Below are positions 1 to 64,000 of a stretch of DNA of 64,000 nucleotides, piece after piece. The stretch comes from Phenylobacterium sp. (GTDB lineage Bacteria > Pseudomonadota > Alphaproteobacteria > Caulobacterales > Caulobacteraceae). Positions within the stretch are counted from its first letter, which is position 1; each line of letters begins with the position of its first letter. The notes beneath the pieces are model-generated. The model made no database searches. It saw nothing but the letters and a program-made list of their open reading frames with translations, and was not told the DNA's origin. The DNA lies in the NCBI GenBank assembly GCA_017991675.1, contig JAGOQB010000001.1, positions 372,001 to 436,000 of the forward strand, given 5' to 3'. The translations under genes and the position numbers were made by a program.

Positions 1-919
1 CCTCGCGCGCCTGGTGGGCCAGTTCGTCGGCCTCCGAGCGGCCGGCCCCGGTATCGAAGCGCGGCAGGATCGGGTCGCGCTTCTTGACCATGAAGGCGCA
101 GCGGCGGGCGATGTCGAGGGTGTTGTCGCAAGCTTCCGGCAGGTCCGCGAACAGCGCCCGCATGTCGGCGCCCGACTTGAACCAGTGTTCCGGCGTCACC
201 CGCCGCCGCTCGTCCTGGCTGATGAACGCGCCGTCGGCGATGCAGAGCAGCGCTTCGTGCGCCTCGTACATGGCCGGCTTGGCGAAATAGACGTCGTTGG
301 TCGCGACCAGCGGCACGTCGTTGTCATAGGCGAACGCCACCAGTTCGCCCTCGGCGGCGGCCTGCGCCGGCAACCCATGCCGCTGAAGCTCGACATAGAA
401 CCGGTCGCCGAACACCCGAACCATCTCGGCCAGCGCGGCCTTGCCCTCGGGAATCTTGCCGGCGGCCAGCAGCGGATCGACCGGGCCGTCGACGCCGCCG
501 GACAACAGGATCAGGCCCTCGGAATGCTCGGCCACCTTCGCCCAGGGGACCGAAACGTCCTCGCCGCCGTCGGCCTCAAGATAGCAGAGCGAGGAAAGCT
601 CGCTGAGATTGAGATAGCCCTGCTCGCTCTGGGCCAGCAGGACGATGGTCGGGATCTTGGCCCAGCGCTCGGACTGACCGCCGCCGATGCCGGTGACCGG
701 CAGCGCGCAGCCGATGATCGGCTGGACGCCCGCGTCCTTGCTGGTGACCGAAAATTCGAGCGCGCCGTAGAGGTTGGCCCGGTCGGTCAGGGCCACGGCC
801 GGCATCTCCGCCGCCTTGGCCAACCCGCTGACCTTGTCGGCCTTGATCGCGCCCTCGAGCAGCGAATAGGCGGAGCGAACCCGCAGGTGGACGAAACCCT
901 CGTTCACCGCTTCGCTCAC
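1..919 (-). CDS. dnaE: DNA polymerase III alpha subunit, N-terminal part (runs off window)
   Basis: This is the N-terminal 306 residues of the replicative polymerase catalytic subunit; the rest lies beyond base 1. The translation opens with [20 protein letters not shown], the PHP-domain start typical of DnaE, and continues with [14 protein letters not shown] and FYVELQRHG, also characteristic of the PHP domain. The start is a GTG at 919, chosen because a clear GGAGG lies 6 bases upstream and family similarity begins at once. It sits 16 nt downstream of the sidA-like micro-gene in the same direction, so the two could share a transcript. The frame is open across the whole segment. Identification is secure; only completeness cannot be judged. 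Confidence 0.95.
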
Positions 920-935
920 CGTCTACCTCCAGGGA

Positions 936-1025
936 TCAGGCGGCCAGCTGGGCTACCGCACACATCATCCAGACAAAGCCTGCGACCGACACAAAGGCCA
1001 GCGATTCCCGAGCCAAGCGAACCAT
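936..1025 (-). CDS. sidA: SidA-like SOS-induced cell-division inhibitor, 29 aa
   Basis: This micro-gene encodes exactly 29 residues. A short basic/polar start (MVRLARES) is followed by one hydrophobic segment of about 20 residues (LAFVSVAGFVWMMCAVAQLA), as for a single-pass inner-membrane peptide. Caulobacter SidA is a 29-residue inner-membrane protein, LexA-repressed, that blocks division through FtsW/FtsN after DNA damage, and I recall its gene lying beside dnaE. Here an exact GTTC-N7-GTTC LexA box lies 22 bp upstream of the start. An AGGA lies about 10 bases before the ATG. A longer in-frame reading to 1121 exists but would run through the LexA box, so I reject it. The assignment rests on length, topology, position and operator, not on alignment. 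Confidence 0.82.
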   Translation of the reverse strand: MVRLARESLAFVSVAGFVWMMCAVAQLAA

Positions 1026-1047
1026 CTGCGACGTCCTCACTGTGGAT

Positions 1048-1062
1048 GTTCTGTTCTTGTTC
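1048..1062. promoter_or_regulatory. LexA (SOS) box, GTTC-N7-GTTC
   Basis: The sequence is an exact match to the alphaproteobacterial LexA operator GTTC-N7-GTTC (spacer TGTTCTT). It lies 22 bp upstream of the sidA-like ATG on the minus strand and about 60 bp upstream of the VOC gene on the plus strand, so it could control either or both. A further GTTC at 1077-1080 lies nearby at non-canonical spacing. Confidence 0.82.
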
Positions 1063-1123
1063 TTATTTCCTGTTTTGTTCTCATCGTCAAGCAGCTTAGT
1101 CTCGCGCCCACACGGAGGCACGA

Positions 1124-1549
1124 ATGGACCAGCGACTCTCCCTCATCACCCTGGGCGTGGACGACCTCGCCCGTTCGCGCGCTTTCTTCGAACAGGGCCT
1201 GGGCTGGAGCCCGAGCACGGTCGCCGAGGGCGTGTGCTTCTACCAGCTGCCGGGCGTCGGTCTGGCGCTGTTCGGCCGCGACGACCTGGCCGAGGACGCC
1301 CGCCGCCCGCTCGACGGCCGGTTCTCAGGCATCACCCTGGCGATCAACGAACGCTCGCGCCGGGAGGTCGACGCCACCTTCGCCCAGGCGCTCGCGGCCG
1401 GCGCGACGCCGCTCAAGCCCCCCGAAGAGGTGTTCTGGGGCGGCTACTCCGGCTATTTCGCCGATCTCGACGGCCACACCTGGGAGGTCGCGCACAATCC
1501 GGGCTGCACGATCCACGACGACGGCACGACGACCTTCGCCCCGAGCTAA
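1124..1549 (+). CDS. VOC (glyoxalase/bleomycin-resistance fold) family protein
   Basis: A 141-residue single-module vicinal-oxygen-chelate protein. It shows the usual [22 protein letters not shown] opening pattern (split here: [13 protein letters not shown] then AFFEQGLGW) and the closing [15 protein letters not shown] strand, whose Glu is a likely metal ligand. Substrate cannot be told; VOC proteins of this length include putative lyases and dioxygenase-like proteins. The ATG at 1124 has GGAGG 5 bases upstream. It diverges from sidA-dnaE across a 98-bp spacer carrying the LexA box, and its stop overlaps the convergent lolD end by 4 nt. Confidence 0.85.
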
Positions 1550-2232
1550 AGCGTCTGCGCTTCCAGGTGGCCGTCCTTCAGGGCCAGCACCCGGTCCATG
1601 TGCTTGGCGAGCTCAAGATTGTGGGTCGCCACCAGCGCCGCGACGCCTTCCTGGCGGGCCAGGGCGTAGAGGCTGTCGAACACGGCCGCCGAGGTCTGCG
1701 GATCGAGGTTTCCGGTCGGCTCGTCGGCCAGCAGCAGCCTGGGCGAATTGGCCAGCGCCCGGGCGATCGCCACCCGCTGCTGCTCGCCGCCCGACATTTG
1801 GGCGGGCTGGTGGTCGACCCGCTCGGCGAGGCCGAGGCTCGCCAGCAGGTCCCTCGCCCGCGCGCGCGCGGCCTTGCGCGAGCGGCCGGCGATCATCTGC
1901 GGCAGGGCGACGTTGTCGAGCGCGGTGAACTCGGCCAGCAGGTGGTGCGCCTGGTAGACGAAGCCGATGGTGGCCAGCCGCACCCGGGTCCGTTGGCGGT
2001 CGCTGAGGTCCGAGCAGTCGCGGCCCTCGATGACGATGCGCCCATCGTCGGGATGTTCGAGCAGGCCGGCGGCGTGCAGCAGCGAGGACTTGCCCGAGCC
2101 GGACGGGCCGATCAGGCCGACGATCTCGCCCGGCCGCACGTCGAGATCGGCGCCGTTGAGCACGGTCAGGGTCTTGTCGCCGCTCTTGTAGGTTCGGCGC
2201 AGGCCCCGGATGGAGAGCACGGGGTCACTCAT
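1546..2232 (-). CDS. lolD: Lipoprotein-releasing ABC transporter, ATP-binding subunit
   Basis: A 228-residue ABC ATPase of the LolD type. LolCDE extracts outer-membrane lipoproteins from the inner membrane and passes them to LolA. Visible motifs: Walker A GPSGSGKS at residues 42-49, signature MSGGEQQRV near 146, Walker [13 protein letters not shown] near 166 and an H-loop ALVATHN near 203. The DEPTGNLD context is typical of the LolD/MacB/FtsE branch, and the permease next door settles the choice. It starts inside the end of the permease gene (8-nt overlap), so translation is probably coupled. The length is normal for LolD. Confidence 0.95.
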
Positions 2233-3526
2233 AGCGAAGCGCCTCCACCGGATCGAGGCGCGAGGCCCGCCAGGCCGGCGGCAGGGTCGCCAGGAACGAC
2301 ATCGCCAGGGCCCAGAAGGTGATGACCGAGACCTCCTGCCAGTCGATCTTCGCCGGGATGCGGGTCAGGAAATAGATGTCCGAGTTGAACACCTCGGCGC
2401 CGGTGGCCCATTCCACGAATTGCTGGATCTCGCCGATGAAGATGCAGAACAGCGAGCCGATCAGCAGGCCGGCGATGGTGCCCAGCACCCCGACCGCGGC
2501 CCCCGACATGAAGAAGATGCGCAGGATCGAGCCCTGCCCCGCCCCCATGGTCCGCAGGATGGCGATGTCGCGGCCCTTGTTCTTCACCAGCATGACCAGG
2601 CCCGAGATGATGTTCATGGCCGCGATGGCGACCAGCATCATCAGGATCAGCCGCATGACGTTGCGCTCGACCTTCAGCGCGCCCCAGTAGGCGGAGTTCT
2701 TCTCCGTCCAGTCGGTGATCAGCGCCGACGAACCGGCCGCCTGGGCGACCGCGCCCTTCATGGCGATCGCCTTGTCGGGGTCGCTCAGCTTGATCTCCAG
2801 ATAGTCGATGCCGTTGTCGCGGCCGAAGAACAGCTGCGACTGCTCCAGCGGCATGTAGATGAACGCCTGGTCGTACTCGCTCATCCCGACCGTGAAGGTT
2901 CCTGCGACCGTGTAGGTCTTGCGCAGCGGCGTCGCGCCGAACGCCGTGGCGCCGCCGCTCGGCGAGATCAGGCTGAGCTCGTCGCCCGGCCCCACGCCCA
3001 GCGTCTGTGCGAGCCTGTCCCCGACCATGATGTAGTCGCCGCCGTACTCGCCCTGGTCGAAGCCGGCCATCGACCCGCGGGTGATGTTGCCCGAGACGAT
3101 TTTGGTCGCCTTCAGGTCCTTGGCGGTGATCCCGCGCACGATGGCGCCGCTGATCTGGCCGGCGCCCAGCGCCATGGCCTGGGCCTCGACGACCGGCGTG
3201 ACCTGCACCACGCCCGGCAGGTCGGAGATCCGCTTGATCACCGCCTCGCGGTCCGGATCGGTCAGCACCCCGCCCGTCACGTAGAGATGCCCGCTGAAGC
3301 CGAGCATCCGCGACAGCAGCTCGGCCCGGAAGCCGTTCATCACGCTCATCACGATGATCAGCACCGCCACCGCCAGCATGATGCCGATGAACGAGATGAT
3401 CGAGATCAGCGCCACCCCGCCCTGGCTGCGCTTGGCGCGCAGATAGCGGGCCGCCACCGAGCGTTCCCATTGGCCGAACGGTGGCGCGCGCCCGTTCAGC
3501 GTCCCGTTGGTCGACGACGTGGTCAC
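2225..3526 (-). CDS. lolC: Lipoprotein-releasing ABC transporter permease (LolC/LolE family)
   Basis: A 433-residue membrane subunit partnering LolD. After a short N-terminal extension come the family hallmarks [13 protein letters not shown], a first membrane helix ([20 protein letters not shown]), a large periplasmic domain of about 220 residues, then three C-terminal helices (near [20 protein letters not shown] and onward) and the ending DPVEALRYE. Alphaproteobacteria usually have one LolC/E gene making a homodimer, so C versus E is not decided. I use the GTG at 3526; an upstream ATG at 3673 would add 49 residues of non-family sequence running into the terminator-like hairpin. proS, often found just upstream in alphaproteobacteria, is absent. 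Confidence 0.92.
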
Positions 3527-3632
3527 GCGGCGACCGCTCCGGCGGGCGAAGGTCTCGAAAGATGCATGCTTGGGAAGATGTCCCGATCTTCTGCGGCCGT
3601 CACGGCCCGTTCGCCAGCTTTGCCATGTAAGC

Positions 3633-3671
3633 GGAGCGAAAAGAAGGCCGCCCGATGGCCGGGCGGCCTTC
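3633..3671 (-). terminator. Rho-independent terminator-like hairpin upstream of lolC
   Basis: A perfect 12-bp inverted repeat (3643-3654 with 3660-3671, 5-nt loop), followed on the minus strand by a short T run (CTTTTC). It would stop transcripts coming from the nuo-mce-DUF1467 run before lolC. The rest of the 3527-3844 gap holds no convincing gene. Confidence 0.7.
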
Positions 3672-3844
3672 AAGTTATCGGGGAAAACGCCACGGGAAGC
3701 CTTTCGGCCGCCTGTGCCTGCGTCCAGCGGTAACCGAAGTTAAATCGCCCTCCCCGCGTCGATTACGCAGGCGGCCAGGCAATCGCCCGTTCGCCCAAAA
3801 CTTGGGCGCAGCGGCCGCGCCGACGCCCAATTCGCGTTCGCGCC

Positions 3845-4108
3845 TCAGCGCCAGCTGGCCGGCACCGGCGGCAGGGTGATCAGCTTGAAATGGATGACCA
3901 GGAACAGGATCGCCCACAGGATCGTCGTGACGATCGTCGTGGTGATGAACTTCTTCTTGAGCTTCGGATCGACCGGCGCGCCAGGATCCCCGCCGTCGCC
4001 CTTGTCGATCCCGGCCTCGGCATGGCTCGTCACCCCGATCGGCAGGACCGAGAACAGCACGGTCCACCAGATGGTGAAATAGATCGCGATGCCGGTGAAG
4101 ACAGTCAT
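3845..4108 (-). CDS. DUF1467 family small membrane protein
   Basis: An 87-residue protein with two hydrophobic helices, about residues 5-26 (IAIYFTIWWTVLFSVLPIGV) and 56-76 (TTIVTTILWAILFLVIHFKL), joined by a charged, Gly/Pro-rich loop. This matches DUF1467 proteins, which sit beside mce and proS in many alphaproteobacteria and have no known function. Its ATG shares one base with the mce stop (TGATG), indicating translational coupling, and it is the last gene of the long minus-strand run before the hairpin at 3643-3671. Confidence 0.88.
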   Translation of the reverse strand: MTVFTGIAIYFTIWWTVLFSVLPIGVTSHAEAGIDKGDGGDPGAPVDPKLKKKFITTTIVTTILWAILFLVIHFKLITLPPVPASWR

Positions 4109-4530
4109 CAGTGCGCGTCCTTAGGAGATTCCATCAGCTCGACCAGAACCCCGCCCATGTTCTTGGGGTGGACGAAGATCACCGGGGTGCCGTGCGCGCC
4201 GATCCGCGGCTCGCCCGTCCCCAGCACCGTCGCCCCCTTGGCCCGCATGTCGTCGCGCGCGGCGATGATGTCAGGCACTTCGAAGCACACGTGGTGTTGG
4301 CCCCCGGCCGGGTTCTTCGCAAGGAACCCGACGAGCGGCGAATCGTCGCCGAGCGGCTCGATCAGCTCGATCTGGCTGTTGGGCAGGTCGACGAAGCAGA
4401 CATAGACGCCCTGCTCCGGCATGGCCTTGGTCTCGGTGATGTGGGTCGCGCCGAGCACGTCGCGATAGAGCTTCACGGACTCGGCGATGGAGGGGGTCGC
4501 GACCCCGACGTGGTTCAGTCTTCCGATCAT
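4108..4530 (-). CDS. mce: Methylmalonyl-CoA epimerase
   Basis: A 140-residue VOC-fold enzyme interconverting (2R)- and (2S)-methylmalonyl-CoA in propionyl-CoA catabolism. It shows GRLNHVGVATPSI at the start (the His is a metal ligand), GGQHHVCFEV near residue 78 (second His) and GGVLVELMES at the end (Glu ligand), all expected of this family. The size is typical. It lies 58 bp downstream of rnj and is coupled to the DUF1467 gene by a one-base overlap. The mutase and carboxylase of the pathway are not in the window. Confidence 0.93.
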   Translation of the reverse strand: MIGRLNHVGVATPSIAESVKLYRDVLGATHITETKAMPEQGVYVCFVDLPNSQIELIEPLGDDSPLVGFLAKNPAGGQHHVCFEVPDIIAARDDMRAKGATVLGTGEPRIGAHGTPVIFVHPKNMGGVLVELMESPKDAH

Positions 4531-4588
4531 GACAGCCGTATAGACCTCTCCGAAGCGCCGCGCGAGATCACGCTACGGCGCCCCCACG

Positions 4589-6268
4589 CTAGACCCGCAG
4601 GACCGTGGTCTCGACGACCGGACGCTTGCCCCAGATCCGCTGGCTGGCCTTCTTCACGGCGCGGGAGATGGCCGTCTCGACCTCCTCGTCGAATTCGCGC
4701 TGCTCGCCCTGCACGCGCGCCAGAGCCTGACGGGCTTCCCCGGCCAGGTCGTCGAGCACCTCGTCCATTGGATAGTCTTCATCCGCCGGCAGGCCTAGGG
4801 CGCGAACCTGCGGCTGGCCCAGCAGCTTGCCGCGGCCGTCGAGCACCACGCTGACCGCCAGCACGCCGTTGTACGCGGCATGACGCCGCTCGCGCAGCGC
4901 ATCGCCGTTCTCGGGCGTCAGCACGCCGGCGTCGACATAGATCCGGCCGGCCGGCACCTCGTCGATGATCTCGGCGCGGCCGGGCGCCAGGCGCACCATG
5001 TCGCCGTTGCGCGGCGCCACCGACTGCGGGACCTGCAGATCCTTGGCGAAAGCGGCGTGTTCCAGCAGGTGGCGGCGCTCGCCATGGGTCGGCACCGCGA
5101 TCTGCGGCCGCGCCCAGCTGTACATCTGCGCCAACTCGTCGCGGCACGGGTGACCGGAGACGTGGATGCCCGGATGATCGCGCTCGGTGTAGAGCCGCAC
5201 CCCGCGGTCAGCGAGCCGGTTCTGCAGGTTGCGGATCGGGATTTCGTTGCCCGGGATCACCCGCGAAGAGAACACGCAGGCGTCCCCCGCCCCCAGCTTC
5301 ACATGCGGGTGCGAGCCGTCGGCGATGCGCGACAGCGCCGCACGCGGCTCGCCCTGGCTGCCAGTGCACAGGAACAGCACTTCGTTCTCAGGCGTCGAGG
5401 CGGCCTGCTGCTCGGACAGGAATTCCCCCACGCCCTCCAGCAGCCCGACGGACTTCGCCGCCGCCGCCATCCGGTGCATGGATCGGCCGACCAGGCAGAC
5501 GCTGCGGCCCGCGGCTTCGGCGGCCCGGATGACGCTGTCCATGCGCGCCACGTTGGAGGCGAAACAGGCCACGGCGACCTTGCCCGACAGCCCGCCGATG
5601 AGGCCCGCCAGGGCTTCCTTCACATCGGCTTCAGAGCCGGACTCGCCGTCAACGAAGACGTTGGTGGAATCGCACACCATGGCCAGGACGCCCTCGTCGC
5701 CCAGCTTCTGGATCGCCGCGTCGTCGGTGACTGAGCCTAGCACAGGATCCGGATCAATCTTCCAGTCGCCGGTGTGCAGCACCGTGCCCAGCGGCGTGCG
5801 GATCGCCAGGCCGTTCGGCTCCGGGATCGAGTGGGTCAGGGTGATCAGCTCGACCTCGAACGGCCCCAGCTGGATCTTGCCGCTCAGCGGCACCTCGGTG
5901 ATCTCCGCGTCGGCGCACTCTTCGTTCTCGCGCAGCTTTTCGCGCAGGAGGAAGGCGGTGAACGGCGTCGCATATAGCGGCGCGCGCAACTGCGGCCACA
6001 GCCACGCCACGGCCCCGATATGGTCCTCGTGGGCGTGAGTCAGCACGATGCCGACGATGTTCTTGGCGTATTCCCGGATGAACTCCGGGTCGGGCAGGAT
6101 GATCTCCACGCCGGGCGTGGTCTGGTCGCCGAAGGTGACGCCCAGGTCGACCACGATCCATTTGCGCGCGTGCGCCGGACCATAGCCGTACAGATTGAAG
6201 TTCATGCCGATCTCGTTCGAGCCGCCCAGCGGCAGGAAGACGAGTTCGTCTTGGTCTTTTGCTTTCAT
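4589..6268 (-). CDS. rnj: Ribonuclease J
   Basis: A 559-residue metallo-beta-lactamase/beta-CASP ribonuclease, with endonuclease and 5'-3' exonuclease activity in RNA decay and rRNA maturation. The metal-binding motif HAHEDH is at residues 78-83, LHTGDWKIDPDP follows, and the beta-CASP region has FLCTGSQGEPRAALSRIADG and HVSGHPCRDEL. The translation opens ELVFLPLGGSNEIGMNFNLY, standard for RNase J. Length is normal. The start ATG overlaps the coaX stop (TAATG). This gene trails complex I and cofactor genes, an arrangement I believe is shared with Caulobacter. Confidence 0.95.
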   Translation of the reverse strand: MKAKDQDELVFLPLGGSNEIGMNFNLYGYGPAHARKWIVVDLGVTFGDQTTPGVEIILPDPEFIREYAKNIVGIVLTHAHEDHIGAVAWLWPQLRAPLYATPFTAFLLREKLRENEECADAEITEVPLSGKIQLGPFEVELITLTHSIPEPNGLAIRTPLGTVLHTGDWKIDPDPVLGSVTDDAAIQKLGDEGVLAMVCDSTNVFVDGESGSEADVKEALAGLIGGLSGKVAVACFASNVARMDSVIRAAEAAGRSVCLVGRSMHRMAAAAKSVGLLEGVGEFLSEQQAASTPENEVLFLCTGSQGEPRAALSRIADGSHPHVKLGAGDACVFSSRVIPGNEIPIRNLQNRLADRGVRLYTERDHPGIHVSGHPCRDELAQMYSWARPQIAVPTHGERRHLLEHAAFAKDLQVPQSVAPRNGDMVRLAPGRAEIIDEVPAGRIYVDAGVLTPENGDALRERRHAAYNGVLAVSVVLDGRGKLLGQPQVRALGLPADEDYPMDEVLDDLAGEARQALARVQGEQREFDEEVETAISRAVKKASQRIWGKRPVVETTVLRV

Positions 6269-7044
6269 TACGTCCTTGCCGCCGTGTTCCGGCGGTGAAT
6301 TTCAAGTAGCCCCCGGATCGTCAGGTCCGGGTCAAAATGGTCGATGGCCGTGGTGGCGCCGTGGAACAGCGAGGCGACCCCGCCGGTGGCGATAACGGTC
6401 ATCGGAGCCCCGCGTTCAGCCTTGATGCGGGCGATCAAGCCCTCGATCAGGGCGACATAGCCCCAGAAGACCCCCGACTGCATGGCGCCGACCGTATCGG
6501 TCCCGACCACGCGCTGCGGCTTCTGGATCGCGACCCGCGGCAGTTTCGCGGCCGCCGAGTGCAACGCTTCCATAGATAGGTTGATGCCGGGCGCGATGAC
6601 ACCCCCCTCGAAACCGCCGTCCGCGGCGATGACATCGAAGGTCGTGGCGGTGCCGGAATCGATGACGATCAGGTCGCCCGGATAGGCGATGTGCGCGCCC
6701 AGGGCGTTGACCAGGCGGTCGGCGCCGGCTTCCGAAGGCTTGTCGATGCGCACCTCGATCCCGAGGTCGGCGTTCTCGCCGATCACCAGCGGTTCGACGT
6801 GCAGGTAACGCCGCGCCAGATTGCGCAGGTTGAAGATCGACTGCGGCACGACGCTCGAGATGATGCAGGCGTCGAGTACGCCGAACTGCAATCCGGCCAT
6901 GTGCAAAAGCTGCGAAAGCCAGACCGCGTACTCGTCGGCCGTGCGGCTCGAATCGGTGGCTGCACGCCACTGGGCGATCCAGGCCTCGCCGTCGTGAACC
7001 GCGAACAGGGTGTTGGTGTTGCCTTGCTCGATCGCCAGCAGCAT
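6268..7044 (-). CDS. coaX: Type III pantothenate kinase
   Basis: A 258-residue CoaX enzyme phosphorylating pantothenate in the first step of coenzyme A synthesis. It is recognised by the ASKHA-fold phosphate motif EQGNTNT at residues 6-12, by [16 protein letters not shown] with [15 protein letters not shown], and by [27 protein letters not shown] closes the fold. The usual DxGNT aspartate reads Glu here. Type III kinases are not feedback-inhibited by CoA and need a monovalent cation. It starts 3 nt after the birA stop and overlaps rnj by one base. No other kinase of this step is in the window. Confidence 0.93.
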
Positions 7045-7047
7045 CGC

Positions 7048-7788
7048 TTACGCCTCTCCGAAGAAAACGTCCCCGGCGGTGATGCGAAGCACCGCCCCGT
7101 CGTCCAACCGCAGTCGCAGCGCCCCGTCCAGATCGAGACCTTCGGCGACGCCGGTGTGTGTCTGGTTGGGCAGGCGCGCCACGCACGGTTCGCCCAGCCC
7201 TTGCGCGACCTGAGTCCAGCCGCGGGCGATGGGCGCAAAGCCCTCGGCCTGCCAGAGCGCACGCCAATGTTCGAAGCGGGTCGCCAGGACCTCTAGCGCG
7301 TCGCCCGGCGAGGGCGGCGGCCCTGCCATGTGATCGGCGAAGGCCGTCGCCGGCCGCTCCACGTCGCTCGGGGCATGCGCGAGGTTGATGCCGATGCCGA
7401 CGGCCAGCCAAAGCGCGCCGTCAGGCCGGCTGCCGGACTCGACCAGGATCCCGACCGCCTTGCGGCCATGGACCATCACGTCGTTCGGCCACTTCAGCCG
7501 CGCGGCGCCGGCCCCTAGGCAGGTCTGCGCCAGGTCGGCGGCGGCCAGCGCCGCCACGAAGGAGAGCTGCGCCGCCTCAGCGGCCGGCTTGTCGGTGGTC
7601 AGCAGCAACGTGGCGGCCAGATTGCCGGTGGACGTCGTCCACGGCCGCCCCCGCCGGCCGTGGCCGGCGGTCTGGCGCAGGGCGGTGATCCAGACCGGAC
7701 CGCCCGCCCCCGCCTCGGCGCGCCTGCGCGCCTCGGCGTTGGTGGAGTCCAGTTCTTCGTAGGCTTCGATCGGGGGGTGGGCGCCCAC
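7048..7788 (-). CDS. birA: Biotin--[acetyl-CoA-carboxylase] ligase
   Basis: A 246-residue biotin protein ligase that makes biotinyl-AMP and transfers biotin to carboxylases. It carries the catalytic-domain motifs ELDSTNAEARRRAEAG, ALRQTAGHGRRGRPWTTSTG (the conserved GRGRxGR-type loop, here GHGRRGRPW), RLKWPNDVMVHGRKAVGILVE split around KWPND, and LAVGIGINLAH. There is no N-terminal helix-turn-helix, so it is the non-repressor form. The start is a GTG at 7788 directly abutting the nuoN stop, which suggests coupling to the complex I operon. The GAGG needed for its start overlaps the last nuoN codons. Confidence 0.92.
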   Translation of the reverse strand: MGAHPPIEAYEELDSTNAEARRRAEAGAGGPVWITALRQTAGHGRRGRPWTTSTGNLAATLLLTTDKPAAEAAQLSFVAALAAADLAQTCLGAGAARLKWPNDVMVHGRKAVGILVESGSRPDGALWLAVGIGINLAHAPSDVERPATAFADHMAGPPPSPGDALEVLATRFEHWRALWQAEGFAPIARGWTQVAQGLGEPCVARLPNQTHTGVAEGLDLDGALRLRLDDGAVLRITAGDVFFGEA

Positions 7789-9231
7789 CTAGGAGGCGAG
7801 CCCGAACGCCGCCGCCGCCGCCTTGGCGAGCGGATCCAGGAAGATCAGCGCGCCCATGACCAGCGGGAAGGTGAACAGCGCGGCGCTGATCGCCACCACC
7901 TGGGCCTCGCGCGGCAGGGCGTCGGTGCCGCTCGGGGCGTTGTCGAACCACATCACCTTGATCAGGCGCAGGTAGTAGAACGCCGCGATGACGCTGCCGA
8001 CCAGGCCGAGCACGGCGGCGATGACGATCATCGGCTCGCCCACGCTCAGCGCCGCCTTGAAGACGTAGAACTTGGCCCAGAAGCCCGAGAACGGCGGCAG
8101 GCCGAGCGCCGACAGCGAGAACGCCGTCATCGCCAGGGCGATGCCCGGACGTTCCTTGAACAGGCCCGCCATGTCCGAGATCGTCTCCATCGGCCGCCCG
8201 TCGCGCGACAGCGCGGTGAGGCAGGCGAAGAAGCCGGTGACGTCGATCATGTAGAGAACCATGAACACCATCATCGCCTGCATGCCTTCGGGCGTGCCCG
8301 CGGCCAGGCCCAGCACGGCGTAGCCGACATTGGCGATCGAGGAATAAGCCCACAGACGCTTCAGGTTCTGCTGCGCCAGGCCGGCCAGGGCGCCGACGAA
8401 GATCGACAGCAGCGCGATGACCACCAGCACCTGACGCCATTGCTCGACCGCGCCGGGGAAGCCTTCGGCCAGCACCCGGGCGAACAGCACCATGGCCGCC
8501 AGCTTCGGGGCGCCGGCGAAGAAGGCCACGACCGGGGTCGGGGCGCCTTCGTAGACGTCCGGGGTCCACATGTGGAACGGCGCGGCCGAGACCTTGAACG
8601 CCAGGCCGCAGATCAGGAACACCAGGCCGAACAGCACGCCGGTGCCGGCGCCGCTCTGCACGACCGCCGCGATCTCGTCGAACCGGGTCGAGCCGGCGAA
8701 GCCGTAGATCAGCGAGGCGCCATAGAGCAGCAGGCCCGAGGACAGCGCGCCGAGCACGAAGTACTTCAGCCCCGCTTCCGACGCCTTGGCGTCCTCGCGG
8801 TGCATGGCGGCCAGCACGTAGAGCGCCAGCGAGTGCAGCTCGACGCCCATATAGAGCGAGATCAGGTCGCCGGCCGAGGCCATCATGCCCATGCCGAGCG
8901 CGGCCAGCAGGATCAGGATCGGGAACTCGAAATTGCGGATCGCCTTGCGCTCGAACCACTTCTGGCCGAGCACGATGGCCACCGCGCTGGCCAGGTAGAT
9001 CGCCACCTTGGCGAAGGCCGAGGCGTTGTCGGAGATCAGGCCGCCGGAGAATCCGCGGCCGATCGGGCCGACCGCGGCGGCCCAGGCCGCGACGATCAGC
9101 GCGCCGATCGAGGCGAGCATGATGGCCGTCGTGGCGCGCGGCGCGAAGGCGCCGATCACCAGCAGGCCGAGAGCGCCGATGGCCAGGATCAGTTCCGGCG
9201 CGGCGAGTGCGAGGTCTTGGGAAAAGGTCAT
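7789..9231 (-). CDS. nuoN: NADH-quinone oxidoreductase subunit N
   Basis: A 480-residue antiporter-like membrane subunit of complex I, with about 14 hydrophobic segments. The family features are visible: a conserved Glu/Lys in MGVELHSLALYVLAA, then GLAFKVSAAPFHMWTPDVYEG (split: AAPFHMWTPDVYEG) and LWAYSSIANVGYAVLGLA. It contributes a proton channel. The ATG at 9231 is 14 bp downstream of nuoM. Length is normal. It is the last nuo gene, with birA following immediately. Confidence 0.96.
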   Translation of the reverse strand: MTFSQDLALAAPELILAIGALGLLVIGAFAPRATTAIMLASIGALIVAAWAAAVGPIGRGFSGGLISDNASAFAKVAIYLASAVAIVLGQKWFERKAIRNFEFPILILLAALGMGMMASAGDLISLYMGVELHSLALYVLAAMHREDAKASEAGLKYFVLGALSSGLLLYGASLIYGFAGSTRFDEIAAVVQSGAGTGVLFGLVFLICGLAFKVSAAPFHMWTPDVYEGAPTPVVAFFAGAPKLAAMVLFARVLAEGFPGAVEQWRQVLVVIALLSIFVGALAGLAQQNLKRLWAYSSIANVGYAVLGLAAGTPEGMQAMMVFMVLYMIDVTGFFACLTALSRDGRPMETISDMAGLFKERPGIALAMTAFSLSALGLPPFSGFWAKFYVFKAALSVGEPMIVIAAVLGLVGSVIAAFYYLRLIKVMWFDNAPSGTDALPREAQVVAISAALFTFPLVMGALIFLDPLAKAAAAAFGLAS

Positions 9232-9245
9232 GTGACTTTAGGTCC

Positions 9246-10733
9246 TCACCCGCCGATGGCCGCGCGGTAAACCGCGGCGAGATTGTCGACCGAGGCTTGG
9301 GTCAGATCGAAAACGGCGGCCGGATAGACGCCGAGGTACAGGGTCATGGCGATCAGCGGCGCGAAGATCGCCACCTCGCGCCAGTCCAGGTCGGTGATGT
9401 CGGCCAAGGCCGGGTTGGTGATCTCGCCGAACACCACGCGCTTGTAGAGGGTCAGCGCGTAGACGGCCGAGAAGATCACGCCGGTGGCGGCGACGACCGC
9501 GGTCCAGGTGGAGATCTCGTAGACCCCGACCATGGTGGTGATTTCGCCGATGAAGCCCGACGTCCCCGGCAGGCCGACATTGCCCATGGTGAACAGCAGG
9601 AAGGTCGCCGCATACCAGGGCATGCGGTTCACCAGGCCGCCGTAGAAGGCGATCTCGCGGGTGTGCATGCGGTCATAGACGACGCCGACGCAGAGGAAGA
9701 GCGCGCCCGAGATCACCCCGTGGCTCAGCATCTGGAAGATCGCGCCCTGCACGCCGATGGCGTTGCCGGCGAAGATGCCCATGGTCACGAAGCCCATGTG
9801 GGCGACCGACGAATAGGCGATCAGCTTCTTGATGTCGGTCTGACGGAAGGCGACTAGCGAGGTGTAGACGACGGCGATCACGCTGAGGGCGAAGACCAGC
9901 GGCGTGAACAGGTCCGAGGCCTGCGGGAACATCGGCAGCGAGAAGCGCAGGAAGCCGTAGCCGCCCATCTTCAAGAGGATGCCCGCCAGGATGACCGAAC
10001 CGGCGGTCGGCGCCTCGACGTGGGCGTCGGGCAACCAGGTGTGCACCGGCCACATCGGCATCTTCACCGCGAACGAGGCGAAGAAGGCCAGCCACAGCCA
10101 GGTCTGCAGGTTCTGGTCGAACTTGTAGTTCATCAGCTCGGGGATCGAGGCGGTGCCCGCGACGCTGATCATGACCAGGATGGCCGCCAGCATCAGCACC
10201 GAGCCGAGCAGGGTGTAGAGGAAGAACTTGTAAGCCGCGTAGACCCGGTTCTTGCCGCCCCAGATGCCGATGATCAGGAACATCGGCACCAGGCCGAACT
10301 CGAAGAACAGGTAGAACAGCACCAGGTCCAGCGCGCAGAACACGCCGATGACCAGGGTCTCGAGGATCAGGAACGCAGCCATGTAGGCCGGCACTCGCTT
10401 GTCGATCGAGAACCACGACGCCGCGATACAGATCGGCATCAGGAACGCGGTCAGCAGCACGAACAGGATCGAGATCCCGTCCACGCCCATGCGGTAGTGC
10501 AGGCCGGCGAACCAAGCGTGGTCTTCCACGAACTGGAAGCCCGCATTGGCCGGGTCGTACTGCATCACCAGCAGCACCGACAGCGCGAACGTCGCCAGGG
10601 TGGTCACCAGGGTGATCCACTTCACGGCGCGGATGGTCTGCTCGTCCTCGTGCGAACGGAACAGGCGCAGCAGGATGATCGCCGCCACGCCGATCAGCGG
10701 CGTGAAGGTCGTCAGGGAGAGAATACCGGTCAT
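9246..10733 (-). CDS. nuoM: NADH-quinone oxidoreductase subunit M
   Basis: A 495-residue antiporter-like proton-pumping subunit of complex I. It has many membrane segments and the family landmarks [40 protein letters not shown] and [20 protein letters not shown]. The His and Lys residues of the half-channels are in place. It lies 16 bp after nuoL. Normal length, no oddities. Confidence 0.96.
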
Positions 10734-10749
10734 GGGATCGCCCTCCCCC

Positions 10750-12825
10750 TTAAGCTTGCCAGGCCCACAGCGCGTAGGACAGCAGTCCCGCCACGCCGAG
10801 CAGCATTACGAACGCATAGTGATAGACGTAGCCGGTCTGCAGCCGCCCGGCTCGACGGCCGAGGGTGTAGGACAGCGCCGAGACCCCGTTCGGCCCAAGG
10901 CCGTCGATGATCTTCTGGTCGCCGACCTTCCAGAACACGTCGCCCAGGAACTTGGTGGCCCGCACGAAGGTCGCCTCATAGATCTCGTCGAAGAACCACT
11001 TGTTGTAGAGGAAGGTCCACAGCGGGCCCTTCCGCGCCGCGATCGCCGCGCCCAGGCCTTCACGCATGATGTAGACGTAGTAGGCGCTGGCGAAGCCGAC
11101 CGCCGAGACCGCCAGCGGCGCCCACTTCACCCAGGTCGGCACATGGTGCGCGTGCTCCAGGACGTGGTTTTCCGCGCCGTTGAAGATCGCGCCGCGCCAG
11201 AACTCGTTCCAGCCCTCGCCGACGAAGTGGTCGACGAACACATAGCCGGCCGCGACGGCGCCGAACGCCAGCAGCAGCAGCGGAACTAGCATGATGACCG
11301 GGCTCTCGTGCGGCTTGTGGTCGTGGCCATGACCATGGTCGTGGTCGGCCAGCGGCTCGTCGTGGGTCTCGATCTGCGCCGAAGAGGCGTGATCGTCATG
11401 GCCGTGGCCATGCGCATGGTCGTCGTGATGACCCCACTTGGCGGCGCCGTGGAAGGTCATGAACGCCAGGCGCCACGAATAGAAGGCGGTCAGGCCGGCG
11501 GCGAAGATGCTGACCACGAAGGCGAAGTAGGCCACGCCGCCGTACAGCTGTCCGGCCGCGAAGGCGCTCTCGATGATGGTGTCCTTCGAGTAGAAGCCCG
11601 CGAAGCCCAGGTGCAGGTTCGGCAGACCAAAGCCCGTGATCGCCAGGGTGCCGATGGTCATCACCGCATAGGTGACCGGCAGGTACTTCCACAGCGCGCC
11701 CATCTTCCGCATGTCCTGCTCGTGGTGCATGCCGTGGATCACCGAACCGGCGCCCAGGAACAGCAGGGCCTTGAAGAAGGCGTGCGTGAACAGGTGGAAC
11801 ATCGCCGCCTGATAGGCGCCCACGCCCGCGGCGAAGAACATGTAGCCGAGCTGCGAACAGGTCGAATAGGCGATGACCCGCTTGATGTCGTTCTGCGCCA
11901 GACCGACGGTCGCGGCGAACAGCGCCGTGACCGCGCCGATGATCGTGACGATCTGCTTGGCGTACGGCGCGTACTCGAACATCGGCGACAGCAGGCAGAC
12001 CATGTAGACGCCGGCGGTGACCATGGTCGCGGCGTGGATCAGCGCCGACACCGGGGTCGGGCCTTCCATCGCGTCCGGAAGCCAGGTGTGCAGGAAGAAC
12101 TGCGCCGACTTGCCCATCGCGCCGACGAACAGCAGAGCGCAGGCCAGGTCGACCGCGTGCCAGTACGAGCCGGCGAACCACCAGCCCTCGTTGGCCATGG
12201 ACGGGATCTTCGGGAACAGTTCGGCGAACTGGATCGTGCCGAACATCCAGAAGACGGTCATGATGCCCAGCGCGAAGCCGAAGTCGCCGACCCGGTTGAC
12301 CACGAAGGCCTTGATCGAGGCGGCGTTGGCGGTCGGCTTCTTGAACCAGAAGCCGATCAGCAGGTAGCTGGCCAGGCCCACGCCTTCCCAGCCGAAGAAC
12401 AGCTGCATGAAGTCGGCGGCGGTGACCAGCGCCAGCATGGCGAAGGTGAACAGCGACAGGTACGCGAAGAACCGCGGCTTGCTGTCGTCCTCGGCCATGT
12501 AGCCCCACGAATAGACGTGGACCAGCGAGGAGACGCTGGTGACGACCACCAGCATGACCGCCGACAGGCCGTCGAGCCGGATCGACCAGTTCGACTGGAA
12601 GTCGCCGATATTGATGAACGGCAGGAGCTTGATGGTGAAGGCTTCGAGGCCGCCCCAGGTCCACTGGCTGAAGATCGTCCACGAGAGGACGGCCGACAGC
12701 AGCAGCAGGCCGGTGGTGATCGACTGCGACGCGACGTTGCCGATGCGGCGGCCGAACAGGCCGGCCACGATCGCGCCGACGAGCGGCGCGAAGACGACGG
12801 TGGTGATCAGAGACTGCGGTGTCAT
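10750..12825 (-). CDS. nuoL: NADH-quinone oxidoreductase subunit L
   Basis: The largest antiporter-like subunit of complex I, 691 residues, with the C-terminal lateral helix that spans the membrane arm. Landmarks: [59 protein letters not shown] and [18 protein letters not shown]. Unusual is a His/Asp-rich loop of about 47 residues encoded at roughly 11303-11438, with about 14 histidines, placed between late membrane helices. It lies 11 bp after nuoK. Confidence 0.96.
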
Positions 12826-12836
12826 GTTCAGGTCCG

Positions 12837-13142
12837 TCAGCCCTTCATCATCGAGACGTCGTCGACGGAGATGTCGCCGCGATTACGGAAGAAGGTGACA
12901 AGGATGGCCAGGCCCACGGCGGCCTCGGCGGCCGCCACGGTAAGGACGAACATGGCGTAGATCTGCCCCACGACGTCGTGGAGATAGACCGAGAACGCCA
13001 CGAGATTGATGTTCACCGCGAGCAGGATCAGCTCGACCGACATCAGGATGACGATGATGTTCTTGCGGTTCACGAAGATCCCGAACACCCCGATGGTGAA
13101 CAGGATCGCGGCCACCGCGAGATAGTGGGTGAGCCCGATCAT
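12837..13142 (-). CDS. nuoK: NADH-quinone oxidoreductase subunit K
   Basis: A 101-residue, three-helix membrane subunit of complex I. It shows [20 protein letters not shown], the second-helix Glu in [17 protein letters not shown] and the third-helix Glu in [20 protein letters not shown], both part of the central proton path. Its ATG overlaps the nuoJ stop by 4 nt (ATGA). Confidence 0.96.
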
Positions 13143-13747
13143 TGGTCGATCCCCTGCCCCGGCTTGATCTGAACGACGCGCATGCCGGTCTTCGGCGTGC
13201 GGGCGACCTGGTCGACGATGACCTGGCGGCGCACGCCCGGCTTGTGGCGCAGGGTCAGGACGATGGCGCCGATCATGGCCACCAGCAGCACCAGCCCCGC
13301 GGCTTGGAAGAAGTAGACGTAGTCGGTGTAGAGCACCCGGCCGATGGTCTCGATGTTCGACACGTCGGCGTAGACCTGCGGCGTGTCGGCCTTCGGCTTG
13401 CCGCTCGTGGCCACGGCCGTGGCCACCACGATCATCTCGATGACCAGCACGCCGGCGACCAGGCCGCCCAGCGGCAGGTAGCGGGCGAAGCCCTGGCGGA
13501 GCGCGGCGAAGTCGACGTCGAGCATCATGACGACGAAGAGGAACAGCACCGCCACCGCGCCGACGTAGACGACGACGAGCAGCATCGCGAGGAACTCCGC
13601 GCCCATGGTCACGAAGAGGCCCGCGGCCGAGAAGAAGCTGAGGATCAGGAACAGCACCGAGTGCACCGGATTTCGGGAGGAAACCACCCCGAACCCTGCG
13701 CCTACGGTCACCGCCGCCAGCAGGTAGAATGCGATCGCCAAGGCCAT
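13139..13747 (-). CDS. nuoJ: NADH-quinone oxidoreductase subunit J
   Basis: A 202-residue membrane subunit of complex I with five hydrophobic helices. The conserved stretches are [20 protein letters not shown] and the third-helix region [20 protein letters not shown] with the pi-bulge glycine. The C-terminal tail is charged. It is separated from nuoI by 92 bp, the largest gap among the nuo genes, and is coupled to nuoK. Confidence 0.95.
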
Positions 13748-13839
13748 GACGGCTTTTCTCAGCCCCTTAGTTTACTTGGTCCGCCCTCGCCGAGGATCCG
13801 GCGCGGGCGAAGGTGGTCGTCTCACGGATGCGCCGGCGC

Positions 13840-14331
13840 TTACCGGTAGGGCGCGTCCAGTTCCAGGTTCTTCGCGATCTGCCGTTCCCAGCGGTCGCCG
13901 TTCGAGAGCAGGCGCTCCTTGTCGTAGTAGAGCTCCTCGCGGGTCTCGACGGCGAACTCGATGTTCGGGCCCTCGACGATGGCGTCCACCGGGCAGGCCT
14001 CTTGGCACAGGCCGCAGTAGATGCACTTGACCATGTCGATGTCGTACCGGGTCGTGCGGCGGCTGCCGTCGTCACGCGGTTCGGCTTCGATGGTGATGGC
14101 CTGGGCCGGGCAGATCGCCTCGCAGAGCTTGCAGGCGATGCAGCGCTCTTCCCCGTTGGGATAGCGGCGCAGCGCGTGCTCGCCGCGGAAGCGCGGCGAC
14201 TGCGGACCGCGCTCGTGCGGGTACTGCACGGTGGCCTTCGGCTTGATCATGTACTTCATCGCCAGGCCGAACGCCCCGACGAAGTCCATCAGGGCCGCGC
14301 CCCTGACTGCCTGTGAAATTCGCTGCATCAT
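13840..14331 (-). CDS. nuoI: NADH-quinone oxidoreductase subunit I
   Basis: A 163-residue peripheral subunit holding clusters N6a and N6b. It has two 4Fe-4S motifs, [16 protein letters not shown] and [16 protein letters not shown], and the family start [15 protein letters not shown]. The start may be either of two adjacent ATGs (14331 or 14328). It follows the small lipoprotein gene by 7 bp. Normal length. Confidence 0.96.
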
Positions 14332-14338
14332 TTCGCGG

Positions 14339-14545
14339 TTACTTTCTCTTGCAGGCGTAGTCGGTCATGCGCTTGCCCGAGCCCTCGGGGCTGCGGACCA
14401 GCTCCCCGCCCTTGGCGGCGCAAGCCGAGCTGGCGGACTTCAGCGCGTCGTAGCTGGCCACGCCCCCGGTAATGTCGGGGCCGCCCGCCGAACTGGCGCA
14501 GGACGAAAGGGAAATCAGGAAGATGCTGGCCATCACCGCCCTCAT
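14339..14545 (-). CDS. Small putative lipoprotein embedded in the nuo operon
   Basis: A 68-residue protein with an N-terminal hydrophobic signal ([16 protein letters not shown]) ending in a lipobox-like LSSC, predicting lipidation at Cys16, followed by about 50 polar residues with two further cysteines (positions 41 and 65) that could form a disulfide. Its ATG overlaps the nuoH stop by 4 nt (ATGA), so it is a genuine operon member. I do not recognise a family. The position suggests an envelope protein made alongside complex I, but nothing in it shows an assembly role. Confidence 0.72.
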
Positions 14546-15627
14546 GCGCCCCCCGGACCGAAAACGCGCCAGCCGGCGACCAGGACCACGGCGACCAGCG
14601 AGGTCGGCAGGAACACCTTCCACCCCAGGCGCATCAGCTGGTCGTAGCGGTAGCGCGGCACGATCGCCTTCACCATCCCGATCAGGAAGAAGAAGAAGCA
14701 GATCTTCATGACGAACCACATCAGGCCGTAGAAGCTCTGCACCGTCGGCGGCCAGCTGGCCACCCACGGCAGGTCGATCGGGGCCTGCCAGCCGCCGAAG
14801 AACATCACCGAGATCAGGGCGCACATCAGCACGATGTTCACCAGCTCGCCGATCATGAACAGCAGGAACGGGCTGGACGAGTATTCGACCTGGTAGCCGG
14901 CCACGAGTTCGGATTCAGCTTCCGGCAGGTCGAACGGCGGGCGGTTGGTCTCGGCCAGGGCCGAGATGAAGAAGATCACCGCCATCGGGATCATGACCAG
15001 CGCCATCGGCAGGTTGTGCAGGCCTTGGCCGCCGAACACGTTCCAGTTCCAGAAGCCGCCGCTCTGCAGCTCGACGATCTTCTGCAGGTTCATCGTGCCC
15101 GACAGCAGGATGACGGTGACGATGACGAAGCCGATCGAGACTTCGTACGAGACCATCTGCGCCGCCGACCGCAGCGAGCCCAGGAACGGGTACTTCGAGT
15201 TCGAAGCCCAGCCGCCCATGATGATGCCGTAGACGCCCAGCGAGCTGATCGCGAACAGGTACAGCACCCCGACATTGATGTCGGAGACCACCCAACCCGG
15301 CGCGAACGGGATCACCGCCCAGCCGACCATGGCCAGGACGAAGGTCAGCACCGGAGCCAGCAGGAAGACGAACTTGTCGGCCCCGTCGGGGATGACGATT
15401 TCCTTCAGCACGAACTTGATCAGGTCGGCGAAGGACTGCAGCAGGCCGAACGGCCCGACGACGTTAGGGCCTTTGCGCATCTGCACGCCGGCCCAGATCT
15501 TCCGGTCGGCGAGCATGAAGAAGGCCAGCGCGACCAGCAGCGGCAGCACGACCGCCATGATCTGCGCGACCGTGATCAGGGTCCAGCCGCCCGGCGTAGC
15601 CCAGAAGTTGTTGGCGACAGCGTCCAT
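14542..15627 (-). CDS. nuoH: NADH-quinone oxidoreductase subunit H
   Basis: A 361-residue membrane subunit joining the peripheral and membrane arms and forming part of the quinone chamber. Family landmarks are [37 protein letters not shown], the quinone-site loop [20 protein letters not shown] and [19 protein letters not shown]. It lies 4 bp after nuoG. No irregularity. Confidence 0.96.
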
Positions 15628-15631
15628 GCCC

Positions 15632-17674
15632 CTACTCCGCCGCGATCTTGGCGGCGCCGGAAGCCACGGCGGCGCACTCGGCCATCGTCACGCTGGCGCG
15701 CGCGATGGGATTGGTCAGATGGAAGGTCTTCACCGCGCTCTCGAACGGAGCCTCGGAGACCTCGCCCTTGGCGCCCAGCGATCCGAAATCCAGGGCCGCG
15801 CCCGCCGAACCGGGGGCGTAGTCGACCTGGCCGAAGCTCGGATGGTCGGCGAAAAGCTTGGCCCGCAGCTGGGCCAGAGTGTCGTAAGGCAGGGTCACGC
15901 CCAGGCGGTCGGAGAGCGCCCGGAACACCGACCAGTCCTCGCGGGCCTCGCCCTTGGGGAACACGGCGCGGTAGCCGAACTGCACCCGGCCTTCGGTGTT
16001 GACGTAGATGCCGTCCTTCTCGGTGTAGGCCGCGCCCGGCAGGACCACGTCTGCCGAGTGCGCGCCGGCGTCGCCGTGCGTGCCCAGATAAACCTTGAAG
16101 GCGTCGCTGCCCTTGGCGTCGATCTCGTCGGCGCCGAGCAGGAACAGCACGTCCAGCGCGCCCGGCTGCACCATGTCCTTGGCGCTCTTGCCGCCCTCGC
16201 CCGGCACGAAGCCGAGGTCCAGGCCGCCGACGCGCGAGGCGGCGATGTGCAGGACGTTCCAGGTCAGGCCGAAGCTCTTGGCGACCGCGGCGGCCGCAGC
16301 GAGCACCGCCTGGCCGTCGTCGCGCGACAGCGCGCCGGCGCCGACGATGATCGCCGGCTTCTTGGCGTCCTTGAGCGCCTTGACGAAGTCGTTCTTGGCG
16401 CGGCTCAGGCCCGACAGGGTCGCAGCGCCGGCGCCGAGATAGTCGTACTTGTAGGTCAGGTCGGCCTGCTCGCCGATCACGCCGACGCGCAGCGCGCCCG
16501 CCAGCCAGCGCTTGCGCAGCCGGGCGTTGAACACCGGCGCTTCGACGCGCGGATTGGTCCCGACCAGCAGGACGACGTCGGCGTCTTCGATGCCGGCGAT
16601 GGTCGAGTTCATCAGCCAGCTTTCGCGCGGACCGGCGCCCAGCGCCATGCCGTCCTGGCGGCAATCGATGTTGGCCGAGCCCAGCGCGGTGAACAGATCC
16701 TTGGCCGCGGCCATGGACTCCACGTCCTGCACGTCGCCGGCGATCACGCCGATGCGCTCGCCGCTGGCGGCCTTGACCTTGGTGGTGATCAGCTCGAACG
16801 CCTGCGCCCAGGTCGCCGGCTGCAGGCGTCCGTCCTTACGGACGAACGGCTGGTCCAGGCGCTGGCGCGAAAGGCCGTCGACGGCGTAACGCGTCTTGTC
16901 GCTGATCCACTCTTCGTTGATCTCTTCGTTCAGGCGCGGCAGCACCCGCAGAACCGCCGGACCGCGGCTGTCGACGCGGATCGCCGAGCCCAGCGCATCC
17001 ATGACGTCGACGCTTTCGGTCTTCTTCAGCTCCCACGGCCGCGCGTTGAACGCGTACGGCTTGGAGGTCAGCGCGCCGACCGGGCACAGGTCGATGACGT
17101 TGGCCGACAGTTCCGACCCGACCGACTTGTCTAGATAGGTCGTGATTTCAACGTCTTCGCCGCGCGAGATCAGGCCGATGTCCGGCACGCCGGCCACCTC
17201 GGTGATGAAGCGGACGCAGCGCGTGCACTGGATGCAGCGGGTCATCACCGTCTTGATGAGCGGACCCATGTGCTTTTCTTCGACGGCCCGCTTGTTCTCG
17301 GCGTAGCGGCTGTCGTCGCGGCCATAGCCCATGGCCTGGTCCTGCAGGTCGCACTCGCCGCCCTGGTCGCAGATCGGGCAGTCCAGCGGGTGGTTGATGA
17401 GCAGGAACTCCATCACCCCTTCGCGGGCCTTCTTCACCATCGGCGTGTTGGTGAAGATCTCCTGGCCTTCGGCGGCCGGCAGCGCGCAGGACGCCTGCGG
17501 CTTCGGCGGGCCAGGCTTCACCTCGACCAGGCACATGCGGCAGTTGCCGGCGATGCTGAGGCGCTCGTGGTAGCAGAAGCGCGGGATTTCCTCACCGGCC
17601 AGTTCCGCCACCTGCAGAACCGTCATGCCGGGTTCGAACTCGACCTCGGCGCCGTTGACTTTAGCCTTGGGCAT
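15632..17674 (-). CDS. nuoG: NADH-quinone oxidoreductase subunit G
   Basis: A 680-residue peripheral-arm subunit carrying several Fe-S clusters. The N-terminal 2Fe-2S ferredoxin domain shows [20 protein letters not shown] (residues near 34-50); then a His-ligated cluster region ([18 protein letters not shown]) and a 4Fe-4S site ([17 protein letters not shown]); the rest is a molybdopterin-oxidoreductase-like domain without cofactor role. Length fits alphaproteobacterial NuoG. It follows nuoF by 6 bp. Confidence 0.96.
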
Positions 17675-17680
17675 TGGGGG

Positions 17681-18997
17681 TTACTCCGCCGCTTGCAGGG
17701 ACGCGCCCTGCACATGCGGCCTTCCGGCCCGGTATTGGGTGATGCGGTCTTCCACCTCGTGACGGAAGTGGCGGAACAGGCCCTGGATCGGCCAGGCCGC
17801 CGCGTCGCCGAGACCGCAGATGGTGTGACCCTCGACCTGGCTGGCGACGTCCAGCAGCATGTCGATCTCGCGCATCTCGGCTTCGCCGGTGACCATGCGC
17901 TCCATGACCCGCCACATCCAGCCGGTGCCTTCACGGCACGGCGTGCACTGGCCGCAGCTCTCGTGCTTGTAGAAGTAGGACAGGCGGGCGATCGCCTTCA
18001 CGATGTCGGTGGACTGGTCCATCACGATCACCGCCGCGGTGCCCAGGCCCGACTTCAGCGCCGAGAGGCTGTCGAAGTCCATCAGCGCGGTCTCGGCCTC
18101 GTGGGCCGGGATCATGCGGACCGACGAGCCGCCCGGGATCACCGCCTTGAGGTTGCCCCAGCCGCCGCGGATGCCGCCGCAATGGTCTTCCAGCAGCTGC
18201 TTCAGCGGGATCGACATCGCCTCTTCGACGACGCACGGCTTGTTCACGTGGCCCGAGATGGCCATCAGCTTGGTGCCGGTGTTGTTCGGCCGGCCGAAGC
18301 CCGAGAACCATTCGGCGCCGCGGCGCAGGATGGTGCCGACGACCGAGATCGACTCGACGTTGTTGATGGTGGTCGGGCAGCCGTAGATGCCCGCGCCGGC
18401 CGGGAACGGCGGCTTCAGGCGCGGCTGGCCCTTCTTGCCTTCCAGGCTTTCCATCAGCGCGGTTTCGTCGCCGCAGATATAGGCGCCGCCGCCATGGGTG
18501 ACGTGCAGGTCGAAGTCCCAGCCGTGGACGTTGCCCTTGCCGATCAGCTTGGCCTCGTAGGCCTGCTTGATCGCCGCTTCCAGGCGCTCGCGCTCATGCA
18601 CGTATTCGCCGCGGAGGTAGATGTAACAGGTGTGCGCGCGGATCGCGTAGCTGGCGATCAGGCAGCCTTCGATCAGCAGGTGCGGATCATTGCGCAGGAT
18701 CTCGCGGTCCTTGCAGGTGCCCGGCTCCGACTCGTCGGCGTTGACGACCAGGTAGTGCGGCCGCTCGCTCTCCTGCTTGGGCATGAAGGTCCACTTCAGG
18801 CCGGTGGAGAAGCCCGCGCCGCCGCGGCCGCGCAGGCCCGAGGCCTTGATCTGATCGCAGAGCCATTCCGGCGTCTGCTTCAGCATCTCACGCGTGCCGT
18901 TCCAGGCCCCACGCTTCTTCGCTCCCTCGAGGCCCCAGTCGTGGAGGCCATAGAGGTTGGTGAAGATGCGGTCCTTGTCTTCGAGAATACCGACCAA
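17681..18997 (-). CDS. nuoF: NADH-quinone oxidoreductase subunit F
   Basis: A 438-residue subunit with the NADH- and FMN-binding sites and cluster N3. It shows [20 protein letters not shown] (NADH site), [20 protein letters not shown] (FMN site), [18 protein letters not shown] and the cluster motif [15 protein letters not shown]. The frame appears to start at a TTG (18997), since an ATG is lacking before the conserved start and AGGAG lies about 14 bases upstream; start choice is moderately certain. A 55-bp gap separates it from nuoE. Confidence 0.95.
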
Positions 18998-19052
18998 GGC
19001 CCCTACACTCCTCTGTCCGCACGCGCCGGGCGCGCGATCGAATTCATTGCGC

Positions 19053-19736
19053 TCACTGGGCCGGCTCCTTCGCGCCCTTCGAGGGCTTGGGCGCGTTGGG
19101 CAGCGCCTTGATCGGCTTGGCGCGGGTCCCGTCGTAGAGCGACGGATCGCTGAGGGTCAGCGGGCCGCCTTCCGGCGCCGAACCGCTGCGGCCGATCACC
19201 GAACCCGGCGCGCGCGGCTTGCCGGCGGCGAACTCGTCCAGAACCGCGTCGAGCGTCTCGACCGTCAGATCTTCGTAGTAATAGTCGTTGATCATCGCCA
19301 TCGGCGCGTTGGAGCAGGCGCCCAGGCACTCGACTTCCTGCCAGTAGAACTTGCCGTCGGCCGACAGGTGATCCTTCGGGCCAAGGCGCTTCTTGCAGTG
19401 AGCCATCAGCTCGCCGGCCCCGCGCAACGCGCAGGGCGTGGTGCCGCAGACCTGCACCAGCGCATGGCTGCCGACCGGCTCGAGCATGAACATGGTGTAG
19501 AAGGTCACGACCTCCAGCACCCGGATCTGGGCCATGCCCAGCAGCTCGGCGATCAGGCGGATGGCGGGCTCGGAGACCCAGCCCTCCTGCTTCTGCACGA
19601 GCCACAGAATCGGAATGACCGCCGATTGCTGGCGGCCGGCCGGGAACTTGGAAATCCACCAATCCGCCTGCTTCTTGGTCTCCGCGGAGAACTCGAAGCT
19701 GGCGGGCTGGTTCGGAGAGAGGCGGCGAACGCTCAA
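19053..19736 (-). CDS. nuoE: NADH-quinone oxidoreductase subunit E
   Basis: A 227-residue thioredoxin-fold subunit with 2Fe-2S cluster N1a. Ligand cysteines are in [17 protein letters not shown] and [20 protein letters not shown]. Beyond the core (about residue 165) is a Pro/Ala/Gly-rich tail, as in other alphaproteobacterial NuoE. The start is a TTG at 19736 with GAGGA 6 bases upstream. It sits 7 bp after the NTF2-like gene rather than directly after nuoD. Confidence 0.95.
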
Positions 19737-19743
19737 GCGATCC

Positions 19744-20094
19744 TCACTTCACGAAGTCGACGCGGACGATCTTGGCGTCCGAGACGGTGTAGATGGCGGC
19801 GACCTCGAAGGGTTCGGCGTCCGGCGAACGCTTGACCCGCTCGTGGTCGATGACCCGGGCGCCGACCACGATGCGGTTCAGCAGCTCGGCATGATTGTGC
19901 GGGAAGTCCGCGAAAACCTGCCGGTACTTGGCGCGATAGGCCTCGATCCCGGAGATCGTCACCGCCCCGTTGAGGTCGGCCACGACCACGTCGTCGGCGA
20001 AGCAGGCGCAGTGCGCGTCCAGGTCCTGGGCGTTGTAGGCCTCAAGCTGGGCCTCGGCCACGTCGAACGGGCTGATGCAGGCGGGCGCGCTCAC
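19744..20094 (-). CDS. NTF2-like (SnoaL/steroid-isomerase fold) protein within the nuo operon
   Basis: A 116-residue single-domain protein of the NTF2-like superfamily, showing [20 protein letters not shown] followed by the strand pattern typical of SnoaL-like proteins and ending in [12 protein letters not shown]. Members act as isomerases, cyclases or dehydratases, or simply bind ligands; no catalytic assignment is possible here. The start is a GTG whose last bases overlap the nuoD stop (GTGA), and nuoE follows 7 bp later, so it is cotranscribed with complex I. It has no signal peptide and is predicted cytoplasmic. Confidence 0.8.
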
Positions 20095-21305
20095 CGGTCG
20101 ATCTCCCCGAACACGATGTCGAGCGAACCGAGGATGGCGGACACGTCGGCCAGCATGTGGCCGCGGTTCAGCCAGTCCATCGCCATCAGGTGCGGGTAGC
20201 CCGGCGCGCGGATCTTGCAGCGGTACGGCTTGTTGGTGCCGTCGGAGACGACGAACACGCCGAACTCGCCCTTCGGCGCTTCCACGCAGGCGTAGACCTC
20301 GCCCGGGGGCGTGCGGAAGCCTTCGGTGTAGAGCTTGAAGTGATGGATGAGCGCTTCCATCGACCGCTTCATCTCACCGCGGCGCGGCGGGGCGAACTTG
20401 TTGTCTTCCGTCAGCACCGGGCCCGGCGTTTTCTTAAGCCGATCAGCGCATTGGATGATGATCTTCGCGCTCTGACGCATCTCTTCCATGCGGCAGAGAT
20501 AGCGGTCGTAGCAGTCGCCGTTGACGCCCAGCGGGATGTCGAACTCGAAGTCGTCGTAGCACTCGTAGGGCTGGTTGCGGCGCAGGTCCCAGGCGATGCC
20601 CGACCCGCGCACCATGACGCCCGAGAAGCCCCAGTTGATCGCCTCTTCCTTCGACACCACGCCGATGTCGACGTTGCGCTGCTTGAAGATGCGGTTGCCG
20701 GTGATCAGCTTGTCGATGTCGCTGATCGGGCGCTCGAAGGCGACCGCCCAGTCGCGGATGTCGTCGACCAGCGCTTCGGGCAGGTCCTGGTGGACGCCGC
20801 CCGGACGGAAGTAGTTGGCGTGCAGGCGAGCGCCGCAGGCGCGCTCGTAGAACACCATCAGCTTTTCGCGCTCTTCGAAGCCCCACAGCGGCGGGGTCAG
20901 GGCGCCGACGTCCATCGCCTGGGTGGTGACGTTGAGCAGGTGGTTCAGGATCCGGCCGATTTCCGAGAACATCACCCGGATGATCGAGCCGCGGATCGGC
21001 ACGTCCAGGTCCAGCAGCTTCTCGATGGCCAGGCAGAACGCATGTTCCTGGTTCATCGGCGCCACGTAGTCGAGGCGGTCGAAGTACGGGATGTTCTGGA
21101 GGTAGGTCCGGTACTCCATCAGCTTTTCGGTGCCGCGATGCAGCAGGCCGACGTGCGGGTCGACCCGCTCGACGACCTCACCGTCCAGCTCGAGCACCAG
21201 GCGCAGCACGCCGTGCGCCGCCGGGTGCTGCGGACCGAAGTTGATGTTGAATTTGCGGACCGGGGTTTCCGGGATCGCAACCGGGTTCGATGCGTCGTCG
21301 GCCAT
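20091..21305 (-). CDS. nuoD: NADH-quinone oxidoreductase subunit D
   Basis: A 404-residue subunit forming the quinone-binding site with NuoB. Family features: [20 protein letters not shown] (quinone-site His), [36 protein letters not shown] and the ending [13 protein letters not shown]. Length is normal for a non-fused NuoD. Its ATG overlaps the nuoC stop by one base (TAATG). Confidence 0.97.
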
Positions 21306-21916
21306 TACTTCGCCTCCGCCTTTTCATCGCCCGGCAGCACGTACTCGGCGCCTTCCCAGGGCGACAGGAAGTCCCAGTTACGGAATTCGACCGACTTCAC
21401 CGGCTCATAGACCACCCGCTTCAGCTCGTCATCGTAGCGAAGCTCGACATAGCCGGTCATCGGGAAATCCTTCCGCAGCGGATGGCCGTGGAAGCCGTAG
21501 TCGGTGAGGATCCGGCGCAGGTCCGGATGCCCTTCGAAGAACACGCCGTACATGTCGAAGGCCTCGCGCTCGAACCAGTCGGCGCACGGATAGACGCCGG
21601 TCACGGTCGGAACCGGGGTGTCCTCGTCCGTCTGCACCTTGATCCGGATGCGACGGTTCTTGGTCAGCGACAGCAGGTGGTAGACCACGTCGAAGCGCTG
21701 GGCGCGCTCCGGATAGTCGACGCCGCAGAGGTCGATCAGCTGCTGGAAGCCGAACTGGTCGCGCAGCTGGGTCAGCGCCTCGACGATCCGGCTGGCGGGC
21801 CCCGTCAGGGTCAGCTCGCCATAGGCCACCTCGAAGCCGGCGACGGCGCCGGCCCCGGCGGTGACGATCTCATCGCCCAGCGACTGCAGGGCGTCCTCGG
21901 TCAGGGGCCAGCTCAT
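21305..21916 (-). CDS. nuoC: NADH-quinone oxidoreductase subunit C
   Basis: A 203-residue peripheral subunit (the 30-kDa subunit homologue). It shows [20 protein letters not shown], the signature [20 protein letters not shown] and [21 protein letters not shown] start at the ATG 21916, which overlaps the nuoB stop; the open frame upstream to 22303 is nuoB read in another frame. Confidence 0.96.
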
Positions 21917-22473
21917 CGCTCGATCGTCCCCGTCCGGCGGATCTTCTTCTGCAGCTGCAGCACGCCGTAGACCAGCGCCTCGGCCGTCGGCGGGCAGCCC
22001 GGGACGTAGATGTCGACCGGAACAATGCGGTCGCAGCCGCGCACCACCGAATAGGAGAAGTAGTAATAGCCGCCGCCGTTGGCGCACGAGCCCATCGAGA
22101 TGACGTACCGCGGCTCCGGCATCTGGTCGTAGACCTTGCGCAGAGCAGGAGCCATCTTGTTGCAGAGCGTGCCGGCGACGATCATCACGTCCGACTGACG
22201 CGGACTGGCGCGCGGCGCGAAGCCGTAGCGCTCCAGGTCGTAACGCGGCATCGAGGCCTGCATCATCTCGACCGCGCAGCAAGCCAAGCCGAACGTCATC
22301 CACATCAGCGAGCCGGTGCGCGCCCAGGTGATCAGGTCGTCGGCGGCCGCCGTAATAAAGCCCTTGTCGGCCAGTTCATTCGACACGCCGTCGAAGAACG
22401 GGTCGTGGAGCTTGGGGTCGTAGCCTTCGACCGTCGAACGGCCGGCCGAACCCGCAGGGACGATCACTCCCAT
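21913..22473 (-). CDS. nuoB: NADH-quinone oxidoreductase subunit B
   Basis: A 186-residue subunit binding cluster N2, the last electron carrier before quinone. The tandem-cysteine motif is in [20 protein letters not shown], with further ligands in [20 protein letters not shown] and [20 protein letters not shown]. The start at ATG 22473 gives the usual length and overlaps the nuoA end by 10 nt; the longer frame upstream is nuoA read out of frame. Confidence 0.97.
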
Positions 22474-22841
22474 TCCAGGGCGCCTTTCTTCCATTCGTAG
22501 ATGAAGCCGACGGTCAGCACGCCGAGGAAGGTCATCATCGACCAGAAGGCGAACTGTCCGAGCTCCGGCGGCAGCTTCATGAGCGACACCGCCCACGGGA
22601 ACAGGAACGCCACTTCCAGGTCGAAGATGATGAAGAGGATCGACACCAGATAGAACCGGACGTCGAACTTCATTCGCGCATCGTCGAAGGCGTTGAAGCC
22701 GCACTCATAGGTGGACAGCTTCTCAGGATCCGGCGCCTGCGGAGACAGCGTGGCCGAAGCCACGATGAATGCGAGGCCCAGGGCGGTCGCGATCCCAAGG
22801 AAGATCACGATGGGCAGATACTGCAAAAGAAAGGCGTTCAT
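22464..22841 (-). CDS. nuoA: NADH-quinone oxidoreductase subunit A
   Basis: A 125-residue, three-helix membrane subunit and first gene of the complex I operon. It shows [20 protein letters not shown] and [18 protein letters not shown], including the conserved loop cysteine near residue 47. The ATG at 22841 has GAGG 9 bases upstream; earlier in-frame starts are not supported by the family. Confidence 0.96.
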
Positions 22842-23106
22842 GGAATCCTCGAAGGAGTCGCGCGCCCTTCTAGACCAGCATCGCTCAGGGTTCAAACGGC
22901 GTGGTGCGACCGGTGGTATCGCAAATGCGCGCAACCTGCATCGTCTGTTAATTCCGCGCCCCGCGCCCGTGATCCAGGCTCACAGGTCTTCGATGGCGGA
23001 GAAATTACGACTGATAATCACTCGCAATATTTGACCACTCTCCTGGCCCTTTTCAGAGAAAAATGCAGGCCACGCCGGTTTGTCCACAGCTGCGCGAGAT
23101 TGGCCG
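22842..23106. other. Intergenic region upstream of nuoA with a Fur-box-like element
   Basis: No gene is seen in this 265-bp gap, which must hold the minus-strand nuo promoter. An AT-rich stretch at 23000-23033 contains GATAATCA. The 19-mer at 23007-23025 matches about 12 of 19 positions of the classical Fur box, a weak match. I could not pick a convincing -35/-10 pair for nuo. Confidence 0.35.
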
Positions 23107-23129
23107 TTGACACGATTCAGGCGGGGTCA

Positions 23130-23135
<6 letters not shown>
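23107..23135 (+). promoter_or_regulatory. Sigma70-type promoter of first tRNA-Asp
   Basis: TTGACA at 23107-23112 and TATCAG at 23130-23135 are separated by exactly 17 bp, and the tRNA 5' end lies 28 bp beyond. The second tRNA copy keeps TATCAG (23404-23409), but its -35 position reads TTCCGA, so that promoter is weaker. Confidence 0.7.
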
Positions 23136-23244
<109 letters not shown>

Positions 23245-23403
23245 TTCTTTCCCCACAAGAACTTGGTCTAAGGCAGCGGCGCTGCTGAGCCACATTGCTT
23301 GCACCCATTGCGCCGAACCTGGCGCTGGCGTGTCTTGGCGCCGCGAAACCGACGACCTGACATCACCGCGCCTAGACCCCTTCCGATTTCGAGTCAGGTG
23401 GGG

Positions 23404-23518
<115 letters not shown>

Positions 23519-23654
23519 CCCCCCGAAAACACAAGAACATAGCGCAGATCGCCCCGGGCCGTTCCGCGCGTCGTTACCCACGAAAAACTTGAAATGGCTC
23601 TGCTTGACTTGAGGTGGCGCCAGGCGTCCGCTTCTCCCAATGAGGGAGGACGCT

Positions 23655-24329
23655 ATGCCAAGAGTTCATGCGCCGGTTGTCGCCTTGGCGGCGGCGGCCT
23701 GCTTCTGGGCCGGGTCAGCCGAAGCGGCCCGCTACTACGAGATCACGCTCAAGGGCGAACTGGTCAGCGAATTGGGCTACGCCCCATGGGAGCTCAACAC
23801 CGGGGTCGATCAGAATCTGGCCGTGGGTCACACCGTGACGCTGACCGCTCGATTCAACGCCGATCGGGCGCTCGCCCAGGGCGGAGGCTTCGTGGCGGGC
23901 CTCTATGGCCTGCCGACTGGCGGTGACGAATTCTGGAGCCTCGACGTCGGCGGCCTCGCCTGGAACTCGATCCACGAGATGTACGACGGCTTTCCGATCT
24001 ACGTGGATGACGAAAACTACTACGCAGACCCATCGATCCGCTTCGCCGGCGGCAAGGTGACGGGCGTCTCCGGCGAGATGGTGCCGACCTCGACCGACAC
24101 GGTTCCGGTCTTCCGGCTTTCCGGCTTCCGCATCGAGCCCGGCGAAGGGCTCTATGGCAACACCTACGGGACCCAGGGTTTCAAGGGGACCTGGGACTAT
24201 GCGAGCTCGTCGGCGATCCTCTCGGGCGTGCCAGAGCCGGCGACCTGGGCGATGATGATCATCGGTTTCGGCCTGACCGGCGCGACGATCAGGTCCGCCC
24301 GACGACGGCGCAAGGCCATCCACGCCTAG
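23655..24329 (+). CDS. PEPxxWA-CTERM exported protein
   Basis: A 224-residue protein with an N-terminal signal peptide (APVVALAAAACFWAGSAEAA). Its C-terminal sorting signal comprises the PEPATWAMM motif at about residue 193, the hydrophobic stretch IIGFGLTGATI, then an Arg-rich tail (RRRRK). In proteins of this class the tail is processed by an exosortase-type system; no exosortase is in the window. The middle has no family I recognise. The ATG at 23655 is chosen because GGGAGGA lies 6 bases before it; the ATG at 23640 overlaps that site. It stands alone, downstream of the tRNA pair. Confidence 0.85.
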   Translation: MPRVHAPVVALAAAACFWAGSAEAARYYEITLKGELVSELGYAPWELNTGVDQNLAVGHTVTLTARFNADRALAQGGGFVAGLYGLPTGGDEFWSLDVGGLAWNSIHEMYDGFPIYVDDENYYADPSIRFAGGKVTGVSGEMVPTSTDTVPVFRLSGFRIEPGEGLYGNTYGTQGFKGTWDYASSSAILSGVPEPATWAMMIIGFGLTGATIRSARRRRKAIHA

Positions 24330-24418
24330 CAACGCCTTCCAGCGCGCCCTTAGCCCTTGGGCTTGACCATTCCCTCCGACGCACGGACAGCTTGGCGCCG
24401 TCGAGAGAGAATGAGCGC

Positions 24419-25036
24419 ATGAGATCCTTCCGCAGTCTGGCGGCGCTGGCGGCCTGGTCCGGACTGCTGCTGCAGTATTTTCTGATGGTCCAGGGGCAGG
24501 CCGGGGCGGACTTCGCCACCCGCACCGTCAATTTCTTCAGCTACTTCACCATTCTCAGCAACCTGCTGGCGGCGCTGGCCATGTCGGCCCCGACGCTCGC
24601 CCCGGCCAGCCCGCTCGGTCGCTTTTTCGCCGGCCCCGCGGTGCGCACCGCGGTCGTGCTCTATACGAGCGTCACCACCGTCACCTACATGACGGTGCTT
24701 CAGGGCCTTTGGAATCCGCGGGGCCTGCACCTGGTCGCCGACATCACCCTGCACTACGTGACGCCGACCCTGTTCCTGCTCGACTGGCTGGCGTTCACCC
24801 CCAGGGGAGCCCTGCGACCGGCCATGGCCCTCGCCTGGCTCGCCTTCCCGCTCGGCTTCGGCGCCTACAGCCTGGCGCGCGGGCCGTTTGCGGGCTTTTA
24901 TCCCTATCCCTTCCTCGACGTGTCCGATCTCGGCTACGCGCGGGTGCTGGCGAACATGGGGGTGATGGGCGCCCTGTTCCTGGCGGTCGGGCTGGGCTTC
25001 GTGCTGCTCAACCGCCTTCTGGGCCGCAGGGCTTAG
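24419..25036 (+). CDS. Pr6Pr family membrane protein
   Basis: A 205-residue protein with about six hydrophobic segments, matching the Pr6Pr (FAR-17a/AIG1-like) pattern: NFFSYFTILSNLLAALAMSA early, then LHYVTPTLFLLDWLAFTPRG. Function of bacterial members is unknown; relatives in eukaryotes are membrane hydrolases of fatty-acid esters. The conserved His in LHYVTP and Asn/Thr in FTILSN are kept. The ATG at 24419 has GAGAGA upstream. Its last 4 nt overlap the convergent reductase gene. Confidence 0.8.
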   Translation: MRSFRSLAALAAWSGLLLQYFLMVQGQAGADFATRTVNFFSYFTILSNLLAALAMSAPTLAPASPLGRFFAGPAVRTAVVLYTSVTTVTYMTVLQGLWNPRGLHLVADITLHYVTPTLFLLDWLAFTPRGALRPAMALAWLAFPLGFGAYSLARGPFAGFYPYPFLDVSDLGYARVLANMGVMGALFLAVGLGFVLLNRLLGRRA

Positions 25037-25608
25037 GCCGCCCCCTCGCGCATTCCCTTCAGCGCCGCCGCCCAGCGAGCCAGTTCGTCCAGCATGGTCT
25101 TGGCTGAGCCCAGGTGGATCTCGTTGGGCGTAAAGCGCTTCTCGTCGTCCAGATGCTGGCTGAACATCGGGATCATCACCTGCTCAGGCAGCGGCATGAT
25201 CTTGAAGCTGGTCATCATCAGCTTCTCGGCCTGGGTGGCGCGGATGCCGCCGGACACCCCGCCATAGCTGACGAACCCGGCGACCTTGTTGTGCCACTCG
25301 AGCACCAGATAGTTCATCGCGTTCACCAGCGAAGGCGGCGGCCCGAAATTGTACTCGGGCGTCACGAACACGAAGGCGTCGGCGCTTTCCACGCTCGCGC
25401 TCCAGGCCTTGGTGTGGGCGTGCTCGTACTTGCGCAGGCGCGGATGGTGAGGCTCGTCGAAGACCGGCAGAGCATAGTCGGCCAGATCCTCCAGGCTGAC
25501 GTCGAAACCGCCATGCTCCTTGGCGTACGCTTCGAACCAGCGCCCGATCGAAAGTCCGACGCGTCCAGGGCGGGTCGAACAGACGACGACGTTGAGTTTC
25601 AGGGCCAT
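25033..25608 (-). CDS. NAD(P)H-dependent FMN reductase (flavodoxin-like fold)
   Basis: A 191-residue flavodoxin-like reductase. The FMN phosphate loop is STRPGRVGLSIGRWF near residue 11, FVFVTPEYNFGPPPSLVNAM is the family signature, and FVSYGGVSGGIRATQ closes the flavin site. Such enzymes reduce free FMN, quinones or azo dyes. It lies 80 bp downstream of the GFA gene in the same direction as the BVMO and P450. It could supply reduced flavin or act in redox stress, but nothing in the sequence ties it to those enzymes. Confidence 0.88.
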   Translation of the reverse strand: MALKLNVVVCSTRPGRVGLSIGRWFEAYAKEHGGFDVSLEDLADYALPVFDEPHHPRLRKYEHAHTKAWSASVESADAFVFVTPEYNFGPPPSLVNAMNYLVLEWHNKVAGFVSYGGVSGGIRATQAEKLMMTSFKIMPLPEQVMIPMFSQHLDDEKRFTPNEIHLGSAKTMLDELARWAAALKGMREGAA

Positions 25609-25688
25609 GGCGATTCTCCGAGCTACCTATCGGCCCCAGCATAGCCGCGCCCGGGCGGCGAAGTCGTCCGACGGAATGACGTGCGCCC

Positions 25689-26099
25689 CTATCCGGGCGG
25701 CCCGCGCTCGAACACGGGCAGTCCGGGCGTCATCTGGTGCCAGGACGGCGCATCGACCGTCCAGATATGCATGCCCGGCGACAGCGCCGACGGATCATCG
25801 AGGCCGCCCAGCTTCACCGCCAGGAACGGCAGCACCACCGGATCGGAGTAGAGCGGCGTGCCGCAATCGGGACAGAACGCCCGCAGCACGTCCTGACCGC
25901 TGCCGCCGGGACTGACGAACGCCTTCGGCTCGCCCTGCGTCATCTCGAAGGCCTCGCGCATCACCAGCGCCACATAGTTCGGGCCGCCGCCGGAGCTGTA
26001 CTGGCATTGCCGACAATGGCAGACGCCCACCCCCATCGGCGCCTGACTGACCCGGAAGCGGATCTTGCGGCAGGCGCAGCCGCCTTGAAGTTCACTCAT
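25689..26099 (-). CDS. GFA (CENP-V/GFA) zinc-binding family protein
   Basis: A 136-residue protein with the GFA zinc-ligand pattern: GGCACRKIRF, VGVCHCRQCQ and AFCPDCGTPLYSD. The family is named for glutathione-dependent formaldehyde activation, but most members are uncharacterised and may bind glutathione adducts. Either the ATG at 26099 or the GTG at 26102 could be the start; GGGGAGG lies just upstream. It begins 10 bp after the BVMO stop and is almost surely cotranscribed with it. Confidence 0.88.
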   Translation of the reverse strand: MSELQGGCACRKIRFRVSQAPMGVGVCHCRQCQYSSGGGPNYVALVMREAFEMTQGEPKAFVSPGGSGQDVLRAFCPDCGTPLYSDPVVLPFLAVKLGGLDDPSALSPGMHIWTVDAPSWHQMTPGLPVFERGPPG

Positions 26100-26109
26100 C
26101 ACCCCTCCC

Positions 26110-28029
26110 CTAGCCGACCAGTTCGGCGTCCTTCGTCAGCACGAAATCATCTGGGTCAGGCGCCAGCGTCGCGCGCCAGTAGTCGACCAGGGCGAAGGGC
26201 CAGTTCTGGCTGACGCGGCCGCTCTCGCTCTTGTACCAGCTGCTCACCTGCGGCGCGCCCCAGGCCATCAGGCTGTTGCCGGCGTCCACCCGCTCATTGA
26301 ACGCGTCATGCACCTCGCCGCGCGGCTCCATCGCCGTCGCCCCGGTCGCAGCCAGCAGTTTCAGGCACCCGACGATGTAGCGGACGCTGCACTCGGAGAA
26401 GAAGATGATCGAGCCGTTGACGACGATGTTGGTGTTGGGCCCGTAGATCATGAACAGGTTCGGGAAGCCCGGCGTGGTCATGCCCAGATAGGCGCGCGGG
26501 TCGCCGCCCCAGGTCTCGTGCAGGTCGGCCCCGCCGCGCCCCTTGATCTTCATCGGCCACAGGAACTTCGAGGCATGGAAGCCGGTGCCGTAGATGATCA
26601 CATCGAAGTCGCGCGACTTGCCGTCGGCGGTGATGACGCCGGTCTCGGTGATCTCGGCGATGGAGTCGGTGACCAGCTCGACGTTCGGTCGCTGCAGCGC
26701 CGCCATCCAGACGCCGTTGTCGAGCAGCGAGCGCTTGCCGCCGACCGGATAGGTCGGGATCACCTTCTCGACCAGGTCCGGCCGGTTCGGGGCCTGCTCG
26801 GCGATGGCCATCGCGATCATGTCCCGGAAGCCTTGGTTCAGCTCGCTGACCGCGGTCGACGGGCCGTTCCAGCCAGGATCGGCGGTGACCATCGGCAACA
26901 GGCCGTCCGTCACCATCCAGAACATCCAGAAGCGGTACCATTTGTCGTAGAACGGCACGTGCTCCATCAGCCAGTTCATCCCCTCGGGGACGTCCTCGTG
27001 ATAGTGCGCCACCGGAAATCCCCACGGCGGAGTACGCTGGAAGACGGTCAGGCTGGCGACCTTGCCGGCGATCTCGGGCACGAACTGATAGGCGCTGGCG
27101 CCGGTGCCGATGACGGCCACGCGCTTGCCGGTCAGCTCGACGTCGTGACGCCACTCGGCCGAATGGAAGGCCGGCCCGGCGAAACGCTCCCTGCCCTTGA
27201 TTTCCGGGTATCGCGGCCGGTTCAGCTGGCCGACCGCGGTGACGACGGCGTTCGCCTCCACCTGCTCGACGCCCTCAGGGGTCCTCAGGCGGACCTTCCA
27301 GACGCCGCGATGACCGTCCCAGACCATCTCCTCGACCGTGACCCCGAAGCGGATGTGCTTCTTCAGGTCGTGCTTGGCCGCAACGCCGCGGAAATAGTCC
27401 AGCAGCACCGGCTGGGTGGAGAAGTGTTGCGGCCAGAAGTGGTTCGGCTCGAAGCTGTAGGAATACATATGGTTCGAGGAGTCGACCCGGCAGCCGGGAT
27501 AGGTGTTCTCCAGCCAGGTCCCGCCGACATCGGCGTTCTTGTCGACCACCTGGAACGGCACGCCGGCCTGCTCGAGGCGCAGCGCGGTGAGTAGGCCCGA
27601 CATCCCGGCCCCGACCACCAGGACATGCAGCCGGCGCGCGACGGTCTTCAGCTCCGGCGACCAGTCGGGATCCTTCGAGGAGTGGCCGCCCAGCGCCAGT
27701 TCGTCGGTGAGGAAGTCGCCATAGCTTTCGGGGATGTCGGCCCCGGCCACGAAGCTCATCATTTCCCGGACCATGTCCGGCGACGGCGTCGGCGCCATCG
27801 GGGCCCGGCCGGTCAGGTAGTCGGTGATCGCCGCCTTGGCGAGCGCCCGCATCTTCGCCTGCTCGTCCTCGGGAACCCCCGTCTCGCCCCGCGACAGCGG
27901 CGTATAGGCCGGCCGCCACTCCGGCCGCAGCCAACTGGGATCGCCGGTCAGGTGGACGAGCGCCGCCGAGAGCGCCGGCAGATGCGCGCTCGCCAACGCC
28001 TGGTCGAGAGGCCCGAGGTCCGCCGCCAT
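26110..28029 (-). CDS. Flavin-containing Baeyer-Villiger-type monooxygenase
   Basis: A 639-residue NAD(P)H/FAD monooxygenase. An N-terminal extension of about 130 residues precedes the FAD-binding GAGMSG (residues 140-145). Then come GGTWLENTYPGCRVDS, the BVMO fingerprint FAGPAFHSAEW (FxGxxxHxxxW) near residue 287, the NADPH-site GTGASA and the late YGTGFHASKF motif. The length and extension resemble 4-hydroxyacetophenone monooxygenase-type BVMOs, which turn ketones into esters. The residue after the fingerprint Trp is Arg rather than the usual Pro/Asp. It follows the P450 gene by 82 bp. Ketone substrate unknown. Confidence 0.9.
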   Translation of the reverse strand: MAADLGPLDQALASAHLPALSAALVHLTGDPSWLRPEWRPAYTPLSRGETGVPEDEQAKMRALAKAAITDYLTGRAPMAPTPSPDMVREMMSFVAGADIPESYGDFLTDELALGGHSSKDPDWSPELKTVARRLHVLVVGAGMSGLLTALRLEQAGVPFQVVDKNADVGGTWLENTYPGCRVDSSNHMYSYSFEPNHFWPQHFSTQPVLLDYFRGVAAKHDLKKHIRFGVTVEEMVWDGHRGVWKVRLRTPEGVEQVEANAVVTAVGQLNRPRYPEIKGRERFAGPAFHSAEWRHDVELTGKRVAVIGTGASAYQFVPEIAGKVASLTVFQRTPPWGFPVAHYHEDVPEGMNWLMEHVPFYDKWYRFWMFWMVTDGLLPMVTADPGWNGPSTAVSELNQGFRDMIAMAIAEQAPNRPDLVEKVIPTYPVGGKRSLLDNGVWMAALQRPNVELVTDSIAEITETGVITADGKSRDFDVIIYGTGFHASKFLWPMKIKGRGGADLHETWGGDPRAYLGMTTPGFPNLFMIYGPNTNIVVNGSIIFFSECSVRYIVGCLKLLAATGATAMEPRGEVHDAFNERVDAGNSLMAWGAPQVSSWYKSESGRVSQNWPFALVDYWRATLAPDPDDFVLTKDAELVG

Positions 28030-28111
28030 GACACGTCTCCGCCCTGGGGATCGTTGTTATGCGAGAAGACTACGCCTCTCGCCCCGCAGGGAAAGGGCGC
28101 CGTGACGTCAG

Positions 28112-29371
28112 CTAGGCATGAATGCGGACCGGCAGCGTCTCGTAGCCTTTCACGAAGCTGGAACGGACCCGGCGAGGTTCGCCGACGACCTCCACATACT
28201 TGAAGCGCTTGAGGATTTCCTCCCACACGATGCGCAACTGCATCTCGGCCAGGCGGTTGCCGACGCAGCGGTGGATGCCGAAGCCGAACGACAAGTGCTG
28301 GCGCGGCCGCTCGCGGTCGATGACGAAGGCGTCGGGGTTGGCGATCACCTCGTCGTCACGATTGCCCGAGACGTACCACATGACCACCTTGTCGCCCTTG
28401 CGGATCTGCTTGCCAGCCAGCTCGACGTCTTCCAGCGCCGTGCGACGCATGTGGGCGAGCGGGGTCTGCCAACGGATGATCTCCGAGACCATCGACGGGA
28501 TCAGCGCCGGGTTCGCCTTCAGCTTGTCGTACTGATCGGGGTTCTGGTTGAGCGCGAGCAGCCCGCCGCTGATCGAGTTGCGGGTGGTGTCGTTGCCGCC
28601 GACGATCAGCAGGATGACGTTGCCCAGGTACTCGTCCGGGGTCATGTTCCGCGTCGCCTCGCCGTGGGCGAGCATCGAGATCAGGTCTCCGGCCGGCGGG
28701 CGGTTGACCCGCTGGTTCCAGAGCTCGGTGAAGCTCGCCAGGCATTCCATCAGTTCGGCCTGGCGCGCCTCTTCGGTCTCGCAGATCCCCCCCGGCATCG
28801 GCAGGGCCGTCGCCACGTCCGACCACCGCGTCAGCCGCCGGCGATGCTCGAACGGATAGTCGAACAGCGTCGCCAGCATCTGGGTGGTCAATTCGATCGA
28901 CACCCGGTCGACCCAGTCGAAGGTCTCGCCGACCGGCAACTCGTCGAGGATGCGCCCTGCCCGCTCGCGGATGATCGGCTCCAGCACCTGCAGATTGGCG
29001 GGCGAGACCACCGGACTGACCGTCTTGCGCTGAACGTCGTGCTTCGGCGGATCCATGGCGATGAAGCTGGGCCGGCGCAGATCCGGCCGCGCGTCGCGGA
29101 TCGTGATGCCGCCCAGGGCGGCTTCCGACGAAAAGGTTCCGTGGTTGGTGTCCACGGCCATGATGTCGTTGAACTTCGTGACCGACCAATAGGGGCCGAA
29201 CTCGCTGTCCTTGCACCAGTGGACCGGGTCCTCGCGGCGCAGGCGTTCGAAGTAGGGCCAGTGGGTGTCGGTGCGGAACAGGTCAGGGTCGCCGGGATTG
29301 AACTCCTCCAGCGGCAAGGAATAGGCCCTGGCCTTGGCCTCGTCGGCCAGCTTCATGGCGCCGTCAGCCAT
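28112..29371 (-). CDS. Cytochrome P450, CYP153 (alkane omega-hydroxylase) type
   Basis: A 419-residue soluble P450. The heme-thiolate loop is FGFGIHRCVGNRLAEMQ, the I-helix is LIVGGNDTTRNS, and ExxR lies in SEIIRWQTPL. Long stretches match what I know of CYP153 alkane hydroxylases: FIAMDPPKHDVQRKTVSPVV, SIELTTQMLATLFDYPFE, RRTALEDVEL and VMWYVSGNRDDE. CYP153 enzymes hydroxylate the terminal carbon of medium-chain alkanes using a ferredoxin and reductase; neither partner is adjacent. The ATG at 29371 has GGGAGA upstream; longer in-frame starts lack support. Confidence 0.9.
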   Translation of the reverse strand: MADGAMKLADEAKARAYSLPLEEFNPGDPDLFRTDTHWPYFERLRREDPVHWCKDSEFGPYWSVTKFNDIMAVDTNHGTFSSEAALGGITIRDARPDLRRPSFIAMDPPKHDVQRKTVSPVVSPANLQVLEPIIRERAGRILDELPVGETFDWVDRVSIELTTQMLATLFDYPFEHRRRLTRWSDVATALPMPGGICETEEARQAELMECLASFTELWNQRVNRPPAGDLISMLAHGEATRNMTPDEYLGNVILLIVGGNDTTRNSISGGLLALNQNPDQYDKLKANPALIPSMVSEIIRWQTPLAHMRRTALEDVELAGKQIRKGDKVVMWYVSGNRDDEVIANPDAFVIDRERPRQHLSFGFGIHRCVGNRLAEMQLRIVWEEILKRFKYVEVVGEPRRVRSSFVKGYETLPVRIHA

Positions 29372-29478
29372 CGCGCGATCTCCCTGTGTGATCGACGCCT
29401 GGTCGCAGCTGCCGCCGACGCCGTTGGACCGATGAAAGCCCAATCCGCGCACCGCGACAACAACCCTTTGAATCCAAA

Positions 29479-29958
29479 CTAAGTTCGGTTTTCGGCCGCT
29501 TGCCGGGATTTCCAGATCGCATAGAGCGAGGGGCCGTCGCGCGCGACGGCCTGCTGGCGGACGTCGATCGCCTGGGCGTCCAACGGCCTGGCCATCTGCG
29601 CGTAGACCGCCGCGGTGGAGAGGCCGAACGGCTCGGCGTCGTCATTCGAGTAGCAGAAGCGCACCGCCGCCACCCCGGTCATGTGCATCGCCGCCAGGCA
29701 CATCGGACATGGCTGGCCGCTGGCGTAGATCACGCAGCCGTCGAGCCGCGGGGCCCCCAGCGCCAGCGCCGCCCTGCGCATCGCCGTCAGTTCGGCATGG
29801 GCGGTCGGATCCCCCGTCGCGCCGATCTCGTTGACGCCGGTGGCGATCACCTCGCCATCCTTGACCACCACCGCGCCGAACGGCCGCCCGCCGCCGTCGA
29901 GGACATTGGCCATCGCCAGGTCCACGGCCTGGGCCAGGAAGTCAGCCTCGGTCGGCAT
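29479..29958 (-). CDS. Nucleoside deaminase family enzyme, guanine-deaminase-like
   Basis: A 159-residue zinc-dependent cytidine-deaminase-fold protein. The zinc site is formed by the HAE of DPTAHAELTAMRRAAL and by ASGQPCPMCLAAM (PCxxC). The overall pattern, GGRPFGAVVVKDGEVIATGV followed by the late aromatic/acidic region (CYSNDDAEPFGLS), resembles the short Bacillus-type guanine deaminase. A related role on other purines cannot be excluded; it is less like TadA. The ATG at 29958 lies just inside the stop region of the upstream aldo/keto reductase gene (4-bp gap), so they are cotranscribed. Confidence 0.82.
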   Translation of the reverse strand: MPTEADFLAQAVDLAMANVLDGGGRPFGAVVVKDGEVIATGVNEIGATGDPTAHAELTAMRRAALALGAPRLDGCVIYASGQPCPMCLAAMHMTGVAAVRFCYSNDDAEPFGLSTAAVYAQMARPLDAQAIDVRQQAVARDGPSLYAIWKSRQAAENRT

Positions 29959-29962
29959 CGCG

Positions 29963-30943
29963 CTACTCCACACCTTGGGCGCGCCGGATCTGATCCATGA
30001 CCGCCGGCGACAGGGTGACGCCGGAGGCGCCCAGGTTCTCGATCAGGTGCGCCATGCGCGTCGTCCCGACCACCGCACAGGACACATGGGGATCGGCCAG
30101 CACATAGGCCAGCGCCGCCTGCGACGCCGACAGGCCGTCCAACCGCGCCAGGAAGCCGAACCGCGCCCCCTTGGCGATGTCGCCCCGGTGGTTCTTGAGC
30201 GCCCGCAGGGCGTACCAGACGTCGCGCGGCGCACGCAGGCGCAGGACCTGCCGATTGGCGTGCCCCATGGCCAGCGCCATCCCGGCCAGCACGCCCTTGC
30301 CCTGCTCCGCCGCCCGGGCGATCAACGCCGCCCGCTCCGGGCGCAGGACGTTGTAGTCGACCATCACGACGTCGAAGGCGGCCAGGTCGATGATGTGGTC
30401 GATCACCGCCGGGTCGAAGCTGTTGGCGCCGACCGCGCCGACCACCCCGCGCCGCTTCAGCCCCTCCAGCATCATCAGCATCTCGTCGTCGAGTTCAGCG
30501 ATCGCGGGGCCGTGCAGCTGCAGCAGCGGCAGGCGTTCCAGCCCAAGATTGCGCAGGCTCCGCTCGACGCTGGCGACGATCGCCTGCGGCCGGAAATCGC
30601 GCATGACCCGGCGGCCGTCGTGAAACGTGCCGGCCTTGGTGGCGACAACGACCCGCTCAAGGTTCCGGCCCTTCAGCGCCCGGCCCAGCCGCGGCTCGGC
30701 CTCACCGCCCGAATAGGCGGCCCCGGTGTCAAAGAAGGTGACCCCACGATCCAGGGCGGCATGCACGAGGTTCACCGCCTGCGGCTCGTCGAACGCCTTC
30801 TGTCCCCACCAGCTCGCGCAGCCGAGACCGATCTCGGACACGCTGAGGCCGGTGCGGCCAAGGGCGCGGGAGCGCACAGGATCGGCAAGGCTTGGCAAGG
30901 TCAGGTCCGGGACGGGGCCTAGAATTCGCGTTGGCGCGCGCAA
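29963..30943 (-). CDS. Aldo/keto reductase
   Basis: An approximately 326-residue NADPH-dependent TIM-barrel oxidoreductase. It shows LGRTGLSVSEIGLGCASWWG at the start of the fold, DRGVTFFDTGAAYSGGEAE (catalytic Asp and Tyr), the Lys in VVVATKAGTF, LLQLHGPAIAEL and the late CAVVGTTRMAHLIENL. It resembles L-fucose/galactose-dehydrogenase-like AKRs, but the substrate is not determinable. The start is uncertain: TTG at 30943 as listed or GTG at 30877, neither with a good ribosome site; the fold needs only the shorter form. Confidence 0.85.
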   Translation of the reverse strand: MRAPTRILGPVPDLTLPSLADPVRSRALGRTGLSVSEIGLGCASWWGQKAFDEPQAVNLVHAALDRGVTFFDTGAAYSGGEAEPRLGRALKGRNLERVVVATKAGTFHDGRRVMRDFRPQAIVASVERSLRNLGLERLPLLQLHGPAIAELDDEMLMMLEGLKRRGVVGAVGANSFDPAVIDHIIDLAAFDVVMVDYNVLRPERAALIARAAEQGKGVLAGMALAMGHANRQVLRLRAPRDVWYALRALKNHRGDIAKGARFGFLARLDGLSASQAALAYVLADPHVSCAVVGTTRMAHLIENLGASGVTLSPAVMDQIRRAQGVE

Positions 30944-31133
30944 CGCTTGCGTCAGTCACCGCGTGGGTAGCCGCTTCGACGCCCCGGACGCAAGCCCGGC
31001 GCCGCCGCGCCTCCCACTCGAAACCCGTCCGCCACAACGGCTCGCAGCACCGCCAAGCGGCCAACACGAACAGACATCACGAACAACACCTAAGTTATTC
31101 TTGATATCTATAGCGCAAATTCCCAATGCGTCA

Positions 31134-31158
31134 GGAATACCGAAACCAATATTTCGTT
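31134..31158 (+). promoter_or_regulatory. Candidate ECF/EcfG-type promoter
   Basis: GGAAT-N16-CGTT, one mismatch from the alphaproteobacterial EcfG consensus GGAAC-N16/17-CGTT. It lies in the AT-rich part of the 459-bp gap 30944-31402 that precedes the sigma-factor gene. That gap holds no convincing gene. The leader to the ATG at 31403 would be about 240 nt. Confidence 0.4.
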
Positions 31159-31402
31159 TTAACGCCTCTTAACAAGCCAGGCTATACAGGTCTGCTGACT
31201 GACACGTTTCTGACACCGTTGCGACGCTCACCTCAGGTCGAAACCCCACAACACCATCGCAGGCCTTGAATACGAAAACCGCAAAGAATTATAACAACGT
31301 TATTCGACACGGACGCTGCGGCCGACACACCACAGGTCGATAGGGGGAGGAAGCAAAGGACGGGGGCCCGCTGAGCCCCCGCGGCCAGGAGGGCTACCCC
31401 CG

Positions 31403-31960
31403 ATGCGCGACGTGTTTCCGGACGCCGTCATCGCCCTGATTCCGATGATGCGCGGCTATGCCATGAGTCTGACACGCTCCAGACCGGAGGCGGACGATCT
31501 GGTTCAGGACACCCTCGTGCGGGCCTGGAGGTTCCGCGCCGCCTACGAACCGGGAACCAACCTGAAGGCCTGGCTCTACAAGATCCTGCGCAACATCTTC
31601 TATTCGAACCATGCCCGTCGCCGCCTGGTGGTCCAGGACGCCGACGGCAAGCTGACGGCCCAGCTGTCCTGCACCCCGCAGCAGGAATGGCAGGTGGAGT
31701 TCAGCGACCTGCTGCGCTCGCTGGACCGCCTGACGCCGGACACCCGCGACGCCCTGCTGCTGATCGTCGTCGCCGGGCTGAGCTACGAGGAGGCCGCCGA
31801 GGTCTGCGGCTGCGCGACCGGCACCTTGAAGAGCCGCGTCAGCCGGGCCCGTGCCCGCCTGGCCGAACTGCTCGACTACGACCTGCCCGCCGCGCGCCGC
31901 CACCTCGCGCGCCGTCCCGCCGCCTCCCGGGGCGCAAATGAACTCCCGGGTCGGGCCTGA
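31403..31960 (+). CDS. ECF RNA polymerase sigma factor, EcfG-like
   Basis: A 185-residue sigma factor with region 2 (EADDLVQDTLVRAWRF, NLKAWLYKILRNIFYSNH) and region 4 (LSYEEAAEVCGCATGTLKSR then VSRARARLAELL). The wording of both regions is close to EcfG-group general-stress sigma factors. No NepR anti-sigma, PhyR or histidine kinase lies nearby, so it is probably a paralogue with other targets. GGAGG lies 11 bases before the ATG. The next gene on the same strand, 47 bp downstream, encodes the coiled-coil beta-barrel protein, which is the obvious candidate for its control. Confidence 0.88.
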   Translation: MRDVFPDAVIALIPMMRGYAMSLTRSRPEADDLVQDTLVRAWRFRAAYEPGTNLKAWLYKILRNIFYSNHARRRLVVQDADGKLTAQLSCTPQQEWQVEFSDLLRSLDRLTPDTRDALLLIVVAGLSYEEAAEVCGCATGTLKSRVSRARARLAELLDYDLPAARRHLARRPAASRGANELPGRA

Positions 31961-32007
31961 CGTTTAGTCGCCGGCTACGGGGATCTCCACAGTTCGGATC
32001 CGAGCAG

Positions 32008-33327
32008 ATGACCACAGCACCTTCCCGCTCCCTGCGCCGACTGGCGATCATCGGCGCCGCGATCGTCACGCTCGCCACCGCCGCCCCCGCCCGGGCCCAG
32101 GAGGATGTCTCGGCCAAGCTGGAGCGCATCGAGGCTTTGCTGCTCGACCAGTCCTCGCGGCTGTCCGCCCAGGAGCGCAAGCTCGCGCAGCAGGCCGCCC
32201 TCATCCAGCAGCAGGACCTAGAACTGCGGGCGCTGCGCGCGACACGGGACGAGGCCCTGTCGGAAATCCGCGCCGGCCGCTCGGCCGCGCCCCAGCAGGC
32301 CGCGCCGCTCAATCCGCCGCTGGGGCCGGCGCCGACGACGACGGCCGCCGCCGCCCCATTGCCGCCCCGGCCGGTGGGCCAGGCCCCGCCCGCGGCGACC
32401 ACCGAACAGAAGGCGCGCGAGGTCGCCGCCATCCCCGAACGCCTGGGCGTGCTGACGCCCGCGGGCCGCTTCGTGTTCGACCCGACCGTCGAGTATGTGC
32501 GCAGCAGCACCAACCGCCTGACCTTCCGGGGGGTCGAAATCGTGCCCGGGATAAACCTTGGCCTGATTGAGGCTGGCGACGCCGATCGCGATTCCGTCGT
32601 CGGCACGCTGGCGGCCCGCTATGGCCTGAGCAACCGGCTGGAGGTCGAGGCCCGCGTCCCCTACGTCTATCGCCACGACCGCATCACCACCGTCGCCGCA
32701 GCCGACCGCGCCGTCACCCGCACCATGGAACTGGACGCCAACGATCTCGGCGACGTCGAGGTGTCGGGGCGCTACCAGCTCAACAGCGGCGACAACGGCT
32801 GGCCGATCTTCGTCGCCGGCCTCCGGGTGAAGTCGGACACCGGCGTCGGCCCCTACGACGTCGACTTCGACGGCTTTGCGGTCGCCAAGGGCCTGGCGAC
32901 GGGCTCAGGCTTCTGGGCCACCGAGTTGGGGCTGACCATGCTCTATCCCAGCGATCCGGCGGTGATCTATGGCGGGGTCAGCTACCTGCACAACTTCGCC
33001 GGCTCGGTGGACAAGGCGGTCGGCAACAACATCTTCGTCGGCGAGGTGGATCCCGGCGACGGCGTCAACGCCAGCATCGGGTTCGGACTGGCCCTCAATC
33101 CGAAATTCTCGGTCTCGTTCGGCTACTCGCACCACTACATCTTCCCGACCGACACCGAGATCAACAACACCACACAGAGCTCCAACAGCCTCTCGATCGG
33201 CGCGCTGCAGATGAGCCTCTCCTACCGCCTGAACCGGCGCCTCACCCTGATCAACAGCTTCGAGTTCGGGGTGACCAGCGATGCGCCGGACATGCGTCTG
33301 ACGGTGCGCGCGCCCTATTCCTTCTGA
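32008..33327 (+). CDS. Outer-membrane beta-barrel protein with N-terminal coiled coil (FapF-like architecture)
   Basis: A 439-residue exported protein. After a signal peptide (residues 1-31, ending APARAQ) come three parts: a heptad-like coiled coil at about 33-80 (KLERIEALLLDQSSRLSAQE onward); a Pro/Ala-rich linker at about 88-135; and a long region of alternating polar/hydrophobic strands from 150 to the end, finishing in Phe (APYSF), as outer-membrane barrels do. Signal, coiled coil, linker and barrel is the layout of FapF, the Pseudomonas amyloid secretion channel. Some members of this class are mis-annotated as acetate kinase. The convergent C39 peptidase gene set supports an export role. 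Sequence homology to FapF is not shown. Confidence 0.68.
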   Translation: MTTAPSRSLRRLAIIGAAIVTLATAAPARAQEDVSAKLERIEALLLDQSSRLSAQERKLAQQAALIQQQDLELRALRATRDEALSEIRAGRSAAPQQAAPLNPPLGPAPTTTAAAAPLPPRPVGQAPPAATTEQKAREVAAIPERLGVLTPAGRFVFDPTVEYVRSSTNRLTFRGVEIVPGINLGLIEAGDADRDSVVGTLAARYGLSNRLEVEARVPYVYRHDRITTVAAADRAVTRTMELDANDLGDVEVSGRYQLNSGDNGWPIFVAGLRVKSDTGVGPYDVDFDGFAVAKGLATGSGFWATELGLTMLYPSDPAVIYGGVSYLHNFAGSVDKAVGNNIFVGEVDPGDGVNASIGFGLALNPKFSVSFGYSHHYIFPTDTEINNTTQSSNSLSIGALQMSLSYRLNRRLTLINSFEFGVTSDAPDMRLTVRAPYSF

Positions 33328-33339
33328 TGCCCCCTAATG

Positions 33340-33900
33340 TCAGGGGCGGGCTGCGTCGCGCAGCGCCGCGCCGACCGCCTCCATCATGCGCATATTGGCG
33401 CGTTCCTGCACGGCCGCCTGCTGGAACTGCGTCAGCTCGGGGATCGCCAGGTCGATCTGCACCTCCTGGCGGATGTCGCGATTGCTCGCCGTATTGACGA
33501 CGATGTTGGAGATGCGCGCCGCGCTCAGCTCGTGCAGCACGACGGTCGATCCGCCGTCTCCGGCCAGCGCCACTCCGGGCAGTTGCGCCGCGCCCTCCGA
33601 TAGCGTGACCTGACCGCCCTGCCCCTGGCTCGCAAGGGGCGGCGCCGATTGCGTCTGCGTGGCCCCGAGGTCGGTCCAGACCAGCTTGGTTTCCAGGACC
33701 AGGGCGCCGTCGACAAAGGTGCGCACCGACGCCCCGAACCCGACCTCCATCCCGGTCGGCAACCGCAGGCCGCCCCGCTCCGCCGCCAGCTCCTGATCGC
33801 TCAGCGCAGCGCCGCCGCCGACCGCCTGCTGCGCCGACGCGCCGCCGACGCCGATGACGAGGCTCACGATCAGCGCGGCGAGGATCGAGGCGTAGCGCAT
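33340..33900 (-). CDS. Exported protein with double-glycine motif, last gene of the C39 set
   Basis: A 186-residue exported protein (signal peptide 1-23, ending GGASAQ). Residues 33-44 read LSDQELAAERGG, which fits the double-glycine leader consensus LSxxELxxIxGG at every position except -4. A later motif, NIVVNTASNRDIRQ (residues 132-145), parallels NFVVNTGNNNNLQ in the 128-residue protein of the same set. The C-terminal 40 residues are helical and Gln-rich. It begins 4 bp after the C39 peptidase stop. No family is recognised; it may be a peptidase substrate or an assembly partner. Confidence 0.75.
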   Translation of the reverse strand: MRYASILAALIVSLVIGVGGASAQQAVGGGAALSDQELAAERGGLRLPTGMEVGFGASVRTFVDGALVLETKLVWTDLGATQTQSAPPLASQGQGGQVTLSEGAAQLPGVALAGDGGSTVVLHELSAARISNIVVNTASNRDIRQEVQIDLAIPELTQFQQAAVQERANMRMMEAVGAALRDAARP

Positions 33901-33904
33901 GGCG

Positions 33905-34627
33905 TCAGAACCCGGCTGCCGGCCGGTTCTCCCAGACCACCTGGTAGAGCGGCGGCAGCTGCATCGTGAGCGCGGCCAGGGACTCGTCGGTCAACGGCTG
34001 GCCGACCAGCGGCGTCGTGGCCGCCGCCCATTCATACGAGGTGTTGTACAGGCCGCGGCCCGGACCGGAGTGGATCCCGAAAATGATTCCGCTCCAGATA
34101 CTCTCGAACTCGGCCTGGCGGTAGGACTTGAGCCCCAGCGCCGGGTCGCCGACCAGGATGCGGCCCGCGCCTGCGCCCTTCACCACCACGAAGTGCTTGT
34201 AGGTCCCGACCGTGATCACCGCGATCGACGGCCACTTGGCGTGGACCAGGGCGTCCGCATCGATGCGGTAGCCGTCGGCCTTGTAGCCGCGCGCCTCCAG
34301 GTAGCGCTTCATGTCGAGCAGCGAGAAGCCCACCTTCTGGATCTTCGCCTGATCGCCTTCGGCGTACATCGCCTTGAAGATGTCGATCTCGGTGACGTCG
34401 ACGCCGTAGTGATAGCGCAGCAGCGTCGCCAGCGCGGCCGAGCCGCAGCTGTAGTCGTACTGCTGACGCACGACCGTTTGGAACGGCATGTCGCGAAAGG
34501 TCGTGACGCGATCGAGCGCATAGAGCGATCCGCCGTCCGAAAAGGCGATCTGCGCAGTCGCCGGGCTCGTCAGCGCCAGCGCGGCGGCGATCGCTGCGAC
34601 GGCCAATTGTCGACCCTGACGCGGCAT
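33905..34627 (-). CDS. Periplasmic C39-family cysteine peptidase (FapD-like)
   Basis: A 240-residue stand-alone C39 (double-glycine) peptidase. Signal peptide 1-26 (ALALTSPATAQ) predicts a periplasmic enzyme. Catalytic residues are visible: Cys61 in QQYDYSCGSAALATLL with the oxyanion Gln at about 56, His145 in GTYKHFVVVKG and Asp161 in VGDPALG. There is no ABC or membrane domain, unlike bacteriocin exporters; stand-alone C39 proteins of this type include FapD. The ATG at 34627 is preferred to the TTG at 34651, which overlaps the preceding gene. Two neighbouring exported proteins carry double-glycine motifs it could cleave. Confidence 0.88.
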   Translation of the reverse strand: MPRQGRQLAVAAIAAALALTSPATAQIAFSDGGSLYALDRVTTFRDMPFQTVVRQQYDYSCGSAALATLLRYHYGVDVTEIDIFKAMYAEGDQAKIQKVGFSLLDMKRYLEARGYKADGYRIDADALVHAKWPSIAVITVGTYKHFVVVKGAGAGRILVGDPALGLKSYRQAEFESIWSGIIFGIHSGPGRGLYNTSYEWAAATTPLVGQPLTDESLAALTMQLPPLYQVVWENRPAAGF

Positions 34628-34637
34628 GACGCTGCGC

Positions 34638-35024
34638 CTAGGGTCCGCCAAGGGTGGCGATATTGACGCTGATCACGCCCTGCAGGTTGTTGTTGTTGCC
34701 GGTGTTGACGACGAAGTTGCCGATCCCGGAATAGTCGCCGGTCGAGAAATCGACATTTCCCGTGGCGACCTGGTCGGCCGCGATCGATCCGGAGTTGCTG
34801 GCCGAAAGCTGCTGGTTCGACAGCGCTTCGACGACCACCCCCTGCCCGCCGCTGATGGCGCCGAGCTCGGTCTCGCCGATCGGCGCGGCCCTAAGCCCTT
34901 CCGGCGCGGCCGCCGCCTCTGCAGGCGCAGCGGGGCGCGCGGCCGGTGCATCCTCGGCCAGCGCGGAGCCTGCGGCTCCCATGACGACCAGACCAGCCAG
35001 CCCACCGAACTTCCACCTGGACAT
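34638..35024 (-). CDS. Exported Asn/Gly-rich protein with double-glycine motif
   Basis: A 128-residue exported protein: signal peptide 1-23 (ending GSALAE), an Ala/Pro-rich stretch at 28-42, then ETELGAISGG at 51-60, a textbook double-glycine processing site (Glu -8, Leu -7, Ile -4, Gly-Gly). Beyond it is a beta-prone region rich in Ser, Asn, Gly and Val, ending with GNFVVNTGNNNNLQ at 102-115. Cleavage would release a 68-residue peptide. Asn/Gly/Gln spacing of this kind recalls amyloid-subunit repeats (Fap, curli), but no family is confirmed. GGAGG precedes the ATG at 35024. Confidence 0.78.
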   Translation of the reverse strand: MSRWKFGGLAGLVVMGAAGSALAEDAPAARPAAPAEAAAAPEGLRAAPIGETELGAISGGQGVVVEALSNQQLSASNSGSIAADQVATGNVDFSTGDYSGIGNFVVNTGNNNNLQGVISVNIATLGGP

Positions 35025-35098
35025 CGCTCCCTCCAAATCGCCGAAGCCGCGGATGCGAGTACGGGCCGGCCTCCAGGCGGACGCCGGCCCGAGTACGC

Positions 35099-35641
35099 TT
35101 ACGGAGCGCCGAAGCTGATGTTGGCGTTCGCCGACAGCGACGTGGCGGCTTGGCCCAGCGAATTGATGCCGGAATTGACGTTGGCGGTCTGGATCCCGCC
35201 GAACGCTGCACCGTCAATCGACGCGCTACCGGTCGTGATGGCTCCCGTCGCGCCGTCCCCGCCCGTCACGTAGACCGGAGCCCCCGAAACTTCTCCGGCG
35301 AGCGTCTGCGTGGATTCCGCCGCGTAGGTCGAACTGGTCGAATTATCGGAATTGTCGGAGCTGTCCGAGTTATCCGAGTTATCCGAGTTGTTCGAATTGT
35401 CCGAGTTGTTCGAATTATCGGAATTGTCCGAATTGTCCGAGTTGTTCGAGTGATCGGAATTGTCGGAGTTGTCAGAGTTATTCGAATTGTCCGAGTTATT
35501 CGAACTGTCCGTGGTGTTCTGCGTCACCGTCGCCGACGAACCATTGTCGGTGGTCGTGTTGTCGACCTGCGCGATGGCCATGGTGCTCATGCCGAGGCCG
35601 ATCACCAACGCGGCGGCCGAAGTGAGAAGCTTGGATTTCAT
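35099..35641 (-). CDS. Exported Ser/Asp/Asn tandem-repeat protein
   Basis: A 180-residue exported protein and first gene of the C39 set. Signal peptide 1-24 (ending MAIAQ) is followed by a Thr/Asn-rich stretch; residues 46-101 are built of Asn-Ser-Asp/Asn-Ser-Asn triplets; then a Gly/Ala-rich beta-prone tail. The tail contains GIQTANVNSGINSLGQ (149-164), related in spacing to the terminal motifs of the two downstream proteins and to Fap-type repeats (N-x-N-x-G-x-N-x3-Q). It is very acidic and could bind calcium or act as a flexible spacer in a surface fibre. GGGAGG lies 8 bases before the ATG. Confidence 0.78.
   Translation of the reverse strand: MKSKLLTSAAALVIGLGMSTMAIAQVDNTTTDNGSSATVTQNTTDSSNNSDNSNNSDNSDNSDHSNNSDNSDNSDNSNNSDNSNNSDNSDNSDSSDNSDNSTSSTYAAESTQTLAGEVSGAPVYVTGGDGATGAITTGSASIDGAAFGGIQTANVNSGINSLGQAATSLSANANISFGAP
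35339..35506 (-). repeat. In-frame short tandem repeat (Asn-Ser-Asp/Asn units)
   Basis: About 168 bp of imperfect 9-bp units varying on TTATCCGAG / TTGTCCGAA / TTGTTCGAA (plus strand). All keep the reading frame, so slippage by whole units would alter only repeat length. Confidence 0.85.
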
Positions 35642-35779
35642 AAGGTCACCCTCCCAGGGTCGCTGATGTCTGGAGGCGCCTGTCCTCCGGCCGCCAGAAC
35701 CGGCGGGACATGGGGAGAGTTCGGATCACATGACCGTGAGCCCGATTTGTGAACCGCCTGCGGCTCCGACCGGGACATG

Positions 35780-35856
35780 TGGTGGGCGGCGAGGGGTTCG
35801 AACCCCCGACCCCCTGGGTGTAAACCAGGTGCTCTGACCAGCTGAGCTAGCCGCCC
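35780..35856 (-). tRNA. tRNA-Val (TAC)
   Basis: A 77-nt tRNA with encoded CCA. The acceptor stem GGGCGGC pairs with GCCGCCC, the anticodon loop TTTACAC gives TAC, and the T arm has GGTTCGAACC. It lies just beyond the hup terminator. Confidence 0.96.
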
Positions 35857-35865
35857 TCATAGAAT

Positions 35866-35903
35866 GCGAAAAAGGGCGACCTCCACGCCGGGAGGCCGCC
35901 CTT
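35866..35903 (-). terminator. Terminator of hup
   Basis: An imperfect 13-bp stem (35872-35884 with 35891-35903, one mismatch, 6-nt loop), followed on the minus strand by a run of five T. It lies 24 bp past the hup stop. Confidence 0.85.
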
Positions 35904-35927
35904 GAACGAAAACCGCTTGAACGGTTC

Positions 35928-36200
35928 TTAGTTCAGCGAGCCCTTCAGGCCTTCGCCGACGCGGAAACGCGCCGTCTTCGAAGCCGGACGGCTCACGGTC
36001 TCGCCGGTGCGCGGGTTGCGCGCAGTGCCCGCCGCGCGGGTCACCGGCACGAAGCTGCCGAAACCAACGAGTCGGACTTCCTGGCCCGCCTTCAGCGACT
36101 CGGTGACGCTGTCGATGAACGCTTCCAGAGCGTCCTTCGCCTGAGCCTTGTTGAGGCCCGCCTTGTCGGCGATCGCCGTGACGAGTTCGGCCTTGGTCAT
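35928..36200 (-). CDS. hup: HU-family histone-like DNA-binding protein
   Basis: A 90-residue HU protein, a DNA-bending homodimer of the nucleoid. It starts MTKAELVTAIADKAGLNKAQ and has GFGSFVPVTRAAGTARNPRT, which includes the beta-arm RNPRTG with the intercalating Pro. The ATG at 36200 is chosen over an upstream in-frame start because the family begins here. It follows lon in the same direction, the usual order in alphaproteobacteria, but the 158-bp gap with a lon terminator suggests its own promoter. Confidence 0.96.
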   Translation of the reverse strand: MTKAELVTAIADKAGLNKAQAKDALEAFIDSVTESLKAGQEVRLVGFGSFVPVTRAAGTARNPRTGETVSRPASKTARFRVGEGLKGSLN

Positions 36201-36304
36201 TTCTTGTCTCTCCCAGCCCATTATTCAAACCGCGAACCTCTCGCGGAAGCGCGAGGCTGCTTCGCGTTGCGCGATTATGGCGGTCGATTCTCGCCCGTCA
36301 AACA

Positions 36305-36342
36305 AAGGCGGCGCGGAGAGACCCCGCGCCGCCTTATTTTTT
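36305..36342. terminator. Terminator downstream of lon (possibly bidirectional)
   Basis: A perfect 12-bp stem (36305-36316 with 36324-36335). On the minus strand it is followed by TTTGTTTG; on the plus strand by a stronger run ending in six T. It lies 17 bp past the lon stop. Confidence 0.75.
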
Positions 36343-36358
36343 CTCAGTTTTCCACCGA

Positions 36359-38758
<2,400 letters not shown>

Positions 38759-38822
38759 GATGCGTTCTTAACTCCTGCCGGCCTGTTGGAGGATCAGGCT
38801 CGGCCCCCGGACCGCGGTCACT

Positions 38823-38869
38823 TCAGACGATGCGTCTGAGTCGGACGGCCCGTCCGCCTTCGAAGGCGG
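38823..38869 (-). promoter_or_regulatory. Stacked inverted repeats in the lon leader
   Basis: Three adjacent short hairpins: 38823-38839 (7-bp stem), 38842-38856 (6-bp stem) and the 16-bp perfect palindrome 38854-38869. The second and third share bases and so exclude each other. They lie 65-110 nt upstream of the lon ATG, downstream of the promoter candidate. Confidence 0.45.
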
Positions 38870-38884
38870 CTTATCGGCTCATTT

Positions 38885-38912
38885 ATGTGGACGCTTACGA
38901 CCGTCATTCAAG
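38885..38912 (-). promoter_or_regulatory. Candidate sigma32 (heat-shock) promoter of lon
   Basis: On the minus strand CTTGAA (38912-38907) and CCACAT (38890-38885) are 16 bp apart, near the RpoH consensus CTTGAA-N13-17-CCCCAT. lon is a heat-shock gene in most proteobacteria. Confidence 0.45.
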
Positions 38913-38963
38913 CGCGGCCGCAAATATGCCCTCGATCCATCTAGGGACGATGCGGCTTGATAC

Positions 38964-40412
38964 TCAAGCGCCGCTGGAACGGGCGGCGGCCTCCGCCGTG
39001 CTTTTCAACATTTCATCCAGAGCTTTCCGGTCGAAATAGCGCCCCTTCAGCACGACGCCGCCGATCGCGCGCGTGGCGGTGATGTCGGCGAGTGGGTTGC
39101 GCTCGAGGATCAGGATGTCGGCGGCCTTGCCCGCGGCGATCGCGCCGTAGCGGTCGGCATGGCCCAGGAAACGCGGTCCGTTGATCACCGAAGCCTGCAG
39201 AGCGTGCAGCGGCGACAGCCCGGCGTCGACATAGATCTTGAGCTCGTCGTGCAGGCCGACGCCCGGATAGTTGAACGAGTTGAGGAACCCGGCGTCGGTG
39301 CCCGCCAGGATCGACACCCCGGCCGCCTGCAGCATCGGCACGAGCGAGGCGTTCTTCTCGTAGATGGCGTGCCGCCGGGCGATCGCCGCCGCATCGTCCT
39401 TCGCCGCCCGCTCCACGCGCCAGGCATAGGTCGCCTGGAGGCCCTTGCCGATATAGGCCAGGTAGGCGTCGTCCTTGTGATCGTCCTGGTCGAGATAGGC
39501 GGTCGCCTTGCTGCCGTTCAGGGTCGGCGAGACATAGGTTCCCCGCGCCGCCAGCCGGCGGAAGCCGGCCATGGCGGTGGCCTCATCGAAGCTCGCCAGC
39601 GTCCGGTTGGTGGCCTCGGCCCCCGAAATCCTGCCGCTCGCGACGTCGGCGGCGATCTGCGCCTCCTGCGGCGAGCCCATCCGCAGCGCATAGCCCATGT
39701 GCTCGATCGAGCTCAGCCCCGCCTCGCTGGCCGTATCGACCGTGATCGCCGCCGGAATATGGGCCGAGGTGACCAGGCCGCGCGCCTTGGCCTGCTTGAC
39801 CGTGTAGAGGAACAGCGGCGGCGTCAGCGTGCTCTCGGTGATCTTGACGAAGTCGACCTTCAGCCCCTGCAGCTTGTCGAGCGCCGCATCGGCCTCGGCT
39901 TCGGTTCCGACCTCGATCGTCCCCTTCCACATCGGTTTCACGCCCTCGATCTTCGGCCCGGACGTGAAGATGGTCGGGCCGAACAGGGCGCCGGACGCCA
40001 CCTCCCCGCGCCAGGCCAGCACCTCCTCGGGCAGGTCGCCGGAGGCGTCGCGAACCGTGGTCACGCCGTGCGCCACATAGAGCGGCAGCAGGGCCTTGTT
40101 CTCGCCGATCAGTTCGCGGCCGCCGCCAAAGTGGACGTGGTTGTCCCACAGCCCAGGGATCACGAAGCGCCCCTTGGCCTCGATGGTCCGGGCGGCGGTG
40201 AAGTCAGCCTTGGCCTTCGCCGTCGGCTCGACCGCGACGATGGTGTCGCCGCGGACCGCGACGGTCGCACCTTTGGAGAGTTCGCCGGTCGCCACGTCGA
40301 TGACCGTCGCATCGACGATCAGCAGGTCGACCTTCTCGGCGGCGTAGGCGGCGACGGAGCCGCCCATGAGCAGAGCGAGGGCGAGAGGAGCTGCAAGGGC
40401 GAGGTTACGCAT
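38964..40412 (-). CDS. Exported amidohydrolase family protein
   Basis: A 482-residue metal-dependent hydrolase with signal peptide (LALLMGGSVAAYAAE). Visible metal-site motifs are VIPGLWDNHVHFGG (HxH), the Lys in VDFVKITEST, then TSAHIPA and SIEHMGYALR (His ligands) and LAGTDAGFLN (Asp). It resembles imidazolonepropionase-like periplasmic amidohydrolases, several of which are peptidases or prolidases on carboxyl-terminal residues; the substrate here is unknown. The ATG at 40412 follows GGAAGG. It sits between lon and the DUF3011 gene, interrupting the usual lon-clpX adjacency. Confidence 0.87.
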   Translation of the reverse strand: MRNLALAAPLALALLMGGSVAAYAAEKVDLLIVDATVIDVATGELSKGATVAVRGDTIVAVEPTAKAKADFTAARTIEAKGRFVIPGLWDNHVHFGGGRELIGENKALLPLYVAHGVTTVRDASGDLPEEVLAWRGEVASGALFGPTIFTSGPKIEGVKPMWKGTIEVGTEAEADAALDKLQGLKVDFVKITESTLTPPLFLYTVKQAKARGLVTSAHIPAAITVDTASEAGLSSIEHMGYALRMGSPQEAQIAADVASGRISGAEATNRTLASFDEATAMAGFRRLAARGTYVSPTLNGSKATAYLDQDDHKDDAYLAYIGKGLQATYAWRVERAAKDDAAAIARRHAIYEKNASLVPMLQAAGVSILAGTDAGFLNSFNYPGVGLHDELKIYVDAGLSPLHALQASVINGPRFLGHADRYGAIAAGKAADILILERNPLADITATRAIGGVVLKGRYFDRKALDEMLKSTAEAAARSSGA

Positions 40413-40496
40413 GAGGCCTTCCGACAAACTGAAGGCGCCCCTGTAGCCGCTCAGGGCCGCCGCGTCCCGGCCATATCGTCGCGTCTCCGCCGCACT

Positions 40497-41111
40497 TCAG
40501 TTCAGCTCCACGCGGGCGTAGCGGCCGTCGTGGTCGCAGTTGAAGCTGTAGGTCACCGTCCGCGGCCCGACATCGACGGCGACATCCCCTTCGATCGCAT
40601 AGCCCCGCCCCTGAGGTCTGGCGTAGGTAATCCGGTCGATCCGGGCCCGGTCGCCATAGCGCGAGGCTTGGCTCACGGCTTCGCTCGAACAGCTGCCGAT
40701 CGCCTGGCGCTCGTCCGGCGACGACGATCCGCCGTCCTCATCCTTGGAGCCGGCCGCCAGCGCGCCCAGCAGCAGGCCGCCCAGCAGCAGCCCGCCGACC
40801 ACCGCGGCGGTGTTGTCCTTGTCCTTCTTGCCGTCGTCGCCGTAGCGGTCCTCGACCCGGAAACGGCCACGGCATCCCCGATCCACCCAGACGCCGCGCC
40901 CATCCCAGCCCCAGCTCTGGTCCTCGATGCAGGGGCCGTTGTTGTTGCTGTACTGGTAGTCGAGCCAGACCCGGCCGCCGGAACCGACCGGGCAATAGTT
41001 CCGGGCGTATCCCGACGACGAACAGTCGACATATGAGTCCGCGTAGGCCGGCGTGACCGGCGCGCTCCAAAGACCGAGCACCGACGCCGCAATCATCAAG
41101 CCCACACGCAT
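40497..41111 (-). CDS. DUF3011-containing exported protein
   Basis: A 204-residue exported protein: signal peptide 1-24 (LWSAPVTPAYAD), then a cysteine/tryptophan pattern YVDCSSSGYARNYCPVG through SWGWDGRGVWVDRGCRGRFR, which is the DUF3011 repeat (Cys ... WG ... WV..GCRG.F). A hydrophobic Gly/Leu stretch follows (VVGGLLLGGLLLGALAAG), perhaps a membrane anchor. The C-terminal 70 residues resemble a small two-Cys envelope domain. Function is unknown. The ATG at 41111 is preferred over an upstream frame with poor coding character. Confidence 0.8.
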   Translation of the reverse strand: MRVGLMIAASVLGLWSAPVTPAYADSYVDCSSSGYARNYCPVGSGGRVWLDYQYSNNNGPCIEDQSWGWDGRGVWVDRGCRGRFRVEDRYGDDGKKDKDNTAAVVGGLLLGGLLLGALAAGSKDEDGGSSSPDERQAIGSCSSEAVSQASRYGDRARIDRITYARPQGRGYAIEGDVAVDVGPRTVTYSFNCDHDGRYARVELN

Positions 41112-41178
41112 TCCCGACCTCCGACGTCTCTCAACCTCCACCCTAGCGCCAGCAACCTCCTGTTGAGAATAGCGCTTG

Positions 41179-42609
41179 TCAGCGGCTGCCGGAGAGTTCG
41201 GGCCGCATGGCGAACGCCCCGACCAGGCCGGCCGCCGCCGCCGCGCAGGCCGCCGCCGCCATGGCCGCCTGGTAGGCCCAGGTCATCGCCTCCCCGCCGG
41301 CCTCGGCCGGAGCCAGGACGAATCCCGCCAGGGCGACCGCCAGCAGGCCGCCGATCCGCGCCGTGGCGTTGTTCACTCCGGACGCCGCGCCTTCGTAGGC
41401 GTTGGGAACCGCGCCCAGAACCGCGTCGGTCAGCGGCGCGACCGCCACCCCCATGCCCAGGGCCAGCACCATCAGCCCGGGGAACACCCCGGTCCAGTAG
41501 TCCCCGTCCTGCGCGCTCCAGGCCAGGCCGGCGAAGCCGGCTGCGGCCAGTAGAGGGCCGATGGTCAGCATCGCCCTCACCCCGATGCGCCCCGACAGCG
41601 CGCCGGAGATCGGCGACAGCACCGCCAGCCCGATCGACAGCGGCAGGAGCGCCGCCCCCGCCTCCGTCGCCGGATAGCCGTGGACCCGGATCAACTGGAA
41701 CGGCAGCAAGAACAGCGCCCCGCCGAACGCGGCGTAGAGCAGCAAGGTCAGTAGGTTCGCTCCCGAGAAGGCCGGGCTTCGGAACAGGTCCAGCGGGACC
41801 ATCGGGCTGGCCGCCCGGCGCTCGATACGAAGAAAGGCCGCCAACAGAATGGCCCCGGCCGCGCCAAGTCCCCAGACCGCTGGCGAGGCCCCCGCCGTCG
41901 AGGCGTGGGTCAAGCTCCAGGTCAGGGCGCTGAGCCCCAGGGTGGCGCAGGCCGCGCCGCTCCAATCCACCGGCCCGGCCGCCGGCTCGCGGCTTTCACG
42001 GGCGCCGGCCAGGATGAACCCGACCGCCAGGGCTGCCAGCGGAAGGTTGATCAGGAACACCGCCCGCCACGAGACCGCGTCGGTCAGCCAGCCGCCGAGC
42101 ACCGGGCCGATAGCGCTCATCAGGCCGCTGGCGCCGGCCCAGACGCCGACGGCCCGCCCCCTCGCCTCCTCGTCGAACCACGCCCCCAGCAGCGCCAGGC
42201 TGGCCGGAACCAGCAGCGCCGCGCCCACGCCCTGCAGCCCCCGCGCCATGATCAGCAGGGTCAGGTCCGGCGCCGCGCCGCACAGCGCCGAGGCCGCCGA
42301 GAACAGCACCACCCCGACGACGAACACCCGGCGGCGGCCGTAGCGGTCGGCCGCCGCGCCCCCCGCCAGCACCAGCGCGCCCAGCATCAGCGCATAGGCG
42401 TTCATAATCCACTGGGCGCCGGCCGCGTCGCCGCCCAGCTGGCGCTGGATCACCGGCAGGGTCAGGTTCACCGCCGACCCGTCGATAAACGCCAGGCTCG
42501 AGCCCAGCACCGTCCCGGCGAGCGCCAGCCGCCCCCTGGCGGGACCGGCGGCCGGCTCCGTCGCGGCGACCACGCCGCGGTCGCAGGGCGTCGCACCGAT
42601 CTGGCTCAT
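41179..42609 (-). CDS. MFS transporter, DHA2 (14-TM drug:H+ antiporter) type
   Basis: A 476-residue polytopic transporter. Characteristic sequences are FIDGSAVNLTLPVIQRQLGG, GGAAADRYGRRRVFVVGVVL (motif A) and LGGWLTDAVSWRAVFLINLP (motif C region). About 14 hydrophobic segments fit the QacA/EmrB-like DHA2 group, which exports lipophilic drugs and other compounds. Substrate unknown. The ATG at 42609 lies after GGGGG. It is inserted between clpX, whose terminator lies just upstream, and the DUF3011 gene, and seems monocistronic. Confidence 0.9.
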   Translation of the reverse strand: MSQIGATPCDRGVVAATEPAAGPARGRLALAGTVLGSSLAFIDGSAVNLTLPVIQRQLGGDAAGAQWIMNAYALMLGALVLAGGAAADRYGRRRVFVVGVVLFSAASALCGAAPDLTLLIMARGLQGVGAALLVPASLALLGAWFDEEARGRAVGVWAGASGLMSAIGPVLGGWLTDAVSWRAVFLINLPLAALAVGFILAGARESREPAAGPVDWSGAACATLGLSALTWSLTHASTAGASPAVWGLGAAGAILLAAFLRIERRAASPMVPLDLFRSPAFSGANLLTLLLYAAFGGALFLLPFQLIRVHGYPATEAGAALLPLSIGLAVLSPISGALSGRIGVRAMLTIGPLLAAAGFAGLAWSAQDGDYWTGVFPGLMVLALGMGVAVAPLTDAVLGAVPNAYEGAASGVNNATARIGGLLAVALAGFVLAPAEAGGEAMTWAYQAAMAAAACAAAAAGLVGAFAMRPELSGSR

Positions 42610-42622
42610 CGCCGCCCCCAAA

Positions 42623-42657
42623 CGAAAAGGGCCCCGCGGCGCTGGTCCGCGGGGCCC
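42623..42657 (-). terminator. Terminator of clpX
   Basis: A perfect 11-bp GC-rich stem (42629-42639 with 42647-42657, 7-nt loop) followed on the minus strand by TTTT. It starts 25 bp past the clpX stop. Confidence 0.9.
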
Positions 42658-42681
42658 ATGATCATTGGTCGCTCAACCGCC

Positions 42682-43944
42682 TCAGGCGGCGCCGCCCTTG
42701 TCGCGGCGCTCGGCGTAGATGACCAGCGGCTGGGCGCGGCCTTCCACCACCTCGGCGTTGACCACGACCTCTTCGACGCCGTCATAGGTCGGCAGCTCGT
42801 ACATGGTGTCGAGCAGGATGCCTTCCAGGATCGAACGCAGACCGCGCGCGCCGGTCTTGCGCTGGATGGCCTTGCGGGCCACGGCCGTCAGCGCGTCGTC
42901 GGTGAAGGTCAGGCCGACGTTCTCCATGTCGAACAGGCGCTGGTACTGCTTGACGAAGGCGTTCTTCGGCTCGGTCAGGATCTTGACCAGGGCGGCTTCG
43001 TCCAGGTCGTCCAGCGTCGCGATCACCGGCAGACGGCCGATGAACTCCGGGATCAGGCCGAAGCGCAGCAGGTCGTCCGGCTCCACCTGGCGGAAGATCT
43101 CGCCGGTGCGGCGGTCGTCCGGGTCCGACACCTTGGCGCCGAAGCCGATCGAGGTGCCCTGGCCGCGAGCGGAGATGATCTTCTCCAGGCCCGCGAAGGC
43201 GCCGCCGCAGATGAACAGGATGTTGGTCGTGTCGACCTGCAGAAATTCCTGCTGCGGATGCTTGCGGCCGCCCTGCGGCGGGACCGAAGCGACCGTGCCT
43301 TCCATGATCTTCAGCAGAGCCTGCTGAACGCCCTCGCCCGACACGTCACGGGTGATCGAGGGGTTGTCCGACTTGCGGCTGATCTTGTCGACTTCGTCGA
43401 TGTAGACGATGCCGCGCTGGGCGCGTTCGACATTGTAGTCGGCGGCCTGCAGCAGCTTCAGGATGATGTTCTCGACGTCCTCGCCGACATAGCCGGCTTC
43501 GGTCAGGGTCGTGGCGTCGGCCACGGTGAATGGCACGTCGATGATTCGCGCCAGGGTCTGGGCCAGCAGGGTCTTACCCGTGCCGGTCGGACCGATGAGC
43601 AGGATGTTGGCCTTGCCCAGTTCGACGTCGTTGTTCTTCGTCGCGTGGTTCAGGCGCTTGTAGTGATTGTGGACGGCGACCGAGAGCACCTTCTTGGCGT
43701 GGTCCTGGCCGATCACGTAATCGTCGAGGACTTCACGGATCTCCTTCGGAGTCGGAACGCCGTCCTTCGACTTCACGAAGGAAATCTTGTGCTCTTCGCG
43801 GATGATGTCCATGCACAGTTCGACGCATTCATCACAGATGAACACCGTCGGGCCCGCGATCAGCTTGCGGACCTCGTGCTGGCTCTTGCCGCAGAAAGAG
43901 CAGTACAGCGTGCTCTTGGAGTCTCCGCTCGCGGCCTTGGTCAT
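42682..43944 (-). CDS. clpX: ATP-dependent Clp protease ATP-binding subunit ClpX
   Basis: A 420-residue AAA+ unfoldase feeding ClpP; in Caulobacter ClpXP removes CtrA and other cell-cycle regulators. The N-terminal zinc finger has Cys15, Cys18, Cys37 and Cys40 (CSFCGK ... CDECVELC). Walker A GPTGTGKT lies near 120, the pore loop GYVGEDVE near 150, Walker [11 protein letters not shown] near 180, and the IGF loop (SIGFGAKV) contacts ClpP. Full length. It is separated from clpP by five genes, on the opposite side of a plus-strand cassette. Confidence 0.98.
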
Positions 43945-44283
43945 GCTCTTTTCTCACTCTCTCGACAGCGCCGACCGCAGTCTACGCCATCGTTCGGCCC
44001 AGGGGCGTCCCTGACGCCATCAGTGCAGGATACGTGCCCGGGGTTGTCTAATCCTTGACATTCCCCGATCCGAGCCACGATCACAAGCCTCTGACATACT
44101 TCAGTGACAATTGGCGGCGGGGCGCCCGATGGCGGGCATGTCCGAATCCCTAGATGGGATTGTGTTCAATCGGCGCAAGTGAGACGCCCTGGCGCGGATT
44201 TCGCCCTCCCATAACGGCCGGACCGACGCCAGACGCGATGACTTGAGTTGACACGCCTCGGAACGGGGCGTGTTGGGGGATTT
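43945..44283. other. Intergenic region between clpX and the HAD gene
   Basis: A divergent 339-bp spacer that must carry promoters for clpX (minus) and the HAD gene (plus). A TTGACA at about 44249-44254 on the plus strand lacks a clear -10 at proper spacing. I see no gene or repeat in it. Confidence 0.4.
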
Positions 44284-44949
44284 ATGGCTAGACGACAACT
44301 GCGACGCATCGGCGGCTCGCAGGTGGAATCCTTGGACGAGCAGATCGAAGACGCGGGCGTGGTCGCCTTCGACTTCGACGGCACCTTGACCACCCACGAC
44401 AGCTACACCGCCTTTCTGAAGTGGCGCGCCGGCCCGGCCCGCTACAATCTCGGCCTGGCCAAGCTGGCGCCGGCCGCGGTCGCCTATCTCGCGCACCAAA
44501 ACCGCGGCCGGATCAAGGCCGCCGCCACCCGCGAGTTTCTGGCCGGCGTCTCGCGCGAGCGGCTGGAGGCGGACGCCCGCGCCTTCGCTGAACTGATGGC
44601 CCCGCGGATGCTGCGCCCGGACGCCCTGCGCACTTGGCGGCGCTGGGGCCAGCGGCGCGCCAAGCTGGTCATCGTCACCGCCTCGCCTGAGATCATCGTC
44701 GCCCCGTTCGCCCGCGGCCTGGGCGCCGACCTGCTGATCGGCACCGAGCTCAAGTTCGACGCCCGCGATCGGGTGACCGGCGCGTTCGACGGCCCCAACT
44801 GCCGGGGCCCGGAAAAGGTGCGGCGGCTGCAGGAAATGTTCGGCCCCGACGTGCGGTTGCGCGCGGCCTATGGCGATACAAGCGGAGATCGTGAGATGCT
44901 CGCGATCGCCGACGAGCCCGGCTACCGGGTCTTCCAGGAGAAGCCCTGA
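44284..44949 (+). CDS. HAD-superfamily (subfamily IB) phosphatase
   Basis: A 221-residue HAD hydrolase of the phosphoserine-phosphatase-like IB group. Motif I is VVAFDFDGTLT (Asp30 nucleophile, Asp32 acid/base), motif II KLVIVTASPE and motif III/IV AYGDTSGDREML. The cap shows FLKWRAGPARYN. IB members act on phosphoserine, phospholipids or other small phosphates; the substrate is not determinable. The ATG at 44284 has GGGGG 4 bases before it. It leads a plus-strand run with the HTH and pyrophosphohydrolase genes. Confidence 0.87.
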   Translation: MARRQLRRIGGSQVESLDEQIEDAGVVAFDFDGTLTTHDSYTAFLKWRAGPARYNLGLAKLAPAAVAYLAHQNRGRIKAAATREFLAGVSRERLEADARAFAELMAPRMLRPDALRTWRRWGQRRAKLVIVTASPEIIVAPFARGLGADLLIGTELKFDARDRVTGAFDGPNCRGPEKVRRLQEMFGPDVRLRAAYGDTSGDREMLAIADEPGYRVFQEKP

Positions 44950-44972
44950 GTCGCCCCAGCACAGGAGAAGCC

Positions 44973-45290
44973 ATGACATCCGTCGTCTCCGGCGCCCAGA
45001 TCGCCGCCGCCCGCGCCCTGACCGGGGTCAGCCAGGCCAAGCTGGCCCAGCGCGCCGGCCTTGAGGTCGCCGCGCTGCAAACCCTGGAAGGCGCCGGTCA
45101 CGCGCCGTTGGATCTCACGCCGGCCATCGAGAAGCTGCTGCTGGCGCTGGACTCGTTCGGCGTGCTGCTGATCGATGACGGCGACGGTTTCGGATCGGGC
45201 GTCCGGCTGAAATTCGGGCGCAAGCAGGCCCAGGCGATCGGGGCCTGGGAGGACGAAGGCGGGATCGTCGGCGACGACGACGTGCCGTGA
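44973..45290 (+). CDS. XRE-like helix-turn-helix regulator
   Basis: A 105-residue protein with an N-terminal HTH (SGAQIAAARALTGVSQAKLA then QRAGLEVAALQTLEG) and a short second part ending FGVLLIDDGDGFGSGVRLKF, the pattern of small Cro/CI-type regulators whose C-terminus carries a conserved GVRLxF. An acidic tail follows. GGAGAAG lies 5 bases before the ATG. Its stop overlaps the possible GTG start of the next gene, so regulator and pyrophosphohydrolase are cotranscribed. Confidence 0.82.
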   Translation: MTSVVSGAQIAAARALTGVSQAKLAQRAGLEVAALQTLEGAGHAPLDLTPAIEKLLLALDSFGVLLIDDGDGFGSGVRLKFGRKQAQAIGAWEDEGGIVGDDDVP

Positions 45291-45292
45291 CC

Positions 45293-45679
45293 ATGCGCTT
45301 CCGCGTCCAGAAACTGATCCGCGATCGGCTGCCCGAAATCATGCGCGGCCAGGGGCTGGCGGTGTTCGACCGCCGGCTCGACGACGCCGAATACGTAGCC
45401 GCCCTCGGCGAGAAGCTGGTTGAAGAAGCCCACGAAGCCCGGCTGGCGAATCCGGATGAGATCGCCGGTGAGTTGGCCGACGTCCTGGAGGTCGTCCACG
45501 CCCTGGCCCAGGTCCACGGCCTCAGCCTGCAGGACGTCGAGGCCGCCCGCCAGGCCAAGCGGGCCGAACGCGGCGGCTTCGACGCGCGGGTCTACAACGC
45601 TGCGGTCGAGGCGGCGGACGGCCTGCCGGCCGCGGCGTACTACCTGGCCCGTCCGACCCAGTACCCACGCGAGGACTGA
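45293..45679 (+). CDS. MazG-like nucleoside triphosphate / phosphoribosyl-ATP pyrophosphohydrolase
   Basis: A 128-residue all-alpha NTP-pyrophosphohydrolase. It has KLIRDRLPEIMRGQG at the start, the metal-binding EKLVEEAHEARLAN (ExxEE) and ELADVLEVVHAL (ELxD), then ERGGFDARVYN, all as in the phage- and bacteria-encoded MazG-like family. Such proteins hydrolyse NTPs to NMP plus pyrophosphate and act in house-cleaning or nucleotide-pool control. ATG 45293 or GTG 45287 may be the start. It lies between an HTH gene and a conserved small protein gene. Confidence 0.85.
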   Translation: MRFRVQKLIRDRLPEIMRGQGLAVFDRRLDDAEYVAALGEKLVEEAHEARLANPDEIAGELADVLEVVHALAQVHGLSLQDVEAARQAKRAERGGFDARVYNAAVEAADGLPAAAYYLARPTQYPRED

Positions 45680-45683
45680 CGCC

Positions 45684-45944
45684 GTGAAACATGCCGGCCC
45701 AGGCGCGCTCGACCAACTGGAGCCTCTGCTGGCCCAGCTTCGAGGCCTCGGCGGCATGGTCGAAAAGACGCGCGGCGTGTTCTATCGCAAGGGCCGGGCG
45801 TTCCTGCACTTCCACGAAGATCCGAAGGGGCTGTTCGCCGACCTCCGCGAAGCGGCGGGCGCGGACTTCGAGCGGTTCGACGTCACCGCCCCGGCCGGAT
45901 GCGAACGGCTGCTGGCCGCCGCCACCTCGCGCCTCAGGGCCTAG
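45684..45944 (+). CDS. Conserved small protein of unknown function
   Basis: An 86-residue protein from GTG 45684, only 4 bp after the pyrophosphohydrolase stop. It shows KTRGVFYRKGRAFLHFHEDP followed by KGLFADLREAAGADFERFDV, a pattern I have seen in uncharacterised bacterial proteins that pair a FYR/SRAFLHFHED core with a short C-terminal helix. No catalytic role is apparent; the two His and acidic residues could bind metal. Its last 11 nt overlap the convergent gene. Confidence 0.7.
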   Translation: MKHAGPGALDQLEPLLAQLRGLGGMVEKTRGVFYRKGRAFLHFHEDPKGLFADLREAAGADFERFDVTAPAGCERLLAAATSRLRA

Positions 45945-46455
45945 CCGACCAAGGCTCCACCTGGCCGATCACGCTCAGCGGCCGGTCGCTGCGCACAGCC
46001 TCCAGAACTCCGGCCGAAATCTCGTCGTTGGTCAGCCAGCGCGATCCGCCGCCGACCACTTGAAAGCCCAACACCACCTGCCGCAGGCGGCAATCGACGA
46101 GGCCGTCGGCGACGGCGGCCGCGGCCCCCAGCCGATGCGGATGGGCAGGATCGACCGTGGCGCTGCCCAGGACCTGGAACATCCGTCCCCTCACCTGCTG
46201 CGCCAGCATCCGCGGCGCAGCGATCTTGAGCGTGTGGAACCAGGCCACCGCCAGGTCGATCGGGCCGCCCTGCAGGACGGCGGCCTCCAGGGCGGCGCGA
46301 AATCCCGCCTCATCGTGGTAGTCGCAATCGAAGCCGCCCGGATGCTGCGAGACGTGGCGCGACAAAAGCGAAAGGCGCCCACCGTCGCCGGCGAGCGCCT
46401 CCACAAGTCCTGACAGCATGCCGGTCCCACCCACGACGAGCACATGACCGGGCAC
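45934..46455 (-). CDS. Rossmann-fold NAD(P)-binding (short-chain-dehydrogenase-like) protein
   Basis: A 173-residue protein beginning HVLVVGGTGMLSGLVEALAG, with the GGTGML dinucleotide-binding turn. It lacks a visible YxxxK catalytic pair and is shorter than classical dehydrogenases (about 250), so it is an atypical or degenerate member, perhaps only binding NAD(P). It lies 10 bp after clpP in the same direction and may be cotranscribed. Its end overlaps the plus-strand small gene. Confidence 0.72.
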   Translation of the reverse strand: MPGHVLVVGGTGMLSGLVEALAGDGGRLSLLSRHVSQHPGGFDCDYHDEAGFRAALEAAVLQGGPIDLAVAWFHTLKIAAPRMLAQQVRGRMFQVLGSATVDPAHPHRLGAAAAVADGLVDCRLRQVVLGFQVVGGGSRWLTNDEISAGVLEAVRSDRPLSVIGQVEPWSARP

Positions 46456-46465
46456 GGCGGCGCCC

Positions 46466-47080
46466 TTAGTCTTCGGCGCGGCGCTCGATCACGTGGTCGA
46501 CCAGACCCCACTCCTTGGCCTCTTCCGGGGTCATGAAGGTGTCCCGGTCGAGCTTTTCCTCGACCTCTTCGTACGAGCGGCCGGTGTGCTTGGCGTAGAT
46601 CTCGTTCAGGCGACGCTTGGTCTTGATGATGTCTTCGGCGTGGCGCTCGATGTCCGAGGCCTTGCCCGAATAGCCGCCCGACGGCTGGTGCACCATGATG
46701 CGGCTGTTGGGCAGCGCGATGCGGTTGCCCTTTTCACCGGCCATCAGCAGGAACGAGCCCATCGACGCGGCCATGCCCATGCACAGGGTCACGACCGGCG
46801 AGCGGATGTACTGCATGGTGTCGTAGATCGCGAGACCGGACGTCACCACCCCGCCGGGGGAGTTGATGTACATCTGGATCTCTTTCTTGGGGTTCTCAGC
46901 CTCAAGGTAGAGCAGCTGGGCGCAGATCAGCGCCGACATGCCGTCTTCCACCGGGCCGTTCAGAAAGATCACGCGCTCCTTCAGCAGGCGCGAGAAGATG
47001 TCGAAGGCGCGTTCGCCGCGGCTGGTTTGCTCCACCACCATGGGCACCAGGTTCAGCGCGGTGATCTGCGGGTCACGCAT
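46466..47080 (-). CDS. clpP: ATP-dependent Clp protease proteolytic subunit
   Basis: A 204-residue serine protease forming the ClpXP/ClpAP barrel. Catalytic Ser106 is in GMAASMGSF, His131 in [13 protein letters not shown] and Asp at about 182 in [19 protein letters not shown]. It starts [20 protein letters not shown], and no long propeptide is evident. It follows tig with the tig terminator at 47185-47212 between them, so it probably has its own promoter. Confidence 0.98.
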
Positions 47081-47180
47081 AAAGGGAAGCCTCTCTCATT
47101 GATCGACTCTGCGCGCAGAGCCGCGTTCCCCTCCGATATCGCGTGGCGGAGGGGCCAGCGCAAGGTGACCGATAGTCCTA

Positions 47181-47212
47181 AAGAAAATCCCTCCCGTTTC
47201 CGGGAGGGATTT
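47181..47212 (-). terminator. Terminator of tig
   Basis: A perfect 12-bp stem (47185-47196 with 47201-47212, 4-nt loop) with a T-rich tail on the minus strand. It lies 30 bp past the tig stop. It is closely similar in sequence to the hairpin at 52573-52602. Confidence 0.9.
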
Positions 47213-47241
47213 CTGCGTCCGCCGTCTGGGGCGATCAGCGC

Positions 47242-48600
47242 TTAGGCGCTGTAGCCTTCCGGCATGTCGTCTTCCTTCAGAAGGTCGTCCTTGGAGACCT
47301 TCTCGTCGGTCACGGTCGCCTTTTCGACGATCAGGTCGACGACCTTGTCCTCGAAGATCGGGGCGCGCAGCTGGGCCTGCATCCCGGCGTTCTGGCGGAA
47401 CATGTCGAAGATCTGCTGGGCCTGCTGGCCATAGCGCATGGCTTCCTGGCGCATGGCGTCCAGCAGCTCCTGGTCGGTGACCTGGACGTTGTTGACGCGG
47501 CCGATCTCGGCCAGCACCAGGCCCAGGCGCACGCGGCGCTCGGCGATCTTGCGGTACTCGGTCTGCAGCTGGTCGTCCGACTTCTCGGCGTCTTCCGGCG
47601 GCAGGCCGCCACGTTCCTTGTCGGCCTGAACCTGTTGCCAGATGGCGTTGAACTCGGCTTCCACCATCTTCGGCGGCAGCGGGAAGTCGTGCTTCTCGTC
47701 GAGCACGTCCAGCAGGGCGCGCTTCAGCTTGAAGCGCGAGGCGCCGGCGTACTGCGACTCCAGGTTCGACTTCAGCAGTTCCTTGAGCTTCTCCAGGCTC
47801 TCGACGCCCAGACGCTCGGCCAGGGCGTCGTCCGCCTTGGCGTCGACCGGGGCGCGGACTTCCTTCACCGTGGTGGTGAATTCGGCGTCCTTGCCGGCCA
47901 GGTTGGCGGCTTGGTAGTCGGCCGGGAACGCGACCTTCACGATGACTTCATCGCCCGGCTTGGCGCCGACCAGCTGGTCTTCGAAGCCCGGGATGAACTG
48001 GCCCGAACCCAGGGTCAGTTCCGAATCCTCGGCGGTGCCGCCCTGGAAGGCTTCGCCGTCGATGCGGCCGACGAAGTCGATCAGCAGCTGGTCGCCGTCC
48101 TTGGCCTTCAGCGACTTGCCGGTGCGCGGCTCGTAGGTGCGGCTTTGCTTGGCCAGCTCGTCCAGCGCCTCGTCGACCTCGGCCTCAGTGGGCTCGTAGA
48201 CCGGGCGGGTCAGGGCGATCTTGGAAAGGTCGGTCGGCTCGAAGTCCGGCATGATCTCCAGCGAGATCTCGTAGGACAGGTCGGCCTTGCCGTCGATCAC
48301 CTGGGCGATGTCGCCTTCCGGCTTCAGGTCGGGCTCGCTGGCCGGACGCAGCTTGTTCTCTTCCAGCACCTTCTGGGTGGTTTCCGAGATCGTCTGCTCG
48401 ACCACTTCAGCCATCAGGGCCTTGCCGTGCACGCGGCGGACGTGGGCGGCGGGCACCTTGCCGGGGCGGAAGCCCTTGATGTTGAGCTGGGGCGTGATCT
48501 CGACGATCCGCGCCTCGAGCCGCTCGTTCAGGTCCGCGACCGGGACGGTCACGCCGTAGACGCGGCTCAGGCCTTCGCCAGACTTTTCAACGATCTGCAT
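47242..48600 (-). CDS. tig: Trigger factor
   Basis: A 452-residue ribosome-associated chaperone with peptidyl-prolyl isomerase activity. The ribosome-binding loop is in [17 protein letters not shown] (GFRxGKxP). The PPIase domain lies at about 150-250 ([38 protein letters not shown]), and the C-terminal arms are long and helical. ATG 48600 gives MQIVEKS as in relatives; ATG 48606 would add two residues. It is followed by clpP in the standard tig-clpP order. Confidence 0.97.
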
Positions 48601-48764
48601 CGACATTCTCGAATTCCGGAGTGCGGCGCGGGCTCGCGCCGGCAGGTCCGCCCTAGGGTGAAAAGGTGGTCGCCGCCGAACGAGCGGCGGCGAGCGGGCG
48701 CTCTTATGTCATTTCGCAGCCCCTAGTCCAAGCGCAAAGACGGCTCCGCCTGCCGCGGCAAGGC

Positions 48765-49727
48765 CTAGCCGGCCCTGGCGGTCTGCGTCGCAACCTCGCC
48801 GCCGCGGCCCCGTAACGCCCCCGGCGACACGCCCAGATGCCGCTTGAAGGCGCGGCTGAAGGCCGGTCCCGACTCATAGCCCAGCCGTCCCCCGACCTCG
48901 GCGATGCTCAGGCCTTCTTCGGTCAGCAGGCTGCTCGCCAGGTACATGCGCCAGCGGGCGATGTACCGCGCCGGCGACACCCCGAGCACGCGGGTGAAGC
49001 GTTCGGCGAAGATCGTGCGCGACAGCCCGGCCGTCCGCGCCAGGGTCTCGATCGACCAGTTGTGCGCCGGATCTTGATGAATCGCCGCCAGCGCCCGGCC
49101 GATCTTCGGATCACGGATCGCGGCCATCCAGCCCTCGGCCTCACGGCCGCCGTCGCGCACCCAGGCCCTGATCAGACGGGTGATGACCACGTCAGCCAGC
49201 CGCGACAGCACGGTGGCCGCGCCGATGTTCTGATCCAGCACCTCGTCGGCCATCGCCGCCAGCAGCACCGCCAGGGTCGGGTCGCTCCTCGCCCCGGCGA
49301 CCGACACCACCGTCGGCATCAGGTCGAGCAGCGGATTGAGGCAGGGCTCGCGGAAGCGCACGCTGCAGCAGGCGAGAACGACATCGCCCTGCCCCGCCCC
49401 GTCCGGCCCCGTCCCTTCAAGCTGATAGACGCGCTCGCCGATCGCCCTGGCCGGCAGGTTGGAGAAACAGGTGACCCGTCCATGTTCGGTGTCGCTCAGG
49501 CAATGGGTCTCGCCCTTGGGCAGCAGCACCGCGTCGCCGGCCGACAGCGGCATCGGCGGCTGGCCGTCCACGCGCAGCCAGCAACGGCCCTCGACCACGA
49601 AGTGCAGTCGGGCTGCGCCGTCCTTCGGAAAGTTGACTCCCCACGGCCCGGCCAGGCGGCAGCAGCCATAGGAGACGCCCACGATCCTCAGGTCCCGCAG
49701 GATGCGGCTGAGCGGATCTTCGTCCAT
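48765..49727 (-). CDS. AraC-family transcriptional regulator with cupin N-terminal domain
   Basis: A 320-residue regulator. The N-terminal cupin is at about 30-140 (ARLHFVVEGRCWLRVDGQPP, LSAGDAVLLPKGETH), and the C-terminal double HTH at about 215-310 (WSIETLARTAGLSRTIFAER, EVGGRLGYESGPAFSRAFKR). The cupin and HTH wording fits AraC regulators annotated as controlling nearby transporters or oxidoreductases. ATG 49727 is taken; an in-frame ATG at 49844 would add a 39-residue Pro/Arg-rich lead. It is directly downstream of the broken MFS gene, which may be its target. Confidence 0.88.
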   Translation of the reverse strand: MDEDPLSRILRDLRIVGVSYGCCRLAGPWGVNFPKDGAARLHFVVEGRCWLRVDGQPPMPLSAGDAVLLPKGETHCLSDTEHGRVTCFSNLPARAIGERVYQLEGTGPDGAGQGDVVLACCSVRFREPCLNPLLDLMPTVVSVAGARSDPTLAVLLAAMADEVLDQNIGAATVLSRLADVVITRLIRAWVRDGGREAEGWMAAIRDPKIGRALAAIHQDPAHNWSIETLARTAGLSRTIFAERFTRVLGVSPARYIARWRMYLASSLLTEEGLSIAEVGGRLGYESGPAFSRAFKRHLGVSPGALRGRGGEVATQTARAG

Positions 49728-49881
49728 CGCCCGACGCAGATCCGAGACGGGCGGGCTGAGCTGGGCCTGGAGATTGGCTGGGCGCACGCGCGGGTCCTCT
49801 CGCGTCAGGCGTCCAGAGATGTGGTCGCCGGGCGGCAGAACCATGCCCGGCCTTCCACTTTTCTGTGCCGTTCGTCCGGAT

Positions 49882-51097
49882 CTAGGCCGCGCACGCGGCG
49901 CTCTGCGCCCTCCGACGCCGGCGCATCGCCGCCACCAGGCAGACCCCCACCGCCGCCGCGCCGCCGCAATAGGCCGAGGCGCTGAGGACCCCGAAACGAT
50001 CGACCAGCAGGCCGCCGGCCACCGCCCCGGTGGCGATCGCCACCTGGAAGGCAGCGGTTAGCAGCCCTCCGGCCAGTTCGGGCCGGTCGGGGACGTCCGT
50101 CACCATCCAGGCCTGGAACCCGACAGGCAGCATCGCGAACGCCAGGCCCCACAGGGTCAGCGCGCCGGCCGCGATCCACGGCGTAGACCCCAGAAGCACC
50201 AGCGCCGCCATGGCGCCGGTCATCAGCCCCGCCCCGGCGATGATCGCGAGCTTCGGATCGCGCTCGGCCAGGAACGCGCCGACGAAGTTGCCGATGAACC
50301 CGGCGCAGCCGAAGGCCAGCAGCACCAGCGAGATCGCCGCGACGTCGAGGCGCACCGCCTGCTCCAGCACCGGACGGATGTAGGTGAAGCCCGCGAAATG
50401 ACCGGAAATCACCACCAGCACCGAGACCAGCACCACCATCGCACGCGGGCGGAGGGCGATCCGCCAGTCCGGCGGTCGCCGTCGGCTTCAACTTGGGCAG
50501 GGTGATCCAGAGCGCCGCCAGCGCCAGCACGCCGACCAGCCCGGCGATCAGGAAGGCCGTCCGCCAGCCCCAGACGTCTCCGACATAGGCGCCCAGCGGC
50601 GCGGCCGAGACGGTGGCCACCGTCACCCCGGTGAACACGATGGACATGGCGCGCGGCAACACAGGCATCGGGACCAGCCGCATGGCCGTCGCCGCGGCCA
50701 TCGACCAGAAGCCGCCGAGACTGATCCCCAGAATGACTCGCGCAGCGAGCAGCATCGGCAGATTGACCGCCGCCGCCGTCATCAGGTTGGACACGCTGAG
50801 CAGCATCAGCAGTCCCAGCATCACCAGCCGCCGGTCCCATCGGCTGGTGACCACCGGAACCAGCAGGGCGGCGATCGCCCCGACCACCGCCGTGGCGGTG
50901 ACCGCCTGTCCGGCCGCGCCCAGGCTGACGCCAAGGTCGCTGGCCAAGGGGGTGAGCACGCTGGGGGGCAGGAACTCGGCCGCAACCAGACCGAAGACGC
51001 TGAGCGACAGCGCCGCTACGCCGCCCCAGGCCGGTCGCGCAGGGTCGGCGGCGTCTTGGCTGGCCCCGGCGGGCCGATCGGACTGGACTTCAAGCAT
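49882..51097 (-). pseudogene. MFS transporter (DHA1 type) with a frameshift
   Basis: A roughly 400-residue transporter in two frames. The 5' part from ATG 51097 reads well (LSLSVFGLVAAEFLPPSVLT, RRLVMLGLLMLLSVSNLM, VYVGDVWGWR-type motif C region) to about 50472. The frame then turns to nonsense (PPPACDGGAG), while the -1 frame resumes the family with WRIALRPRAMVVLVSVLVV and continues to the stop at 49882 (ALLG..., AFQVAIATGAVAGGLLVD). One extra base, or two missing, near 50470 explains it. It is either a decayed gene or a sequencing error. GGAGA precedes the ATG. Confidence 0.85.
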
Positions 51098-51223
51098 GGG
51101 CGTCTCCGGTTGGCGCCCGGAGGTAGGCGGCGGCCATCGGCGTCTCAATGTCAGCTTGTCCGGAAGAACTGACCGATCGTCCGGGCGCGCCTCGGACGCC
51201 GGGCTCCTGCCACCAGGAGCCAA

Positions 51224-51308
51224 TGGTGCGGGCGAGAGGACTCGAACCTCCACGCCTTGCGGCGCTGGAACCTAAATCCAGTGCGTCTACCAGTTCCGCC
51301 ACACCCGC
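51224..51308 (-). tRNA. tRNA-Leu (TAG)
   Basis: An 85-nt class II tRNA with encoded CCA. The acceptor stem GCGGGTG pairs with CGCCCGC (one G-T). The anticodon loop TTTAGGT in stem CTGGA/TCCAG gives TAG, and a variable arm of about 12 nt (CGCCGCAAGGCG) is present. T arm GGTTCGAGTCC. Confidence 0.95.
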
Positions 51309-51508
51309 AACGTCCGCTGCATAGGGCGTTGCCCCCTGCCAAGGCAAGAGCCGCTCGCAGCCCCCCGCCGAAACGGCAGCCGCGCGCATTGGACGCACGC
51401 GCTGCGCCGACCTGTTGTGGCGGGCGCGAGCCGACGAGGCTATCGAGGTTCGGGGCGCAATACGTGGCCGCCGGCGGGTCGCCGGCGAACATCCAGGCGG
51501 AGTCCCCC

Positions 51509-51688
51509 ATGTCCGGTCTTGAGCGTCTTCAGGCGCGTGCGAATGCGCGCCGCGGCCAGCTTGGACGCCGCACCCTGGCGATCATCGTCTTGAGCGGCTT
51601 CCTGGCCCTGGGCATGGCGCTGGAACTGGCGAACCGCGGCCAAGCCCCCGCGATCGATGGCCAGCCCGAGGCCGTCTCACCGCGATAA
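51509..51688 (+). CDS. Small single-pass membrane protein, 59 aa
   Basis: A 59-residue protein with a basic N-terminus (ARANARRGQLGRR) and one hydrophobic helix at about 22-40 (TLAIIVLSGFLALGMALEL), then a polar tail. GGCGGAG lies 7-13 bases before the ATG. The coding call rests on ribosome site, topology and codon composition; no family is recognised. A second micro membrane gene follows in the same direction 53 bp later. Confidence 0.6.
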   Translation: MSGLERLQARANARRGQLGRRTLAIIVLSGFLALGMALELANRGQAPAIDGQPEAVSPR

Positions 51689-51741
51689 CCCGGAACGTCG
51701 GCCGCTGCGATCGCGTTCAATCGGCGAACCGGAGCCGGATC

Positions 51742-51894
51742 ATGGAAACCATCAAAGAGCGCCGCAGAACCTACGAGACGACCGGCCGGAGCACCGAGCA
51801 CGCCGTGCTGCTTGTGCTTCTGCTCGCCGTCTCGGGCCTGTTCGCCGGGTTCTCGATCGCGACCTTCATCGGCGTGTTGTCGGGCGCGGGCTGA
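51742..51894 (+). CDS. Small single-pass membrane protein, 50 aa
   Basis: A 50-residue protein with a charged start (METIKERRRTYETTGRSTE) and a hydrophobic helix (VLLVLLLAVSGLFAGFSIAT). GGAG lies 8-11 bases before the ATG. It ends 7 bp before the convergent LysE stop. No family recognised; it pairs with the preceding micro-gene in size, topology and direction. Confidence 0.55.
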   Translation: METIKERRRTYETTGRSTEHAVLLVLLLAVSGLFAGFSIATFIGVLSGAG

Positions 51895-51901
51895 CGGCGC
51901 G

Positions 51902-52522
51902 CTAGCGTGCGCCCCACAGCTCCAGCGCCACCGGCAGCAGCGATAGGACCAGCAACAGCGCCATCCCGACGTTGAAGGCCCGCAGGACGGCCGGTCGGTC
52001 GAGAAAGCGCCGCAGACCGACGCCGAATCCGGTCCAACTGGCGACGCACGGCAGGTTGATCGCCGTGAAGATCACCGACACCACCAGGATGTTCGCCACG
52101 TAGCCGTCGCGCGGCGCATAGGCGGTCACCGCGCCGAGCGCCATCGCCCAGGCCTTCGGATTGACCCACTGAAAGGCGGCCGCCTGCAGGAAGGTCTGCG
52201 GCCGGGCGCCCGCCTCCCCCATGCCAAGCCCCGATGAGGTCGCGATCTTCCAGGCGAGCCAGAGCAGGTAGAGCCCGCCCGCGACGGCCAACACGTCATG
52301 TAATTCCGGATAGGCCGCGAACAGCCCGCCCAGTCCCAGCCCCACGGCGACCACCAGCAACAGGAATCCCCCGGAGACGCCGATCATGTGCGGGATCGAG
52401 GCGCGGAAGCCGAAATTGGCGCCCGAGGCCATCAGCATCGTGTTGTTCGGCCCCGGGGTGATCGAGGAGACGAAGGCGAACAGCGCCAGCGCCGCCAGGA
52501 GTTCGGGGGTAAGCGAGGACAT
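51902..52522 (-). CDS. LysE-family amino-acid exporter
   Basis: A 206-residue polytopic exporter. It opens FVSSITPGPNNTMLMASGAN, the conserved LysE/RhtB signature with the GPN motif near residue 27, followed by five to six helices and FQWVNPKAWAMALGAVTAYA. The family exports amino acids such as lysine, threonine or homoserine; the substrate is undetermined. ATG 52522 (after GGAG) is used, with an alternative four codons upstream. The region 52523-52771 holds the terminator at 52573 and no gene. Confidence 0.9.
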   Translation of the reverse strand: MSSLTPELLAALALFAFVSSITPGPNNTMLMASGANFGFRASIPHMIGVSGGFLLLVVAVGLGLGGLFAAYPELHDVLAVAGGLYLLWLAWKIATSSGLGMGEAGARPQTFLQAAAFQWVNPKAWAMALGAVTAYAPRDGYVANILVVSVIFTAINLPCVASWTGFGVGLRRFLDRPAVLRAFNVGMALLLVLSLLPVALELWGAR

Positions 52523-52563
52523 GGGAGGCTCCATCGGATGGCGATCCGGCGGCGGACATGGGC

Positions 52564-52602
52564 TCCAAAAGCAAAACCCCTCCCGTCGCCGGGAGGGGTT
52601 TT
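52564..52602 (-). terminator. Terminator downstream of the nnrDE gene
   Basis: A perfect 13-bp stem (52573-52585 with 52590-52602, 4-nt loop). T runs are present on both sides (TTTT then GCTTTTGG on the minus strand). It lies about 170 bp past the nnrDE stop, before lysE. Confidence 0.8.
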
Positions 52603-52771
52603 CTGCTGTGCGTCAGGTCTGATCGACCCTAGACGCCCCCGCCCTCCCAAACACGCATGATCATCCGCCCGGCGATTACCGGACGGCCGATAGCCGCGAT
52701 GGCGGCTGCGCGTTGGAGGTTCGAGGTCATCACGACGGGCGTTACCACGCCCCGCGCGGCCTGGCCACTGT

Positions 52772-54223
52772 CTAGCCGAGGCGTCCTTCGTAGAGACGGC
52801 GCAGGATGCTCGGCGCCAGGCCCGGCAGGTCCTCGGCGATCAGCCCCGGCCCATGCAGCTCGGCCGCCTCAGCATGGATCCAGGCGCCCGCGCAGGCCGC
52901 CTCGAAGCTCTCCATGCCCTGGGCGATCAGCGAGCCGATGAAGCCCGCCAGCACGTCGCCCGAGCCTGCCGTCGCCAGCCACGGCGAACCGTTGGCGTTG
53001 ACGCAGGCGCGTCCGTCCGGGGCGGCGATGACGGTGTCGGCGCCCTTCAGCAGCACGATGGCGTCGGCCTGCTGCGCCGCACGACGGGCCGCGGCGATGC
53101 GGTCCGGCGCCTCCTTCAACAGGCCAGGGAACAGCCGCTCGAACTCGCCAGGGTGCGGGGTGAGCACGTCGTCCACGTCCAGAACCGAGAACAGCTCCTC
53201 CGGATCGTCGCGGAAGACGGTGATGGCGTCGGCGTCGATGACCAGCGCCGCGCCGGTCCGCGCCAAGGCCAGGACGTTGACCAGGGTGTTCTCGGTGACG
53301 CCCGCCGCCGGGCCGATAATGGCGGCGTCGACGTCCGCGGCGGCCTGCTCGAGCTCGGCTTCGGTGTCGAAGCCCTTGAGCATCACCGCCTCCAGGTGGG
53401 CGGCGTTCACCGACAGCGCCTCGCTCGGCGACAGCAGAGTGACGACGCCTGCTCCCATCCGCAGCCCCGCCCGCGCCGACAAGCGCGCCGCTCCGGTGCT
53501 CCAGGCCTCGCCCGACACCACCACCAGGCGGCCGCGCGCGTGTTTGTGGGAATTGGGCTTGGGCCAGGGAAAGCCGGCCAGCCAGGCTTCCGGGCCGTTC
53601 TCGATCAGATCGCTGGCCGTCTCGGCCAGGCCGATGTCGGCCACCACCACCTCGCCGCAGAGCTCATGCCCGGGCTGCAGCACGTGAGCGGGCTTCTTGG
53701 CGTGGAAGGTCACCGTCAGGCCGGCGACCACCACCGGACCGCGCGGATCGCCCGTGTCGCCCGGCAGGCCGGACGGGACGTCCACCGCGACGACGCTCTC
53801 GGGATATGCGGCCAGGCGCCCGGCCATGACCGCCGCCTCGCCGTTGAGCGGCCGCGCCAGCCCCGCCCCGAACATGGCGTCGATGTAGAGACGCGCCTCC
53901 AGCGGCGCGTCCCAGGCGCTCAGGCCGCCGTCCCAGAGGGCGGCCGCCGCCTTGGCGTCGGCGCTCTGCGGCTCGCCCAGCGCCCGCACCTCGACCGGCC
54001 AGCCGCGGGCCTTGAGCAGCCTGGCCGCCACATAGCCGTCGCCGCCATTGTTGCCCGGCCCGCACAGCACGCAGACCGAACGCTGCGAGAAGCGCTCGGC
54101 GATGGCGTCGGCGACGGCCGCGCCGGCGCGCTCCATCAGTTCGGATCCGGGCGTGCCCGCCGCGATGGCCAAGCGATCAGCCGCGGCGATTTCCGCGACC
54201 GTGAGAATCTTGCGCGCAGCCAC
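52772..54223 (-). CDS. nnrDE: Bifunctional NAD(P)HX epimerase/dehydratase
   Basis: A 483-residue fusion that repairs hydrated NAD(P)H. The N-terminal epimerase half (about 1-215) has VCVLCGPGNNGGDGYVAARL and VVAVDVPSGLPGDTGD. The C-terminal dehydratase half (about 225-483) has AIIGPAAGVTENTL, VLTPHPGEFERLFPG, VLLKGADTVIAAPDG and ATAGSGDVLAGFIGSL, where the Asp of GSGD is catalytic. The dehydratase half uses ADP (or ATP) to restore NADH/NADPH. The start is GTG 54223. Length is standard for the fusion. Confidence 0.95.
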   Translation of the reverse strand: MAARKILTVAEIAAADRLAIAAGTPGSELMERAGAAVADAIAERFSQRSVCVLCGPGNNGGDGYVAARLLKARGWPVEVRALGEPQSADAKAAAALWDGGLSAWDAPLEARLYIDAMFGAGLARPLNGEAAVMAGRLAAYPESVVAVDVPSGLPGDTGDPRGPVVVAGLTVTFHAKKPAHVLQPGHELCGEVVVADIGLAETASDLIENGPEAWLAGFPWPKPNSHKHARGRLVVVSGEAWSTGAARLSARAGLRMGAGVVTLLSPSEALSVNAAHLEAVMLKGFDTEAELEQAAADVDAAIIGPAAGVTENTLVNVLALARTGAALVIDADAITVFRDDPEELFSVLDVDDVLTPHPGEFERLFPGLLKEAPDRIAAARRAAQQADAIVLLKGADTVIAAPDGRACVNANGSPWLATAGSGDVLAGFIGSLIAQGMESFEAACAGAWIHAEAAELHGPGLIAEDLPGLAPSILRRLYEGRLG

Positions 54224-54241
54224 GGCCGCTCCTCGTCTGCC

Positions 54242-54811
54242 CTAAAGGACCTGCGTAGAGGCTTCGCGCCCCCGCTCCACCAAGGTCAAGCGCTCGCCGT
54301 CGGTTTCAAGGGTCGAGATCGAGGCGTGATCCGGGCGGAAGACGAGAACGCGCTCGTCGCCATCCAGATGCGAGATCGCCGCATTGATCGCCACGTAGTG
54401 CGAGAACACCGCCGCCCCGCCCTTGGCCTGCAAGGCGTTCACGACGTCGCCGCGCCAAGCCTCGTAGTCGAGATCGCCCTCGACGTCCTTCCAGCGGCCC
54501 TGGAAGACGCCGCGCAGCCAGGCCGGCCGCTCCTCCGCGCTGAGCGCCTTCGGGGTCGGAATCTCGCCGACCAACGGATCGATCTCGACCTCCACCCCCA
54601 ACGCCGCGGCGGTCGGCGCGGCCGTCTCGCGGCAGCGGCGCAGCGGCGAGCTAAACACGCGCCGAGGGCGCTCCGCCTCCGGCAAGCTCATCAGATAGTC
54701 GCGGGCGGCTTCCGCCTGCGCCTGACCCGCCGCGTCCAGACCGGGGTCCTCGTCGGCCTCGCCCCAGACGGCGGCCGGCTTGCCATGGCGGATCAGGTAC
54801 AGTCGGGACAT
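54242..54811 (-). CDS. Histidine phosphatase superfamily protein
   Basis: A 189-residue phosphoglycerate-mutase-fold phosphatase. Catalytic RHG is in LYLIRHGKPAAVWGE (His near residue 8), FSSPLRRCRETAAP provides the second Arg, and AVFSHYVAINAAI the second His. Members dephosphorylate sugars, nucleotides or proteins; the substrate is not deducible. It lies 4 bp after the thiolase-like gene and 18 bp before nnrDE, suggesting a three-gene operon. Confidence 0.88.
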   Translation of the reverse strand: MSRLYLIRHGKPAAVWGEADEDPGLDAAGQAQAEAARDYLMSLPEAERPRRVFSSPLRRCRETAAPTAAALGVEVEIDPLVGEIPTPKALSAEERPAWLRGVFQGRWKDVEGDLDYEAWRGDVVNALQAKGGAAVFSHYVAINAAISHLDGDERVLVFRPDHASISTLETDGERLTLVERGREASTQVL

Positions 54812-54815
54812 CAGA

Positions 54816-56354
54816 TCAATCCGGTACGAAGATGTTGCGGCTTCCGTCCTCGGAACGGCTGACGGTTCCGGTGCGGCCGACCGCTTCCTTAGCCTCAAGT
54901 CCGGCCAGCGTCGCCTCGTCCGTGGGCGTGTTGGCCACAAAGCGCCGGCCCTCGGAGTCGCGTCCGACGACGATCCCCATCATGTAGCCCTCGCGCCCGT
55001 GCACCACCGTATAGGTTTCGATTGTGGCTGCGCCATTTGGCTCTTCGATGACAGTCGGGTGCGGCAGGGCGTCGATCTGCGCCTGGATGACCTTCGGATC
55101 CTGCCGCTCGAACGGGCCCTTGGGCGGGGTGGTCGAATAGACGCCGGTCGACTGCTTGGTCAGGAACCAGCCGTTCGCGGTCACCAGGCCGTAGGATCCG
55201 GGGTCGTCGCGCAGCCGCTGCATCATCACCGCGATGGAGTGCATGGCGTAGTTGTTGCCGGGTCCGCCCATATAGGGCAGCCCGCCGGTGACCGTCAGGC
55301 CGCGAGGATCGTCCAGCGCCAGGCCCAGCTCCTCGGCGCCGACCTCCACCGCGACCGGGAAGCAGGAATAGAGGTCGATGTGGCCGATGTCGGCCAGGCC
55401 CACGCCGGACATCTCCAGCGCCCGCTTGCCGGTCAGCCGCATGGCCGGGCTCGAATGGAAATTCTGACGGTCCAGCGGATACCAGAGGTCCGAGGCGTCG
55501 GCGCAGCCGTGCAGATAGACGAGCTTGTCTTCCGCCACGCCGAGTTCACGGGCGGTCTTCAGGCTGGCGACCAGCACGCCGGCCGACTGGTCCACCTCCA
55601 TGATGGCGTTCAGGTACTTGGTGTAGGGGAAGCCGACCATGCGGTTGCGGTCGGTCACCTCGACCAGCTCCTGCGCCGAACGCTCGACCGGGAACCAGGC
55701 TTCGGGGTTCTGGGCGGCGACCTTGCTGAACGGCGCGAACAGTTCGCCGAGCCGCTTCTGGTGGTCGGGGATCGAGCGTCCGTCCCGCGCCCGCAGCGCG
55801 TTCTCGAACAGCGGGTAGCAGTTGATGGGCCGGCCCAGGCCGTGCTTGGCCTCGTAGGCCGTCACGCCCGGCCGCGGATCGCCGATCCGTTCGGGCGCCG
55901 GCAGTTCCTCAGCGTCGTCCCAGTCGGCGAAGCCCAGGCCCTTGGTCAGCCGCTTGGTGGCCGAGCCGAGAAACTCGCAACCGACCACCAGGGCCAGGTC
56001 GGTCTCGCCCTTGGCGATGCGCTCGCTGACGATGTTGACCAGCTGCTGGGGGCTGTTGCCGCCCATGTGGGAATAGACGGCGTATTTCGGATCGGCGCCG
56101 ATGCGCTTAGCCAAGGTCGCCGGCGGATTGGTCGAGTGCGGGACCAGCCGCCCGCCCCCGGGCGCGTCGATCGTGAAGCCGACCACCGCCAAGGTATCGA
56201 TCTTCGAAAGCTTTTCCGGATCGAGGCCGGCGTCCTGCGCGGCGCGTTCCGCCGCAATCTTCAGCAATGCCGTCGGGGAAGGCGAAGCCGCCGGATCGCC
56301 CCGATAGGTGAATTGGCCCGCTCCGATGAGAACTGGGGTCCGCTCGTCCATCAT
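54816..56354 (-). CDS. Thiolase-like protein (SCP2-thiolase/TLP1 type) with additional C-terminal domain
   Basis: A 512-residue thiolase-fold protein annotated in many genomes as acetyl-CoA acetyltransferase. It starts ERTPVLIGAGQFTYRGDP and has CFPVAVEVGAEELGLALDD then GGLPYMGGPGNNYAMHSIAV. The position where thiolases have the nucleophilic Cys reads YSHMGGNSPQQLVN, with no Cys. An extra C-terminal domain of about 90 residues follows (TYTVVHGREGYMMGIVVGRD). The pattern fits mycobacterial thiolase-like protein 1, which lacks normal thiolase activity, so its role is uncertain, perhaps in acyl-CoA binding or lipid/sterol metabolism. GGGGAGGG precedes the ATG at 56354. Confidence 0.85.
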   Translation of the reverse strand: MMDERTPVLIGAGQFTYRGDPAASPSPTALLKIAAERAAQDAGLDPEKLSKIDTLAVVGFTIDAPGGGRLVPHSTNPPATLAKRIGADPKYAVYSHMGGNSPQQLVNIVSERIAKGETDLALVVGCEFLGSATKRLTKGLGFADWDDAEELPAPERIGDPRPGVTAYEAKHGLGRPINCYPLFENALRARDGRSIPDHQKRLGELFAPFSKVAAQNPEAWFPVERSAQELVEVTDRNRMVGFPYTKYLNAIMEVDQSAGVLVASLKTARELGVAEDKLVYLHGCADASDLWYPLDRQNFHSSPAMRLTGKRALEMSGVGLADIGHIDLYSCFPVAVEVGAEELGLALDDPRGLTVTGGLPYMGGPGNNYAMHSIAVMMQRLRDDPGSYGLVTANGWFLTKQSTGVYSTTPPKGPFERQDPKVIQAQIDALPHPTVIEEPNGAATIETYTVVHGREGYMMGIVVGRDSEGRRFVANTPTDEATLAGLEAKEAVGRTGTVSRSEDGSRNIFVPD

Positions 56355-56435
56355 TTCCCTCCCCTCGGCGATTGATCGGCCGCCATGGGGGCCGCCGAAC
56401 AGACGCGAACAGTATGTTTCCGGCAATGATCGTGA

Positions 56436-56933
<498 letters not shown>

Positions 56934-56972
56934 CGACTTTTAGCTATCGGACTTCTTCAAGGGGATAAGACC

Positions 56973-58385
56973 ATGGCCGTCACCGCCAAGGACATTCTGG
57001 ATCAGATCAAGGAAAAGGACGTCAAATACGTCGACGTCCGCTTCACCGACATTCGCGGCAAGATGCAGCACGTGACCTTCGACATCGACCTGGTGGACGA
57101 AGAGTTCCTGACCGACGGCACCATGTTCGACGGCTCGTCGATCGCCGGCTGGAAGGCCATCAACGAGTCGGACATGAAGCTGCGTCCGGACCTCGAAACC
57201 GCGATCATCGACCCGTTCTATCAGCAGACCACGCTGGCGCTGATGTGCGACATCGTGAACCCGGACACCGGCACCCCCTACAACCGCGACCCGCGCTCGA
57301 TCGCCAAGGCCGCGCTGAACTACGTGAAGGCCTCGGGCATCGGCGACACCGTGTTCTTCGGCCCGGAAGCCGAGTTCTTCATCTTCGACGACGTGCGTTG
57401 GAACACTCAGCCGCACAACACCGGCTATTCGTACGACTCGAGCGAACTGCCGGCCAACACCGGCCGTGAGTATCCGGAAGGCAACATGGGCCATCGCCCG
57501 GGCCCGAAGGGCGGCTACTTCCCGGTCAACCCGGTCGACTCCTGCCAGGACCTGCGCGGCGAAATGCTGGCGGTCATGGGCGAGCTCGGCATGAAGCCGG
57601 AAAAGCACCACCACGAAGTGGCGCCGGCCCAGCACGAACTCGGCCTGAAGTTCGACACCATGATCGTCATGGCCGATCGGATGCAGCTCTATAAGTACGT
57701 CATCCACAACGTGGCCGCGGCCTACGGCAAGTCGGCGACCTTCATGGCCAAGCCGATGTTCGCCGACAACGGCTCGGGCATGCACGTGCACCAGTCGATC
57801 TGGGCCGACGGCAAGCCGCTGTTCGCGGGCGACAAGTACGCCGGCCTGTCGCAGATGTGCCTGTGGTACATCGGCGGCATCATCAAGCACGCCAAGGCGA
57901 TCAACGCCTTCTCGAACTCGACCACCAACTCCTACAAGCGTCTGGTGCCCGGCTACGAAGCCCCGGTGAAGCTGGCCTATTCGGCCCGCAACCGCTCGGC
58001 CTCGATCCGCATCCCGCACGTCGACTCGCCGAAGGCCAAGCGCATCGAAGCCCGCTTCCCGGACCCGATGGGCAACCCCTACCTGACCTTCGTCGCCCTG
58101 CTGATGGCCGGCCTGGACGGCATCATCAACCAGATCGACCCGGGCGCGGCCCAGGACAAGAACCTCTACGACCTGCCGCCGCGCGAGCAGAAGAAGGTTC
58201 CGGAAGTCTGCGGCTCGCTGCGTGAAGCCCTGGAAAACCTCGACAAGGACCGCGCCTTCCTGAAGGCCGGCGGCGTCATGGACGACGACTTCATCGACTC
58301 CTACATCGAACTGAAGATGCAGGAAGTGATGCGCCTCCAGCTGCACCCGCACCCGGTCGAATTCGACATGTACTATTCGTGCTAG
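56973..58385 (+). CDS. glnA: Glutamine synthetase, type I
   Basis: A 470-residue dodecameric enzyme making glutamine from glutamate, ammonia and ATP. Typical features are [73 protein letters not shown] and [16 protein letters not shown], with the adenylylation Tyr at about 398. It is the GSI-beta type regulated by adenylylation and PII. GGGG lies 9-12 bases before the ATG. A strong terminator follows at 58412. Confidence 0.98.
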
Positions 58386-58411
58386 TCGACGTCGTCTGAG
58401 GCGATCTTCGG

Positions 58412-58442
58412 AAGGGCCGCGGAGTGATCCGCGGCCCTTTTC
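58412..58442 (+). terminator. Terminator of glnBA
   Basis: A perfect 12-bp stem (58412-58423 with 58428-58439, 4-nt loop) followed by TTT on the plus strand. It lies 27 bp past the glnA stop. Confidence 0.9.
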
Positions 58443-58540
58443 GCATCCCCGGCAAGCTTGGCGTTGACGAAACCGGTTCAGTCAGCGCGTCATCGCGCCA
58501 CAACCTTGCGTTTCAGCAGGGACAAAGTCGGGGAAACGCC

Positions 58541-60850
58541 ATGAATAAGCTGCTTCTGAGCACGGCCGCCTGCGCGCTGGCCATGGGAATCGCCTCCAAC
58601 GCCGCCGCCTACGAGGCGCAGATCGTTCGCACCAAGTACGGCGTGCCGCACGTGAGCGCCAAAGACTTCGGCGGGCTCGGCTATGGCCAAGCCTACGCCT
58701 TCGCCCAGGACAACCTCTGCCTGTTGGCCGACAAGATCGCCACCGTGAACGGCGAGCGGACCAGGCACTTCGGCGCCGACGCGACGAACGTCGTCGCCTT
58801 CACCGACATCAAGAACCTCGAGAGCGACTTCTTCTTCCGCTCGAACATCGACGTTCCGGCCCTGCGCGCCAAACTCGACAAAGGGCCGGCCGACTATCGC
58901 GACCTGGTCTACGGCTATGTCGCCGGCTTCAACCGCTACCTGGCCGACACGCCGAAGGACAAGCGCCCGGCCGACTGCCGCGACGGCGCCTGGGTGCGGC
59001 CGATCACCGTCGACGACATGGTCCGCCTGAACGAAGAGCGCATGATCCAGGCCAGCGGCGGGGCGTGGCTGCGCCAGACCAACGCCGCCGCGCCGCCCGC
59101 CGCGGCCGCCCCGGCCAAGGCCGCCGCCAATGTCGGCCTGCCGAACATGGCCGAGCAGATCGGCCTGGGCTCCAACGGCTGGGCGTTCGGCCGCGACGTG
59201 ACCACCAACAAGTCCGGCCTGCTGCTCGGCAACCCGCACTTCCCGTGGGAGACCACCAACCGCTTCTACGAGGTCCACCTGACGATCCCGGGCAAGTTCG
59301 ACGCCATGGGCGTGACCATCGCCGGCGCCCCGGGCCTGTCGATCGGCTTCAACAAGGACGTGGCCTGGACCCACACCGTCTCCACCGACCGCCACTTCAC
59401 CCTGTTCGAGCTGGCGCTCGATCCGGCCGACCCGACCGCCTACCTCGTTGACGGCAAGCGTCACGTCATGGACCGCAAGACGGTCAGCATCGACACTCCG
59501 GCCGGCCCCCAGACCCGCACCTACTTCACCACGCTCTACGGCCCGGTGGTGGTCATGCCGCAGGCGGGCCTGGCCTGGACGACCAAGACCGCCTACGCCC
59601 TGCGCGACGCCAACAAGGGCAACAGCGCCTCGGCCGGCACCTGGCTGGACATCGCCCGCTCCCGCTCGGTGGGCGAAATCCGTGACACCATCACCAAGTC
59701 GCTGGGCATCCCCTGGGTCAACACCATCGCCGCCGACCGCCATGGCGATGCGCTCTACGCCGACATCACCGCCACGCCCGACGTCTCGGCCGACAAGCTG
59801 AAGACCTGCGCGCCGAGCCCCGCGGCCGCCAAACTGGCCGCCGCCTCGCGCGTCTACGTGCTCGACGGTTCGCGCGCGGCCTGCGACTGGGGCTCGCCGG
59901 GCCTGATGGCGGGGGCGACCATGCCTTCGATGATCCGCCAGGACTACGTCGCCAACAGCAATGACAGCTACTGGCTGACCAACGCCAAGGCCCCGATGGC
60001 GGCGGTCTCGCCGATCGTCGGCCTCACCGACGTGCCCCAGAACCTGCGCACCCGCTCGGGCATCGTCGAGATCGACGCGCGGCTGGCCGGAACCGACGGC
60101 CTGCCCGGCAAGGGCTTCGACCAGGCGGCGGTCAAGACCATGCTGTTCTGGAACAAGAACCACGCCGCCGAGCTCTTCCTCGACGACACGCTCAAGGCCT
60201 GCGGGACCGGCGGCGCCGTCGCCCTGGCCGACGGACAGAGCATCGACCTTTCCCAGGCCTGCGCGATCCTCGCCAAGTGGGACCGGCGCATGGACAACGA
60301 CAGCGTCGGCGCCCTGCTGTGGATGGAGTACTGGCGCCAGGCCCAGAAGATCGCTGACCTCTATGTCACGCCGTTCGACGCGGCTGATCCGGTGCACACC
60401 CCGCGCGGCCTAAAGACCGATCCGGACACCGTCGCCAAGCTGCGCCTGGCGCTGGCCGGCGCGGTGCAGCTCATGGCCAAGCAGAACATCGCTCTGGACG
60501 CCCCCTACGGCGCTCACCACTTCACGATCCGCGGCGAGCACAAGATCCCCGTCCACGGCGGCGAAGGCTCCGACGGCGTCCTGAACGCCCAACAGGCGCA
60601 CTTCAACGCCAAGGCCGGCGGCTACGTGCCCTATCACGGCTCCAGCTACATCCAGGTCGTGACCTTCGACGACAAGGGCCCAGTGGCCGACGCGGTGCTG
60701 TCTTACTCGCAGTCCACCGACCCGGCCTCGCCGCACTTCGCCGACCAGACTTGGCTCTATTCCAAGAAGGGTTGGCACCGCCTGCCCTTCCACCCCGCCG
60801 ACATCGCCGCCGACGAGCCCAGCGCCCCGCTGGTGCTCAAGGGGAAATAG
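58541..60850 (+). CDS. Penicillin-acylase-family (PvdQ/AHL-acylase-like) exported Ntn hydrolase
   Basis: A 769-residue periplasmic acylase precursor. Signal peptide 1-23 (ACALAMGIASNAAAYE); alpha chain to about residue 210; then IGLG with Ser211 starting the beta chain (SNGWAFGRDVTTNKSGLLL), the usual autocatalytic Gly/Ser cleavage point. Beta-chain stretches LGNPHFPWETTNRFYEVHLT, MGVTIAGAPGLSIGFNKDVA and WTHTVSTDRHFTLFELAL match PvdQ-type acyl-homoserine-lactone acylases closely in wording. The substrate could be AHLs or other N-acyl amides. No quorum-sensing gene is nearby. It is separated from glnA by a terminator. Confidence 0.88.
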   Translation: MNKLLLSTAACALAMGIASNAAAYEAQIVRTKYGVPHVSAKDFGGLGYGQAYAFAQDNLCLLADKIATVNGERTRHFGADATNVVAFTDIKNLESDFFFRSNIDVPALRAKLDKGPADYRDLVYGYVAGFNRYLADTPKDKRPADCRDGAWVRPITVDDMVRLNEERMIQASGGAWLRQTNAAAPPAAAAPAKAAANVGLPNMAEQIGLGSNGWAFGRDVTTNKSGLLLGNPHFPWETTNRFYEVHLTIPGKFDAMGVTIAGAPGLSIGFNKDVAWTHTVSTDRHFTLFELALDPADPTAYLVDGKRHVMDRKTVSIDTPAGPQTRTYFTTLYGPVVVMPQAGLAWTTKTAYALRDANKGNSASAGTWLDIARSRSVGEIRDTITKSLGIPWVNTIAADRHGDALYADITATPDVSADKLKTCAPSPAAAKLAAASRVYVLDGSRAACDWGSPGLMAGATMPSMIRQDYVANSNDSYWLTNAKAPMAAVSPIVGLTDVPQNLRTRSGIVEIDARLAGTDGLPGKGFDQAAVKTMLFWNKNHAAELFLDDTLKACGTGGAVALADGQSIDLSQACAILAKWDRRMDNDSVGALLWMEYWRQAQKIADLYVTPFDAADPVHTPRGLKTDPDTVAKLRLALAGAVQLMAKQNIALDAPYGAHHFTIRGEHKIPVHGGEGSDGVLNAQQAHFNAKAGGYVPYHGSSYIQVVTFDDKGPVADAVLSYSQSTDPASPHFADQTWLYSKKGWHRLPFHPADIAADEPSAPLVLKGK

Positions 60851-60987
60851 CTCCGGCGACGGGCCAGGCCGCAGCGCCTGGCCCGCTTCGGAACGACCGT
60901 GCACCCCGCCGGCCGCGGGGTCGCATTGATTTAGACGCCGGCGCGATTCATATGGGGCGGTCTCGAATCGTTCCATTTTCAGGTCGC

Positions 60988-63045
60988 ATGTCCCAGGCCT
61001 CTACTCCCCAAGCTTCCCTCTTCGACGACGCTCTCAATCCCGCGCCGGCCGCGCCGCTGGCGCAGAGCCATGAGCCGCGCCCCGATCCGGCGGTGCTGAC
61101 CGAGAAGCCGGCCAGCGGCTATTCGGCCAAGGACATCGAGGTCCTCGAAGGGCTGGAGCCGGTGCGCAAGCGCCCCGGCATGTACATCGGCGGCACCGAT
61201 GAGCGGGCGCTGCACCACCTGTTCGCCGAGGTGCTGGACAACGCCATGGACGAGGCCGTCGCCGGCCACGCCAAGGTCATCGAGGTCAAGCTCGACGCCG
61301 ACGGCGTGCTGAGCGTCAAGGACGACGGCCGCGGCATCCCGGTCGATCCGCACCCCAAGCATCCGGGCAAATCGGCGCTGGAAGTCATCATGACCGTCCT
61401 GCACTCGGGCGGTAAGTTCTCGGGCAAGGCCTACGAGACCTCCGGCGGTCTGCACGGGGTCGGCGTCTCGGTCGTCAACGCGCTGTCCGAGCGCGTCGAC
61501 GTCACCGCCTGGAAGGACGGCTTCGAGTGGCGCCAGTCGTTCAGCCGCGGCAAGCCGCTGGGCTCGATCGAAAAGCTCGGCGCGACCCGCAAGAAGGGCA
61601 CGGCCATCGCCTTCCGGCCGGATGAGCAGATCTTCGGCGAGGGCTGCTCCTTCAAGCCCGCCCGCCTCTATCGGATGGCGCGCTCCAAGGCCTACCTGTT
61701 CGGCGGCGTCGAGATCCGCTGGAGCTGCGATCCCTCGCGCATCCACGACCAGACCCCGGCCGAGGCCGTGTTCCGCTTCCCCAACGGCCTGGCCGACTTC
61801 CTGGCCGAGCGGGTCAAGGACATCGAGACCGTCACCCCCGAGCCATTCGCCGGCCGCTACGAACGCCCCGGCGAAACCGGCAAGGTCGAGTGGGCCGTCA
61901 CCTGGACGCCGGCCGGCTTCGGCGAGGCCGACAGCTTCATGCAGTCCTACTGCAACACCGTGCCGACCCCCGAAGGCGGCACGCACGAGGCTGGCTTCCG
62001 CGCCGCCCTGACCCGCGGCCTCAAGCAGTACGCCGAACTGACCGGCGAAAAGCGCGGCGGCCTGATCACCGCCGAGGACGTCGTCGCCCAGGCCGGCTCC
62101 CTGGTCAGCGTGTTCATCGCCAACCCCGAATTCCAGGGCCAGACCAAGGAAAAGCTCTCCTCGTCCGACGCCCAGCGCCTGGTCGAGAACGCCCTGCGCG
62201 ACCCCTTCGACCACTGGCTGACCGCCCAGCCGAAGTCCGCCAGCCTGCTGCTGCAGTTCGTCATCGACCGGGCCGAGGAGCGCCTGAAGCGCCGCCGCGA
62301 CCGCGACGTCCAGCGCGCCTCGGCGACCCGCAAGCTGCGCCTGCCGGGCAAGCTGGCCGACTGTTCGGGCCAGGCCACCGACGGCACCGAGATCTTCCTG
62401 GTCGAAGGCGACTCCGCCGGCGGCTCGGCCAAGCAGGCCCGCAACCGCAAGACCCAGGCGATCCTGCCGCTGCGCGGCAAGATCCTGAACGTCGCGTCGG
62501 CCTCGGTCGACAAGCTGGTCGCCAACAAGGAGCTGTCCGACCTGCTGCTCGCGCTCGGCGTCCAGCCAGGCAAGAAATTCAAGGAAGAGGACCTGCGCTA
62601 CGAGCGCGTGGTGATCATGACGGACGCCGACGTCGACGGGGCCCACATCGCATCGCTGCTGATCACCTTCTTCTATCGGACCATGCCGGAGCTGATCCGC
62701 GCCGGCCGGCTCTACCTCGCCCTGCCCCCGCTCTACCGGATGAGCCACGGGGGCAAGACCATCTACGCCCGCGACGACGCCCACCGCGAGGAGCTGCTGG
62801 CCACTGAATACAAGGGCAAGAAGCCTGAGATCGGCCGCTTCAAGGGCCTCGGCGAGATGATGCCCGGCCAGCTAAAGGAAACCACCATGGATCCGGCCAC
62901 CCGGACCATGGCGCGCGTCACCCTGCCCCGCGCCGAGGAGACCGTCGAGGACCTGGTCGAGGCGCTGATGGGCCGCAAGCCCGAGCTGCGCTTCCGTTTC
63001 ATCCAGGAAAACGCCGAGTTCGCTGCAGACGACCTCGACGTGTAG
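60988..63045 (+). CDS. parE: DNA topoisomerase IV subunit B
   Basis: A 685-residue GHKL-ATPase/TOPRIM subunit of topoisomerase IV, which decatenates sister chromosomes with ParC. Landmarks: VRKRPGMYIGGTDERALHHL, EVLDNAMDEA (metal-binding Glu/Asn), DDGRGIPVDPHPKHPGKSAL, GGLHGVGVSVVNAL and the TOPRIM motifs FLVEGDSAGGSAKQ and VIMTDADVDGAHIA. The RKLRLPGKLADCSG pattern and length distinguish ParE from GyrB (about 800). The ATG at 60988 fits relatives beginning MSQ and has AGG upstream; an in-frame upstream ATG is unsupported. parC is not in the window. Confidence 0.96.
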   Translation: MSQASTPQASLFDDALNPAPAAPLAQSHEPRPDPAVLTEKPASGYSAKDIEVLEGLEPVRKRPGMYIGGTDERALHHLFAEVLDNAMDEAVAGHAKVIEVKLDADGVLSVKDDGRGIPVDPHPKHPGKSALEVIMTVLHSGGKFSGKAYETSGGLHGVGVSVVNALSERVDVTAWKDGFEWRQSFSRGKPLGSIEKLGATRKKGTAIAFRPDEQIFGEGCSFKPARLYRMARSKAYLFGGVEIRWSCDPSRIHDQTPAEAVFRFPNGLADFLAERVKDIETVTPEPFAGRYERPGETGKVEWAVTWTPAGFGEADSFMQSYCNTVPTPEGGTHEAGFRAALTRGLKQYAELTGEKRGGLITAEDVVAQAGSLVSVFIANPEFQGQTKEKLSSSDAQRLVENALRDPFDHWLTAQPKSASLLLQFVIDRAEERLKRRRDRDVQRASATRKLRLPGKLADCSGQATDGTEIFLVEGDSAGGSAKQARNRKTQAILPLRGKILNVASASVDKLVANKELSDLLLALGVQPGKKFKEEDLRYERVVIMTDADVDGAHIASLLITFFYRTMPELIRAGRLYLALPPLYRMSHGGKTIYARDDAHREELLATEYKGKKPEIGRFKGLGEMMPGQLKETTMDPATRTMARVTLPRAEETVEDLVEALMGRKPELRFRFIQENAEFAADDLDV

Positions 63046-63081
63046 CCGAACCACGGCTCTACCAAACCAAGACGAATCCAG

Positions 63082-63108
63082 CCCTAGGATGTTTCGCGCA
63101 TCCTAGGG
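63082..63108. repeat. Inverted repeat between parE and the acyltransferase gene
   Basis: A perfect 10-bp stem CCCTAGGATG / CATCCTAGGG with a 7-nt loop, lying 37 bp past parE and 8 bp before the next start. There is no T run, so termination is doubtful; it overlaps the next gene's ribosome site and could be a control element. Confidence 0.55.
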
Positions 63109-63115
63109 GGCCTCC

Positions 63116-64000
63116 TTGCCTGTCACGAACCCGCACGCCCATCGCCCGCACCTGCCGGGCGTCGAAGCCCTGCGAGGCTACGCCGCGTTCGCGATCGTGA
63201 TCTTCCACGTGATCCACCTGACCCAGGCGGCGGTGCCGCAGAGCCTGGAGTTCATGAAGTGGTTCTTCGGCTACGGCGTGCCGCTGTTCTTCGTCGTCAG
63301 CGCCTTCAGCCTGGCCTACGGCTATGCGGGAAAGCTCGCGACCGGTCCGCAGATCAACGAGTTCTATCTGCGTCGCCTGTTCCGCATCGCACCGCTCTAC
63401 TACCTGGCCATCCTGACCCAGCTGGGGATCATCGCCTATCTCGGGGGCGAGCAGCCTTCGTGGCGAAGCCTGCTGCTCTGCTTCGGCTTCCTCTTCAACC
63501 TCAGCCCGACCATGGTCGACGGCATCGCGCCAGCCTCCTGGTCGGTCGGCGTCGAAATGCTGTTCTACCTCATCTTTCCGGTGGTGCTGGCGCTGGCCTC
63601 GACCTTGCCGCGCGCCATCCTGCTCACCGCGGCGTTCACTGGGCTGGCCGTCGTCTATGGGATCGCCGTCAACAAGCTCAAGCTGAACCCGTCCTTCATC
63701 ACCCACGGCCTGACGTTCAACCTGCCCTACTTCGGCTTCGGGCTCGTCGCGTACCAGCTGCTGCTCAAGACTCCCGCCCGCTGGGGCGCGGCGGCGACCT
63801 TCCTCGGGCTCGGACTGATCGTCGTGGCCTGGGCGAGCGCCCCGGTCTTCGCAGGTCCTGGCGCCGGCGCGGTGACCAATATCCTCTACATGCTGCTAGG
63901 CTGGGGCGCCCCGTTCGGCCTGTTGAGCCTGGGGATGGCGCTGGCCCCGCCGGCCGTCCTGTCCAACCGCGTCACCCAGTTCCTCGGCAAGATCAGCTTC
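63116..64000 (+). CDS. Membrane acyltransferase (acyltransferase 3 / OafA-YrhL family), 3' end outside window
   Basis: The first 295 residues of a polytopic O-acyltransferase. The family start LPGVEALRGYAAFAIVIFHV carries the conserved His and Arg-Gly (ExLRGxA), then FGYGVPLFFVVSAFSLAYGY, RRLFRIAPLYYLAILTQL and ASWSVGVEMLFYLIFPVV (SxxWSxGxE), all hallmarks of acyltransferase 3 proteins that decorate polysaccharides, lipids or peptidoglycan. At least eight membrane segments are seen. The start is a TTG at 63116 with GGGGG 5 bases upstream; no ATG is available. The frame is open to the window edge. Confidence 0.87.
   Translation, partial: MPVTNPHAHRPHLPGVEALRGYAAFAIVIFHVIHLTQAAVPQSLEFMKWFFGYGVPLFFVVSAFSLAYGYAGKLATGPQINEFYLRRLFRIAPLYYLAILTQLGIIAYLGGEQPSWRSLLLCFGFLFNLSPTMVDGIAPASWSVGVEMLFYLIFPVVLALASTLPRAILLTAAFTGLAVVYGIAVNKLKLNPSFITHGLTFNLPYFGFGLVAYQLLLKTPARWGAAATFLGLGLIVVAWASAPVFAGPGAGAVTNILYMLLGWGAPFGLLSLGMALAPPAVLSNRVTQFLGKISF

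Follow-up and report, generated by a model that had tools for sequence, protein, structure and literature searches.

A candidate Fap-like export and assembly system in Phenylobacterium from a sister clade of classical Fap

The closest described relative of the locus studied here is Fap (functional amyloid in Pseudomonas, fapABCDEF), the machinery with which Pseudomonas displays amyloid fibres at the cell surface, in which a FapF-type barrel with a coiled coil and a linker is accompanied by the Sec-exported C39 peptidase FapD, by FapE encoded beside fapD, and by a repeat-bearing exported subunit encoded upstream. A FapD C38A mutant failed to secrete FapC; the protease activity was essential, and the target of FapD was described as unclear (Rouse et al. 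2017, PMC5557850). Co-located homologues of fapD and fapF were reported from five further phyla in 2018 (PMC6173800); section 6 of that paper makes no mention of accompanying FapE-like or one-repeat proteins, or of a leader motif. In a literature search to which supplements did not belong, we found no paper on FapD/FapF or on a fap-operon amyloid in Alphaproteobacteria (some of the lineages may be listed by genus, or shown in Fig. S1, in the supplement to PMC6173800), and no description of surface structures built from one-repeat subunits.

We analysed a 64,000-nucleotide stretch of Phenylobacterium sp. DNA, referred to as the window. Positions 32008-35641, exactly the range given in a preliminary description made from the sequence alone, hold five genes, for an outer-membrane barrel, for a C39 peptidase that stands alone and for three small exported proteins (Table 1). 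Four minus-strand genes are packed closely together and the barrel gene is convergent to them, in agreement with the earlier remark that the layout is unlike the single operon of Pseudomonas. Read along the strand, the order is major-subunit gene, one-repeat gene, D and E, which is fapC-D-E with the one-repeat gene inserted. The preliminary description had proposed checking whether the set is conserved together: all five genes were jointly present in 24 of 26 loci from the window's family and its near kin, a count that holds duplicates (L005/L189 and L004/L169 are each apparently one contig). These counts used non-iterated profiles with each protein assigned exclusively to one family, since on iteration the profiles of the FapE-like, one-repeat and subunit families drifted into recruiting one another's members; the iterated counts were discarded. 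Two loci were dropped before counting, one being the window's own locus (L081) and the other a 1,905-base contig end (L117).

Table 1 Features of the cluster and the adjoining sigma factor gene, with positions in the window.
Feature	Position	Strand	Basis
ECF sigma factor	31403..31960	+	NCBIfam PRK12547, E 1.9e-56, 190.4 bits (cut-off 219)
FapF-like outer-membrane barrel, 439 aa	32008..33327	+	profile, NCBIfam, AF2, Foldseek
FapE-like exported protein, 186 aa	33340..33900	-	profile comparison with classical FapE
Shared module NIVVNTASNRDIRQ, residues 132-145 of 186-aa protein	33466..33507	-	profile link to 132-aa family
Predicted FapD recognition/cleavage motif LSDQELAAERGG-L, residues 33-45 of FapE-like protein	33766..33804	-	motif counts, logo
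FapD-like stand-alone C39 peptidase	33905..34651	-	NCBIfam FapD, Pfam C39, catalytic residues
One-repeat exported protein, 132 aa; ATG at codon 5	34638..35036	-	repeat profile
Fap-like repeat SGIGNFVVNTGNNNNLQGVISVNI in 132-aa protein	34659..34730	-	profile comparison
Predicted leader motif IGETELGAISGG-Q, residues 53-65 of 132-aa protein	34842..34880	-	related motif in relatives
Candidate major subunit, 180 aa	35099..35641	-	conserved C-terminal module, link to 132-aa family
C-terminal module AAFGGIQTANVNSGINSLGQAATSLSANANISFGAP of 180-aa protein	35102..35209	-	alignment of family C-termini
9-base-periodic tract coding the N/S/D-rich stretch	35303..35528	-	17 overlapping copies at 9-base spacing

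The window barrel is a true relative of FapF. It has a signal sequence, a long helix or coiled coil (residues ~34-91), a Pro-rich linker (residues ~94-141) of low model confidence which we took as disordered, and a barrel at residues 155-434 (AF2 monomer model, pLDDT 81.8). The NCBIfam FapF model matched it at E 4.9e-41 (140.9 bits, far short of the equivalog cut-off of 700 bits) and a profile of the barrel and 46 relatives matched the FapF structures in the PDB at E 2.7e-63. When the model was searched with Foldseek, the best 18 rows were all FapF (best E 1.1e-23), the best fold match having a TM-score of 0.85 by target and 0.57 by query. Sequence and fold, the latter predicted for the monomer, thus bear out the earlier claim of a FapF-like barrel with a coiled coil and a Pro-rich linker. 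The next-best fold, that of the COG4313 outer-membrane channels (4rl8), was a weaker match (E 6.7e-13), and no C39 partner is reported for these channels in the relevant passage of PMC6173800.

The peptidase matched both the C39 family (Pfam PF03412, E 4.4e-22, 78.8 bits, passing the gathering score of 22) and NCBIfam FapD (E 2.4e-45, 154.5 bits, far short of the equivalog cut-off of 330). Its residues Q63, C69, H153 and D169 are conserved in 146, 147, 147 and 148 of 148 aligned relatives, and by these comparisons it is a FapD relative with intact catalytic residues. The gene starts with TTG as listed, with an ATG at codon 9 (34627), and the product carries an AxA-type signal sequence, read by eye. 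No ABC domain was found among its Pfam matches, and it is the only C39 match in the genome, which is 70.7% complete. The protein is therefore much as first described, namely a signal-bearing, FapD-like C39 peptidase without an ABC domain. Peptidase-containing ABC exporters (bacteriocins, NHLP) share the C39 family and the double-glycine type of leader motif, whereas the window peptidase lacks an ABC transporter and is itself led by a signal sequence, and Sec signals are present on its proposed substrates as well. The Fil system of Acinetobacter (FilB/FilC), a putative pilus system, is related in its C39 peptidase and its barrel, but the window proteins reach 124.8 and 59.9 bits against FilB and FilC, far under the cut-offs of 475 and 630, and score higher against FapD and FapF. 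Curli family domains (CsgA/CsgG) were absent from the Pfam hits to all five proteins (E ≤ 1).

In a tree of barrels, from which 22 near-alike Halomonas-group loci and barrels longer than 620 aa were left out, a branch (SH-aLRT 100, length 0.80) set classical FapF apart, with the window barrel outside the classical set; two loci first labelled as second clade (L072 and L080) were relabelled as classical once the tree was seen. Because no Fap cut-off was reached and a model of the classical FapB/FapC repeat picked up none of the window's proteins, we place the system in a sister clade of classical Fap, and the comparisons support its reading as a Fap-like export and assembly system. The preliminary description had given it that name, with which FapF homology in sequence and fold, FapD homology and conservation of the gene set all agree. 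It had also called the system undescribed, which is at best partly right: co-located fapD and fapF homologues were already known, and the word may apply to the FapE-like and one-repeat proteins and the leader motif. Besides Alphaproteobacteria, the second clade spans Gammaproteobacteria, relatives of Geobacter and others. That the locus is instead an ordinary classical Fap operon which has diverged in this lineage seems very unlikely. The F, D and E proteins are homologous, and in a 2013 survey fapF stood apart in 4 of 16 genera and 6 of 16 lacked fapA (PMC3792158), as such a reading would allow; however, the position of the barrel outside the classical branch, the lack of three-repeat subunits and the presence of both types in two genomes (G735 and G017) argue against it.

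The 186-aa protein is, by profile comparison, a remote relative of FapE. In hhalign, its family aligned with classical FapE at a probability of 94.7 and a score of 52.3, where the highest of 40 shuffles reached 13.6. Without the leader, the score fell to 28.6 (best shuffle 12.5) and the probability to just 38. The NCBIfam FapE model (NF058559) gave no match to the protein itself at E ≤ 1 and matched 1 of the 42 members of its family alignment (E 0.0023). The AF2 model (pLDDT 80.7) shows a leader helix, a beta domain (residues 52-152) and a C-terminal helix (154-184), and no PDB fold matched it at E ≤ 0.001. The protein has an RGG after the leader helix, where classical FapE has RGR or RGK.

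All three small proteins have AxA-type signal sequences, read by eye. They had been described as Asn/Gly/Ser-rich, which fits the 180-aa protein (16.1% N, 20.6% S), where the signal is followed by an N/S/D-rich tract and a conserved C-terminal module, but not the 186-aa protein, which is not Asn-rich (2.2% N). Searches with Pfam gave low-complexity or chance matches, or none, and the NCBIfam FapA (two models), FapB and FapC models gave no match to the three at E ≤ 1. The search with FapA-F profiles that had been suggested for this locus therefore matched FapF and FapD, below their cut-offs, but left FapA, FapB, FapC and FapE unmatched.

The related motif which had been noted at the end of all three proteins is real, taking the forms NIVVNTASNRDIRQ (186-aa), NFVVNTGNNNNLQ (132-aa) and NVNSGINSLGQ (180-aa), but in the 186-aa protein it ends ~40 residues before the C-terminus. 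The 132-aa family links the other two: its profile aligned with that of the 180-aa family at a probability of 94 and a score of 36.6, against at most 13.4 in 60 column shuffles, and with that of the 186-aa family at a score of 24.8 (best shuffle 12.7), whereas the 180-aa and 186-aa profiles, when compared directly, scored 8.8, a value that 8 of 60 shuffles also reached. The likeness to FapC repeats that had been proposed stands for the 132-aa family, the C-terminus of which aligned with the classical FapB/FapC repeat (probability 85, score 25.05, best of 60 shuffles 13.1), but not directly for the 180-aa and 186-aa C-termini, whose scores were reached by 14 and 20 of 60 shuffles. A repeat HMM built from 72 classical FapB/FapC repeats found none in the window's proteins at E < 0.1. 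The window thus has one remote repeat, no three-repeat FapB or FapC and no FapA match, in contrast to classical Fap. A 2025 GTDB survey required homology to the FapB/C repeat (PMC12392863), and repeat-based surveys of this kind would probably miss the second clade.

The leader of the FapE-like proteins most commonly reads LSDxELxxMRGGF, and classical FapE has RG[RK][YF] at its end. The consensus of double-glycine leaders is of the LSxxELxxIxGG type. After dereplication, the motif was present in 80 of 85 second-clade FapE-like proteins, picked by a model covering the motif region (shuffled mean 13.3), and in 27 of 27 classical FapE proteins, picked by gene position (shuffled mean 3.4). A related motif was found in 46 of 81 one-repeat proteins (shuffled mean 7.3, maximum 14), the remaining 35 lacking it as defined. 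Frequencies were at chance in the major subunit (1/29) and the peptidase (8/72), and in the barrel slot 16 of 68 had the motif (shuffled mean 8.0, maximum 16). It should be noted that this looser pattern was judged solely against shuffles of the same sequences; L072 was left out of both of its leader counts and L080 out of the dereplicated one. A stricter pattern, with duplicates remaining in its counts, matched 68 of 114 FapE-like proteins (shuffled maximum 10), 51 of 111 one-repeat proteins (6), 19 of 29 classical FapE proteins (3), 0 of 39 subunits (2), 1 of 116 peptidases (9) and 16 of 114 barrels (shuffled mean 3.1, maximum 7). It missed evident cases such as VSDDALADMRGRY, and the contrast between slots was unchanged. 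Most of the barrel-slot matches listed for the looser pattern resemble coiled coils, a character that is lost on shuffling. Of 31 classical loci, 28 had a gene in the FapE slot, duplicates again included. Neither the FapE-like identity of the 186-aa protein nor the leader motif had appeared in the preliminary description.

We propose from the motif's distribution that FapD cuts FapE-like proteins at this site; the leader motif common to the FapE-like proteins of both clades is, as a predicted target, new here. The comparison of the two clades suggests which protein FapD trims and where. In the AF2 model, helix 35-42 precedes the folded domain and the RGG (42-44) lies at its end. Among Pseudomonas-type loci, in which FapF exceeds the NCBIfam cut-off, FapE had the motif in 4 of 4, and it was absent from FapB (4), FapF (4) and FapC (3; no FapC was matched in L155). 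In the data of Rouse et al. 2017, FapE alone among the Fap proteins showed complete N-terminal processing (PMC5557850). Against a cut at the motif, no FapE peptides were recovered there from approximately the first 70 residues, whereas in the FapE of L157 the motif stops at about residue 40 of what is probably the precursor. Alternatively, the motif could have a structural or binding role in FapE, for instance as a helix docking to the barrel, with FapD acting elsewhere, for example on the FapF linker, cleavage of which was raised in the same study (PMC5557850). Some excess of motifs in the barrel slot and the lack of GG at the site in classical FapE, where Arg or Lys replaces the last Gly in the logo (unusual for a C39 site), would fit this. 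We consider it improbable, however, given the spacing and helix that fit a double-glycine leader, the motif in the 132-aa slot, the N-terminal processing of FapE, and the absence of the motif from FapF in the four Pseudomonas-type loci. No clear specificity pocket emerged from the alignment columns in which second-clade FapD differs from classical FapD. Cleavage of FapE by FapD is, by a small margin, the account we favour for all Fap-type systems from Pseudomonas to Caulobacteraceae: FapD would cut FapE, and in many lineages also the one-repeat protein, after L-S-D-x-E-L-x-x-M-R-G-[G/R/K], licensing export through FapF, with classical Fap as one branch of a larger C39-plus-barrel family. As the FapE motif occurs in two distant clades and at chance level in the peptidase and subunit, the target of FapD could be approached by a small mutational experiment.

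For the window, we think it likely that the five genes form a divergent second-clade Fap-type system for the export and assembly of fibres. Each of its five proteins would pass the inner membrane via Sec. In the periplasm, the FapD-like peptidase would strip the double-glycine-type leader from the FapE-like protein, cutting after ...ELAAERGG, and would probably also trim the 132-aa protein after ...ELGAISGG. This trimming would license export via the FapF-like barrel, in which the pore may be gated by the coiled coil and linker, and assembly of the repeat-bearing proteins would follow outside the cell. We take the N/S/D-rich 180-aa protein to be the likely main subunit; the 132-aa protein, with its one repeat, may serve as a minor subunit or nucleator, and the FapE-like protein may start export or act as an anchor. 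An unlikely alternative is that the secreted products are not amyloid but surface proteins or peptides forming an adhesive coat or a signal, the periplasmic C39 peptidase maturing double-glycine precursors as in bacteriocin export and the shared module being a beta domain and not an amyloid repeat. Two proposed substrates do carry a bacteriocin-type leader motif, the best NCBIfam match of the peptidase after FapD and FilB is the bacteriocin exporter NHLP ABC1 (E 1.7e-12), and there is at most one weak repeat per protein against three in FapB and FapC (PMC12392863). However, the barrel and peptidase are closest to FapF and FapD, the FapE-like partner is common to Fap, and the 132-aa repeat resembles that of FapB/FapC. 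With fibre assembly as the preferred reading, members of the second clade are candidate surface-fibre systems in Alphaproteobacteria, Halomonas and relatives of Geobacter, and many C39-plus-barrel systems may build surface structures from one-repeat subunits.

A scan for sigma-70-type promoters found 0 sites. The ECF sigma factor gene ends 47 bases upstream of the barrel gene and such a gene also adjoins the barrel in loci L001-L003, L172, L173, L175 and L177; this sigma factor is a possible regulator.

We found that the window encodes a sister variant of Fap with subunits of its own, the main value of which is a testable putative FapD cleavage site. A FapF-like barrel and a FapD-like C39 peptidase had been proposed in the preliminary description, and both were borne out. 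The 439-aa barrel matched NCBIfam FapF (E 4.9e-41; 140.9 bits, far under that model's cut-off of 700), and a profile of the barrel and 46 relatives hit the FapF chains of known structure at E 2.7e-63 and the chain ranked after them at 0.044. The AF2 model of the barrel (pLDDT 81.8) has a helix at 34-91, then a low-confidence linker, then the barrel; in Foldseek, FapF chains filled rows 1-18 (best E 1.1e-23, TM by target 0.85), and the COG4313 channel 4rl8 came next. The peptidase matched NCBIfam FapD (E 2.4e-45; 154.5 bits, cut-off 330 not reached) and NCBIfam FilB (E 4.1e-36), and among 148 aligned relatives Q63 was kept in 146, C69 in 147, H153 in 147 and D169 in 148. No second C39 was found in the genome (3.03 Mb, 70.7% complete), in which the window covers 372001-436000 of contig C3.

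The minus-strand genes read in the order 180-aa N/S/D-rich protein, 132-aa protein, C39 peptidase and 186-aa protein, and because the gaps between them are only 62, 10 (counted from the peptidase's ATG) and 4 bases they are probably one operon. As had been described, the barrel gene is convergent with this set; 12 bases separate them. The ECF sigma factor encoded nearby (Table) is a possible dedicated regulator. Its relatives adjoin the barrel in the collected loci L001-L003 and in 4 of 20 further loci (L172, L173, L175 and L177). L182 too has a match at E ≤ 1e-20, but away from the barrel.

The nearest relative of the barrel (96% identity) is found in genome G996, which shares the genus code of the window's genome, followed in Phenylobacterium by L002 (92%), L001 (90%) and L003 (78%); by these identities the window most likely comes from a Phenylobacterium. 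Of 249 genomes from the family to which the window belongs, 28 contain a relative of the barrel with E ≤ 1e-10; among those of good quality the figure is 24 of 228. We assembled a 26-locus set from the window, L001-L005 and 20 of these 28 genomes, and all five gene slots (major subunit, one-repeat, peptidase, FapE-like and barrel) were present in 24, the 180-aa slot profile having been derived from these same loci; the expectation that the five genes are conserved together thus held in the window's family and near kin. One of the two loci short of five slots, L180, starts at a contig end. A scan of named genomes gave 85 stretches encoding a C39 relative, the best 80 of which were kept as loci. 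Of the 75 loci L006-L080, some of which are classical (Pseudomonas-type), 62 have a full set of one-repeat, peptidase, FapE-like and barrel genes, as do 20 of 25 further loci of the second clade, the divergent Fap-type systems which include the window. Of 24 classical loci, 9 had a match to the FapE-like profile and 3 to the one-repeat profile.

A tree of 120 barrel rows put the 33 classical ones (counted after relabelling of two contig-edge fragments) on one side of a branch, by themselves (SH-aLRT 100, length 0.80). The named second-clade rows (43 of 87) belong to the Alphaproteobacteria (n = 20), Gammaproteobacteria (n = 15), Desulfuromonadia (n = 3), Betaproteobacteria (n = 2) and single others. 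Among 369 gammaproteobacterial genomes, 69 had a FapF model match at E ≤ 1e-3: scores were 307-456 bits in 16 and 111-171 bits, the window's range, in 18 (G017 counts in both groups), and did not exceed 78 bits in 36, where many matches are partial. The same model had no match at E ≤ 1e-3 in 14 control genomes. The FapD model matched at E ≤ 1e-3 in 42 of 289 alphaproteobacterial genomes, at 145 bits or more in 11, the window's own included; alone it is unspecific, with weak matches in 7 of the 14 control genomes and many in reading frames of at least 700 aa. A C39 relative at E ≤ 1e-20 was present in 38 of 398 genomes of a phylum sample. Both system types occur together in genomes G735 (classical L160, second-clade L164) and G017 (L110 and L133). 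Genomes G463 and G1195, perhaps one and the same, showed extra parts in addition to a classical-type match, a second, weaker FapF-like barrel in G463 and a second C39 peptidase in G1195; the extra parts are perhaps a further barrel-plus-C39 pair.

In the available portions of earlier surveys, Fap was placed only in Beta-, Gamma- and Deltaproteobacteria in 2013 (PMC3792158), whereas here classical-type operons were found in Alphaproteobacteria at L079 (Erythrobacter rubeus), L160, L161 and L162; co-located fapD/fapF homologues were added from five further phyla in 2018 (PMC6173800), and a 2025 GTDB survey kept clusters only if they had FapB/C-repeat homology (PMC12392863).

The HMM search suggested in the preliminary description failed for the three small proteins, as NCBIfam FapA, FapB, FapC and FapE gave no match to them at E ≤ 1; these models recognised the proteins of the Pseudomonas-type locus L157. 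An HMM of the classical repeat, made from 72 repeats in 22 loci, found no window protein at E < 0.1, which together with the negative FapB and FapC searches rules out all three as FapB or FapC. Profile comparison is more sensitive. By this method the 186-aa family (69 members) matched 28 classical FapE proteins with a probability of 94.7 and a score of 52.3, against 13.6 for the highest of 40 column shuffles; without the leader, the score was 28.6 (best shuffle 12.5) and the probability only 38. The C-terminus of the 132-aa family matched the classical FapB/FapC repeat with a probability of 85 and a score of 25.05, against 13.08 for the highest of 60 shuffles, and this family also matched those of the 180-aa (probability 94, score 36.6, best shuffle 13.4) and 186-aa proteins (66, 24.8, 12.7). 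Comparison with the classical repeat was negative for the 180-aa and 186-aa families (14 and 20 of 60 shuffles scored as high). The motif described as common to the three proteins is therefore genuine, with the 132-aa protein as the link between the other two; compared directly, the 180-aa and 186-aa families gave a negative result (8 of 60 shuffles as high).

The 186-aa and 132-aa proteins carry a predicted leader motif (Table) whose spacing is that of bacteriocin double-glycine leaders. In second-clade FapE-like proteins the most frequent residues spell L-S-D-x-E-L-x-x-M-R-G-G-F, of which R (89%) and E (64%) stand at positions outside the demands of the search pattern; classical FapE has L-S-D-x-E-L-A-x-M-R-G-[R/K]-[Y/F]. 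C39 enzymes usually want Gly at the cleavage site, and the Arg/Lys of classical FapE at this position is a misfit. After dereplication and comparison with 200 shuffles (mean, maximum), the motif was found in 80 of 85 FapE-like proteins (13.3, 23), 27 of 27 classical FapE proteins selected by gene position alone (3.4, 9) and 46 of 81 one-repeat proteins (7.3, 14); major subunits (1 of 29; 0.9, 4) and peptidases (8 of 72; 11.4, 19) were at chance level. The barrel count was rather high (16 of 68; 8.0, 16) and with a stricter pattern stood above shuffles (16 of 114; maximum 7). The barrel matches listed for the looser pattern mostly resemble coiled-coil sequence, and a few resemble leaders. Four Pseudomonas-type loci had the motif in FapE (4/4) and not in FapB (4), FapF (4) or FapC (3; L155 gave no FapC match), with matches in one FapD, overlapping the signal sequence, and one FapA, at the far C-terminus. 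For the 186-aa protein, AF2 places a helix at 35-42 and RGG at 42-44 ahead of a confident beta domain, a predicted layout as expected for a removable leader. Because leader-like motifs also occur near the N-terminus of the barrels of L166 (LSDDELGEARGG) and L162 (LAPDDLVTMRGR), FapD may, judging from these sequences, cut FapF in some lineages.

The FapE motif agrees with an independent result in Pseudomonas sp. UK4, for which the available text of PMC5557850 reports complete N-terminal processing in FapE only, potential processing of the FapF linker, and FapC secretion abolished by a FapD active-site mutant. That text calls the FapD target unclear and the Fap proteins devoid of canonical C39 sequences, and points out that FapE and FapF contain GG and GA motifs. 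The stretch of UK4 FapE unseen there, ~70 residues, exceeds what the motif position predicts, a second misfit. As a 2025 review, in the part available, has FapD thought to process the FapE N-terminus and FapF linker (PMC12822426), FapE processing as an idea is already published; a conserved FapD cleavage motif was not found described in the accessible text of the literature searched. From the parts, their kinship and the leader motif established here, we infer cleavage, an order of events and fibres: all parts would be exported by Sec, the FapE-like and one-repeat proteins would be trimmed by the peptidase, the FapF-like pore would then open, and repeat-bearing subunits would assemble outside.

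Table. Features of the window and of related loci.
Feature	Location	Sequence or character	Remark
ECF sigma factor gene	window 31403-31960		47 bases upstream of barrel gene
Leader motif, 186-aa protein	behind Sec signal	LSDQELAAERGG-L	predicted
Leader motif, 132-aa protein	behind Sec signal	IGETELGAISGG-Q	predicted
Upstream block	window 35714-35738	CACGGTCATGTGATCCGAACTCTCC	upstream of 180-aa gene
Core, second copy	window 31991-32000	AGTTCGGATC	immediately ahead of barrel ATG
Core, further copy	window 54138	AGTTCGGATC	
Further small gene	L102 6267-6581	VILWDE-like stretch	
Further small gene	L103 1864-2199	VILWDE-like stretch	
Further small gene	L104 6249-6668	VILWDE-like stretch	
Further small gene	L114 5479-5847	VILWDE-like stretch	
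Further small gene	L158 8001-8444	VILWDE-like stretch	
Further small gene	L077	VILWDE-like stretch	
Further small gene	L112	VILWDE-like stretch	

The upstream block is identical in 4 of 5 Phenylobacterium-type loci and differs by one base in the fifth. Its core is given as read on the plus strand, opposite to the direction of the 180-aa gene, and the copy ahead of the barrel has the barrel's direction. Some classical gammaproteobacterial fap operons have a further small upstream gene (Table) whose product, judged by eye, has one repeat-like end and a motif resembling a leader in addition to the VILWDE-like stretch; it may be a seventh fap gene that is as yet undescribed. Near the fap-type loci L102, L104, L118, L119, L120 and L157 lies the gene of a regulator-like protein that ends in a helix-turn-helix of Fis type (GVSRVTLYRL or SRPTFYRL).
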